Program-made: the position numbers and the translations under genes | Assembly (NCBI GenBank): GCA_030529365.1 | Contig: JAUMXB010000020.1 | Location: 1 to 41,242, forward strand | DNA length: 41,242 bases | Direction of reading: 5' to 3' | Source: Cardiobacteriaceae bacterium | GTDB lineage: Bacteria; Pseudomonadota; Gammaproteobacteria; Cardiobacteriales; Cardiobacteriaceae | Part shown: positions 1 through 41,242 of the stretch, piece after piece | Layout of the letters: each line of letters begins with the position of its first letter | Numbering within the stretch: the stretch's first letter is position 1 | The notes under the pieces: model-generated | Told to the model about the DNA's origin: nothing | The model's database searches: none | What the model saw: only the letters and a program-made list of their open reading frames with translations

Positions 1-54
1 TCCTCTTGAAGTTGAGCAGGTATATTGTGCCAGTATATGCGGCGTTGGCTATAT

Positions 55-114
55 AAGCGCTTATGGTGAGAAAAATTACCACGATAAGCGCTTCAAAATG
101 AGAAAATTTCTCAT
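55..114. repeat. Intergenic palindromic array element, copy 1 (partial)
   Basis: AAGCGCTT octamers lie at 55-62 and 86-93, 31 bp apart. A 15-bp palindrome-like box lies at 67-81 and a near-perfect one, TGAGAAAATTTCTCA, at 99-113. This matches the other six copies in phase, but the first 15-bp box (expected at 35-49) is missing or degraded and there is no tail. The last box runs into the phosphoesterase gene: its terminal TCA at 111-113 is the complement of that gene's TGA stop. Confidence 0.85.
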
Positions 115-650
115 CCTTTGGGCGGATAAGGCAATGGAGGAATGCGCGACAGCTTCGCCTGAATTTCTTCCCACGACCACAGGCGGAACTCGGGGTGGGC
201 ATCAATCCCCACATCCATCGCCGGGCCGCGTATCCGCACCGTGCCATGCGTATGGCCGTACAAATGCCAGCTGCCGCGCTGCGCCCCGCGCCATTCCAGA
301 ATCGGATAATGAAACAGCACAAGATGGCGGCTGCCAATCGTCATCTCATGATAGGGTTTCACCCAAAGAAAGCGCTCGCACAGATACGGGTCGGCAATCA
401 GCTCGTCATCATGATTGCCGTGAACCAGGCAAATCTCGCCATTCAACTCCGCCAGCAGACGAAACGTCTCGGAAAGACCGCCAAAAGAGACATCGCCAAG
501 ATGATAAACCCTGTCTTCCTTGCCAACCTGCGCGTTCCACGTTTTGACAATATGGCGGTTCATCTCGTGCGGCGTGGCAAAAGGGCGGCGCGAATACTTG
601 ATGATATTGCGATGAAAAAAATGCGTATCCGCAGTAAACCAACAACGCAT
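111..650 (-). CDS. Calcineurin-like metallophosphoesterase
   Basis: A protein of about 179 aa with the metallophosphoesterase metal-site motifs in order: DTH at residues 8-10 (with FFH following), GD at 52-53, GNHD at 78-81, a histidine at 114 and GHTH at 132-135. Such enzymes hydrolyse phosphomono- or phosphodiesters at a two-metal centre; the substrate cannot be told from sequence. The open frame extends upstream to 800, but homology starts at MRCWFTADTH, so I chose the ATG at 650. An ATG at 662 is the alternative. The upstream extension has no family resemblance and would overlap the pncA promoter region. The gene is divergent from pncA. Its stop codon is formed by repeat copy 1. Confidence 0.8.
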   Translation of the reverse strand: MRCWFTADTHFFHRNIIKYSRRPFATPHEMNRHIVKTWNAQVGKEDRVYHLGDVSFGGLSETFRLLAELNGEICLVHGNHDDELIADPYLCERFLWVKPYHEMTIGSRHLVLFHYPILEWRGAQRGSWHLYGHTHGTVRIRGPAMDVGIDAHPEFRLWSWEEIQAKLSRIPPLPYPPKG

Positions 651-829
651 CTTCTGCCCCATCCCCGAAAAGCCTGCATCATAGCAGCAGGCATGGGGAT
701 GCGGCAAAGCATGGAACAAATCGCACAAGCAAGTGAATGTCCGAAAATTGGGCACACGAATCTTTCGGATTGCGCCATGGGCGGGAAAAAGCGCTATCAT
801 TACCTGCTTTCCATAACCGGCAAATTCCC

Positions 830-1423
830 ATGCGTGCCCTTCTGCTCGTAGATATCCAGAATGACTTCATGCCAGGCGGTCGCCTGCCCGTAGAGAATGG
901 CGATGCCATCATCGCCCCCGTGAATGCCCTGATGCAACACTACCCGCTCATCGTTGCCACCCAGGATTGGCATCCGGCCGGGCACGAAAGCTTTGCTTCC
1001 GCACATCCCGGCAAAAAACCTTTTGACGTCATTGATCTGCATGGGCTGGAACAAGTCCTCTGGCCGGATCATTGCATTGCCGGCAGCGAAGGCGCAGATT
1101 TCCATCCCGAACTGGATACGCGGCGCATAGCAGCCGTCTTTCGCAAAGGCATGGACAAGCATACCGACAGCTACAGCGCCTTCTACGACAACGGCTGCCG
1201 CCATGACACCCATCTGGCCGACTACCTGCGCGCCTTCGGCGTGACAGATATAGACGTTGCCGGACTTGCAGCGGATTTCTGCGTTTACTTCAGCATCATG
1301 GATGCCCTCGCCGCCGGATTCCGCGTGCGATTGATCGAATCCTGCACCCGGGCCATTGACCAACAGGGATTCGCCGACAAGAAAACGCATCTGCAAGCGA
1401 TCAAGGGATTTTCGCTCGCCTGA
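830..1423 (+). CDS. pncA: Nicotinamidase PncA
   Basis: A 197-aa cysteine hydrolase that deamidates nicotinamide to nicotinate in the NAD salvage pathway, in the cytoplasm. It aligns along its length with E. coli PncA. The catalytic triad appears as D8 (in LLVDIQNDF), K106 (AVFRKG) and C151 (AADFCV). Metal ligands appear as D46 and H48 (QDWHP) and H81 (WPDHC). The GLAADFC stretch differs slightly from the usual GLATDYC. The ATG at 830 was chosen because the family N-terminus is MRALLLVD; upstream codons back to 737 are not conserved. Only a weak ribosome site is visible. It is a single gene, divergent from the phosphoesterase. Confidence 0.93.
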   Translation: MRALLLVDIQNDFMPGGRLPVENGDAIIAPVNALMQHYPLIVATQDWHPAGHESFASAHPGKKPFDVIDLHGLEQVLWPDHCIAGSEGADFHPELDTRRIAAVFRKGMDKHTDSYSAFYDNGCRHDTHLADYLRAFGVTDIDVAGLAADFCVYFSIMDALAAGFRVRLIESCTRAIDQQGFADKKTHLQAIKGFSLA

Positions 1424-1541
1424 CGGCAAGTGGGCAAATGATGTTTGCCGAAACGGACAGCTTCACCGTCGCCTGGGAAAAGCACAATAATAAAAGCGTG
1501 AATAATGGATTAAATTTCTGGTAACAGAGGTGAAAAGTTGC

Positions 1542-1557
1542 TGGCCTGCTTTTTGCT
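1542..1557 (+). promoter_or_regulatory. Candidate sigma-54 (-24/-12) promoter for pilY1 operon
   Basis: The sequence TGGCCTGCTTTTTGCT has GG at 1543-1544 and GC at 1555-1556 with exactly 10 nt between, and matches TGGCACG-N4-TTGCW except at two positions. Transcription would start near 1568, giving a leader of about 60 nt before pilY1. An A+T-rich stretch at 1485-1540 could hold activator or IHF sites. Sigma-54 with PilR controls major pilin genes in Pseudomonas and in Dichelobacter; its use here is inferred. The rest of the 1424-1626 gap holds a small inverted repeat (GGCAAA-TGATG-TTTGCC) just after pncA. Confidence 0.6.
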
Positions 1558-1626
1558 TTGAATTGACTACTGCCCCCGTCCGGCATGCGCTGGATATGGC
1601 AACCTGTTGATAAAAGGAGAAATAAA

Positions 1627-4600
1627 ATGAATGACAACCTTGCAAGAAAAACATGCCTGCGCCCGCTGTTGCTAGCCTCGGCAGTCGGCATGGCTTGCCA
1701 AAATGTTATGGCGCAATCCGTTTCGGAGCTGAGCGCCACTCCTTTTGCCACTCGGCCATTGCATCTGCAAAGCGATACCAGTATCTCCGAAGTTCAGGGA
1801 GTTAATCCCAATGTGATGTTTTTTGTGGATGATTCGGGAAGTATGCAGGCATTGGTTGGAAAAAAGACATATTGGGATAAGGAGTTTGTTGATTATTACC
1901 CTAACCTTTCGAGGGCAAAGTGTATTTATGAAACAAAACCTAAAAATATACCTTATGATTGCGCCAGATATATAGATAGAAAAGGGAATTATGGGTATGT
2001 AAGTTATAGGTATAAAGATAACCCCTATAACGATCCAGAAATGCACCGGGCAGGCGGAAGATTAATTACGGAAGGCGAATTTTGGATGCGGCAAATAATA
2101 GGGCAAAATTACGCTAATCCGTTTCCATGTGATTTTAGTTCTTCTGATTTGGGAACCAGTAACGGCTGTTATTATACGAACTGGCCATTGACAGGTTTTT
2201 TCCGTTTTAAACAGCAGGAAAGTCGTATTAAGGTTACCATTGATGCATTGACGGAAGTGGTCAATAAAAACAAGGATAAATGGAATTGGAATATTTATAC
2301 TTTGTGGGGTTCCGAAACGCGCGCTGACAGAAAAGGAAATACTCGGAGGAATGATCAAAGCTTGTATTCATGGTGGCCAACCCGGCATAAATTCATGAAA
2401 GCTGACCAGATGAAAAATCTGGTGAAGGCGCTTTCACCAACAGGTGGTACGCCGACGACAGAGCGCTATGTTCAAGTGGCGAGAATTATGAAAGACAGTA
2501 TTGAGTATCGCTGTCAGAATAGTTATATCATAGTGGTTTCGGATGGGGATGCGAATCAGTTGGGAATTCCAAGTACTGCTACAAGAATTGCTGAAAATGA
2601 ATATAGTTGGGAGTCAAATTTTGAGCCATGGGAAGAAAAACTTTATGGTGTATTCTCGGATAGAATAAATATTGATGGCTGGCGAGATAAAAAAGATAAG
2701 GACGGTAAGGAAATAGCAGATGAGAATAAATATGAGAATTGGATTAGGAGCATTAAAGAAGAAAAAATCCGATATTATCCTTATCGGCCTGGTGCAGAGA
2801 ATGGCATAAGCCTGTTTAGCCATATTTTGCTAAATACGGACTTGAAAGGAAAAGCAGATAGTGTCCCCGGAGGGAAATATGGAGCAGGGCGCGATAAAGA
2901 AGGGGGGTATTGGGATGAAGATCGTACACATTCAGATCGCCGTTATCACAATACTAGACATGGACAACAAAATATCCAAACATTTACGATAGGCTTCGGT
3001 GAAGGTCTGAGTTCTACAGGAAAAGGATATCTGGAGGATGCGGCGACATGCAAAGAACCGAAAGAAAACAAGTGCTTCTTTACGCCTACGACAGGATCAG
3101 AACTTGCCGAAGCGCTGGATATTATCAATAGAACAATTGAAGCAGAGAATACTCCGGGAACAGGCGCGACTTTTTCCGCTTCAACTCCGGCTGTAACCGG
3201 ATCTACGATTGCTGATCTGGCGGCAACACTGACGCTGGATACCGGTATCTGGAGCAGTCAGTTGCTGTTCGCCAAGTTCCACGAGGGTAAGCTGACCAAA
3301 GATACCCAGGCGGCCAAATATAAAAATCGCAAGGTTCTGGTGAACAATGGCGTGGATGCGCCTTATTGGTTGAATCCCGGTACGCCTGCAAGCAGAAAAG
3401 CGGATTTTGGCATCGCCAATGATGATGAATTTACTCGTGGCTTCGTGCCGTGGTTGATTCGTCATCCGAGTGTTAATGATACTGCGATAGAAAAGCAAGT
3501 AGAAGCCAGCGTAGCAAAAGAAAACCGTACTGTAAGCGTATATCGCTCCAGGGACGCGGAAGCGAATGGTCCTGCAAGGCAAATGGCTGACGTGGTGGGA
3601 ACGCCGGTTGTTGCCATGGGGAGAGTCAGTGCTGATGATAAAAAACAAAAATACGTCATCACAGCGGCCAATGACGGCATGGTCTATATCTTTGCTCACG
3701 ACCCTAAAGGAGGGTATGACCTTACCTTGAATTATTTGCCAGCAGGCATGCAGCGCGAAAGCTGGTTGCCGCCAAATGATCCGGCTTCTGTCACGGTTGG
3801 CAAGACTATTCGTGTGACAGCCGAGGCCAATTATGGCAAAAATGATTTGACCAACCCGCACGTGTATTTGAATAACGGCAGTCTTTCTTGGGTGCGAACG
3901 CCAAAAACGGGAGGCAGGAACCAGCAGGATATTTTGCTGGGTACGATGGGGCAAGGTGGCCGTGGTGTCTATGCCTTGGCTATCGCCGGTAAGAAACGCG
4001 CAAGCGGGGCGGATACAGCAGCAGGTCTGGATACGTCATATGAGAATTGGCCTGCGGAAATACCACTTTGGGAAACCGATAAGAGCAAAGACAACATGCT
4101 GGGTTATACCATCAGCACAGGGGTGGTCGGACAGGTTGCCACGCAGTGGAAGTCGGACGGCGCAACGGCTGGCAATCCTGGTACTCCAGACGTGAATGAG
4201 GGTGTGCACCTTTATGCTTTCGTTGCCAACGGCTACAAGTCAGACAATGCAGATGTGCCTTATGATGACTCGCCTACTTTGTATGTATATGACATGATGG
4301 GGCAGGAATTTGGACGCAAGATCAATAAAGATTCCAGATCCGTTGCCAATGGCAATACGCCAGGCAAACTCATCAAAAAAATTCCTGTTGGCGGCGCGGA
4401 GGGGGCTTTGGCAACGCCTACGCTGGTAGATGCCAACCTTGATGGCCTGGTTGATTTTGCCTATGCCGGTGATCAGCATGGTGATCTGTACCGTTTTGAT
4501 TTGCGTGGCGCGCCAGGGCAATGGAAGGTAGCCAAGCTTTATGATGGCCGCTCGAGTCAGCCCATTACAGCTGCGCCCGCAGTTTACAAGGTGGACAATA

Positions 4601-5604
4601 AGGGCGAGAAATACGTGGTCGTATTTGGGACGGGATCAGATATCTATGATGCGGATCGCAAGGATCGTGAGCAGCAAGTGATTATGGGCATTCATGATGA
4701 TTTGACCAAAGATCCAGAACTGGTCACGCATGATGATACCGACGCGATTGTTCATCAGGAGATGAAGGAGCAAATAAATCCGCTTTATGCAACCAATAAA
4801 AATCTTCCGGAGAAAATACGGGTCTTTTCCAAAGTGAATCCCTTTGAAGCCAAGCATCGCGCCTGGAGCATCAAGCTTGCTAAAGCACAAGGTGAGGGAG
4901 AAAATATCACAACATCGGAACGTGTGGTAACCAAACCACAAGTTCTTACTCGAACAGCATTTATTACTACCAGAATCTACGACTTCAAGAAAACGCAAGG
5001 TACGCTTCCGGAAGGGGTGAATCCCGAACAAACTTGCTTTAGCAAGATTTCGCAAACGCAGACAGGCGGTAACAGCTGGCAAATGGCCATTGATGTTTTA
5101 ACGGGCGGGGGGCCTCTTGCGGGATCCAATCCCAGTACAGCCAAGGGTGCGTATTTTGAATTTTCCGATATCAAAGTGAATGATGGTGCGGGAAGTGATT
5201 CCGGTGGTGGTTCGGGCAATAGCTCAGGAGCGGATCGCGTCGTGGCTGCTGGCTTCAGTTATGGCGCTCTCGCTTCTGCTCCTGCATTGGTGGACAGCAA
5301 TAGTGCATCTTCAGAAACATTCCAGACAAGTGCACAAGGAGAGCTTGGTTATCATGGCGAGATAGTAGGACCTTTCGGAAGCGATCCGGATGACTCGGAT
5401 GATGGGGAGGTGAAAGAGCGCAACCCTCTGCAAGATCTGAAAAAAGACTGTATTCCGAACAGATCCAGGCTGTCGTTGCTTGTCGCTACTGGTGGAGAAA
5501 ATACCGGCAGCGGGCATAACAACGTACAGACGGGATTGGTAGGTCCACCCTGTTTCGAAGCCGAAGGCTTGATCAGGATTGATTGGCGTCAGATCCCGCT
5601 TTGA
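1627..5604 (+). CDS. pilY1: PilY1-family type IV pilus tip adhesin/biogenesis factor
   Basis: A 1325-aa exported protein. Residues 1-30 form a signal peptide ending MAQS. A von Willebrand A-like region follows, with a MIDAS motif D68-x-S70-x-S72 (VDDSGSM). The C-terminal half (from about residue 550) is the PilC/PilY1 beta-propeller with an EF-hand-like calcium loop, D935-x-N-x-D939-G-x-x-D943, and ends in the family-typical RIDWRQIPL. PilY1 proteins prime the pilus tip, oppose retraction and mediate adhesion. A Gly/Ser-rich stretch sits near residues 1190-1200. The ATG at 1627 has an AGGAG site; the upstream ATG at 1585 would precede the signal peptide. The vWA part (about 1.8-3.1 kb) is visibly richer in A+T than the propeller part. 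It is first in the operon, 18 nt before pilV. Confidence 0.9.
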   Translation: MNDNLARKTCLRPLLLASAVGMACQNVMAQSVSELSATPFATRPLHLQSDTSISEVQGVNPNVMFFVDDSGSMQALVGKKTYWDKEFVDYYPNLSRAKCIYETKPKNIPYDCARYIDRKGNYGYVSYRYKDNPYNDPEMHRAGGRLITEGEFWMRQIIGQNYANPFPCDFSSSDLGTSNGCYYTNWPLTGFFRFKQQESRIKVTIDALTEVVNKNKDKWNWNIYTLWGSETRADRKGNTRRNDQSLYSWWPTRHKFMKADQMKNLVKALSPTGGTPTTERYVQVARIMKDSIEYRCQNSYIIVVSDGDANQLGIPSTATRIAENEYSWESNFEPWEEKLYGVFSDRINIDGWRDKKDKDGKEIADENKYENWIRSIKEEKIRYYPYRPGAENGISLFSHILLNTDLKGKADSVPGGKYGAGRDKEGGYWDEDRTHSDRRYHNTRHGQQNIQTFTIGFGEGLSSTGKGYLEDAATCKEPKENKCFFTPTTGSELAEALDIINRTIEAENTPGTGATFSASTPAVTGSTIADLAATLTLDTGIWSSQLLFAKFHEGKLTKDTQAAKYKNRKVLVNNGVDAPYWLNPGTPASRKADFGIANDDEFTRGFVPWLIRHPSVNDTAIEKQVEASVAKENRTVSVYRSRDAEANGPARQMADVVGTPVVAMGRVSADDKKQKYVITAANDGMVYIFAHDPKGGYDLTLNYLPAGMQRESWLPPNDPASVTVGKTIRVTAEANYGKNDLTNPHVYLNNGSLSWVRTPKTGGRNQQDILLGTMGQGGRGVYALAIAGKKRASGADTAAGLDTSYENWPAEIPLWETDKSKDNMLGYTISTGVVGQVATQWKSDGATAGNPGTPDVNEGVHLYAFVANGYKSDNADVPYDDSPTLYVYDMMGQEFGRKINKDSRSVANGNTPGKLIKKIPVGGAEGALATPTLVDANLDGLVDFAYAGDQHGDLYRFDLRGAPGQWKVAKLYDGRSSQPITAAPAVYKVDNKGEKYVVVFGTGSDIYDADRKDREQQVIMGIHDDLTKDPELVTHDDTDAIVHQEMKEQINPLYATNKNLPEKIRVFSKVNPFEAKHRAWSIKLAKAQGEGENITTSERVVTKPQVLTRTAFITTRIYDFKKTQGTLPEGVNPEQTCFSKISQTQTGGNSWQMAIDVLTGGGPLAGSNPSTAKGAYFEFSDIKVNDGAGSDSGGGSGNSSGADRVVAAGFSYGALASAPALVDSNSASSETFQTSAQGELGYHGEIVGPFGSDPDDSDDGEVKERNPLQDLKKDCIPNRSRLSLLVATGGENTGSGHNNVQTGLVGPPCFEAEGLIRIDWRQIPL

Positions 5605-5622
5605 TGGATACGGGGAAGCAAT

Positions 5623-6186
5623 ATGAATATTAAGCGCAATAAAAACGTGGCAGGAACAGTTTCCTGCCGTATTCACCAAAAAGGCATGACCTTGCTGGAG
5701 GTGGTAGTGTCCATGCTGGTTATTGGCTTGGGACTGGCAATGAGCATTTCGATGATTCAGACGGCGAACCGGTTTGGTAATAGCGCGGAGTTCAGCCATT
5801 CAGCATTGGAGCAGGCACAGGCGATTATTGACAAAATTCGCGCAAATCGCGTTGCTGCACCTACGTATCGATATCCGGCTACGGAAGTGATCGGTAGCTA
5901 TGATGCTATTTATGAGAGTGCTAAAGCCGCTGATATTGGGAAATTGAAAATATCTTGTACTTTGCCTGGTATTGATAGTAGCGATTGCGACAAGGCAGGA
6001 AAAATCGCTCAAACAGATATGCAGGCGTGGGATGAAAATACTCGTGCATTGCTCCCTGGAGGAAGAGGAGCTGTTGTCATTAATGGAATGAACTCTGAAG
6101 TGATTGTCATGTGGAAAAACAATCCAGAAACAGATAGTAATGACAATCCTGATGTACAGGGTATCAGAGTACGTTTTGCTTTATAA
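5623..6186 (+). CDS. pilV: Minor prepilin PilV
   Basis: A 187-aa type IV prepilin. A 21-residue basic leader ends in HQKG, followed by MTLLEVVVSMLVIGLG: cleavage by PilD would fall after G21, leaving Met +1 and the conserved Glu +5. The hydrophobic helix spans about residues 22-45 and the rest is a periplasmic or pilus-exposed head. PilV belongs to the minor-pilin complex that primes pilus assembly with PilY1. The start at 5623 follows GGGGAAG. The gene sits between pilY1 and pilW (10-nt gap), which supports the assignment over a generic GspI-like pseudopilin. Confidence 0.85.
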   Translation: MNIKRNKNVAGTVSCRIHQKGMTLLEVVVSMLVIGLGLAMSISMIQTANRFGNSAEFSHSALEQAQAIIDKIRANRVAAPTYRYPATEVIGSYDAIYESAKAADIGKLKISCTLPGIDSSDCDKAGKIAQTDMQAWDENTRALLPGGRGAVVINGMNSEVIVMWKNNPETDSNDNPDVQGIRVRFAL

Positions 6187-6196
6187 GGAAATTGAT

Positions 6197-7336
6197 ATGT
6201 ATCGCAATAAGCAAAAACAGCAAGGCGGTCTCTCTCTTTTGGAGCTTTTGGTCTCTTTGTCTATAGGTTTGATATTGTTGTTGGCATTGGCCTCACTGAT
6301 GATCACGGCCAATAGATCGGCACAACAAAGAAGCACATCGGAAGCGATGGATGAACAGGCTAGGCAGGTTTTTTCTCTCCTGGAAACGGATCTTTATCGA
6401 GCGGGTTTTTTGGATCCCTTCACGGATGAGCAAACGATTCTTTCCGTATTCAATCTGAATAATGTGCAAACGTTGGCCGGATATACGCGTCAAGCCGAAA
6501 ACATTAATGATCCCGCACGCGCTACTCCGTTAGGGCGGCGTACAGAAGGACGCATATTGCCTTTGCAAGGATTTGACGGTACAGCGAGTGCTCCCGCTCC
6601 AGCCGGGATGACATGTACTGCCGAACGTCAATGTATACAAGTTGCTTATCAGGCAGTGGCTTTCCAGCAAGCAATTCCAGGTTCTGGAGCTGGAAGTAGT
6701 ACTACTCCGGCGCCAGTGGCGAGTTTCTCTTCTGTGGCTAGCATAGCCCAGGAAGAGGGATCATTATCAGGCGCCGCGCTGGGATGTAATGGGGTGCAAG
6801 CCAAACATACGCACCCGATCATTGTTAACCAATATCAGGTAGGTATCGCAACAGGGGAAAAATATAGCAGCCTGCGCTGTGATAGCAGTAGCAGGAATTT
6901 TAAAAATGAGGACGGTGGTGGAAAAGATGCCGCACAACCTGTGGTATCCGGAGTGGAACAGCTGACTTTCCGATATTTGGTTACGCCGCCGGATAATACG
7001 GGGAAAGACGAAAGAGTTGACCTAAGTAAAACTATCAGTGGTCGCAGTGTTACTGGATTGAAAACGGCCGGTGAAGTCGCAACGGTTGATGCGACAAGTA
7101 ATCCATTGCGGTGGGCCGCTGTAGTAGGGGTTGAAATTTGTACGGTTGTTGCCGCACAGCCGGCAGATGGCAGCAAGGAGATTGATATTCCAACGGTACA
7201 ACCTAATGTTCCGACATGTATTAAAGATGATAAGGGTGTCTGGACCGAAAAAAAACGCACAGATGGGGATACAAGGGTGCACAGACGTTATGTTCGTACA
7301 ATAAATTTGCCCAATGCTCTTCATTTGACAAATTGA
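6197..7336 (+). CDS. pilW: Minor prepilin PilW
   Basis: A 379-aa large minor prepilin. The leader MYRNKQKQQGG precedes LSLLELLVSLSIGLILLL: cleavage would fall after the second glycine, with Glu at +5. The long C-terminal head has several cysteines (for example in MTCTAERQC and LGCNG) that could form disulfides. PilW links PilV/PilX to the tip complex in Pseudomonas. The ATG at 6197 has an AAGGAA site; the upstream ATG at 6104 lies inside pilV and would put 31 extra residues before the prepilin leader. It is followed at 10 nt by pilX. Confidence 0.87.
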   Translation: MYRNKQKQQGGLSLLELLVSLSIGLILLLALASLMITANRSAQQRSTSEAMDEQARQVFSLLETDLYRAGFLDPFTDEQTILSVFNLNNVQTLAGYTRQAENINDPARATPLGRRTEGRILPLQGFDGTASAPAPAGMTCTAERQCIQVAYQAVAFQQAIPGSGAGSSTTPAPVASFSSVASIAQEEGSLSGAALGCNGVQAKHTHPIIVNQYQVGIATGEKYSSLRCDSSSRNFKNEDGGGKDAAQPVVSGVEQLTFRYLVTPPDNTGKDERVDLSKTISGRSVTGLKTAGEVATVDATSNPLRWAAVVGVEICTVVAAQPADGSKEIDIPTVQPNVPTCIKDDKGVWTEKKRTDGDTRVHRRYVRTINLPNALHLTN

Positions 7337-7346
7337 GGAAATGGAT

Positions 7347-8126
7347 ATGAACAAGATGATTGATAAAAATGCCATCGCCCAAAAAGAGCAGGGAGTGGTG
7401 TTATTGACCACACTGATTTTTATGTTGATATTGCTGGCAATGTTGCGTTTTACTTTGACGAGTGCGCGCGTTGAAGAACAAAAGGCGGCTATTGATCTTG
7501 ATATGGTTTCTGCACGGGAAGGCGCGCAAATGGCTCTTGATTATGTAGAGCAATACGTTCTCGAACAGGGAGAATTATATTGCATAAAGAATCTGGGTAA
7601 AAATAGTGCAGAGTGTAAGGAGAGTCGGGCGAGATACGCGGGAGAACTTTTCGCTTTGCCGCAAACAGAGTTGTCGAAAATTAGAAATAAAAAAGATGGA
7701 TATAAAACCGTTGGTGAAGTACTCAATAAAGGTTTATATACGGGAGAGTTTATTGCTGCTCAAGCAAGTTGCCAGCCTTTCTGGACTTGCATCAATTGGC
7801 CCGTGGATGCACATGCTGTCCGCAATTCGGCTAGACAAATCGGCGGTGCTAACAGAATAAACGAGGCACTTGTCCCCATGGAGTGCGATATTTGTGCGAC
7901 AGGTGAAAATAATAATGTCAGCCCACGTTTTGTTATTGAGCGCCTGACGGCAGAAGAACTTAGAGCGGTGGCGCCTAATTTTGCTGATAGCGCTCCTGGC
8001 ATTGTTATTCTGCGCGTAACAGCAGTCGGATTCGGGAAAGGAAAAAAGCCCGAAAAAGATGCAAAAGTTGGCAATCTTAATTTAAGCAATGTTATGCTGC
8101 AAAGCACATACATACTTGGAGGATGA
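7347..8126 (+). CDS. pilX: Minor prepilin PilX
   Basis: A 259-aa protein with a PilX-type N-terminus: a short polar leader ending KEQG, then VVLLTTLIFMLILLAML. Glu +5 is absent (threonine), which is usual for PilX and GspK-like pilins thought to sit at the very tip. The helix is followed by a polar head with four cysteines clustered in its middle. Of two close ATGs (7341 and 7347), 7347 has the better spacing from GAGG at 7335-7338. Its stop overlaps the Shine-Dalgarno region of the next gene, so translational coupling is likely. Confidence 0.85.
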   Translation: MNKMIDKNAIAQKEQGVVLLTTLIFMLILLAMLRFTLTSARVEEQKAAIDLDMVSAREGAQMALDYVEQYVLEQGELYCIKNLGKNSAECKESRARYAGELFALPQTELSKIRNKKDGYKTVGEVLNKGLYTGEFIAAQASCQPFWTCINWPVDAHAVRNSARQIGGANRINEALVPMECDICATGENNNVSPRFVIERLTAEELRAVAPNFADSAPGIVILRVTAVGFGKGKKPEKDAKVGNLNLSNVMLQSTYILGG

Positions 8127-8131
8127 TATTG

Positions 8132-8728
8132 ATGAAAAAGGAATTTTTAAAAGGAAAAGGCTTTACTTTACTGGAGATGATGGTGGCTATTGCCATACTG
8201 GCAATACTGGTTGCCATGGCCGCTCCCGCTTATCGCGGTATGCTAGAAAGGCAAAAAATACGTTCGGCACTGAATGAATGGCAAAGTGCTTTCTTTTTTG
8301 CACGGCGGGAAGCCATGCGCTTAAAAGAGCCAGTTATTTTATGTGCCAGCAAAACAGGAACAAAATGCGATGATAAGCCGGGCAGGCAATTCAATCAGGG
8401 GTGGATAGTGATCGCTCGAAATGGTGACTCCGGGAAAGGAGGGATATTGTTGCAAGATTATGCAGTGAATGATCCAGGACTTAGTATTTATTTGAGCAAT
8501 GGTAATAATGCTAGCAATGGACTCATTTTTAGAGGAAATGGCAGTGTTGCGATTAGGGATGATCAGGGGAATATAGCAAAAGGAATTTTTATGGGAAGAG
8601 TAAGTATTGGCTCTTTGCCTTCTGGTACTCAAGAAGAAGATGCGGCAACGACTCCTCCTTCAGGAAGTAATACTATTATTATGAAGATCAGCAGCGGCGG
8701 CAGATTGGCACTAGGAGAGAAAAAATGA
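8132..8728 (+). CDS. fimT: FimT/FimU (GspH-like) minor prepilin
   Basis: A 198-aa prepilin. The leader [10 protein letters not shown] is cut before [24 protein letters not shown], with Phe +1 and Glu +5, as in FimT, FimU and GspH. It has a single small cysteine pair ([10 protein letters not shown]). FimU-type pilins belong to the minor-pilin initiation complex; FimT in some bacteria binds DNA during uptake, so a role in competence is possible but not shown. The ATG at 8132 is 9 nt after GGAGG (8118-8122); the ATG at 8123 abuts that site and is less likely. Its end overlaps pilE by 4 nt (ATGA). Confidence 0.83.
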
Positions 8729-9228
8729 GAAAGAGGATGGTAAAAAAACAAAAAGGCTTTACGTTGATCGAGCTTATGATTGCTGTTGCAATTGTAGCAA
8801 TTCTTGCGGCTATTGCAATTCCTACTTATCAACGTTATGTATTGCGTAGCCATCGTGTCGAGGTGCGCAATACTTTGCAGACCATCGCGCAGCGTATTGA
8901 ACAGAACTATAAAGTAACGCGGCAATGGAATGTGCTGGCGACCGCAACAGGAACACCGGCGAGTACAGCTTTGAATACAGAGGCAATTAAGGCTTGGGGA
9001 CTGAATCAATCACCGCTGGGCGGCACTGCCCGCTATACGATTGCTGTAGTGAATGCAGATGCAAATGGCTATTTGCTGAAGGCAACGGCGGTCGGCGCAC
9101 AAACGGCTGATCGTTGTGGAGCGTTTTTCTTGAATCAAAGTGGTATCAAAATGGCAACACCCAATCCAAATGATAAAGTTCCAACAAATGGACGAGATGA
9201 TCGATCGCGTGAATGTTGGACAAGATAA
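8725..9228 (+). CDS. pilE: PilE-type (minor) type IV pilin
   Basis: A 167-aa prepilin. The leader [11 protein letters not shown] precedes [28 protein letters not shown], a textbook class IVa N-terminus with Glu +5. The C-terminus has two cysteines ([12 protein letters not shown] and ECWTR) that would close the D-region loop. By position it corresponds to Pseudomonas PilE or Neisseria PilX/ComP-like minor pilins; a major pilin cannot be excluded from sequence alone, but the weak operon-distal position argues for minor. AGGAGA lies 6 nt before the ATG at 8725. A second ATG at 8737 is possible. It is the last gene of the operon, followed by a terminator. Confidence 0.85.
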
Positions 9229-9250
9229 ACTTTTACTTTTTGATCCAATA

Positions 9251-9280
9251 AAAGAATCCCGCCTTTAGGCGGGATTCTTT
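9251..9280. terminator. Bidirectional rho-independent terminator between pilE and opgH
   Basis: A 13-bp perfect stem AAAGAATCCCGCC / GGCGGGATTCTTT with the loop TTTA. The stem has A-runs on one side and T-runs on the other, so it can stop transcription from both sides. The opgH stop codon TAA (complement of 9265-9267) lies in the loop, so the last opgH codons form one arm. Confidence 0.92.
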
Positions 9281-11355
9281 TGTTCAGGAATATTCAGCAA
9301 GATATTCAGAAGTTCCGGTTGGTTGCTGATATGGAGTACCTCATGGGGGGTGAGGAAGGAAAGCGCTTCTTCGTAGTGGTGTGCGGCTTCCAGTTTGGCT
9401 TTGGCGGTGATGTGCAGCAGGCGCGCGTCGTCGCGTGGTTCGCCATGCGGATCAAGTGCGCGGATGTGAATGGCGGCTTGTGCCGGATTGCGGCCAAGTT
9501 CGCGGAAGGTCAGAGTGCGCGCCTTGGCGAATAGGGCATAGTCGGCTTTCACTTTGGCCAAAATATCGGGCGTTTGGATTTCTTCAGGGATGAGCAGGAG
9601 TTTGCGCGCTGCCATCCACTGGCCAAGCGTAGTGTTGCCGCTGTGTCTTGCGAGCCAGGGGGAGAAGCAAAGCCCCGCAATGATGGGAACCAGCCAGATG
9701 ATTTGGTTTGGCGCTTGCCAGGCGAGAGCGATCAAAGTGACGAGGCCGAAAAGCACATACAGGATGTTGTTCTTCAGCGCGATGCGCCAGGGAATCAGGT
9801 TGCTTTCGCGGTTTTGCGTGCTCCAACCGCTGTCGCGCCCAAGGAAGATGTCGATGACGTGACGGGTCTGGATCAGCATGAGCAAGGGCGCGTAGAGGGT
9901 GGAGACGATCAGTTCGGTAACAAACCCTTGCGTCAGCACCCAGGCGCCACCAAAGCGGGCGCGCAGACCAGGGTGAAGAAGGGCGCGCAGCCAGCCGATG
10001 AATTTGGGCAGGAGCAGCAGGGTAATGGCCGCGAAGAACATCCACAGCATGCGCACGCTGTCGAAAGTGGGCCAGTTGGGGAAGAGCTGGTAGCTGCTCT
10101 GGAAGTATTGCGGTTTGGTGAACAGAGTTTGCGCGGTAATGCTCATGCCGACGACGAGCATGGCAAGCCAGATGGGGCTCATCACATAGCTGCCGATGCC
10201 GATGAGGAAGTGTACGCGGTTCGGCCAGCGCAGGCCTTTGGCAAAAAGCACGCCAAGATGCTGCATATTGCCCTGCGCCCAGCGGCGTTCGCGTTGCACA
10301 AGGTCATCCAGCGTGGGTGGCAAACCTTCGTAGCTGCCGCCAAGATCGGCATCCATGCGCACGCCCCAGCCGGCACGGCGCAGCAATGCCGCTTCGACGA
10401 AATCATGCGAGAGAATATGGCCGCCGATGGGCGTGCGGCCATCGAGCACAGGCAGGCCGCAACATTCGGCAAAGGCGCGGGTGCGGATGATGGCGTTGTG
10501 CCCCCAGTAGTTGCCGTCTTCGCCTTGCCAGGCATCCACGCCGCGCGCGACGATGGTGCCGTACAGGGCGCCAGCGAACTGGATGGCGCGGGCCAGAAGG
10601 CTTTCGCCGCCAACGAGGCGCGGCATGGTTTGCAGAAGGCCGAGCGTGGGTTCGGCATCCATGCGCGCGGTGAGCGCGACGAGGGTTTTGGCGGTCATGA
10701 GGCTGTCGGCATCGAGCATGACCATATAGTCGTAGCGCGCGCCCCAGCGCTTGACGAAGCTTTCCACGTTGCCGGATTTGCGCCCGATATTGCGTGCACG
10801 GCGGCGATACCATACGGGGATGGGCGAGGCATCGCGCAATTGGGCAAAAGCGGCCGTTTCGCCAACCCAGGCATCGGCATTTTGCGTGTCGGAGATGATG
10901 AAGATTTCAAAGCGCGCGGCCATATTGGTTTCCGCGAGTTGCTGTGCCATGGCAAGGAGACTTGCGCCAGTCATGGCCGGATCTTCGCCATAGACGGGCA
11001 TGACGAGTGCGACTTTGCCGCCTTGCGGATTGGCGGCTTCGCGCGGCTTGCGCATGGGTAGCAGTCCGGCCAGGCAGGCGCTGGTGGAAAAGGCCACCCA
11101 GAAGAAGGTGATGGAAAAAAGGGCGAGAAGCACAAGTTGCAGGAAGGAGCTTTTTTCCGTGCCCAGCGCCAGCCACATTTGCCAGGTGCCGAGGCTGCCG
11201 ATGAGGGCGGTGCCGCCAAAGGCAATGCAACGGGCGAGGAAAGTGTGCCAGGAAAACCGCAACTTGCTGCGCGGCGGCCGCTCGCGCAGCGATTGTTGCG
11301 GCATGGGCAACGGAGCGTCCGGCGGGACGGGGGCAAGAGTGGGAGGCGTGGTCAC
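9265..11355 (-). CDS. opgH: Glucans biosynthesis glucosyltransferase OpgH (MdoH)
   Basis: A 696-aa inner-membrane processive family-2 glucosyltransferase that polymerises UDP-glucose into osmoregulated periplasmic glucans. Catalytic features visible: D156 (ISDTQ), D215-x-D217 (MLDADS), D318 (SHDFVEA) and R-E-R-R-W at 355-359 (the QxxRW-type motif) followed by AQGN. Two N-terminal membrane segments (about 45-65 and 72-98) and a cluster of C-terminal segments from about residue 380 enclose the cytosolic GT domain. Start is GTG at 11355, overlapping the opgG TGA by four bases (GTGA), so the pair is translationally coupled. The length is shorter than E. coli OpgH (847 aa), mainly in the N-terminal extension. 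Confidence 0.93.
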   Translation of the reverse strand: MTTPPTLAPVPPDAPLPMPQQSLRERPPRSKLRFSWHTFLARCIAFGGTALIGSLGTWQMWLALGTEKSSFLQLVLLALFSITFFWVAFSTSACLAGLLPMRKPREAANPQGGKVALVMPVYGEDPAMTGASLLAMAQQLAETNMAARFEIFIISDTQNADAWVGETAAFAQLRDASPIPVWYRRRARNIGRKSGNVESFVKRWGARYDYMVMLDADSLMTAKTLVALTARMDAEPTLGLLQTMPRLVGGESLLARAIQFAGALYGTIVARGVDAWQGEDGNYWGHNAIIRTRAFAECCGLPVLDGRTPIGGHILSHDFVEAALLRRAGWGVRMDADLGGSYEGLPPTLDDLVQRERRWAQGNMQHLGVLFAKGLRWPNRVHFLIGIGSYVMSPIWLAMLVVGMSITAQTLFTKPQYFQSSYQLFPNWPTFDSVRMLWMFFAAITLLLLPKFIGWLRALLHPGLRARFGGAWVLTQGFVTELIVSTLYAPLLMLIQTRHVIDIFLGRDSGWSTQNRESNLIPWRIALKNNILYVLFGLVTLIALAWQAPNQIIWLVPIIAGLCFSPWLARHSGNTTLGQWMAARKLLLIPEEIQTPDILAKVKADYALFAKARTLTFRELGRNPAQAAIHIRALDPHGEPRDDARLLHITAKAKLEAAHHYEEALSFLTPHEVLHISNQPELLNILLNIPEQKNPA

Positions 11356-12923
11356 AGCGGTATCCAGCGGTAGTACCAGCTTTCGGCAACTTGTTGCCCG
11401 CTGCTGTCATTCAGGCGCAGTTGCAGTTCGGCATTTTCCTTTTTCGCCGGTGCGTATTCGAAAGCAGCGCGCAGATGGCCGCTGTCCGGCAGGCGCGCGA
11501 GATGCGAGGCGCGAATTTCGCCGGCGCTGGCCTGCACATCGAGGTGCAGGGTGGCGGGATCGGGCATGGCGCCTTCTTCGGCGGCAAAATCCACGGTAAC
11601 GGTGAACGTGGCCGGGTTGTTCACGGTCTGGCCGCTGCGGCTGGCAACGACGCGGGCGCGCGCCGGCTGTGAGCTGCCCTGCATGGACCAGACGAGATCA
11701 TAGTTGAAATCGGCCCGTTCGCCGTTGCGCAGGGGATTGGACGGGCTCCAGAACGCGACGATGTTGTCGTTGAATTCGTTGTTGACCGGAATTTCGATCA
11801 GCGACAGATGGCCGCGTCCCCAGTTGCCGTGCGGGATGACCCACGCGGAGGGGCGCTTGTCATAACGGGCTTCCGCATCCTGGTAATCGTGGAAGCTGCG
11901 CTTGCGCTGAAAAAGGCCGAAGCCTTTCGGCGCTTCATCCTGGAAGGCGGAAAATTGCAAGGTGGGCGGGTTGTTGAGCGGCCGCCACAGGCGCTTGCCG
12001 TGGCCGGTGTGCATGGCAAGGCCTTCGCTGTCGTGGACGGCATTGCGGTAGTCATCAATATTGGCGCGGCGGCTGGGGCTGAAGTAGTACATCGAGGTCA
12101 GCGGGGCGATGCCGAAATGCGCGATGTCACGACGCGGGAACAGGCTGGATTTGATGACGAATACGGTTTCCGCGCCCGGCATGATTTCCATGGCGTAAGC
12201 GCCGGTGAGGGAAGCGCTTTCCAGCAGGGCTTCGACGCGAATGCTGCGCGCTTCCGCTTCGGGCTGGTGAATCCAGAAACGGGTGAAACGCGGAAATTCT
12301 TCGCCTTCCGGGCCGCCGGTATTCAGGGCAAGGCCGCGCGCGGAGAGGCCGTAGAGCGTATCGCGGGCGACGGCGCGGAAGTAGCTCGCGCCCTGGAAGA
12401 CGGCGAATTCGTCCATCACGTCCGGGTTGTTGATCGGGAAGCGCAGGCGGAAGCCAGACCAGCTCAGTTCGCGACGGGCATCATCGCCGAGCTCGAGGTT
12501 GTCGGGATCGAAGTGATTCGGATCAAAATCGAATACGGCGGGATCGAAGGCGATTTCGCGGGCGATACCGTTCTTGACCAGATAGATGCTGACCCGGTCT
12601 TGGTAAAAACCACCGGGCGGCAACAGATCGATGCCGAATTGCGAGCCGCTGTCGGCGATGGGATCGGCGGCGCGGCGGAAACGGATGCCGCGGAAGCGGT
12701 CGTAATCAAGATCGGCAAAAGGGCCGCTCAGCTTGAGTTGCTCGGCGTTGTCCGCGCTTTGCGCACGGGTTTTCGCAAGCTCGATGACTTGCTCAAAGCT
12801 GTGCGTTTCCGTGGGGGCATCGGATGCCGGTGCGGGAGCGGTTGCGGGTTGCGCCTGGGCGGACGTGGCGGCGGCACCCACCATGCCGACCAGTCCTGTC
12901 AACATAAAATTCCGTCGTTTCAT
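11352..12923 (-). CDS. opgG: Periplasmic glucan biosynthesis protein OpgG/OpgD
   Basis: A 523-aa periplasmic protein of the OpgG/OpgD family, which shapes the branching or length of glucans made by OpgH. The family beta-sandwich sequence is recognisable throughout (for example FAVFQGASYFRAVA and GLSARGLALNTGGPEGEEFPRF). The N-terminus is MKRRNFMLTGLVGMVGAAATSAQAQ: a twin-arginine RRNFM motif followed by a hydrophobic segment and AQA cleavage, which recalls the Tat-exported OpgD more than Sec-exported OpgG. An Ala/Pro-rich linker follows. The ATG at 12923 was chosen because it begins the signal peptide; the frame extends to 12992 without support. No clear ribosome site is visible. It is upstream of, and overlaps, opgH. 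Confidence 0.9.
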   Translation of the reverse strand: MKRRNFMLTGLVGMVGAAATSAQAQPATAPAPASDAPTETHSFEQVIELAKTRAQSADNAEQLKLSGPFADLDYDRFRGIRFRRAADPIADSGSQFGIDLLPPGGFYQDRVSIYLVKNGIAREIAFDPAVFDFDPNHFDPDNLELGDDARRELSWSGFRLRFPINNPDVMDEFAVFQGASYFRAVARDTLYGLSARGLALNTGGPEGEEFPRFTRFWIHQPEAEARSIRVEALLESASLTGAYAMEIMPGAETVFVIKSSLFPRRDIAHFGIAPLTSMYYFSPSRRANIDDYRNAVHDSEGLAMHTGHGKRLWRPLNNPPTLQFSAFQDEAPKGFGLFQRKRSFHDYQDAEARYDKRPSAWVIPHGNWGRGHLSLIEIPVNNEFNDNIVAFWSPSNPLRNGERADFNYDLVWSMQGSSQPARARVVASRSGQTVNNPATFTVTVDFAAEEGAMPDPATLHLDVQASAGEIRASHLARLPDSGHLRAAFEYAPAKKENAELQLRLNDSSGQQVAESWYYRWIPL

Positions 12924-13034
12924 AGCAGTATGATGCGGTTGCTGCGGTTGCAAAAATGGGGCGTGAGTATAGCACGGCTGCGGGCGGCGCAAATGACCGG
13001 AACTACAGGTGTTTTCAGGATTTTTCGCGGTGTT

Positions 13035-13125
13035 TGTGATAGTGTTTTTTTACCACCAGCAAGCGCTTATGGTGAGAAAATTTCTCATGATAAGCGCTTA
13101 TTTGTGGTAAAAAGTTACTATTTTT
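13035..13125. repeat. Intergenic palindromic array element, copy 2 (tails at both ends)
   Basis: AAGCGCTT lies at 13061-13068 and 13092-13099. The 15-bp boxes start at 13041, 13073 and 13105, exactly 32 bp apart. The central box is TGAGAAAATTTCTCA. Both ends carry the tail: GTGGTAAAAAGTTACTATTTTT-like at 13104-13125, and its inverted form at 13035-13056, so this copy shows the full symmetric structure with terminal inverted repeats. It lies between the recN stop and the opgG start, both on the minus strand. Confidence 0.92.
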
Positions 13126-13153
13126 GCAGGTTTTTTGTTTTGCAAAAAAACCG

Positions 13154-14821
13154 TCAGCCCTTGGCAAGCGCTTGTTCGCGCATGGCGCGGGCGTGTTCGC
13201 GGCTGGTATCGCTTTTCGCAGAGCCGAGCATACGCGCGAGTTCGATGATGCGCGCTTCGTCATCGAGCGGCAGCACGCGGGTTTTGGTGCTGTTGGCGTC
13301 GCTGGTTTTTTCGATGTGGTAGTGATGGTCGGCGTAGGCGGCGACTTGCGGAAGGTGGGTGATGCAGAGCACTTGCCGCGTTTCGCTCAGGGTTTTCAGG
13401 AGATGGCCGACGGTGTCTGCGACTTCGCCGCCGATGCCGGTGTCGATTTCATCGAAGATGACGGTGGGCATGGGGTTTTCGTCAAGGCAGGCGACTTCGA
13501 TGGCGAGGCTCACGCGCGAGAGTTCGCCGCCGGAGGCGACTTTGGCGAGCGCCTGCATTTTGCTGCCGGGATTGGCGCAGAGCATGAAGGTGATGTCGTC
13601 TTCGCCGTGCGCGCCGGGGCTGGCGGCGGGCGCGATATCGATCTGGAACTGCGCTTGCGCCATGCCGAGGCGTTGTATCCATTTTTCCACGTCTTTGGCG
13701 AGTTCGGGGGCGTGGCGCTGCCGCCACTGCCGCAGTTCGGCAGCGTGCGCACGGTAGGCACTTTCCGCCTGCTGCACGGCTTTTGCCAGTTCGAGGCCAT
13801 TTTCTTCGGCGTTTTCGAGCGCTTGGAGCTGCGCGTGCAGCGCCGCGTGATGACTGCCGAGTTGTTGCGGGGCGATGTTGTGCTTGCGCGCGAGGCTGTG
13901 CAGCTCGCTCATGCGGCTGTCGAGGCGGGCGAGGGCTTCGGGATCATGCTCGGTGCGCGCGAGCTGGCGGTTCAAGGTATCGAGCGCTTCGTCGAGGTAG
14001 ATGGCGCTTTGCTCGAGGAGTTCGGCGGCGGGCGCGAAGTCTTCGTGCAGATGGGCGAGTTGCCCTGCCAGCTGGCGGGCTTGCCTGAGGCCGCTTTGCA
14101 GCGAAGGCTCGGCGTCGTCGATGAGGTATTGCAGGCGGGCGCCGGTTTCGAGCAGTTCATCGGCGGCGGAGAGGCGCTCGTGTTCGCTGGTGATTTCGTC
14201 GAATTCGCTGTCTTTGGGATTGACGGCATCGAGTTCTTCGAGCTGGTAGCGCAGGAGTTCGAGGCGTTCGGCATGTTGCGCGCGGTCGCGTTCGAAGCGC
14301 TTCAGCGCGGCGAGTTTGCCCTGCCAGTCCTGCCAGGCGTCGCTCACGGCCTGCTTGAGTGCAGGATTGCCAAGATAGCGGTCGAGGCGGTTGCGCTGTT
14401 CGTCGCTTTTCAGAAGGATGTGGTTTTCGTTTTGCCCGTGGATGCTGATGAGGTGCGCGGCGAGGGTTTTCAGGCGTGCGCCGGGCAGCGACGCGCCGTT
14501 GACGAAGCTTTTGCTGCCCGCATCGCGCAGCACGCGGCGGATGACGGCTTCGTCGTTGTCGTCGCCTTCGAGTTCGTCTTCGAGAAGCTGCGCCTTGAGC
14601 GCTTCGGGCAGGGCGCGGAAGGTGGCGCTGATGTCGGCCTTGTCAGCGCCGTGGCGGATGGCGGAAGCGTCCGCCCGCGCCCCGAGCACGAGACCAACGG
14701 CATCAATGAGGATGGATTTACCCGCGCCGGTTTCGCCGGTGAGGATATTGAGGCCGGGGCGGAAATCGATGGCGGTTTTTTCGATGATGGCGAAGTTTTC
14801 GATATGAAGTTGTTCGAGCAT
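13154..14821 (-). CDS. recN: DNA repair protein RecN
   Basis: A 555-aa SMC-like ATPase that acts in double-strand break repair. It begins MLEQLHIENFAI, as in the family. Walker A GETGAGKS lies at residues 29-36, a long coiled-coil middle follows, then the ABC signature region (VASGGELSRVSLAIEV) and Walker B with VIFDEIDTGIGG, ending in the HLPQVAAYADHH switch region. The length matches E. coli RecN (553 aa). An in-frame ATG nine codons upstream (14848) is possible; neither start has a good ribosome site, and homology favours 14821. No SOS box was recognised upstream. Confidence 0.92.
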   Translation of the reverse strand: MLEQLHIENFAIIEKTAIDFRPGLNILTGETGAGKSILIDAVGLVLGARADASAIRHGADKADISATFRALPEALKAQLLEDELEGDDNDEAVIRRVLRDAGSKSFVNGASLPGARLKTLAAHLISIHGQNENHILLKSDEQRNRLDRYLGNPALKQAVSDAWQDWQGKLAALKRFERDRAQHAERLELLRYQLEELDAVNPKDSEFDEITSEHERLSAADELLETGARLQYLIDDAEPSLQSGLRQARQLAGQLAHLHEDFAPAAELLEQSAIYLDEALDTLNRQLARTEHDPEALARLDSRMSELHSLARKHNIAPQQLGSHHAALHAQLQALENAEENGLELAKAVQQAESAYRAHAAELRQWRQRHAPELAKDVEKWIQRLGMAQAQFQIDIAPAASPGAHGEDDITFMLCANPGSKMQALAKVASGGELSRVSLAIEVACLDENPMPTVIFDEIDTGIGGEVADTVGHLLKTLSETRQVLCITHLPQVAAYADHHYHIEKTSDANSTKTRVLPLDDEARIIELARMLGSAKSDTSREHARAMREQALAKG

Positions 14822-14849
14822 GGGTGGAGAGTCGTTGGCGGTTTTCATT

Positions 14850-14897
14850 GAGGGGGTATGACCCCTCTTCCCAACCCCTCTCCCGTGAAGAGAGGGG
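14850..14897. other. Two small inverted repeats between nadK and recN
   Basis: GAGGGG-GTATGA-CCCCTC lies at 14850-14867, and CCCCTCTC-CCGTGAA-GAGAGGGG at 14875-14897 (8-bp stem). Neither is followed by a clear T-run on the minus strand, so a terminator is not convincing. The second may be a member of a dispersed G/C-rich hairpin family; no second copy is in this window. Confidence 0.45.
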
Positions 14898-14920
14898 CTT
14901 TGAGAGGTATAAAAATGCTT

Positions 14921-15811
14921 TTAATGCGGGCCTTCCGGCGCGATGCCCCAGTTGAGTTTCTGGCGCAGGCGGCTCTGGAACTGGTAATCGGCCGGGTGGA
15001 TGACGGTGAGCTTTTCCGCGCGGCGGATGGTGATGCGGTCGGTGGGGTTCAGGAGATGCTCGGCCTGGCCGTCGATGGTGAGTTGCACGTCCTTGATGCT
15101 GCTGGCGCTGACACAGACTTCGATGTCGCTTTGCCCGTCGATGACCACCGGGCGCTGGGTGAGCGTATGCGGGCAGATGGGGACGACGAGCATGGCATCG
15201 AGCGTGGGCTCAATGATGGGGCCGCCAGCGGAGAGCGCGTAGGCGGTGGAGCCAGTGGGGGTGGCGAGGATGAGGCCGTCAGCGCGGTAATGGCTCAGGT
15301 AGTGGCCGCGCGTGAAGACTTCCACTTCGATCATGCGCGCCATGCTGCGCTTGTGGATGACGGCGTCGTTGATGGCGAAGAACTGGGCGGTGTCGCGCCC
15401 CTGATGGGTGACGCGCACGGAAAGGGTATGGCGGTATTCGCGCCGGTAATGGCCGTCAAGGATGGCGGAGAGACTGTCTTCGAGGGTTTCCAGCGGCAGG
15501 TCGGCGAGAAAGCCGAGGCGGCCGGTGTTGATGCCGAGCAGCGGGATGTTTTTTTCCAGCAGTGAGCGGCCAGCGTAGAGGAAGGTGCCGTCGCCGCCGA
15601 TGACGATGGCGAGGTTGATGTCGTCCGGCCACTGGGCAATGGGGCGGGCGCGTTCGTGGTCGCGCCAGGGGGCGGGCATGGTGTTCTGGTCGAGGGTGAC
15701 CTGGATATGGCGCGCGTCCAGCACGGCGACCACCCGGGCAATGGTGTCGCCGACGTGGCTCGCGCCGTATTTGCCGACGATGCCGATGTGGGTGAAGGGG
15801 TGCGTGTGCAT
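14921..15811 (-). CDS. nadK: NAD kinase
   Basis: A 296-aa ATP-NAD kinase that makes NADP from NAD in the cytosol. It carries the GGDGT motif (residues 72-76), the NE/D-type motif as AINDAVIHK, and the glycine-rich block GLILATPTGSTAYALSAGGP. The length matches E. coli NadK (292 aa). The ATG at 15811 gives MHTHPFTHIGIVGKYG, a family-like start. It is transcribed toward recN and preceded by the terminator of the lipoprotein gene. NadK next to RecN is a common gammaproteobacterial arrangement. Confidence 0.94.
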   Translation of the reverse strand: MHTHPFTHIGIVGKYGASHVGDTIARVVAVLDARHIQVTLDQNTMPAPWRDHERARPIAQWPDDINLAIVIGGDGTFLYAGRSLLEKNIPLLGINTGRLGFLADLPLETLEDSLSAILDGHYRREYRHTLSVRVTHQGRDTAQFFAINDAVIHKRSMARMIEVEVFTRGHYLSHYRADGLILATPTGSTAYALSAGGPIIEPTLDAMLVVPICPHTLTQRPVVIDGQSDIEVCVSASSIKDVQLTIDGQAEHLLNPTDRITIRRAEKLTVIHPADYQFQSRLRQKLNWGIAPEGPH

Positions 15812-15880
15812 ACTGGGCCTCCCGACGGAAATGATCGGCGATTATAGCTGCTTTCCCGGATGATGGCGTTTAATGGCACA

Positions 15881-15907
15881 AAAAAAGGATGCCGAAGCAT
15901 CCTTTTT
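15881..15907 (-). terminator. Rho-independent terminator of the NlpE-like gene
   Basis: Read on the minus strand: GGATGC-TTCG-GCATCC followed by a run of seven T. The UUCG tetraloop makes a very stable hairpin. It lies 16 nt after the lipoprotein stop codon and ahead of nadK, separating the two transcription units. Confidence 0.93.
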
Positions 15908-15922
15908 CGCAAAAACGGAGGA

Positions 15923-16384
15923 TTATTGTTTTTGCAGGCGGTAGTTGGCGCGTTCTTCTTCGCTGCGACCGCCGTCGCTGCCATCGGCGTTGCGCATTTC
16001 CAGCAGGTTGCCGGTGACGAGATAGACGTTTTCGTTGCCGGTGGCATCGAGTTTGACCAGATCGCCGTCACGGGTGTAGCTGCCGCTCAGGGTTTCCGGC
16101 TTGGCATCTTTCTCGCCGAGGAAGAGGGTAGTGAGTTCGTAGGCCATGCCGTCTTTGAGGACGAGCGTGGTTTCGATGCCTTCGCAGCTTGCGCAGGGCA
16201 GTACGCCTTTGTAGGTGCCGTCAAGAGCGGCAGCAGCCGGTGCGGCTGGCGCTTCGGCCTTGGGCGCTTCGCTGACGGCAGCAGGTGCCGCGGCTTCGGT
16301 TTTGGGTGCTTCCGGTTTTTTCTCTTCTTTGCAGCCGGCGAGCAGGGCAGCGCTGACGGCAAGGGCAAGGGCGATGTGTTTCAT
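15923..16384 (-). CDS. NlpE-like copper resistance/envelope lipoprotein
   Basis: A 153-aa lipoprotein. The signal peptide MKHIALALAVSAALLAGC has a lipobox with Cys18. An Ala/Pro/Lys/Glu-rich tether spans about residues 19-53, and then an NlpE N-terminal-type domain starts YKGVLPCASCEGIETTLVL; its CxxC is the hallmark motif. NlpE in E. coli senses surface contact and envelope stress and is linked to copper tolerance. Only the N-terminal NlpE domain is present; the C-terminal OB-like domain of E. coli NlpE is absent. The lipoprotein should be anchored in the outer membrane (Lys at +2 gives no inner-membrane retention signal). AGGAG precedes the ATG at 16384. Confidence 0.82.
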   Translation of the reverse strand: MKHIALALAVSAALLAGCKEEKKPEAPKTEAAAPAAVSEAPKAEAPAAPAAAALDGTYKGVLPCASCEGIETTLVLKDGMAYELTTLFLGEKDAKPETLSGSYTRDGDLVKLDATGNENVYLVTGNLLEMRNADGSDGGRSEEERANYRLQKQ

Positions 16385-16472
16385 GGGTGTCTCCTGTCAG
16401 GTTGGGAACAAATCGCCGTTCACTTTACCGGAAGCGCGGCGGGCAAAGATGAGGGCTTTTTCATGCGCCGCT

Positions 16473-16892
16473 TCAGGCGCGCGCGGGAAAGCATTCGAAG
16501 CTGTGCGAGATGTCTGCCGCTTTGCCGAGCATGATGGAGGCGGAGCAGTATTTTTCCGCGGAGAGCTGCACGGCCTGGGCGATGGCTTTTTCGCTCAAGT
16601 TTTCGCCATATACCCTGAAGTGCAGGTGGATTTTGGTGAAGACTTTCGGCGCGGTGTCGGCGCGTTCGGCGCTGACGTCGCAGAAGCAGTCGGTGATGTG
16701 CTGGCGCTGTTTGCGCGCAATGGATACCACGTCGATGCTGGAGCATCCCGCAGCGCCGAGGAGCAACATGGCCATGGGGCTCACGCCGCGTTTGCCTTCT
16801 TGCGGGCTGGCGCCGTCCATGACGACGCTGTGGCCGTGTTCGGTTGTGCCGACAAAGCACATGTCATCGAGCCATTGTGTAGTTATTTTCAT
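16473..16892 (-). CDS. yhfA: OsmC-family protein, YhfA-like
   Basis: A 139-aa OsmC/Ohr-fold protein that aligns closely with E. coli YhfA. Conserved blocks are VSPMAMLLLGAAGCSSIDVVSI with the first redox-type cysteine, and LSAEKYCSASIMLGKAADISHS with the second. OsmC relatives reduce peroxides, but YhfA itself has no established role. The ATG at 16892 has GGAG six nt upstream. A TTG at 16904 would add MEIN and overlap the ribosome site, so I rejected it. The tail of repeat copy 3 overlaps the ribosome-binding region. Confidence 0.88.
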   Translation of the reverse strand: MKITTQWLDDMCFVGTTEHGHSVVMDGASPQEGKRGVSPMAMLLLGAAGCSSIDVVSIARKQRQHITDCFCDVSAERADTAPKVFTKIHLHFRVYGENLSEKAIAQAVQLSAEKYCSASIMLGKAADISHSFECFPARA

Positions 16893-16901
16893 ATTTATCT
16901 C

Positions 16902-16986
16902 CAAAATAGATATTTTTTATCATTGATAAGCGCTTATGATGATAAATTTTCTCACAAAAAGCGCTTTATTGTGAGAAATTTTCTCA
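16902..16986. repeat. Intergenic palindromic array element, copy 3
   Basis: AAGCGCTT lies at 16928-16935 and 16959-16966. The 15-bp boxes start at 16908, 16940 and 16972. The tail is in inverse orientation at 16902-16923 (reverse complement ATGATAAAAAATATCTATTT), pointing at the yhfA start. At the other end the box TGAGAAATTTTCTCA ends at 16986, directly against the TAA stop (16987-16989) of the next minus-strand gene. Confidence 0.92.
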
Positions 16987-18222
16987 TTACGGGGTTTCGC
17001 CGTCTTCCGTATAGCGTACCGCTTCGCCAGCGCTGCTGGCAAAGAGGTTTTCGCCATTGACGCCGCGTATCAGCCAGCCGTTCTCCACCGCTTCGCCATG
17101 AAACTCGCCTTCGCTGTCGGCAAATTCGTAGCGGTAGGTGGCGCTTTGGTAGTCGTCGGCATGGGCGGTTTCGCGGTAGTGGCCGCGTTTTTCTTGCAGC
17201 AGCTTGCCGCTTTCATCAAAGACGCGGTAGGCGATTTTCCAGTCGGGCGAGAGGTAGAGGCTGTGGCGTTTGCCGTCTTGCGCCTGGTGGTGGTATTCGC
17301 CGCCCAGCAGGATGTAGGCAAGCTCGATTTCCCGCTCCTGCAACTGGCCGTCCACAGCGTAGATGTTCATGTAGCTGGCGCTGCGGTGGGCGAAATGGTG
17401 GATGTCGTGTTGCAGGATGCCGCTGCTTTGCCAGTCGTTGTTGCGGATGGCGTTGAAGAGGTCGAGAATTTCCAGATCGTGGTTGGCGTTGATGATGCAG
17501 AGCACGGGGTTGCTGTCCTGGCCGATGTCGCTGATGTAGAGCAATTTTGCGGGCGCGGCAAGCCCCTGGACGGTGTGCTGGCGCTGCTTGATGAGGCTGG
17601 TATCGAGGTAATTGGAGAGGCCGGGAAAGCCGGGGTCGATGTCGATGATCACCTCGCCATTGTCCACGCGGGCGGTGATGCCGATGAAGCTGTCGGCCTG
17701 CGGCACGGGCGTGGCGAGGTCGGCGAGGGAGAGGTCGGTGGGGGTCAGGCCTTCCTGGATGTGGTCAATGACGATTTCGCGTCTGCCATCTTCGCTTGCC
17801 TGCGGGACGTAGTGCAGGGTTTCGCCGTCCGGCCTTTTGACGATGAGGAGGGTATTGAGCTGTTCCGGCTGGTTGATGCGCAGCAGCATGGATGCGCCTT
17901 TGGCGTGATGGAGCTCTTTGCCGATGCCGTCTTCTTTGTCGTAGTCGTAGTGGTGGACGCGGATGTCGATGTCGTCGCTCGCGGGGATGACGAGATAGAC
18001 TTCTTCGCCGCGATCGATATCGAAGGCGGTGACGTCTTCAAGGCCAGGATAATACTGGATAAAGCGCGGATAATCGGGGTCGGCGCGCAGGGCGGCGATG
18101 TCGGCATGGTTGCCGAGATAGGCGATGCCGACGATGTCTTCTTCCATCCATTCGTGAACGGTGCCGACGGCAAGCGCTTGTCCGGCAAGGAGCAGGGCGA
18201 TAAGGGCGGAGAGGCGTTTCAT
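16987..18222 (-). CDS. Uncharacterised exported protein A
   Basis: A 411-aa protein of unknown function. The N-terminus MKRLSALIALLLAGQALA is a Sec signal peptide with AQALA-type cleavage. The mature part is acidic and polar, with no membrane segment and a single cysteine (VLCIINANHDLE). It is rich in Asp, His and Tyr, and the C-terminal part has several short beta-strand-like stretches ending in ENGWLIRGVNGENLFA. I recognise no domain. The ATG at 18222 has AGGAA eight nt upstream; the open frame continues to 18495 but lacks a signal before this Met. It is last of three consecutive minus-strand genes for exported or membrane proteins (gaps 80 and 27 nt), so co-expression is likely. Confidence 0.72.
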   Translation of the reverse strand: MKRLSALIALLLAGQALAVGTVHEWMEEDIVGIAYLGNHADIAALRADPDYPRFIQYYPGLEDVTAFDIDRGEEVYLVIPASDDIDIRVHHYDYDKEDGIGKELHHAKGASMLLRINQPEQLNTLLIVKRPDGETLHYVPQASEDGRREIVIDHIQEGLTPTDLSLADLATPVPQADSFIGITARVDNGEVIIDIDPGFPGLSNYLDTSLIKQRQHTVQGLAAPAKLLYISDIGQDSNPVLCIINANHDLEILDLFNAIRNNDWQSSGILQHDIHHFAHRSASYMNIYAVDGQLQEREIELAYILLGGEYHHQAQDGKRHSLYLSPDWKIAYRVFDESGKLLQEKRGHYRETAHADDYQSATYRYEFADSEGEFHGEAVENGWLIRGVNGENLFASSAGEAVRYTEDGETP

Positions 18223-18302
18223 GGTTGTTTCCTGGATGATGAATATCAGTGACTTGCAGGACGTGTTCGGCAAGCCAGTTCGGCTGGCCTGCCGGAATCC
18301 GG

Positions 18303-19484
18303 TCAATTCGTGGGCATTTGTGCTGCAAAGGCCGTCATCAGTGCCTGGAAGCTGCGCTGCATGGAAAGCTTGCCTTCGCCAGCGCCGAAGCGATGTTTTT
18401 TCGGGAGGCCGGTGCCGGTTTGCGGTTTGCCGCCATCCTTGCGGATGTCGTGATAGACGACTTTGTCGCCGTCGAAATAGAGGCGGTATTCCCATTTGCC
18501 GGTGTCATCTTCGAGCTTCTGGAACCAGAACAGCAACCCGCCATCCTTGTCCGCCAGATATTCTTCGTAGGAAAGCGTGCCCATGCCTTCGTGGTGCACA
18601 TAGATGAGATAGGGCGAGTGCGCTTCTTCGGCAAAGAGATATTCGATTTTGCGCGTGGTTTCCGGGCTGGTGTGCCAGACGTTGCGGATATCGAGGAACA
18701 TGCGCGTGGCATCCTGTTCGGCGAGCTGCTTGCCGGCGCGGTAGGCCTGACCGATGGCATAGACGGCTTCCGGCTTGTCGCGCGGTTTGTCCTTGGTCTT
18801 GCCTTTGTCGTCTGCCTTGGCGGGGGCGGTTTTTTTCACGTCCGGTTTGCCTTTGTCTGCCGCTTTGGCAGCGGGTTTTTCCGCTTGCGGCAGGCTGGTG
18901 ACGGGCGTATCGGCGAAGCGTTCGCCATCCCAGGCGAGATAATGGGTGGCGCCGCCCGCGCCCTCGAATTGCTGCAAGACGAGATGCGTGCCGCTGCGCG
19001 GGAGATGGATGAAGTAATCCTCGTTGCGGAAAGCGTTGATCGTGCGGCTCATGCTTTCTTCGGGTTTCAGAACGGGTTCGGCGGCCTTGGGATCGAAATC
19101 GTAGAAATGGACGAGGTTTTTCATTTCATCGCCTTCCCAGCTGATGTCGTTCCAGGTGACGGCCATGCCGACCAGATAGTGGCCGTTGTTGCGTTTCCAG
19201 TAGGCAAATTCGCTCAAGTGCCCGCTGCCGCTTTCGCAGATGGCAAAGCCGTTCTTGCTGTCGATATGGACGTTTGCCTCCTCGCCTTCTCCGCCTTCGA
19301 GGCCGGGCAGGCAATGCGCGAGATCGTCAAAGGCCTGGGCAAGGGGCAGGGCGAAGGTGACGATATCCGGTTTGTCGCCCGGCTTGATGGGCACGGGCGT
19401 GCTCGCCCAGTCGGCGAGTGAGGCAGCCTGGGCAGTGCCCGCGAGGAGCAGGAAAAGCGCGGTATGACGAAAACGGGGGAACAT
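18303..19484 (-). CDS. Uncharacterised exported protein B
   Basis: A 393-aa protein of unknown function. The N-terminus MFPRFRHTALFLLLAGTAQA is a signal peptide. The mature protein has two domains separated by a Lys/Ala/Asp/Pro-rich linker of about 45 residues (roughly 200-245). The first contains two cysteines (AHCLPGLEGG and AICESGSG) that could form a disulfide. The second begins about AVYAIGQAYRAGKQLAEQDA and is rich in aromatic and acidic residues. AAGGAG lies ahead of the ATG at 19484. It is the middle gene of the exported-protein trio. Confidence 0.72.
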   Translation of the reverse strand: MFPRFRHTALFLLLAGTAQAASLADWASTPVPIKPGDKPDIVTFALPLAQAFDDLAHCLPGLEGGEGEEANVHIDSKNGFAICESGSGHLSEFAYWKRNNGHYLVGMAVTWNDISWEGDEMKNLVHFYDFDPKAAEPVLKPEESMSRTINAFRNEDYFIHLPRSGTHLVLQQFEGAGGATHYLAWDGERFADTPVTSLPQAEKPAAKAADKGKPDVKKTAPAKADDKGKTKDKPRDKPEAVYAIGQAYRAGKQLAEQDATRMFLDIRNVWHTSPETTRKIEYLFAEEAHSPYLIYVHHEGMGTLSYEEYLADKDGGLLFWFQKLEDDTGKWEYRLYFDGDKVVYHDIRKDGGKPQTGTGLPKKHRFGAGEGKLSMQRSFQALMTAFAAQMPTN

Positions 19485-19511
19485 GGGGAACTCCTTTGTA
19501 TGCTTTGAGAA

Positions 19512-19919
19512 TCAGGGGGACGGCGGATTTTTCCCGTCGCGGCGGGATGCGGGATTTTTCAGGATCAGGGGATGAAACCACCAGTACAGCGCAATCAGCG
19601 GCAGCATGCACAGGGCCAGCGCCAATAGAAAAAGGAAGATGGGCGTGAGCAGGATTTTTTTCAGCGCGCTGTCTGTGGTGGCGATGTCTTTTTTGAGATG
19701 GAGCAGGCTGGTGTAAACGGCGAGGCTGAAGAAGATGAGGAGAAGCAAAAGGACGATGAGGATGATGGTGTCGCCGAGCGTCCAGGGCGGCAGTTCGCTG
19801 GTATTGGTGGCCGTTTCTATCTGGGGGGAAGTCTGGGCACAAAGTGCGCCTGTATAAAGGGCAGACAATACCATGAGTCGCCGGAAGGTTTCGGTGATTG
19901 TTCGCACTTTTCCTCCCAT
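19512..19919 (-). CDS. Small uncharacterised membrane protein
   Basis: A 135-aa protein. An N-terminal hydrophobic stretch (about 14-28, ending LCAQ) looks like a signal peptide. Two further strong membrane segments lie at about 48-68 (TIILIVLLLLLIFFSLAVY) and 91-113, and the C-terminus is basic. No family was recognised. An alternative GTG start at 19907 overlaps a GGAGG site a little too closely; the ATG at 19919 has only a distant AGGA. It is first of the three-gene set, 27 nt before gene B, so it may anchor or help localise the two exported proteins; that is inference from position only. Confidence 0.62.
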   Translation of the reverse strand: MGGKVRTITETFRRLMVLSALYTGALCAQTSPQIETATNTSELPPWTLGDTIILIVLLLLLIFFSLAVYTSLLHLKKDIATTDSALKKILLTPIFLFLLALALCMLPLIALYWWFHPLILKNPASRRDGKNPPSP

Positions 19920-20048
19920 AGATTGAGAATTCCTGGCTCACAGTATATGCCTTTCAGGACGGCGAGGATACGAAGAAGCGGAGATTTTTCTCCTTTGTCT
20001 TCAATATAATGTGATGAGAAAATGGGATTTTATATAATGGCAAAATAT

Positions 20049-20127
20049 GGTGGTTTTTTCTCATCAACAAGCGCTTGTTGTGAGAAAAATTATCACAAGA
20101 AGCGCTTATAATTGGGAAATTTTACCA
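20049..20127. repeat. Intergenic palindromic array element, copy 4 (no tail)
   Basis: AAGCGCTT lies at 20069-20076 and 20100-20107. The 15-bp boxes start at 20049, 20081 and 20113 (the third is TGGGAAATTTTACCA). A further box-like TGAGAAAATGGGATT at 20015 may be a decayed fourth unit, but it is 2 bp out of phase. The last box ends one base before the TAG stop (20129-20131) of the AraC-family gene. Confidence 0.9.
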
Positions 20128-20128
20128 T

Positions 20129-21043
20129 CTACCCCGCGGTGATGGCGGTGCAGAAGCTGACGTCGGCGTGACCGCTTTGCGCGTCATAATGGTGATAGTG
20201 TTCGAAGCAGGGGCGGGTGTCGTCGATGGCAAGACCGGCGGCGAGAACAGCAACAACCGCTTCTTCCCAATAAAGGCGGTATTGCGCGGGATCGGTGACG
20301 GTGCGGCGCAAAATGGCATAACTGCCGCCGGGCAGGGCGCGTTTTTCGATGCGGCCGTGCACCGGTGCGTCCTCGGGTACAGTGAGGCAAATATCGGTGC
20401 GGCATTGTGCGGCAGGCGTGGTTTCCGGATTGTCGAGATAAATGAAGAGACACTCGCCATTGGCAAGATTGTGCGCACTTGCCCATTGATAAAGGATGTT
20501 GGTCGCTTCTTCGTAGCCTTCGCCGTAAGGGCCGGTAACGCGAATGTAGGCGACGGTGCAGGCTGGCAGTTTTTCGGTTTTCATGGTGTGCTCCTGTCGT
20601 TGCGGGGAGCTTTTAGTGTCGGCGGTAGGGGGATTTCGTGCGTGTCCCGTTTTGTGGAGAAGGTGTCCGATTTTGCTCTGTTGCATGGTGGTGGCGATGC
20701 TTTCCACGCTGTCGCAATGGCGCAACTGGCTGGGCGGAAAGCCGAAATGGCGGCGGAAGGCCTTGGCAAGTGCCTGCGAGGAGGCAAAGCCGTGTTCAAG
20801 GGCAAGCGCGGTGATGCTTGCGTGATCGTCGTAAAAGAGCTTGCGCGCCACGGCTTCAAGACGCAGGCGGCGCAGGTGTGCGGCATAGGTTTCGCCCGTG
20901 TGCTCGCGGAAAAGGCGATGAAAATGCCAGGGCGAGAGCGCTATGCGTCGTGCGGCTTCGGCAAGCGTGGGCGGATTGGCATAGTGCGTTTCCAGATAGC
21001 GGATGAGCGGGCGCAGCCGCTGGCTGTGGTCGGTGGTCATCAT
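20129..21043 (-). CDS. AraC-family regulator with GyrI-like effector domain
   Basis: A 304-aa transcription factor. The N-terminal AraC/XylS DNA-binding domain has two helix-turn-helices (LAEAARRIALSPWHFHRLFREHTG and ITALALEHGFASSQALAKAFRRHFG, about residues 20-110). A polar linker follows, then a C-terminal GyrI/SbmC-like domain from about residue 150 (CTVAYIRVTGPYGEGYEEATNILYQWA). The order matches Rob and many drug-sensing activators, suggesting response to a hydrophobic small molecule. The start at 21043 has GGGAG upstream; the adjacent ATG (21040) is equally possible. The next gene upstream is the DUF455 gene, 39 nt away on the same strand; the two may be cotranscribed. Confidence 0.87.
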   Translation of the reverse strand: MMTTDHSQRLRPLIRYLETHYANPPTLAEAARRIALSPWHFHRLFREHTGETYAAHLRRLRLEAVARKLFYDDHASITALALEHGFASSQALAKAFRRHFGFPPSQLRHCDSVESIATTMQQSKIGHLLHKTGHARNPPTADTKSSPQRQEHTMKTEKLPACTVAYIRVTGPYGEGYEEATNILYQWASAHNLANGECLFIYLDNPETTPAAQCRTDICLTVPEDAPVHGRIEKRALPGGSYAILRRTVTDPAQYRLYWEEAVVAVLAAGLAIDDTRPCFEHYHHYDAQSGHADVSFCTAITAG

Positions 21044-21082
21044 TGCGCTCCCAGGTTGCAGCACTTTATGAAGATAGGAAGC

Positions 21083-21886
21083 TCATTCCGCGAGTTCTTC
21101 CAAAAGCGCGAGTTCGAGGTCGTCGAATCCGGCTTGCAGACGGGCTTCGACGTTGAACGGCCCTTTGATGGTGGCTTTCAAATAGCTGGAGAGGAGTTCG
21201 GCGAAGGTTTCGCGGTAGGGGAGGCCGCGCTCGGCGCAGCAGTGCTTGAACCAGTGCGAGCCGATGGCAACATGCCCCTGTTCGTCGCGGTAGATGATGT
21301 CGAGGAGGCGCGCGGTATGCGCTTCGCCGTGCTGGCGGAGTTTTTTCTGGATCAAGGGGGTGACGTCCAGTCCGCGCGCTTCCATGACGCGCGGGACGAG
21401 CGCCATGCGCACCATGACGTCGTGCTCGGTATCGACGCAGGCTTGCCACAGGCCGCCGTGCGCGGGGAAGGCGCCGTAATGGCTGCCGAGCTGTTCGAGG
21501 CGTTCGGTGATGAGGGTGAAATGGTAGGCTTCTTCCTTGGCGACGCGGATCCAGTCGCGATAGAAGTCTTCGGGCATGTGCTGGAAGCGGTAGGCGGCGT
21601 CGAGGGAGAGGTTGATGGCGTTGAATTCTATGTGGGCGATGGCGTGGAGCATGGCGCAGATGCCTTCGGTGGTGCCGAGGCGGCGGCTGGGGACGTCTTT
21701 GGGGGCGACGAGTTCGGGCGTGGCCGGGCGTCCGGCATCGGGGACGGTGAGGATTTCCGTGGGTTCGCGATGGTAGAGGCCGTCGCGCAGGCCGTAGTAG
21801 ATGGCGTAGGTTTGCTGGATTTTGCGCGCGGGGTCGGTTTCCATGAGGGCGCGGTAGAGGGCGGGATAGAGGTTGTCGCTGTGCAT
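21083..21886 (-). CDS. DUF455 ferritin-like protein
   Basis: A 267-aa protein of the DUF455 family, which is related in fold to ferritin-like di-iron proteins and to MiaE. Helical segments carry the expected carboxylate/histidine pairs: AHIEFNAINLSLDAAYRF, VAKEEAYHFTLITERLEQLGSHYG, and IIYRDEQGHVAIGSHWFKHCC. The cellular role is not established. The start at 21886 (MHSDNLYPALYRAL) fits the family better than the ATG at 21922. It is divergent from cmoM, with repeat copy 5 in between. Confidence 0.82.
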   Translation of the reverse strand: MHSDNLYPALYRALMETDPARKIQQTYAIYYGLRDGLYHREPTEILTVPDAGRPATPELVAPKDVPSRRLGTTEGICAMLHAIAHIEFNAINLSLDAAYRFQHMPEDFYRDWIRVAKEEAYHFTLITERLEQLGSHYGAFPAHGGLWQACVDTEHDVMVRMALVPRVMEARGLDVTPLIQKKLRQHGEAHTARLLDIIYRDEQGHVAIGSHWFKHCCAERGLPYRETFAELLSSYLKATIKGPFNVEARLQAGFDDLELALLEELAE

Positions 21887-21965
21887 GGCGTTGTCCGGGG
21901 AAAAGTGGCATTGTAGCGCCATGCGTGCGCGGAAGGCGGGTTGGTACGTTTGGGGAAAAGGGATA

Positions 21966-22050
21966 TGAGAAATTTTCTCATCAATAAGCGCTTGAAATGA
22001 GAAATTTTCGCATAATAAGCGCTTATTGATGGTAAAAAATAACTATTTTT
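21966..22050. repeat. Intergenic palindromic array element, copy 5
   Basis: The 15-bp boxes start at 21966, 21998 and 22030. AAGCGCTT lies at 21986-21993 and 22017-22024. The arms CATCAATAAGCGCTT and AAGCGCTTATTGATG are perfect complements over 15 bp, so a transcript could fold into a long hairpin centred on the middle box. The tail GGTAAAAAATAACTATTTTT ends at 22050, nine nt before the cmoM start codon. This copy is the best example of the whole-element palindrome. Confidence 0.94.
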
Positions 22051-22059
22051 AGTGTTTTT

Positions 22060-22872
22060 ATGGTTGACAATTATTTTGACCGCATTGGCGGCCATTTTTT
22101 GAAGAATATTTATGCGACGGCCAAGGGGCGCATCCGGCTGGCCGTGTTGCAGCGCGATTTGGCGCCGCTGCTGGATGGCGAGGCTTTGCGGATTCTCGAT
22201 GTGGGCGGCGGCGCGGGGCAGATGGCGCTGTGGTATGCCAGCCTGGGCCATGAGGTGGTGGTGGTTGACCGCGCGGAAAGTCTGCTTGATGAGGGGCGGC
22301 GGGCAGCCGATGCGCTGGGGTTGGCGGAGAAGGTGCGTTTCGTGGCCGGTGATGCGTTTGCGTTGCAGGATGTGCTCGCGGAGGCGCGTTTCGATATGGT
22401 GTGCTGCCATGCGGTGCTGGAGTGGGTGGCGGATGGCGAGGGTTTGCTGGCGGCCTGTGCGGCGCGGGTCAGGCAGGATGGCTGGCTGTCGCTGATGTTT
22501 TATAACCGCCAGGCGCTGGTGTTCGCCCAGCATGTGTTCGGCAATTTCGCGTATTTGGACAGGGATTTGCAGGCGTATCGCAAGACGGCGAAGCTGACGC
22601 CGGATTTCCCGCGCACGCCCGATGAGGTGGCCGCATGGCTGGATGGTCTGGGTTTGGCGCGCGGACGACGTTCTGCCGTGCGCTGTTTTTATGATTACAT
22701 GAAGCCGCATGATCGCGCGCGGCATGTGGTGGAGGAGCTGGTGGCGCGGGAGCTGGCGCTTTCCGCTGAAGAAGCGTATCTACCGGTTGCGCGCTATGTG
22801 CATGAATTGCGGCAGTTACGCGGCGGTACGCAGGCCGTCGAGCAGGCGGAGGAAGCGCTCGGTGGCCGGTGA
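22060..22872 (+). CDS. cmoM: tRNA 5-carboxymethoxyuridine methyltransferase CmoM
   Basis: A 270-aa SAM-dependent methyltransferase that methylates cmo5U at tRNA wobble position 34. It matches E. coli CmoM (formerly SmtA) along its length: F-D-x-I near the start, the SAM motif LDVGGGAGQMALWYASLGHEV, then CHAVLEWVAD, LSLMFYNRQAL, GNFAYLDRDLQ and PDFPRTPDEVAAWLDG. The start at 22060 matches the family N-terminus but has no clear Shine-Dalgarno; the tail of repeat copy 5 sits where one would be. The 3' end overlaps the convergent LysR gene by 57 bp. Confidence 0.92.
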   Translation: MVDNYFDRIGGHFLKNIYATAKGRIRLAVLQRDLAPLLDGEALRILDVGGGAGQMALWYASLGHEVVVVDRAESLLDEGRRAADALGLAEKVRFVAGDAFALQDVLAEARFDMVCCHAVLEWVADGEGLLAACAARVRQDGWLSLMFYNRQALVFAQHVFGNFAYLDRDLQAYRKTAKLTPDFPRTPDEVAAWLDGLGLARGRRSAVRCFYDYMKPHDRARHVVEELVARELALSAEEAYLPVARYVHELRQLRGGTQAVEQAEEALGGR

Positions 22873-23712
22873 CAGCAGTTTGTCTTTGTGATGGATGTAG
22901 CTGATGCCGCGCTTGAAGGTGAAGTTTTCCAGCCGGATTTCCACCAGTTGCCCACTTTCCAGTTCGTTTTTGACGGCCAGGCGCGAGATGATGGAGATGC
23001 CGAGGTTGTTCATCACGCATTGCTTGATGCCTTCCAGTGTGTTGATTTCCATGGTGGAAAGCTGCGAGCAGACGAGTTCACCGAGATTGTGGGTCAGGAA
23101 TTTGCGGGTTTCGGAATGGCTGGGCTTGATGAGGAAGGTTTCGCGCAGGATGTCGCGAATCTGGCATTGCGGACGGGCGGCAAGGGGATTTTTCGGCGAG
23201 ACGACGAGCACGGATTCGTCAGGGAAGAAGGTGCGGGAGTGGTAGTGGCGAGGATCGAAGTCGATGCGGTCGGACATGACAAGAATATCTACTTCGCGGT
23301 TCTCCAGGGCGCGGATGAGTTGCCGGGAATTTTGTATGCTCAGGGAAAGTTCCACGCCGGGTGAGTTCTTCCGGTATTCGGCAATGAGTTGCGGCAGGAG
23401 ATAGACGCCGGAAAAGTGGCTGGCGCCAATGCAAATTTTGCCGCAGTCGGGATCGCCGTAGCGGTGGATATGTTCACGCGCCGTGCTGTTCAGGCGCAGG
23501 ATTTCCTCGGCGTACTGACGGAAGATTTTGCCCTGCTCGGTCAGGCGCAGGCGGTTGCCGCTGCGCTCGAACAGCACGGCGGCGAGCGAGGTTTCCAGCT
23601 TTTTGATCTTGATGCTTACGGATGGCTGCGAGCAAAAGAGCTTTTCCGCCGTTTCTGTGACGTTCAGGCAATCGGCAAGTACCAGGAACGTTTTGAGTTG
23701 GTTGAGATTCAT
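22816..23712 (-). CDS. LysR-family transcriptional regulator
   Basis: A 298-aa LysR-type regulator. The N-terminal winged HTH is MNLNQLKTFLVLADCLNVTETAEKLFCSQPSVSIKIKKLE, and a substrate-binding domain starts about residue 90 (GKICIGASHFSGVYLLPQLI). It is divergent from the DASS transporter gene across a 202-bp region containing an inverted repeat and a promoter, so it probably controls that gene in response to the transported anion. The start at 23712 follows the family pattern (MNLNQLKTF); upstream Met codons at 23742 and 23787 lack support. Its last 57 bp overlap cmoM. Confidence 0.88.
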   Translation of the reverse strand: MNLNQLKTFLVLADCLNVTETAEKLFCSQPSVSIKIKKLETSLAAVLFERSGNRLRLTEQGKIFRQYAEEILRLNSTAREHIHRYGDPDCGKICIGASHFSGVYLLPQLIAEYRKNSPGVELSLSIQNSRQLIRALENREVDILVMSDRIDFDPRHYHSRTFFPDESVLVVSPKNPLAARPQCQIRDILRETFLIKPSHSETRKFLTHNLGELVCSQLSTMEINTLEGIKQCVMNNLGISIISRLAVKNELESGQLVEIRLENFTFKRGISYIHHKDKLLSPATERFLRLLDGLRTAA

Positions 23713-23806
23713 GAAAAACCGGGATGCGCAAGACTTGCGCATCCTAGCACCGCGACTTTCCGGGAGAAAGCGCCGCTGGCAAATCACTCTTATAAAGTAT
23801 GTTTAT

Positions 23807-23856
23807 GACTCTCATTTCATAATGCAATTAGTTTTATGAAAAAGAGTCCATATAAT
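23807..23856 (+). promoter_or_regulatory. Divergent promoter/LysR-type operator
   Basis: A dyad has inner arms TTCATAA / TTATGAA (23815-23839) and outer arms GACTCT (23807-23812) and AGAGTC (23843-23848), a typical T-N11-A LysR site layout. A -10 hexamer TATAAT lies at 23851-23856 with TTAGTT 17 bp upstream (23828-23833), so the operator overlaps the transporter promoter. Regulator binding and the ligand are inferred. Confidence 0.6.
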
Positions 23857-23914
23857 GGCAAGGTAAAGTACACTTTTAACCGCTTTACGGCTTTTTTATC
23901 AAAAGGAGATGAAT

Positions 23915-25387
23915 ATGATTGATGCCGCATCCGCACCGCCAGCCAAGGCGAACAATGGCAACGACGGGTTTTTGAAACGGTTTGGCATACCGATTGCGCT
24001 CACGGTATTGCTGGTTCTGATGTTCATGCCGACACCGGAAGGACTTACGGAACAAGGCCAAAAGGCCATTGCCATTTTCGCGGCAGCCCTGACCCTCTGG
24101 GTATGCGGCTCAATTCCGATTTATCTCACTTCCATACTGGTGATTATCCTGCTGCCGCTGACCAAGGCTGTTGAAAAGGAAAAAGAAGTTTTCGCGATGC
24201 TGGGTAACGACGTGATCTGGCTGATGGTGTCGGCATTCGTGCTGACATCGGCGATGATCAAGTCGGATATTGCACGGCGCATGGCGTTGTGGATGATTAC
24301 CCACTTTGGACAGACGCCGAAAAAGGCGCTGTTCGTGTTGATTGTGATCAACTTTGTGCTGGTATTCTTTGTGCCGTCAACCACGGCGCGCGCCACGTTG
24401 ATGGTGCCGATTTGTTTGATCCTGCTTGATATTTATCGTGCACCACCGGGTGAGAGCAATTTCGGCAAGCTGATGATGCTGCAAGGCGTGCAGGCCGATG
24501 CGCTCGCGACTTCCGGCGTGATGACAGGTACGGCAGCCAACGTGATTGCCGTGGGCTTCATCAATGATCTCGCCGGTGGCGACATTGGCTATATGGATTG
24601 GCTGGTAGCGTCTTTCCCGCTCGCTTTCCTCAGCATGATTCTTACTTTCTTCGTTGGCTTCAAGCTCTTTTCCATGAAGAAGGAAGGGCGCTTTACCGAA
24701 GCGCACGGCCGCATGCGCGAAGAATATCAAAAGCTTGGTCGCTTCAGTCTTGATGAGAAAAAGGCGCTGTTCATCTTCCTGCTCGCCGTGACTTTGTGGG
24801 CAACCGAGGATTATCACAAGGCCATGTTCGGCTTCAAGATCAGCGTCTATATGACAGCCCTGATTGCCGCCACCCTGTGCCTCATGCCGAAGATTGGCCT
24901 GCTCAACTGGTCGGAAGCGAAAATCAAATGGGATCTGATGATTTTTGCCGCCGGCGCGTATGCTGCGGGCACCACGCTGGAAAAAACCAAGGGCGCAGAG
25001 TGGATGATGGACAAGCTGGTGAAAGGGCTTGGCATCGAGAACATGAGCCACACCATGGTGTACGTCGTGGTCATTTTCGTCACCATGTACAGCCACCTGG
25101 TATTCACCAGCAAAACCGTGCGCACCACCATTCTCATCCCGGCCATCATTGCCCTTGCGCAATCTCTGGGCATGAACCCGGTGACGCTGGCACTCGCTGC
25201 TGCCTTCACCCTGACCTACACCATCACGCTGCCGCCGCATTCGAAAGTGAACGCGCTGTACTTCTCAACCGGCTACTTCAGCGTGACCGACCAGATGAAA
25301 TATGGCCTGATTACCTGTTTCATCGGTGCCGTAGTGCTTTCCATCGGTGTCTTCACCTGGTTCCAGGTGCTGGGTTACACCCTGTAA
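23915..25387 (+). CDS. DASS (SLC13) family anion:sodium symporter/antiporter
   Basis: A 490-aa polytopic inner-membrane protein of the divalent anion:Na+ symporter family (di- and tricarboxylates, sulfate). About 11-13 hydrophobic segments are visible. The two re-entrant substrate-site regions appear as FVPSTTARATLMVPI and TSKTVRTTILIPAII, each followed by a TGT/TLPPHSK-type loop. These differ from the SNT motifs of VcINDY dicarboxylate carriers, so I do not assign a substrate. Of two close ATGs (23909, 23915) the second has proper spacing from AGGAG. The next gene begins 10 nt after the stop, so the two form an operon. Confidence 0.87.
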   Translation: MIDAASAPPAKANNGNDGFLKRFGIPIALTVLLVLMFMPTPEGLTEQGQKAIAIFAAALTLWVCGSIPIYLTSILVIILLPLTKAVEKEKEVFAMLGNDVIWLMVSAFVLTSAMIKSDIARRMALWMITHFGQTPKKALFVLIVINFVLVFFVPSTTARATLMVPICLILLDIYRAPPGESNFGKLMMLQGVQADALATSGVMTGTAANVIAVGFINDLAGGDIGYMDWLVASFPLAFLSMILTFFVGFKLFSMKKEGRFTEAHGRMREEYQKLGRFSLDEKKALFIFLLAVTLWATEDYHKAMFGFKISVYMTALIAATLCLMPKIGLLNWSEAKIKWDLMIFAAGAYAAGTTLEKTKGAEWMMDKLVKGLGIENMSHTMVYVVVIFVTMYSHLVFTSKTVRTTILIPAIIALAQSLGMNPVTLALAAAFTLTYTITLPPHSKVNALYFSTGYFSVTDQMKYGLITCFIGAVVLSIGVFTWFQVLGYTL

Positions 25388-25397
25388 GGGGGAGCTT

Positions 25398-25997
25398 ATG
25401 CGCCTGATATTGCTAAGACACGGCGAAACCGAATGGAACAGGGAAAAACGCCTGCAAGGGCATGACGATACGCCGCTCACCGAGCGGGGTATCGCCCAGG
25501 CGAAAGCCATCGTGCCGATGATTGCGCAATTGAAGCCCGCGAAAGTCGTCGCCTCCGATTTGGGGCGCGCGCGGCAGACGGCGGCAGTTATCGGCCACCC
25601 TGATGCCATTCTCGATCCCAATCTGCGCGAGCTCAACATGGGCGCGTGGACGGGGTTGCGCAAGCCCGATCTCATCCGCGACTCGGCGGATCTGTATCAC
25701 GCCTGGCGTGCCGGCACCTATGCGCCGGAAGGCGGGGAAATGTTCGGCGAATTCAGTGCGCGCATCGGCAAGGCCTTGCGCCACTGGGCAACGCAAAGCG
25801 ACGACAGCGTGCTGTGTGTGGTGCATAGCGGTGTGGTGCGCGCGGCCTGCCATTCTTTGCTCGGGCTGGAACCGAAGCATCTGCTGCCGGTCACTCAGGG
25901 CACACTGACCATCTTCCACATGGAAGCGGACAGGCCGGCGAAGCTGGAAGCCTACAATCTCGGCAGTTTTGCGCCGGACAAGGATGTGGCCGACTGA
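25398..25997 (+). CDS. Histidine phosphatase family protein (phosphoglycerate mutase-like)
   Basis: A 199-aa branch-1 histidine phosphatase. The RHGE motif with phospho-accepting H8 (LLRHGETEWN), R57/R59 in LGRARQT, E78 in LRELNMG and the second histidine H143 (VVHSG) are all present. Relatives include CobC alpha-ribazole phosphatase, GpmB and YhfR-like enzymes; no cobalamin genes are nearby, so the substrate is left open. GGGGGAG precedes the ATG at 25398, which starts within the terminal codons' shadow of the transporter operon. It is followed by a strong terminator. Confidence 0.85.
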   Translation: MRLILLRHGETEWNREKRLQGHDDTPLTERGIAQAKAIVPMIAQLKPAKVVASDLGRARQTAAVIGHPDAILDPNLRELNMGAWTGLRKPDLIRDSADLYHAWRAGTYAPEGGEMFGEFSARIGKALRHWATQSDDSVLCVVHSGVVRAACHSLLGLEPKHLLPVTQGTLTIFHMEADRPAKLEAYNLGSFAPDKDVAD

Positions 25998-26013
25998 TGT
26001 GCGGCACGCATCG

Positions 26014-26041
26014 GCGCCTGTCTGCGGACAGGCGCTTTTTT
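26014..26041 (+). terminator. Rho-independent terminator after histidine phosphatase gene
   Basis: A 9-bp perfect stem GCGCCTGTC / GACAGGCGC with the loop TGCG, followed by TTTTTT. It closes the transporter-phosphatase operon just ahead of repeat copy 6. Confidence 0.93.
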
Positions 26042-26050
26042 GTATGTAAA

Positions 26051-26135
26051 TGGTAAAATTTCTCATTATTAAGCGCTTGGTATGAGAAATTTTCTCGCAT
26101 TAAGCGCTTATAAATGGTAAAAAATTACTATTTTT
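26051..26135. repeat. Intergenic palindromic array element, copy 6
   Basis: The 15-bp boxes start at 26051, 26083 and 26115. AAGCGCTT lies at 26071-26078 and 26102-26109. The tail GGTAAAAAATTACTATTTTT ends at 26135 and points toward ilvB. It lies between the terminator at 26014-26041 and the ilvB leader. Confidence 0.93.
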
Positions 26136-26181
26136 CATTAAAAATTGTTTTTATTCCGGATGTTGCGTCAAGGCAGCGGAT

Positions 26182-26216
26182 AACGCCGGAAAAGTTTGCA
26201 GTTCCGTCGTTTTTTT
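26182..26216 (+). promoter_or_regulatory. Possible attenuator hairpin in ilvB leader
   Basis: AACGCCGGAA / TTCCGTCGTT (one mismatch, 10-nt loop) is followed by a T-run to 26216, which looks like an intrinsic terminator about 65 nt before ilvB. A small open frame begins at the ATG in the repeat tail (26114), runs 48 codons to a TGA at 26258-26260 through this hairpin, and includes Leu-Lys-Ile-Val-Phe-Ile near its start. Attenuation by branched-chain codons is known for ilv operons, but here the peptide is only modestly enriched and no antiterminator pairing was established. A promoter downstream of the hairpin (TTGACC at 26219) would make it irrelevant. Confidence 0.35.
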
Positions 26217-26280
26217 GCTTGACCGGCTCCTTGCCGCGCAGTAATGTTTCTTCTCTTTGACGAGGAGAGGCAGGACGTTC

Positions 26281-28053
26281 ATGGCAACGCGAAAACACCG
26301 CCTGACCGGGGCGGAAATCATAGTTGAGGCATTGAAAGCCGAAGGCACGAAATATCTGTTCGGTTATCCGGGCGGCGCCGTGCTCCATATTTACGATGCG
26401 CTTTACAAGCAGAACGATATCGTTCACGTACTCGCGCGCCACGAGCAGGGCGCGGTGCATGCCGCCGATGGCTATGCGCGGGCCACGGGTGACGTGGGCG
26501 TGGCGCTTGTCACATCCGGCCCGGGATTGACCAACGCCGTCACCGGCATTGCCACGGCCTATGCCGATTCCATTCCCATGGTGGTGCTCTCCGGGCAGGT
26601 GCCTTCCTCGCTGATCGGCAACGATGCCTTTCAGGAAGTGGATGCCGTGGGCATCACCCGTCCGGTGGTCAAGCATTCCTATCTGGTGAAGGACATCGCC
26701 CAGCTTGCCACCACTATCAAGAAAGCCTTCTATATTGCGCGCAGCGGACGCCCCGGCCCGGTGTTGATCGACGTGCCGAAAGACGTGACCGCCGCCTCCG
26801 CGCCATTCTTCTATCCCGATACCATCGAGATCCCTTCCTACAAGCCGACGGTTGACGGCCATATCGGGCAAATCAAGAAAGCGCTCAAGCTATTGAAAAA
26901 AGCGAAAAAGCCGATGGTTTATACCGGCGGCGGCGTGGTGATTGATAACGCCAGCGACGAACTCACCCGCCTTGCGCGCCAGCTCAACCTGCCGGTAACC
27001 AACACGCTGATGGGGCTTGGCGCCTATCCCGCGAACGACAAGCAGTTCCTCGGTATGCTCGGCATGCACGGCACCTATGAAGCCAATATGGCCATGCACC
27101 AGTGCGACGTGCTCTTTGCCGTCGGCGCGCGTTTTGATGACCGCGTGACCGGTGATCTGGAAAAATTCTGCCCGCACGCGGAAATCATTCATATCGACAT
27201 TGATCCCTCGTCCATTGCCAAGAACGTGAAAGTCGATATTCCCATCGTGGGTTCGGTGAAAAGCGTGCTCACCGCCATGTGCGAATTGCTCGGCGAGGAC
27301 AAGGCTGATCCGGCGCATCTGCGCGACTGGTGGGCGCAAATCGACGAGTGGCGCAAGGTGGACAGCCTCGCGTTCGAGGAAAACGACAACGGCCTCATCA
27401 AGCCGCAGCAAGTCATCAAAATGCTCTACGAACTCACTGGCGGCAAGGCTATCGTGTCTTCCGACGTCGGTCAGCACCAGATGTGGGCGGCGCAATATTT
27501 CGGCTTCCACGAGCCGCGCCGCTGGATCAACTCCGGCGGCCTCGGCACCATGGGCTTTGGCTATCCGGCCGCGATTGGCGCGAAACTCGGCCGCCCGGAG
27601 GAAGACGTCTTCTGCATTACCGGCGACGGCTCCATCCAGATGATGATCCAGGAAATGACGACCGCCCTGCAATACCACGTGCCGGTGAAAATCCTGTGCC
27701 TGAACAACGGCTACCTCGGCATGGTGCGCCAGTGGCAGGAATTCTTCTACGACAAGCGCTATTCGATGAGCTACATGGAATCGCTGCCCGATTTCGTGAA
27801 ACTCGCCGAGGCCTACGGCCACGTTGGCGTGCGCATCGAACATGCCAAAGACCTGCGCAAGAAGCTCAAGGAAGTCATTGCCATGAAAGACAAGACCGTG
27901 TTCGTCGATATCGTCACCGACCCCACGGAAAACGTCTTCCCCATGATTCCGGCAGGCGGCGGCCAGGCGGAAATGATCTTGAACAAACGCGGCAAAAAAG
28001 CGAAAGACAACAATGAAGGCACAGACGCAAACGAAGGAATGGTGCTGGTATGA
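26281..28053 (+). CDS. ilvB: Acetolactate synthase large (catalytic) subunit
   Basis: A 590-aa thiamine-diphosphate enzyme that condenses pyruvate to acetolactate (or with 2-ketobutyrate to acetohydroxybutyrate), the first common step of valine, leucine and isoleucine synthesis. The TPP catalytic Glu region is RHEQGAVHAADGYARATG, a FAD/linker region occupies the middle, and the TPP-binding motif GDGSIQMMIQE...LNNGYLG lies in the C-terminal domain. The ATG at 26281 follows AGGA; a TTG at 26257 is a poorer alternative. Paralogue naming (ilvB, ilvI or ilvG) is arbitrary. The stop overlaps the ilvN start by four bases. Confidence 0.94.
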   Translation: MATRKHRLTGAEIIVEALKAEGTKYLFGYPGGAVLHIYDALYKQNDIVHVLARHEQGAVHAADGYARATGDVGVALVTSGPGLTNAVTGIATAYADSIPMVVLSGQVPSSLIGNDAFQEVDAVGITRPVVKHSYLVKDIAQLATTIKKAFYIARSGRPGPVLIDVPKDVTAASAPFFYPDTIEIPSYKPTVDGHIGQIKKALKLLKKAKKPMVYTGGGVVIDNASDELTRLARQLNLPVTNTLMGLGAYPANDKQFLGMLGMHGTYEANMAMHQCDVLFAVGARFDDRVTGDLEKFCPHAEIIHIDIDPSSIAKNVKVDIPIVGSVKSVLTAMCELLGEDKADPAHLRDWWAQIDEWRKVDSLAFEENDNGLIKPQQVIKMLYELTGGKAIVSSDVGQHQMWAAQYFGFHEPRRWINSGGLGTMGFGYPAAIGAKLGRPEEDVFCITGDGSIQMMIQEMTTALQYHVPVKILCLNNGYLGMVRQWQEFFYDKRYSMSYMESLPDFVKLAEAYGHVGVRIEHAKDLRKKLKEVIAMKDKTVFVDIVTDPTENVFPMIPAGGGQAEMILNKRGKKAKDNNEGTDANEGMVLV

Positions 28054-28559
28054 ATAGCGCGAAAAGACATGTGGTATCGCTCCTGCTCGCTAACGAAGCG
28101 GGCGCGCTCTCGCGCGTGGTCGGCCTTTTTTCCGCACGCGGCTTCAACATCGATTCCCTGAACGTCGCGCCCACGCAGGATCCGACCGTCTCGCGCCTCA
28201 CCCTCACCACGCTGGGCGACCAGGCGCTGATCGAGCAGATCAACAAACAATTGAACAAGCTGGTGGACGTCATCAAACTCGTGCACATCGAAGAGCACGA
28301 ACTCATCGACCGCGACATGATGATGGTGAAAGTCATTGCCGATGAAAAAGAGCGCGGGCAAATCCTGCAACTTGCCGAAGTGTTCCGCGCCCGCGTGGTG
28401 GACATGCACCCGCAAAGCATCGTCATCGAAATCAGCGGCAGCCCGCGCAAGCTCGATGCCTTCCTTGCCATGATTGATCACCGGAAAATCCGCGAAATGG
28501 CACGTACCGGCGTGACTGGCGTGGCGGTGACCGGCTCGGGCAAGTGTCTGGAGCTGTAA
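28050..28559 (+). CDS. ilvN: Acetolactate synthase small (regulatory) subunit
   Basis: A 169-aa regulatory subunit carrying the N-terminal ACT domain (VVSLLLANEAGALSRVVGLFSARGFNIDSLNVAPTQDPTVSR) that binds valine for feedback inhibition, plus the C-terminal ALS_ss domain. Its length is that of IlvH (163 aa) rather than the short IlvN of E. coli (96 aa), so ilvH would be the closer E. coli name. The ATG at 28050 overlaps the ilvB TGA (ATGA), giving coupled synthesis of the two subunits. Confidence 0.93.
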   Translation: MNSAKRHVVSLLLANEAGALSRVVGLFSARGFNIDSLNVAPTQDPTVSRLTLTTLGDQALIEQINKQLNKLVDVIKLVHIEEHELIDRDMMMVKVIADEKERGQILQLAEVFRARVVDMHPQSIVIEISGSPRKLDAFLAMIDHRKIREMARTGVTGVAVTGSGKCLEL

Positions 28560-28582
28560 GCCCATCATTGCGTACAGCGAAT

Positions 28583-28606
28583 CGTAGGGTGGGCTTCAGC
28601 CCACCA
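28583..28606. repeat. REP-like hairpin with GTAG foot
   Basis: CGTAG is followed by a 7-bp stem GGTGGGC-TTCA-GCCCACC (28588-28605). The GTAG foot preceding an imperfect palindrome is characteristic of REP sequences mobilised by RAYT transposases. It lies in the ilvN-ilvC gap, just before repeat copy 7. Related hairpins lie after ilvC. Confidence 0.65.
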
Positions 28607-28616
28607 TTATGCGTAA

Positions 28617-28701
28617 TGGTAAATTTTCTCATCAGCAAGCGCTTGTGGTGCAAAAATTTCTCACTATAAGCGCTTTAGGATGGTAAAAAATCACTATTTT
28701 T
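28617..28701. repeat. Intergenic palindromic array element, copy 7
   Basis: The 15-bp boxes start at 28617, 28649 and 28681. AAGCGCTT lies at 28637-28644 and 28668-28675. The tail GGTAAAAAATCACTATTTTT ends at 28701, 20 nt before the ilvC start and directly ahead of its ribosome site. Confidence 0.93.
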
Positions 28702-28703
28702 AA

Positions 28704-29735
<1,032 letters not shown>

Positions 29736-29753
29736 TCGTTCGTTTCCTGCTTC

Positions 29754-29788
29754 AAGCGCTGCCTTCTGTGGAGGGCAGCGCTTTTTTT
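29754..29788 (+). terminator. Rho-independent terminator of ilvC
   Basis: A 10-bp perfect stem AAGCGCTGCC / GGCAGCGCTT with a 10-nt loop, running into a T-run to 29788. The outer arm resembles AAGCGCTT of the dispersed repeat, but nothing else in it matches the element. Confidence 0.92.
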
Positions 29789-29873
29789 GTCTCGCGTTAT
29801 CATGAAAATGAGTTTGTCGAAGCGCGTGCTGCCATATGGTGAAATCACCCAAAAGCGGCTATAAAGCGTAATC

Positions 29874-29934
29874 CGTAAGTCGGGCACTGTTGCCCGATAT
29901 CACAAAAATGTCGGCCATCAATGGCCGACCTACG
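29874..29934. repeat. REP-like hairpin pair in inverted orientation
   Basis: CGTAAG precedes the stem TCGGGCA-CTGT-TGCCCGA (29880-29897). A second hairpin GTCGGCCAT-CA-ATGGCCGAC (29910-29929) is followed by CTACG, the complement of CGTAG. The feet therefore point away from each other, as in a BIME-like pair. The rest of the 29789-30037 gap shows no gene; it separates ilvC from the convergent rpsI. Confidence 0.6.
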
Positions 29935-30037
29935 ATTTGCTGTATCTCGTTGAAAAACATTAATGTGGGGCTGTTGGATTTGTGCTTCGCATGCCCCCCA
30001 ATTTGCTCCAAAAAAGCTGGAGAAAATGGCGGAAAGC

Positions 30038-30062
30038 AAAAAAGCCGGCAAAGCCGGCTTTT
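30038..30062 (-). terminator. Rho-independent terminator of rplM-rpsI
   Basis: Read on the minus strand: a 9-bp stem AAAGCCGGC / GCCGGCTTT with a TTT loop, then a T-run into TTTTTGC. It lies 24 nt after the rpsI stop. Confidence 0.9.
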
Positions 30063-30085
30063 CGTGTTCGCAGAATATCGCTGGT

Positions 30086-30472
30086 TTAGCGTTTTGAGAA
30101 CTGGGTGGCACGACGTGCTTTGTGCAGACCCACTTTCTTACGCTCGACTTCACGCGCATCACGAGTCAGGAAGCCGGCTTTGCGCAGCGGATCGCGCAGT
30201 TCTTCGTTGTAGGCGCGCAGGGCACGGGCGATGCCATGGCGGATAGCGCCGGCCTGACCAGAAGAACCACCGCCTTGGACAGTGATGTAGAAGTCGAAGT
30301 TGTTGGCCATGTCCACAACTTCCAAAGGCTGACGAACTACCATGCGGGCAGTTTCGCGACCGAAATATTCATCCAGGGGTTTCTGGTTGACGATGATGTT
30401 GCCACTGCCGCGACGCAGGAAAACGCGTGCAGATGAAGTTTTGCGACGGCCGGTTGCGTAGTATTGTTCCAT
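30086..30472 (-). CDS. rpsI: 30S ribosomal protein S9
   Basis: A 128-aa basic protein that lines the P site of the small subunit through its C-terminal tail. Hallmarks: [14 protein letters not shown] at the start, [21 protein letters not shown] in the middle, and the conserved C-terminus QFSKR with the terminal arginine that contacts P-site tRNA. The length fits E. coli S9 (130 aa). It is cotranscribed with rplM (12-nt gap). Confidence 0.97.
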
Positions 30473-30484
30473 GATGTCTTATCC

Positions 30485-30916
30485 TTAGATTTCCAGTGCG
30501 ATAGGCTGTTGGGCACTGTGCTGGTGCTCGCTGCCTGCATAGATTTTCAGTTTTTTCAGCTGGGCACGGCCAAGCGGACCACGGGGAAGCATGCCTTTGA
30601 CAGCGAGTTCAATGACTTTGCCCGGGTTTTTGGCTTGCATTTCATCGAAGGTGGCGCTTTTGAGGTTGCCGATATAGCCAGTGTAGCGATAGTAAACTTT
30701 ATCCAGGCGCTTTTTGCCGGTCACTGCGACTTTGTCGGCATTGATGACGATGATGTAGTCACCGGTATCAATATTGGGGGTGAATTCCGGCTTGTGTTTG
30801 CCGCGCAGGCGACGGGCGACTTCACTGGCGAGACGACCGAGGGTTTTGCCTTCAGCGTCAACCACGTACCAGTCACGCGTAATGGTGCTGGGTTTAGCGG
30901 TAAAGGTTTTTTGCAT
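30485..30916 (-). CDS. rplM: 50S ribosomal protein L13
   Basis: A 143-aa early-assembly protein of the large subunit. [31 protein letters not shown] is the family N-terminus, so the ATG at 30916 was chosen over the frame extension to 30979. The conserved core includes [18 protein letters not shown] and [21 protein letters not shown]. The Shine-Dalgarno GGAG lies about 10 nt upstream. It is first gene of the rplM-rpsI operon, with a sigma-70 promoter just ahead; the operon is divergent from erpA. Confidence 0.97.
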
Positions 30917-30950
30917 GGTTCTCTCCGAACACGAAAATTGAAGGGCGCAG

Positions 30951-30979
30951 ACTATACATAAAACCGCCGCGGATGGCAA
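30951..30979 (-). promoter_or_regulatory. Sigma-70 promoter of rplM
   Basis: On the minus strand TTGCCA (30974-30979), a 17-bp spacer and TATAGT (30951-30956). It predicts a leader of about 30 nt. The architecture is the same as the rpsF promoter (TTGCCC-N17-TATAGT). Confidence 0.75.
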
Positions 30980-31035
30980 GAAAAATTACCTTGTCTTTCA
31001 TGGTTTTTGCCGTGCCTTTTCAAGGCGGCTTTGCT

Positions 31036-31064
31036 TTGCGGCAAAAGATGTACGGGCTGATAAT
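31036..31064 (+). promoter_or_regulatory. Candidate sigma-70 promoter of erpA
   Basis: TTGCGG (31036-31041), a 17-bp spacer and GATAAT (31059-31064), about 45 nt ahead of the erpA ATG. No IscR-type site was clearly recognised. Confidence 0.55.
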
Positions 31065-31109
31065 GCGTTATGTTTGCTAGAATGGCTGCCTGATTTTGTG
31101 GAGCGGATT

Positions 31110-31460
31110 ATGCCAGAGATTGAAGTTTTTGAAGCCGACGTGCGGTTTACGGATTCGGCAGCGGACAAGGTGGCGTCACTGATTGAAGAAGAAGGCAACC
31201 CTGATCTGAAGTTGCGCGTGTTTGTGACGGGAGGCGGTTGTTCAGGATTCCAGTATGGATTTACTTTCGACGAAGAAATCCAGGAAGGCGACGCGGTTGC
31301 CGAGAAAAACGGCATCAGCTTGTTGATTGATTCGATCAGTTACGCTTATCTGGTAGGGGCGGAGATTGACTATAAAGAGGATTTGCAGGGTGCACAGTTC
31401 GTCATCCGCAATCCGAATGCGCAGACAACTTGCGGGTGCGGCTCTTCTTTTTCGCCATGA
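31110..31460 (+). CDS. erpA: Iron-sulfur cluster insertion protein ErpA
   Basis: A 116-aa A-type Fe-S carrier that delivers clusters to apoproteins, for example in isoprenoid synthesis. The three ligand cysteines are C44 ([12 protein letters not shown]), C108 and C110 (TTCGCGSSF). The sequence is close to E. coli ErpA (114 aa) throughout. The ATG at 31110 has GTGGAG upstream; the frame start at 31074 would add residues with no counterpart. It is convergent with recO, five nt apart. Confidence 0.94.
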
Positions 31461-31465
31461 GCGAC

Positions 31466-32134
31466 TTATTTTTGCAGCAGTTTGTGCAGTGCAGACAGCG
31501 TGTCGCGCGTATGTGCAGCATCGTGCTGGTAGAGACGAAGCAAGGTTTGCTGGAGCGATTTGCATAGCGGATGCTGGCTGGTGTCTTCTCCTGCAATGAA
31601 GGGATGCACAAGCTCCGCGGGATATCCGCTGCTGGTGGAGGCCATGAATGCCAAGCCGTATTCGCTGTGATGAATTCGATAATATGCGGCCTCTGAAACA
31701 ATATCTGGCATTTGGTAAAGCTGTGTGAGCAGAGTGTTTTCCAGACGCCTCAGTGAAGATGGGTTGGGATCGGCTATGGTTTGCCGGTACGCGCAGTAAA
31801 GATGGCTATCGGGAAAATCTGCGGGCATATGCGTGAGGATGAGCTCGTTGGCATAGCTGGCGCTCATCAGCAATGAGGGAGGCAGCTGGCTGGGGATAAA
31901 AACAGATGAATCCCAGATGGTTGCCAGTTCTTTTTTGCGCTGCCCGCTGATTTTCAGGCAATGAAAGGGAGACCAGGCGTCAGTCATGCGATAGTTTTTT
32001 CGGGTCTGCAAGCGGGCAACCGCACGGAAGCGGCCATGTTCTGCCGTGAAGACGTCGAGAAGGTAGTGATTTTCACGATATGGGTGACGTTTCAGGATAT
32101 AGGCTTCGGTTTGCTCAAAGTGTTGCGTGGGCAT
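31466..32134 (-). CDS. recO: DNA repair protein RecO
   Basis: A 222-aa protein that loads RecA at gaps with RecR. An N-terminal OB-fold (TEAYILKRHPYRENHYLLDVFTAEHGRFRAVARL) is followed by a helical C-terminal region. The family has low sequence conservation, but the N-terminal pattern, length (E. coli 242 aa) and helical spacing fit. No zinc-finger cysteines are present, as in E. coli RecO. It is divergent from trpG over 63 bp. The usual neighbours era and pdxJ are absent here. Confidence 0.82.
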   Translation of the reverse strand: MPTQHFEQTEAYILKRHPYRENHYLLDVFTAEHGRFRAVARLQTRKNYRMTDAWSPFHCLKISGQRKKELATIWDSSVFIPSQLPPSLLMSASYANELILTHMPADFPDSHLYCAYRQTIADPNPSSLRRLENTLLTQLYQMPDIVSEAAYYRIHHSEYGLAFMASTSSGYPAELVHPFIAGEDTSQHPLCKSLQQTLLRLYQHDAAHTRDTLSALHKLLQK

Positions 32135-32197
32135 GGTGATGGTGCGTGGAAAGCCGCTATGCTATGCTTGCGAACATATTTGCAACGGGAATTTGTC

Positions 32198-32788
32198 GTG
32201 TTGTTGATGATTGACAATTACGATTCATTTACTTTTAATCTGGTTCAGTATTTTATTGAGCTGGGTGTTCCCGTGCAGGTTGTGCGTAATGATGAAGTGA
32301 CGCTGGAAGAGGTTGAAAATATTGCGCCGGATTATATCGTGATTTCGCCGGGGCCATGTTCTCCGAAAGAAGCGGGTATTTCTCGGGCGATTATCGCCGA
32401 GTTTGCAGGCAAGATTCCTATCTTGGGTGTTTGTCTGGGACATCAGTGTATTGCGGATGTTTTTGGAGGGCAGGTGACCAGATCTCACGCTGTTAGACAT
32501 GGCAAGACATCATTGGTTCATCATGATGGCAGCGGATTGTTTGCAGGATTGCCATCGCCAATAACAGTGGCAAGGTATCATTCCCTGCAAGTTGCAGAGG
32601 AAGATTTGCCCGAAGCATTGACAGTGAATGCCTGGGCAATGGAAGAAGATAGACGTGTGATTATGGGAATTCGGCATCAGGCAGAGTCCGTGCATGGTGT
32701 TCAGTTTCACCCGGAATCTTTTTTGACGGAGCATGGGCATGAGATGCTGCGCAATTTTTTGTTTCAACAGGATGTTGCAAGGGTTTAA
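32198..32788 (+). CDS. trpG: Glutamine amidotransferase, anthranilate/ADC synthase component II
   Basis: A 196-aa class I glutamine amidotransferase that supplies ammonia to TrpE (anthranilate) and/or PabB (aminodeoxychorismate). The catalytic triad is C79 (LGVCLGHQC), H171 and E173 (FHPESF). Start: GTG at 32198 gives MLLMIDNYDSFTFNLVQYF, the typical N-terminus, with GGGA seven nt upstream; ATG at 32207 is the alternative. TrpG and PabA cannot be told apart by sequence, and no trp or pab partner lies nearby. It stands three nt before pilB, so it leads the pilus-assembly operon. Confidence 0.9.
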   Translation: MLLMIDNYDSFTFNLVQYFIELGVPVQVVRNDEVTLEEVENIAPDYIVISPGPCSPKEAGISRAIIAEFAGKIPILGVCLGHQCIADVFGGQVTRSHAVRHGKTSLVHHDGSGLFAGLPSPITVARYHSLQVAEEDLPEALTVNAWAMEEDRRVIMGIRHQAESVHGVQFHPESFLTEHGHEMLRNFLFQQDVARV

Positions 32789-32791
32789 AAA

Positions 32792-34486
32792 ATGAGTCAA
32801 TACGATCAGTTGATCAGTTATATGGTGCAGCACAAGGTCTGCACGCCAGAGCAATTGCGCGAGGTGCAAATCAGTGCGCAGAAGAAGCGGAGTAATTTTC
32901 TCCAGCAATTGTTGAGCGATGGTCTTATTGATGCCTCGCGTCTGTCTCAGATCAATCGCGAAGTGTACAACCTGCCGCAAGTGATGCTGCGGGAAATGGA
33001 TGTTCGACGTGAGTTGACCGCGCAGTTCAAAGAATCTGTTGTGCGCAAGCATCTAGCATTGCCTGTATATGCCAATGGTGGACGGCTTTATATTGCAACG
33101 TTTGATCCCGGTAATCGCCTGATGTTGGATGAGTTTAAATATCAGGGAAAATTCACTTCCGTAGAGCCCGTTATCGCCAATGCGGATGCTATTGAAGCGC
33201 TGATAGAGGAGCATTACGCCGGCGTTGGCGGAATGGAGTCGCTGTTTGACGAAGAAACCAGCGAACAGGATATCAGTGCAATCAGCGATGCTTTGGGCGG
33301 TTTGGGCGCAGGTGAAGAAGAAGCGCCTGTCGTGCGATTTGTTACAGGGATGTTGCTGGATGCCATTCGTACCGGAGCATCAGATTTGCATTTCGAGCCT
33401 TATGAAAACACGTATCGTGTGCGATTTCGCCGTGACGGCGTATTGCAGGAAGTGGCAACGCCTCCGCCCAGTATCGCAAACCGGATTACCGCACGCTTGA
33501 AGGTTATGGCCGATCTGGATATTGCGGAGAAACGCGTTCCTCAAGACGGACGGATAAAATTGCAGATATCTGACACAAAAGCGATAGATTTCCGGGTTAA
33601 CTCCCTGCCCACTTTGTGGGGAGAAAAAATAGTGTTGCGGATTTTGGATAGCTCCGCTGCCAAACTGAATATTGATGTGCTTGGGTTTGAGCCGGACCAG
33701 AAACAGCATTATCTGAATGCCATCAAAAAGCCGCAGGGCATGGTGCTGGTGACAGGACCGACCGGATCGGGGAAAACCGTATCGCTCTATACAGGTTTGA
33801 ATTTATTGAATAAGCCAACCGTAAATATTTCAACGGCGGAAGATCCGGTAGAAATCAACTTGCCTGGAATCAATCAGGTAAACGTCAATCCCAAGACAGG
33901 CTTGGACTTTGCGGCAGCCCTCAAAGCATTTCTCCGTCAGGATCCCGACATTATCATGGTGGGCGAGATAAGGGATATTGTGACCGGTGAAATTGCAGTC
34001 AAAGCCGCACAAACCGGGCACTTGGTGCTTTCCACTTTGCACACCAACGATGTGCCGCAAACGATAGCCCGTTTGGTCAATATTGGCATCCCGTCATACA
34101 ATATCGCGGCCAGCGTCAACTTGATCATGGCGCAGCGCTTGGCGAGAAGATTGTGCAACCATTGCAAAGTCAGGGATCGCAAGCACCGCCATGAAGAGCT
34201 GTTGGCCTTGGGATTTAAAGAGGAAGACCTGGATGACTTGCGTATCTATGGTCCCAAGGGATGTGAGCGTTGCAGCTATCAGGGATATCGGGGAAGGGCT
34301 GGTATTTATCAGGTGGTACCCATCTCGGAAACATTGTCTGAACTGATTCTGAAAAATGCCAGCGCTTCGGAAATCGAAGAGCAGTGCAGAAGGGAAGGAT
34401 ATTGGGATTTGCGCCAGTCTGCGCTGAACAAGGTAAAACAGGGTATTACCAGTATTGAAGAAGTACTGCGGGTAACCAGCGATTAA
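32792..34486 (+). CDS. pilB: Type IV pilus extension ATPase PilB
   Basis: A 564-aa hexameric cytoplasmic ATPase that drives pilus polymerisation. An N-terminal MshEN-like domain occupies about residues 1-145. The secretion ATPase core has Walker A GPTGSGKT at 322-329, an Asp box (TAEDPVE), Walker B (DPDIIMVGEIRD) and a His box (TGHLVLSTLHTND). A tetracysteine zinc site follows (CNHC and CERC). The length fits PilB (566 aa in Pseudomonas). AAGGG is upstream of the ATG. It is followed by pilC after 16 nt. Confidence 0.96.
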   Translation: MSQYDQLISYMVQHKVCTPEQLREVQISAQKKRSNFLQQLLSDGLIDASRLSQINREVYNLPQVMLREMDVRRELTAQFKESVVRKHLALPVYANGGRLYIATFDPGNRLMLDEFKYQGKFTSVEPVIANADAIEALIEEHYAGVGGMESLFDEETSEQDISAISDALGGLGAGEEEAPVVRFVTGMLLDAIRTGASDLHFEPYENTYRVRFRRDGVLQEVATPPPSIANRITARLKVMADLDIAEKRVPQDGRIKLQISDTKAIDFRVNSLPTLWGEKIVLRILDSSAAKLNIDVLGFEPDQKQHYLNAIKKPQGMVLVTGPTGSGKTVSLYTGLNLLNKPTVNISTAEDPVEINLPGINQVNVNPKTGLDFAAALKAFLRQDPDIIMVGEIRDIVTGEIAVKAAQTGHLVLSTLHTNDVPQTIARLVNIGIPSYNIAASVNLIMAQRLARRLCNHCKVRDRKHRHEELLALGFKEEDLDDLRIYGPKGCERCSYQGYRGRAGIYQVVPISETLSELILKNASASEIEEQCRREGYWDLRQSALNKVKQGITSIEEVLRVTSD

Positions 34487-34502
34487 TTAAAAGGAGTTAG
34501 CT

Positions 34503-35723
34503 ATGGCAGAGCAGAAAAAGGAATTGAAAACGTATACCTGGAAAGGAAAGAACAAGCAGGGGCGTGAAATTACGGGTGAAACGGATGTGGCCAATGATGC
34601 AATATTGAAAGCATTTTTGGCCAAGCAAGGGCTGATGAATGTTGTGGTCAAGGAAAAGCCCAAGCCGCTTTTTGAATCCAAAGGTAAAATAAAAAGCAAG
34701 GACATTCTCTTCTTTACCCGCCAAATGGCGACCATGCTGCGGGCGGGCATGCCTGTATTGCGTGCTTTAGACTTGGTAGGGCAAAGTATTGAAAAACCGC
34801 TGCGAATGCGTGAGATGGTGTTTGATCTCCATGACCATATTCAAAATGGTGCGTCATTTGCGGAAGCGCTGAAAAAACACCCTCTATATTTTGACGATTT
34901 ATACACCAGTTTGGTTGCAGCCGGTGAAGATGCGGGTATGCTTGATTCAACTATGGACAATATAGCGCTGAACTTGGAAAAAACGGAAGAAACCAAGAAG
35001 AAAGTTAAAAAAGCGCTAACATATCCTTCTATTGTGATGTTGTTTGCTGTTGTAGTTACTGCTATTTTGATGATTAAAGTAGTACCTGTGTTTGCGGAGT
35101 TTTTTGAGTCTAACGGTGGGGAGTTGCCGGGTATTACTCAAATGGTTGTGCATCTGTCTAATTTTATGGTTCAAAAAGGGCTGTACTTGTTCGCAATTAT
35201 AGTCGCGATAATATCAGCGTTTTTTTACTTTAAGAGAAGAAATAGGAAGCTCCGTGAATTAACCAATAAAGTATCTTTTCGTCTTCCTATCATTGGTGGA
35301 ATATTAAAATGTGGAGCAAATGCACGTTTTGCCCGGACTATGTCTACTTTGTTTGATGCTGGGGTTCCGATGATGCGGGCCCTAAATGCTACAGCACCTG
35401 CAACAGGAAGCCCAATGTACGAAGAGGCGGTATATAACGTTCGTGATGATGTGCAAAATGGCCAGCAGATGAGCTTCGCCATGAAAAATACTGGTTTGTT
35501 CCCGACCATTGCCGTGCAAATGACGGCTATTGGTGAAGAGTCTGGTAATCTGGGGGAAATGCTAGCTAGAGTGGCAAAATTTTATGAAGATGAATTGGAT
35601 TGGCGTATAGATAATTTAACTACCATGATAGAACCTGCAATTATGGCATTTTTGGCAATAGTTGTTGGTGGTTTGCTTATTGCTATGTATTTGCCAATTT
35701 TCAGTCTTGCACAGATGTTTTAA
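34503..35723 (+). CDS. pilC: Type IV pilus inner-membrane platform protein PilC
   Basis: A 406-aa GspF/PilC platform protein on which PilB acts. Two T2SSF domains occupy about 70-195 and 270-400, with membrane segments near 173-195, 221-243 and 379-401. Conserved text includes FTRQMATMLRAGMPVLRALDLV and FARTMSTLFDAGVPMMRALNATA. The length matches the family. AAGGAG precedes the ATG at 34503. The middle of the gene is visibly A+T-richer than pilB. Confidence 0.95.
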   Translation: MAEQKKELKTYTWKGKNKQGREITGETDVANDAILKAFLAKQGLMNVVVKEKPKPLFESKGKIKSKDILFFTRQMATMLRAGMPVLRALDLVGQSIEKPLRMREMVFDLHDHIQNGASFAEALKKHPLYFDDLYTSLVAAGEDAGMLDSTMDNIALNLEKTEETKKKVKKALTYPSIVMLFAVVVTAILMIKVVPVFAEFFESNGGELPGITQMVVHLSNFMVQKGLYLFAIIVAIISAFFYFKRRNRKLRELTNKVSFRLPIIGGILKCGANARFARTMSTLFDAGVPMMRALNATAPATGSPMYEEAVYNVRDDVQNGQQMSFAMKNTGLFPTIAVQMTAIGEESGNLGEMLARVAKFYEDELDWRIDNLTTMIEPAIMAFLAIVVGGLLIAMYLPIFSLAQMF

Positions 35724-35743
35724 TAATAACTAATATATAAGTT

Positions 35744-36586
35744 ATGATAGAAAATTTATCTATTGCTACCTTGGTAACTCTTCTGGGGCTTATGGTAGGC
35801 AGCTTCCTGAATGTGGTGATTTATCGTCTGCCCATCATGATGGAAAATGCCGAAAAAGCTTATGCCAAGGCTTTATTGGAAAAATCTGATGTGGCAGATG
35901 GCGAAGATACGCGTTTTAATTTGTGTTATCCACCTTCTGCCTGCCCGCGCTGTGGGCACAGGATCCGGTTCTGGCAAAATATTCCGGTCATCAGCTATCT
36001 CTTGCAGCGTGGCAAATGTGTCAATTGTAAAACAAGCGTTAGCATACGATATCTGCTGGTAGAAATATTGACGGCAGCACTCAGTTTCCTGGTGGCCATT
36101 CATTTTCATGAACTGTGGCAAATAATATTTGCCTTGCTTTTTACCTGGGCTTTGGTGGCATTGGTTTTTATTGATGCCGAGCATCAGTTGTTGCCGGATG
36201 TCATCACGCTGCCCTTGATGTGGCTGGGAATACTTGCCGGCGTGTTGGGCATTTTCGTGCCTTTGGATATCGCGGTTATCGGCGCCATGGCAGGTTATTT
36301 ATCCTTGTGGTCGGTATATTGGCTATTCAAGTTGATTACTGGCCGTGAAGGCATGGGGTATGGCGATTTCAAGCTATTGGCGGCGTTGTGCGCTTTTCAG
36401 GGAGCGCAGGCGATTCCCATGATCTTATTGTTTGCTGCTGTCTGCGGTTTGATATATGCGGCAATTGTTCGCATTGGGAAAGGAAAGCCTTTTGCTTTTG
36501 GCCCTTTTTTGGCGCTGGCCGGCTGGATCAGTTTCATGTATGGCAATGAGCTGGGCGCCATGAGCGGGCTGTTTGGGATGTATTGA
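35744..36586 (+). CDS. pilD: Prepilin peptidase/N-methyltransferase PilD
   Basis: A 280-aa polytopic membrane aspartyl protease that cleaves leaders of the prepilins (pilV, pilW, pilX, fimT and pilE here) and methylates the new N-terminus. The cytoplasmic methylase domain has zinc cysteines C67-x-x-C70 and C92-x-x-C95. The catalytic aspartates are D144 (FIDAEHQLLPD) and D208 in GYGDFK (GxGD motif). No strong ribosome site precedes the ATG at 35744. The stop overlaps the coaE start by one base (TGATG). Confidence 0.95.
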   Translation: MIENLSIATLVTLLGLMVGSFLNVVIYRLPIMMENAEKAYAKALLEKSDVADGEDTRFNLCYPPSACPRCGHRIRFWQNIPVISYLLQRGKCVNCKTSVSIRYLLVEILTAALSFLVAIHFHELWQIIFALLFTWALVALVFIDAEHQLLPDVITLPLMWLGILAGVLGIFVPLDIAVIGAMAGYLSLWSVYWLFKLITGREGMGYGDFKLLAALCAFQGAQAIPMILLFAAVCGLIYAAIVRIGKGKPFAFGPFLALAGWISFMYGNELGAMSGLFGMY

Positions 36587-37191
36587 TGCTGGTCGGGCTG
36601 ACGGGTGGAATTGGCAGTGGCAAGAGCCTGGTCAGTGGCTGCTTGTCAGCACAGGGCGTTCGCGTGGTTGATGCAGACGAAGTGGCGCGTGATGTTGTAG
36701 CCGTAGGGCAGGAAACATTGCAGCAACTGGTTCGTGTATTTGGCACACAGATTTTGCAGCACGATGGATCGTTGCATCGCAGCGAGCTGCGGCGGCTGGC
36801 ATTTTCCAGCGAAGAGGGTAGGCAGGCGCTCAATGCCATCATGCATCCCGCGATCCGAACGGCTTTGCTGGCCGCGATTCAACAGCCAAAAAGTTCTGGG
36901 GAAGCTGCGTATCGCTTGCTGGTTGCACCGCTGCTTCTGGAAAACGGCCTGGATGCGCTCGTGGATATGGTGGTTGTGGTGGATGTGGAGGAAAACATCC
37001 AATTGGCGCGGGCAGCGGCTCGCGATGGCGCGACGGTTGAAGCCATTGCGAGCATTATGAAAGCGCAGTGGCAACGATCCCGACGCCTAGCTGTTGCCCA
37101 TGCCATTATCGACAATGGCGGATCACGCGAGCAGACAGTGCAGCAAGCACATTTTTTGCACCAGTATCTTACGGCGCTAGCGTATCAATAA
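36586..37191 (+). CDS. coaE: Dephospho-CoA kinase
   Basis: A 201-aa kinase for the last step of coenzyme A synthesis. The P-loop GGIGSGKS lies at residues 7-14, followed by VVDADEVARDVV (substrate aspartate) and the lid region RAAARDGATVEAIASIMKAQW. ATG at 36586 shares its A with the pilD stop; the TTG three bases earlier is unlikely. pilBCD-coaE is a conserved order in gammaproteobacteria. The usual next gene yacG is absent; instead the last 23 bp overlap convergent rnd. Confidence 0.94.
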   Translation: MLVGLTGGIGSGKSLVSGCLSAQGVRVVDADEVARDVVAVGQETLQQLVRVFGTQILQHDGSLHRSELRRLAFSSEEGRQALNAIMHPAIRTALLAAIQQPKSSGEAAYRLLVAPLLLENGLDALVDMVVVVDVEENIQLARAAARDGATVEAIASIMKAQWQRSRRLAVAHAIIDNGGSREQTVQQAHFLHQYLTALAYQ

Positions 37192-38251
37192 CCCTGTTCA
37201 GGCATTCTCCCCGCCAACCTTCACGTAACAGGCCTCTGTCATAGCGGTTCTCGCTGCACCATTGGCGGAGTTTGCGCGGACTGATGATCAGGTTGGGATG
37301 GACGTTCAGCTCGCTGGCGAGTTTGCAAATCGCTTTCTGCAAGCGCTGGCAAAACTTTTGCTGCAGCATGTTGAGCCGCTGCGCCCTGGGAATGGGTTCA
37401 GGGCTATAGGAAGAGAGGTTGCTGAAAGCATGATCCAGTTGGGGCAGTGCATGCCAGAGTGGATGTTCTGTCGGCAGCCATTCTGCAAGCGCTTCTATGC
37501 TGTCGATGTCGGCCAGCGCCAAATCCAGCAGAACCTTGTCGGGCAGGATGGTGCGTCGTGGCTTGTCGCAGGCTTGCGCCACGGCTTCGCGAGCGCGGGT
37601 GAGAATATCGGCAATAATGATGGCTTGCCCTTTCAGCTGTGGCGCAAAGCGCAGGTGATACCACGCAAAGGGCGTCTCGTCGGATTCATCCTGTTGCAGG
37701 AGACGCGCGCATTCTTCAGCCCACCAGGCCAAGCGTCCGGCTTGCTGCAAATCAGCAACGAGCAAGGGATAAATGCGTAGCAACAAGCCAACGTCATTCG
37801 CCGCATAATCCAGCTGCGCTTCATCTAACGGGCGTTGCAGCCAATCGCTACGCGTTTGCGATTTGTTGGGCGTGAAATCCAGATAGTGCTGGATGAGGGC
37901 GGAAAGGCTGATCGTCCGCTCAGGAGAAAGAAAGGCAAAACCGAGTTGGGTGTCCCGTATGCTGCGCGGGAGCTGATGCCCATATAGACGAATCATTTCC
38001 AGATCTTGACTGCCGGCGTGCATGATCAGCGGGGCAGAGTGATGCAGCAGGGCATCCCAAGGTGGAGCGCGTTCATGGCCAGGCTGCGTGGCATCATAGA
38101 GGCGCGCCTGTCCGCTGCCATCCGCAATCTGTACCAGCGACAGCTTGGGATAATAATGGCGTTCGCGCACAAATTCGCTGTCATAAGCGAGAACGCGTCT
38201 GGGGTCGAAGCAATCATCACTCCGCCCCCAGGACCATAGCGTACGAGTCAA
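37169..38251 (-). CDS. rnd: Ribonuclease D
   Basis: A 360-aa 3'-5' exoribonuclease for tRNA 3' maturation. DEDD active-site motifs: D24 and E26 (AYDSEF), the aspartate of SIRDTQLG, and YAANDV near residue 150. Two HRDC-type helical domains follow. The only sensible start is TTG at 38251, directly after the ppa stop (TAATTG) with AGGG six nt upstream; the N-terminus is a little shorter than in E. coli Rnd. It is cotranscribed with ppa and convergent with coaE. Confidence 0.9.
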   Translation of the reverse strand: MTRTLWSWGRSDDCFDPRRVLAYDSEFVRERHYYPKLSLVQIADGSGQARLYDATQPGHERAPPWDALLHHSAPLIMHAGSQDLEMIRLYGHQLPRSIRDTQLGFAFLSPERTISLSALIQHYLDFTPNKSQTRSDWLQRPLDEAQLDYAANDVGLLLRIYPLLVADLQQAGRLAWWAEECARLLQQDESDETPFAWYHLRFAPQLKGQAIIIADILTRAREAVAQACDKPRRTILPDKVLLDLALADIDSIEALAEWLPTEHPLWHALPQLDHAFSNLSSYSPEPIPRAQRLNMLQQKFCQRLQKAICKLASELNVHPNLIISPRKLRQWCSENRYDRGLLREGWRGECLNRVIDTLAP

Positions 38252-38782
38252 TTATTTGCCCTGATAGAGCTCGACGCTGTGGCGAATTTCCGCCAGTGCC
38301 GCTTCTTTGTCTTTCCAGCCGGTCACCTTGACCCACTTGCCTTTCTCAAGCGCTTTGTATTGCTCGAAGAAATGCTGGATCTGCTCCAGCGTCAGCGGCG
38401 GAAGATCGGCCATCGACTGGTAATGGGCAAACATCGGGCAGGATTTTTCCGTGGGAACGGCAAGCAGTTTGGCGTCGCCGCCTTTTTCATCCGTCATTTC
38501 CAGCACGCCGAGCGCACGGGCTTCCAGCAGGCAACCAGCCTGTACCGGATGCGGCGTCAGCACGAGAACGTCGAGAGGATCGCCGTCGTCGCACAGGGTT
38601 TGCGGGATATAGCCGTAATTGGCCGGATAAAACATGGCAGTGGGCATGAAGCGATCCACCGCGAGCATGCCGCTGTCCTTGTCGATCTCGTATTTGACCG
38701 GTGCGGCATTGGCCGGAATTTCGATAATAACGTTGAACACATCCGGCAGTTTGCTGCCGGCAGGCACATCATGAACGCCCAT
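38252..38782 (-). CDS. ppa: Inorganic pyrophosphatase (family I)
   Basis: A 176-aa soluble pyrophosphatase that hydrolyses PPi and pulls biosynthetic reactions forward. Family I residues are visible: [46 protein letters not shown] (the DxDPxD metal-binding signature) and a C-terminal [15 protein letters not shown]. The length matches E. coli Ppa (176 aa). CAGGAG precedes the ATG. It is divergent from the rpsF operon. Confidence 0.96.
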
Positions 38783-38872
38783 AACAATACTCCTGAAAGG
38801 TACGAAAAAACCGGCACAAAGCTACCATGATTTTTCTCCGTTGCAAAACGGAAAATGGCGGCCCCGGAAACA

Positions 38873-38901
38873 TTGCCCGGCTATCCCTTTTTTGTTATAG
38901 T
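38873..38901 (+). promoter_or_regulatory. Sigma-70 promoter of rpsF operon
   Basis: TTGCCC (38873-38878), a 17-bp spacer and TATAGT (38896-38901). Transcription would begin near 38908, leaving a leader of about 75 nt. Confidence 0.75.
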
Positions 38902-38903
38902 GC

Positions 38904-38956
38904 GCCGCCTTGTCGGCCGAGGTCGGCATCTCCTTGCTGCTCGTCATGCGGGCGGC
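38904..38956 (+). promoter_or_regulatory. Structured rpsF leader, possible S6:S18 autoregulatory site
   Basis: GCCGCC (38904-38909) can pair with GGCGGC (38951-38956), enclosing an inner hairpin GCCG-AGGT-CGGC (38916-38927). S6:S18 complexes autoregulate rpsF leaders in several bacteria through a CCG-containing hairpin. The fold here is only suggestive, and the predicted transcription start falls inside the outer 5' arm. Confidence 0.3.
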
Positions 38957-38982
38957 TATTTTTTATCCATAAGGAGTCTGTA

Positions 38983-39312
38983 ATGAGACATTATGAAATC
39001 GTTTTTCTGGTCCACCCGGATCAAAGCGAACAGGTCGGCGCGATGGTTGAGCGCTACCGTTCCAGCATCGAAACCCGTGGTGGCAAAGTTCACCGCTTTG
39101 AGGACTGGGGCCGCCGCGTGCTTGCCTACCCCATCCAGAAGCTGGTGAAAGCGCACTACATTCTGATGAACATCGAGTGCGACCAGGAAACGCTCGAAGA
39201 GCTGGAAAGCAACTTCCGCTTCAATGACGCGGTGCTGCGTCATCTGACCATCCGTCGTGACGAAGCCATCAGCGAAGCTTCGCCGATGCTGCAAGAAAGC
39301 AACAAGAAATAA
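38983..39312 (+). CDS. rpsF: 30S ribosomal protein S6
   Basis: A 109-aa small-subunit protein that binds S18. It begins [18 protein letters not shown], with [28 protein letters not shown] in the core and [15 protein letters not shown] near the end. The ATG at 38983 follows AAGGAG; the frame extension to 38827 is not conserved. The C-terminal acidic tail is shorter than in E. coli S6. It is first gene of rpsF-rpsR-rplI; priB, often found between, is missing. Confidence 0.97.
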
Positions 39313-39323
39313 GGAGAAAGAGC

Positions 39324-39536
39324 ATGGCACGTCGCAGAAATTGTCGCTTTACTGCTGAAAACGTCAATGAAATCGACTACAAGGATCTGGATACCCTGAA
39401 ATCCTACATCACTGAAGTCGGCAAAATTGTTCCTGCCCGCATCACTGGCACCAGCGCTTACTATCAGCGTCAGCTGGCCACAGCCATCAAGCGTGCGCGC
39501 TTCCTGGCCCTGTTGCCCTACTCCGACCAACACTAA
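39324..39536 (+). CDS. rpsR: 30S ribosomal protein S18
   Basis: A 70-aa protein, partner of S6 on the platform. It has the family pattern [25 protein letters not shown] and the C-terminal [31 protein letters not shown] lies ahead of the ATG. It is 11 nt after rpsF. Confidence 0.97.
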
Positions 39537-39545
39537 GGAGCACTC

Positions 39546-39995
39546 ATGGAAATCATTCTTTTGGATCGCGTTGACGGTTTGGGTGTCCTGGGCGACAAAG
39601 TCAAGGTCAAATCCGGTTACGCACGCAATTATCTGATCCCCAAAGGCAAAGCAACGGAAGCCACACCGGCGAAAATTGCCGAGTTTGAAGCGCGTCGCGC
39701 CGAGCTGGAGAAACTGCAGGCCGAGCGTCTGGCCGCTTCCGAGCAGCGCGCGGCTGCCCTGAATGGCAAGGTATTGACCGTATTCGCCAAATCCGGTGAT
39801 GAAGGCAAACTGTTTGGTTCGGTTGGCACGCAGAACATTGCTGATGCCGCTGCCCAGCAAGGCCTGAAACTGGAGCGTCAGGAAATCCTGATGCCGCACG
39901 GCACTATCCGTGAACTGGGTGAGTTCCCCATCGACCTGCACCTGTATGGCGGTGTCGAAGCTCAGGTAACCGTACGCGTGGTAGAAGCGGAATAA
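39546..39995 (+). CDS. rplI: 50S ribosomal protein L9
   Basis: A 149-aa two-domain protein. The N-terminal domain has VDGLGVLGDKVKVKSGYARNYLIPKGKA; a long connecting helix rich in Glu, Arg and Ala follows; and the C-terminal domain has GKLFGSVGTQNIADAAAQQG. The length equals E. coli L9. AAGGAG lies ahead of the ATG. It is the last gene of the operon, before a terminator. Confidence 0.97.
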   Translation: MEIILLDRVDGLGVLGDKVKVKSGYARNYLIPKGKATEATPAKIAEFEARRAELEKLQAERLAASEQRAAALNGKVLTVFAKSGDEGKLFGSVGTQNIADAAAQQGLKLERQEILMPHGTIRELGEFPIDLHLYGGVEAQVTVRVVEAE

Positions 39996-40013
39996 TCATC
40001 GCTTCAATCATTC

Positions 40014-40042
40014 AAAAAAACCCGGCATTGCCGGGTTTTTTT
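40014..40042 (+). terminator. Rho-independent terminator of rplI
   Basis: A-run, then CCCGGC-ATT-GCCGGG (40021-40035) and seven T. The IS element starts five bases after it. Confidence 0.95.
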
Positions 40043-40047
40043 GTTAG

Positions 40048-40892
40048 GGTGTGTCGTCACAATACCTTTAACCACATGGTCAGGAAGCTGATTTTTACTG
40101 CGGCAGCACAAGTACCCAGCCTTTTGGTATAACGCGCGGCAATGCCCCGTCAGCATTTGAAATCCCAAGATCGGTTTTCGATCAAATGCCGGAAACGATA
40201 CAGGTAACCGTCAAAAGCCAACGGCTCCCGACGGTTGGCTTTGGGCGGGATCACCGCCACCATGCCGGCCCCGGCGGCCAGTGCCCGGATATCGTTGGTG
40301 TCACAAGCCTTGTCGGCCAGCAGATATTCTGCGGGCATGCCTGCTATCAACGCCGGCGCATGGTGGCAATCTGCCGCGCTGCCGTCGCTCAAGACAAAAT
40401 GCAGTGGCATGCCGTGGTTGTCCACCTCCAGATGCAGTTTGGTGTTCAGCCCCCTTTTGTGCGGCTCATGCCCTGGTTACCACCCGCCGCTCCGGCAGCG
40501 TGGGGATGAGCTTTGATATGGGGGCATCCATCATCAGCCATTCTATGTCCTTCCCGTCAGTCAGGGTGTGCGGCAGTTGTGTCCGGATGCCTTTGTCACG
40601 CCAGCGGGTAAAGCTGCGGTGGGTGTTTTTCCGGTCGCCATAATCGGATAGCAGATCCCGCCACGTGGGGCGCGGGTGCGCAAGATCCACAAGATGGCAT
40701 TGATGAATAAACGGTTATCGACGGCTTGTCCGCCTCTGCTGCCTTTGCGGCCGGGCAGGTGTGCTTCGATCAGTGATCATTGTTGGTCGTTGAGGTCATG
40801 GCGGCGATGGGCAGGTGGCTTTGGGGTCATGTTGCGGTGGGGTTGCTTAATGAAGCGATCATTACGGCTGATTTTGATCGTGACGACACGCC
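40048..40892 (-). mobile_element. Decayed IS5-family insertion sequence (about 845 bp)
   Basis: Imperfect terminal inverted repeats: GGTGTGTCGTCACAAT at 40048-40063 and, reading inward from 40892, GGCGTGTCGTCACGAT (14 of 16 identical). TAG flanks both ends (40045-40047 and 40893-40895), which could be a 3-bp target duplication, although the right flank is transposase debris and the left is the rplI terminator. The length, inverted repeats and split transposase fit the IS427-type branch of IS5. Confidence 0.75.
40057..40830 (-). pseudogene. IS5-family DDE transposase, inactivated
   Basis: A reconstructed transposase reading from ATG at 40830 (MTPKPPAHRRHDLNDQQ) to TGA at 40057-40059 (ending MWLKVL). 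Lesions: an in-frame TGA in place of the usual Trp after NDQQ; a frameshift in the run CGCGCCCCACGTGG before RDLLSDYGDRKNTHR; another after EWLMMDA; another near the GGLNT block; and a TGA after WDFK. Surviving blocks include the DDE-region LLADKACDTNDIRAL. At least five inactivating changes, so it is not a programmed-frameshift transposase. Confidence 0.85.
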
Positions 40893-40952
40893 TAGCAAAG
40901 GGCGTATCCGTTCGAACTGCTCTCGACAGATGTCGCTGGAGTAGCTTTTTTT
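40893..40952 (-). pseudogene. N-terminal scrap of a second IS5-type transposase
   Basis: About 20 codons reading KKSYSSDICREQFERIRPLL, the characteristic N-terminus of another IS5-like transposase, are cut off at the right end of the element at 40048-40892. The remainder of that gene is not on the other side of the element, so a deletion accompanied or followed the insertion. Confidence 0.55.
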
Positions 40953-41242
40953 AGGCGTAAGGGACAAAATGGATGCTCTGGCAGGCATTTTTTTCGAGAA
41001 ATAGTCCTTGATAAACCGAACCTTGTTTTCCTTTTTCATCCCTTGATGGCACCTTAATTTTGCCTTCAAATCCGCAAACCTCCCTTCCAGCAAATTGGTG
41101 GTATTGTGAATGCCCAAGTCGGGATAACGCTCGAAGGTATAGAGGTGTGGCAGGTTGCGTTTCAGGCTGTGGCAAGTGCTCCTTAAGCGGGATTGGTGTG
41201 TCAGCGGGTTTGTCGAGCGTTCATTCAAAAACGCTTTATGGC
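40953..41242 (-). pseudogene. C-terminal part of an IS256/IS1249-like transposase (runs off window)
   Basis: A minus-strand coding remnant entering from the window edge, with LPHLYTFERYPDLGIHNTTNLLEGRFADLKAKLRCHQGMKKENKVRFIKDYFSKK. The NTTNLLEG...LK.KLR.H.G pattern matches C-termini of IS256-class transposases of the zinc-binding variant type, from memory. The frame continues without a stop into the adjacent IS5-type scrap, an accidental fusion. Whether the gene is intact upstream cannot be seen. Confidence 0.5.

Follow-up and report, generated by a model that had tools for sequence, protein, structure and literature searches.

A predicted sigma-54 promoter at the head of the pilY1 tip operon in Cardiobacteriaceae

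The tip genes and the site in front of them

Near its start, the window (the whole stretch of 41,242 nucleotides analysed here, from a Cardiobacteriaceae genome) carries a pilY1-type tip adhesin gene followed by a run of minor pilin genes, and a putative sigma-54 promoter lies ahead of them. Transcription from -24/-12 promoters starts about 12 nt past the -12 GC. The features are:

1542..1557, + strand: predicted sigma-54 promoter TGGCCTGCTTTTTGCT, with the -24 GG at 1543-1544, the -12 GC at 1555-1556 and N10 between them
1567..1568, + strand: expected transcription start, about 12 nt past the -12 GC, placed from geometry alone
1615..1620, + strand: AGGAGA, likely ribosome-binding site of pilY1 (direct reading)
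1627..5604, + strand: gene for a pilY1/pilC-type tip adhesin of 1325 aa, opening the operon (PF05567 T4P_PilY1, 3.4e-39)
5623..6186, + strand: minor pilin gene, pilV by position (PF07963 N_methyl, 4.1e-6)
6104..7336, + strand: PilW-like minor pilin gene (PF16074 PilW, 1.6e-5, 25.3 bits, cut-off 26; N_methyl, 3.2e-5)
7341..8126, + strand: PilX-like minor pilin gene (PF13681 PilX, 3.4e-4, 21.4 bits, cut-off 27)
8123..8728, + strand: FimU/GspH-like minor pilin gene (PF12019 GspH, 7.1e-7; N_methyl, 8.6e-9)
8725..9228, + strand: PilE/ComP-like minor pilin gene, last in the run (PF16732 ComP_DUS, 2.3e-18)
50-110, 13057-13130, 16923-16990, 21981-22050, 26066-26130 and 28661-28720: palindrome arrays

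The gaps between the six genes pilY1-pilV-pilW-pilX-fimU-pilE are short or negative, and they therefore likely form one operon. Note that the names pilV, pilW, pilX, fimU and pilE/ComP were given partly by gene order, and that 6104 is the longest-ORF start of the PilW-like gene, the real start of which is probably further downstream. For pilY1, the longest possible ORF begins at 1585 according to the ORF list; its product also matches the model NF040838 (T4_PilC_Neiss) at 2.2e-62, with 211 bits and thus under the cut-off of 350. ComP_DUS is the family of the DNA-uptake-sequence receptor, and the neisserial uptake word GCCGTCTGAA occurs just twice in 234 kb of the genome.

The predicted promoter is situated in the 203-nt gap between the end (1423) of an upstream ORF, which belongs to the isochorismatase family, and the pilY1 ATG at 1627, at a distance of 69 nt from this ATG (direct reading). 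The exact GG-N10-GC spacing claimed in the original prediction could be confirmed, whereas the description of the match as near-perfect was overstated: compared with the sigma-54 consensus TGGCAC-N5-TTGCW, TGGCCTGCTTTTTGCT has 9 of 11 letters, and the two mismatches (A to C and C to T, both in the -24 box) make it a good match only. Beyond the GG/GC core, the agreement with the consensus can be regarded as moderate only. Indeed, a matrix trained on pilA sites ranked TGGCCTGCTTTTTGCT low, which counts against the promoter reading: it gave 6.2 bits, and 91 of the 82,454 positions in the window (TGGCCTGCTTTTTGCT counted) scored at least as high. The other pilY1 sites scored -2.1 to 12.9 bits. With a matrix built from the pilY1 sites of relatives, two of the 82,454 positions were at least as good as TGGCCTGCTTTTTGCT, and with both matrices together 11.

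Such sites are not rare by chance. The exact pattern TGGC-N7-TTGCW was found three times in the window versus 1.87 expected (at least three in 30 of 100 shuffles), and sites with up to three mismatches to the full consensus were present 228 times versus 234 expected. The 2.3-Mb genome contains 100 exact core matches (24 for the reversed pattern), and an equally good site appeared in the 200 nt before pilY1 in 32 of 2000 dinucleotide shuffles. As the counts in window and genome are not significant, single-sequence statistics are weak evidence and do not serve as proof; the weight of the predicted promoter comes from its position and conservation, not from its sequence alone.

The 100 genomic core matches fall into 81 in called genes and 19 outside, one of the latter (L002) being inside a long synthetase-like ORF. 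Besides the site in the window, five of the 19 lie 36-98 nt upstream of an ORF. Equally good sites thus stand ahead of a few other genes, whether by chance or because these are real targets. Named by reading, the genes behind these five sites are genes for a transporter ATPase (L026), a membrane transporter (L027), a repeat protein (L030) and a small protein (L263), and the gene at L237. The last is preceded at 42 nt before its ATG by TGGCGCGCGATTTGCT (G000, contig C14, 11049-11064, - strand) and encodes a trimeric autotransporter adhesin resembling YadA/Ata (family cut-offs missed by a wide margin; ORF cut by the end of the stretch), which is a possible further sigma-54 target.

The palindrome arrays in the window consist of alternating TAAGCGCTTA and TGAGAAATTTTCTCA-like elements, at several positions with a spacing of about 31 nt. 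In 234 kb of the genome, AAGCGCTT was counted 145 times and AAAATTTCTC 40 times, versus 3.6 and 0.4 expected for equal bases; none of the 13 relatives' loci that were examined, including four of the congener G007, contained AAAATTTCTC. Window positions 1-54 are repeated at the start of contig C3 (L038, 1-56), immediately ahead of the second pilin gene; the assembly seems to be broken at this repeat, which both contig starts have in common. Between the two pilin genes, amid CGTAGGGACGTAGCCTGCTACGTCC repeats, there is an ORF (L037, 296-841, - strand) that we take to resemble a REP-associated (Y1) transposase.

Occurrence of the site before pilY1 in relatives

The family set comprised 12 genomes, including Cardiobacterium hominis NCTC10426, C. 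valvarum NCTC13294 and Dichelobacter nodosus VPI 2340. A PilY1 match was present in 11 of them; G007, the only congener, gave neither a pilY1 match nor a DNA match, an empty result that carries no weight. The 200 nt before each pilY1 start were scored with a fixed weight scheme (maximum 32), the weights of which were set by us after the published consensus and fixed before the relatives were scanned. Taking a cut-off of 25, which was picked after the values were known, eight of the 11 genomes possess a site (28, 25, 29, 29, 27, 29, 26 and 25) lying 43-97 nt from the pilY1 start; in D. nodosus, pilY1 is preceded by TGGCATAAAATTTGCA. The genomes below the cut-off were G010 (22, a weak site), G005 (21) and G011 (20). 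In G011, the pilY1 match is broken over frames with stops and has no site. In G005, the pilins precede pilY1, and TGGCACATTTATTGCT (31/32) is found at the head of this run (the start of the first pilin being deduced from its leader), with nothing above 21 before pilY1. Thus, a site is present at the operon head in nine of 11 family genomes, i.e. in eight before pilY1 and in G005 at the rearranged head. A dinucleotide-shuffle test combining all 11 genomes, misses included, gave p 3.4e-7; note that this value ignores kinship, the 11 genomes being related and not 11 independent cases.

The corresponding regions before pilM, pilB, pilT and pilR served as controls, and one of 45 reached 25, with the reservation that pilY1 starts were chosen by eye and control starts by a mechanical rule and that some control regions are probably coding. 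This single case was AGGCAGAGTCCGTGCA, 97 nt before the ATG of the window's own pilB. The first control set (n=42; pilM 12, pilB 9, pilT 11, pilR 10) differed from the pilY1 regions with p 2.5e-4 (Mann-Whitney); the three controls added to it (pilR of G009 and G010, split pilB of G011) scored 22, 20 and 20. When nine upstream regions were aligned, the flanks showed little similarity (mean column identity 40%), yet the TGGC block was aligned in six of nine rows, with D. nodosus, G006 and G009 out of register. Genomes G009 and G010 contain many PilY1-like loci (24 matched segments each), and the pilY1-like loci L147 and L161 of a rumen Cardiobacteriaceae MAG scored just 23 and 21.

For the comparison beyond the family, the best 80 of 157 protein-scan matches were used, which corresponded to 78 loci, 74 of which were entered and 64 were usable in upstream scoring (L154 and L204 were left out). 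Among Neisseriaceae pilC/pilY1 genes, one of 18 had a site of at least 25, further scores of 25 being located inside the gene (L143, L151) in a scan reaching further into the ORF. In other lineages, six of 42 scored loci had at least 25 (10 of 52 were dropped at edges). Such sites are therefore not confined to Cardiobacteriaceae. The best outgroup site, TGGCACCTCTCTTGCA (31/32), heads a Desulfobacterales pilY1 (L203, 3315-3330) and may reflect a separate origin of sigma-54 control at this gene. Note also that the automatic operon-head rule gave 19 for the G002-type locus L141, the site of which is visible in other scans.

RpoN, PilR and the proposed control of shaft and tip genes

The genome encodes RpoN (468 aa; PF04552, 2.3e-61; TIGR02395, 405 bits versus a cut-off of 277). 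A search with PF00158 gave four matches: PilR, an NtrX-like protein, ClpB and ClpA. PilR has a GSFTGA loop, shares 59% identity with the corresponding protein in D. nodosus and is encoded directly downstream of a histidine-kinase ORF. No NCBIfam model above cut-off names it PilR, and we use this name on the assumption that the kinase pairing and the D. nodosus literature justify it. As the other PF00158 matches are an NtrX-like protein without a GAFTGA-type loop and two Clp ATPases, PilR appears to be the only evident sigma-54 activator with a contact loop in this genome (96.6% complete). In D. nodosus, the same two PF00158 matches only (PilR and the NtrX-like protein) were obtained at E <=1e-15.

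The same type of site, which the original prediction proposed to look for ahead of the major pilin gene, is present at both pilin genes of this genome: pilA is preceded by TGGCACGCGCAAGGCA and the second pilin gene by TGGTACTCTACACGCA, both GG-N10-GC. In fact, GG-N10-GC occurs 56-83 nt before a pilin-gene ATG in all 12 family genomes, and the best pilin site per genome has a score of 26-30 (of 32) in eleven of them and 24 in D. nodosus. In the scoring of 23 pilin genes, in which five starts were placed one codon before the ATG, seven genes were without a site at this distance, five of these being later genes of a cluster. In two of the seven, sites scoring 30 and 25 lie 161-168 nt from the start; these are probably chance sites within the preceding gene. 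The pilin distances of G003 and G004 were taken from this scoring, the mechanical ATG rule having picked the wrong ATG.

From this comparison we infer that 1542-1557 is probably the sigma-54 promoter of the pilY1 tip operon, activated by PilR jointly with the pilin genes. Sigma-54 control of the tip operon, as originally predicted, is thus supported comparatively, by RpoN, PilR, the sites at the pilin genes and the recurrence in the family versus one of 45 controls. If the promoter is used in this way, RpoN polymerase at 1542-1557 would start a single transcript of pilY1-pilV-pilW-pilX-fimU-pilE some 60 nt upstream of the pilY1 ATG, and would remain closed at the site until PilR phosphorylated by PilS remodels the complex. 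PilR would activate RpoN polymerase at pilA, at the second pilin gene and at the tip operon. The enhancer is the weak point of this scheme, since the half-sites attributed to PilR show no excess ahead of pilY1 (counts below). As the same promoter type is found at the major pilin gene and the neighbouring pilin gene, one sensor, PilS, may set shaft and tip subunits together, the two gene sets being co-regulated in the cell. In Pseudomonas, PilS interacts with PilA for pilin autoregulation.

It is unlikely that the promoter is a sigma-54 promoter served by another activator, or by PilR without a nearby bound enhancer. PilR half-sites, taken as TGTC/GACA, are not in excess before pilY1 (7 versus 8.0 expected; 19 versus 11.4 before pilA), and some relatives possess extra activators, namely RtcR (L126, C. 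hominis) and an NtrC-like protein (L123, G006); however, PilR is the only activator with a GAFTGA-type loop found in the window's genome and in D. nodosus.

We regard it as quite improbable that the operon depends on an RpoD (sigma-70) promoter or on read-through of the upstream gene, the sigma-54 match being a matter of chance or a relic. Exact core matches are common, as the 81 cases inside called genes illustrate, and the interval from the upstream gene to pilY1 yielded no terminator. Furthermore, a weak sigma-70-like match, TTCACC-18-AATAAT (1462..1491, + strand, 9/12), is the only one in 1380-1680, with 0.3 expected per shuffle. In N. elongata, the tested minor-pilin and pilC genes are RpoN-independent, with four mapped pilus loci at RpoD starts (PMC6528607). 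Against this stands the operon-head site in the great majority of the family genomes, nine of 11, versus one of 45 control regions.

Control by an AlgR-type (LytTR) protein or by Vfr, as described for the fimU operon of P. aeruginosa (PMC4064291, PMC8787478), is disfavoured in its AlgR part, since a LytTR match was obtained in none of the 12 family genomes but in five of 14 control genomes with the same search, and we consider it most improbable as a whole.

Returning to PilR and RpoN at the tip operon, a wider scheme is conceivable, and we put it forward only tentatively: sigma-54 might be a near-dedicated pilus sigma factor in Cardiobacteriaceae, with PilSR setting shaft and tip as one module and the sensing of pilin by PilS fixing the minor-to-major pilin ratio, and the YadA-like adhesin (C14, L237) may share this regulon. 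The minor-to-major pilin ratio tunes pilus dynamics elsewhere.

Comparison with known pilus regulation

The arrangement resembles the PilS-PilR/sigma-54 control of the major pilin known from Pseudomonas, Dichelobacter and Kingella (Nps-Npa in N. elongata) in having RpoN, a PilR with GSFTGA and, in all 12 family genomes, GG-N10-GC before a pilin gene. D. nodosus, which has TGGCATAAAATTTGCA before its pilY1, belongs to the same family as the bacterium studied here; its fimA gene is under PilR and sigma-54, and its PilR/RpoN regulon has been the subject of an array study (Parker 2006). Surface-exposed proteins of D. nodosus are PilR-controlled as well, as stated in PMC6058289. A PilR/sigma-54 regulon has also been predicted for Geobacter sulfurreducens, a distant lineage.

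Our literature search found no earlier report of sigma-54 at pilY1 in Cardiobacteriaceae, although one may exist. What we describe appears to be a family trait in which an already known promoter class and regulator serve a new target operon. In N. elongata, pilE alone among the tested pilus genes is under RpoN and its activator, the tested minor-pilin and pilC transcripts being unchanged in the mutants (PMC6528607); in Cardiobacteriaceae, in contrast, the tip operon would also be headed by that promoter type. A role of PilSR in keeping or adjusting the minor-to-major pilin ratio elsewhere has been put forward as a speculation (PMC13249403). Cardiobacteriaceae, in which one activator apparently drives both gene sets, would be a natural test of this idea.

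The P. aeruginosa fimU-pilVWXY1Y2E operon, which AlgR and Vfr activate (PMC4064291, PMC8787478), likewise groups tip genes of a comparable kind in a single run. Expression of these genes was altered in pilA and pilR mutants, the role of PilR being judged indirect (PMC6058289). Unlike there, pilY1 is the first gene in the operon described here, the predicted promoter is of another type, and a LytTR protein was not found in the family, which supports the original view that the wiring differs from that with AlgR. The case also cautions against transferring the tip wiring of Pseudomonas (AlgR/Vfr) or Neisseria (RpoD) to Cardiobacterium and Dichelobacter.
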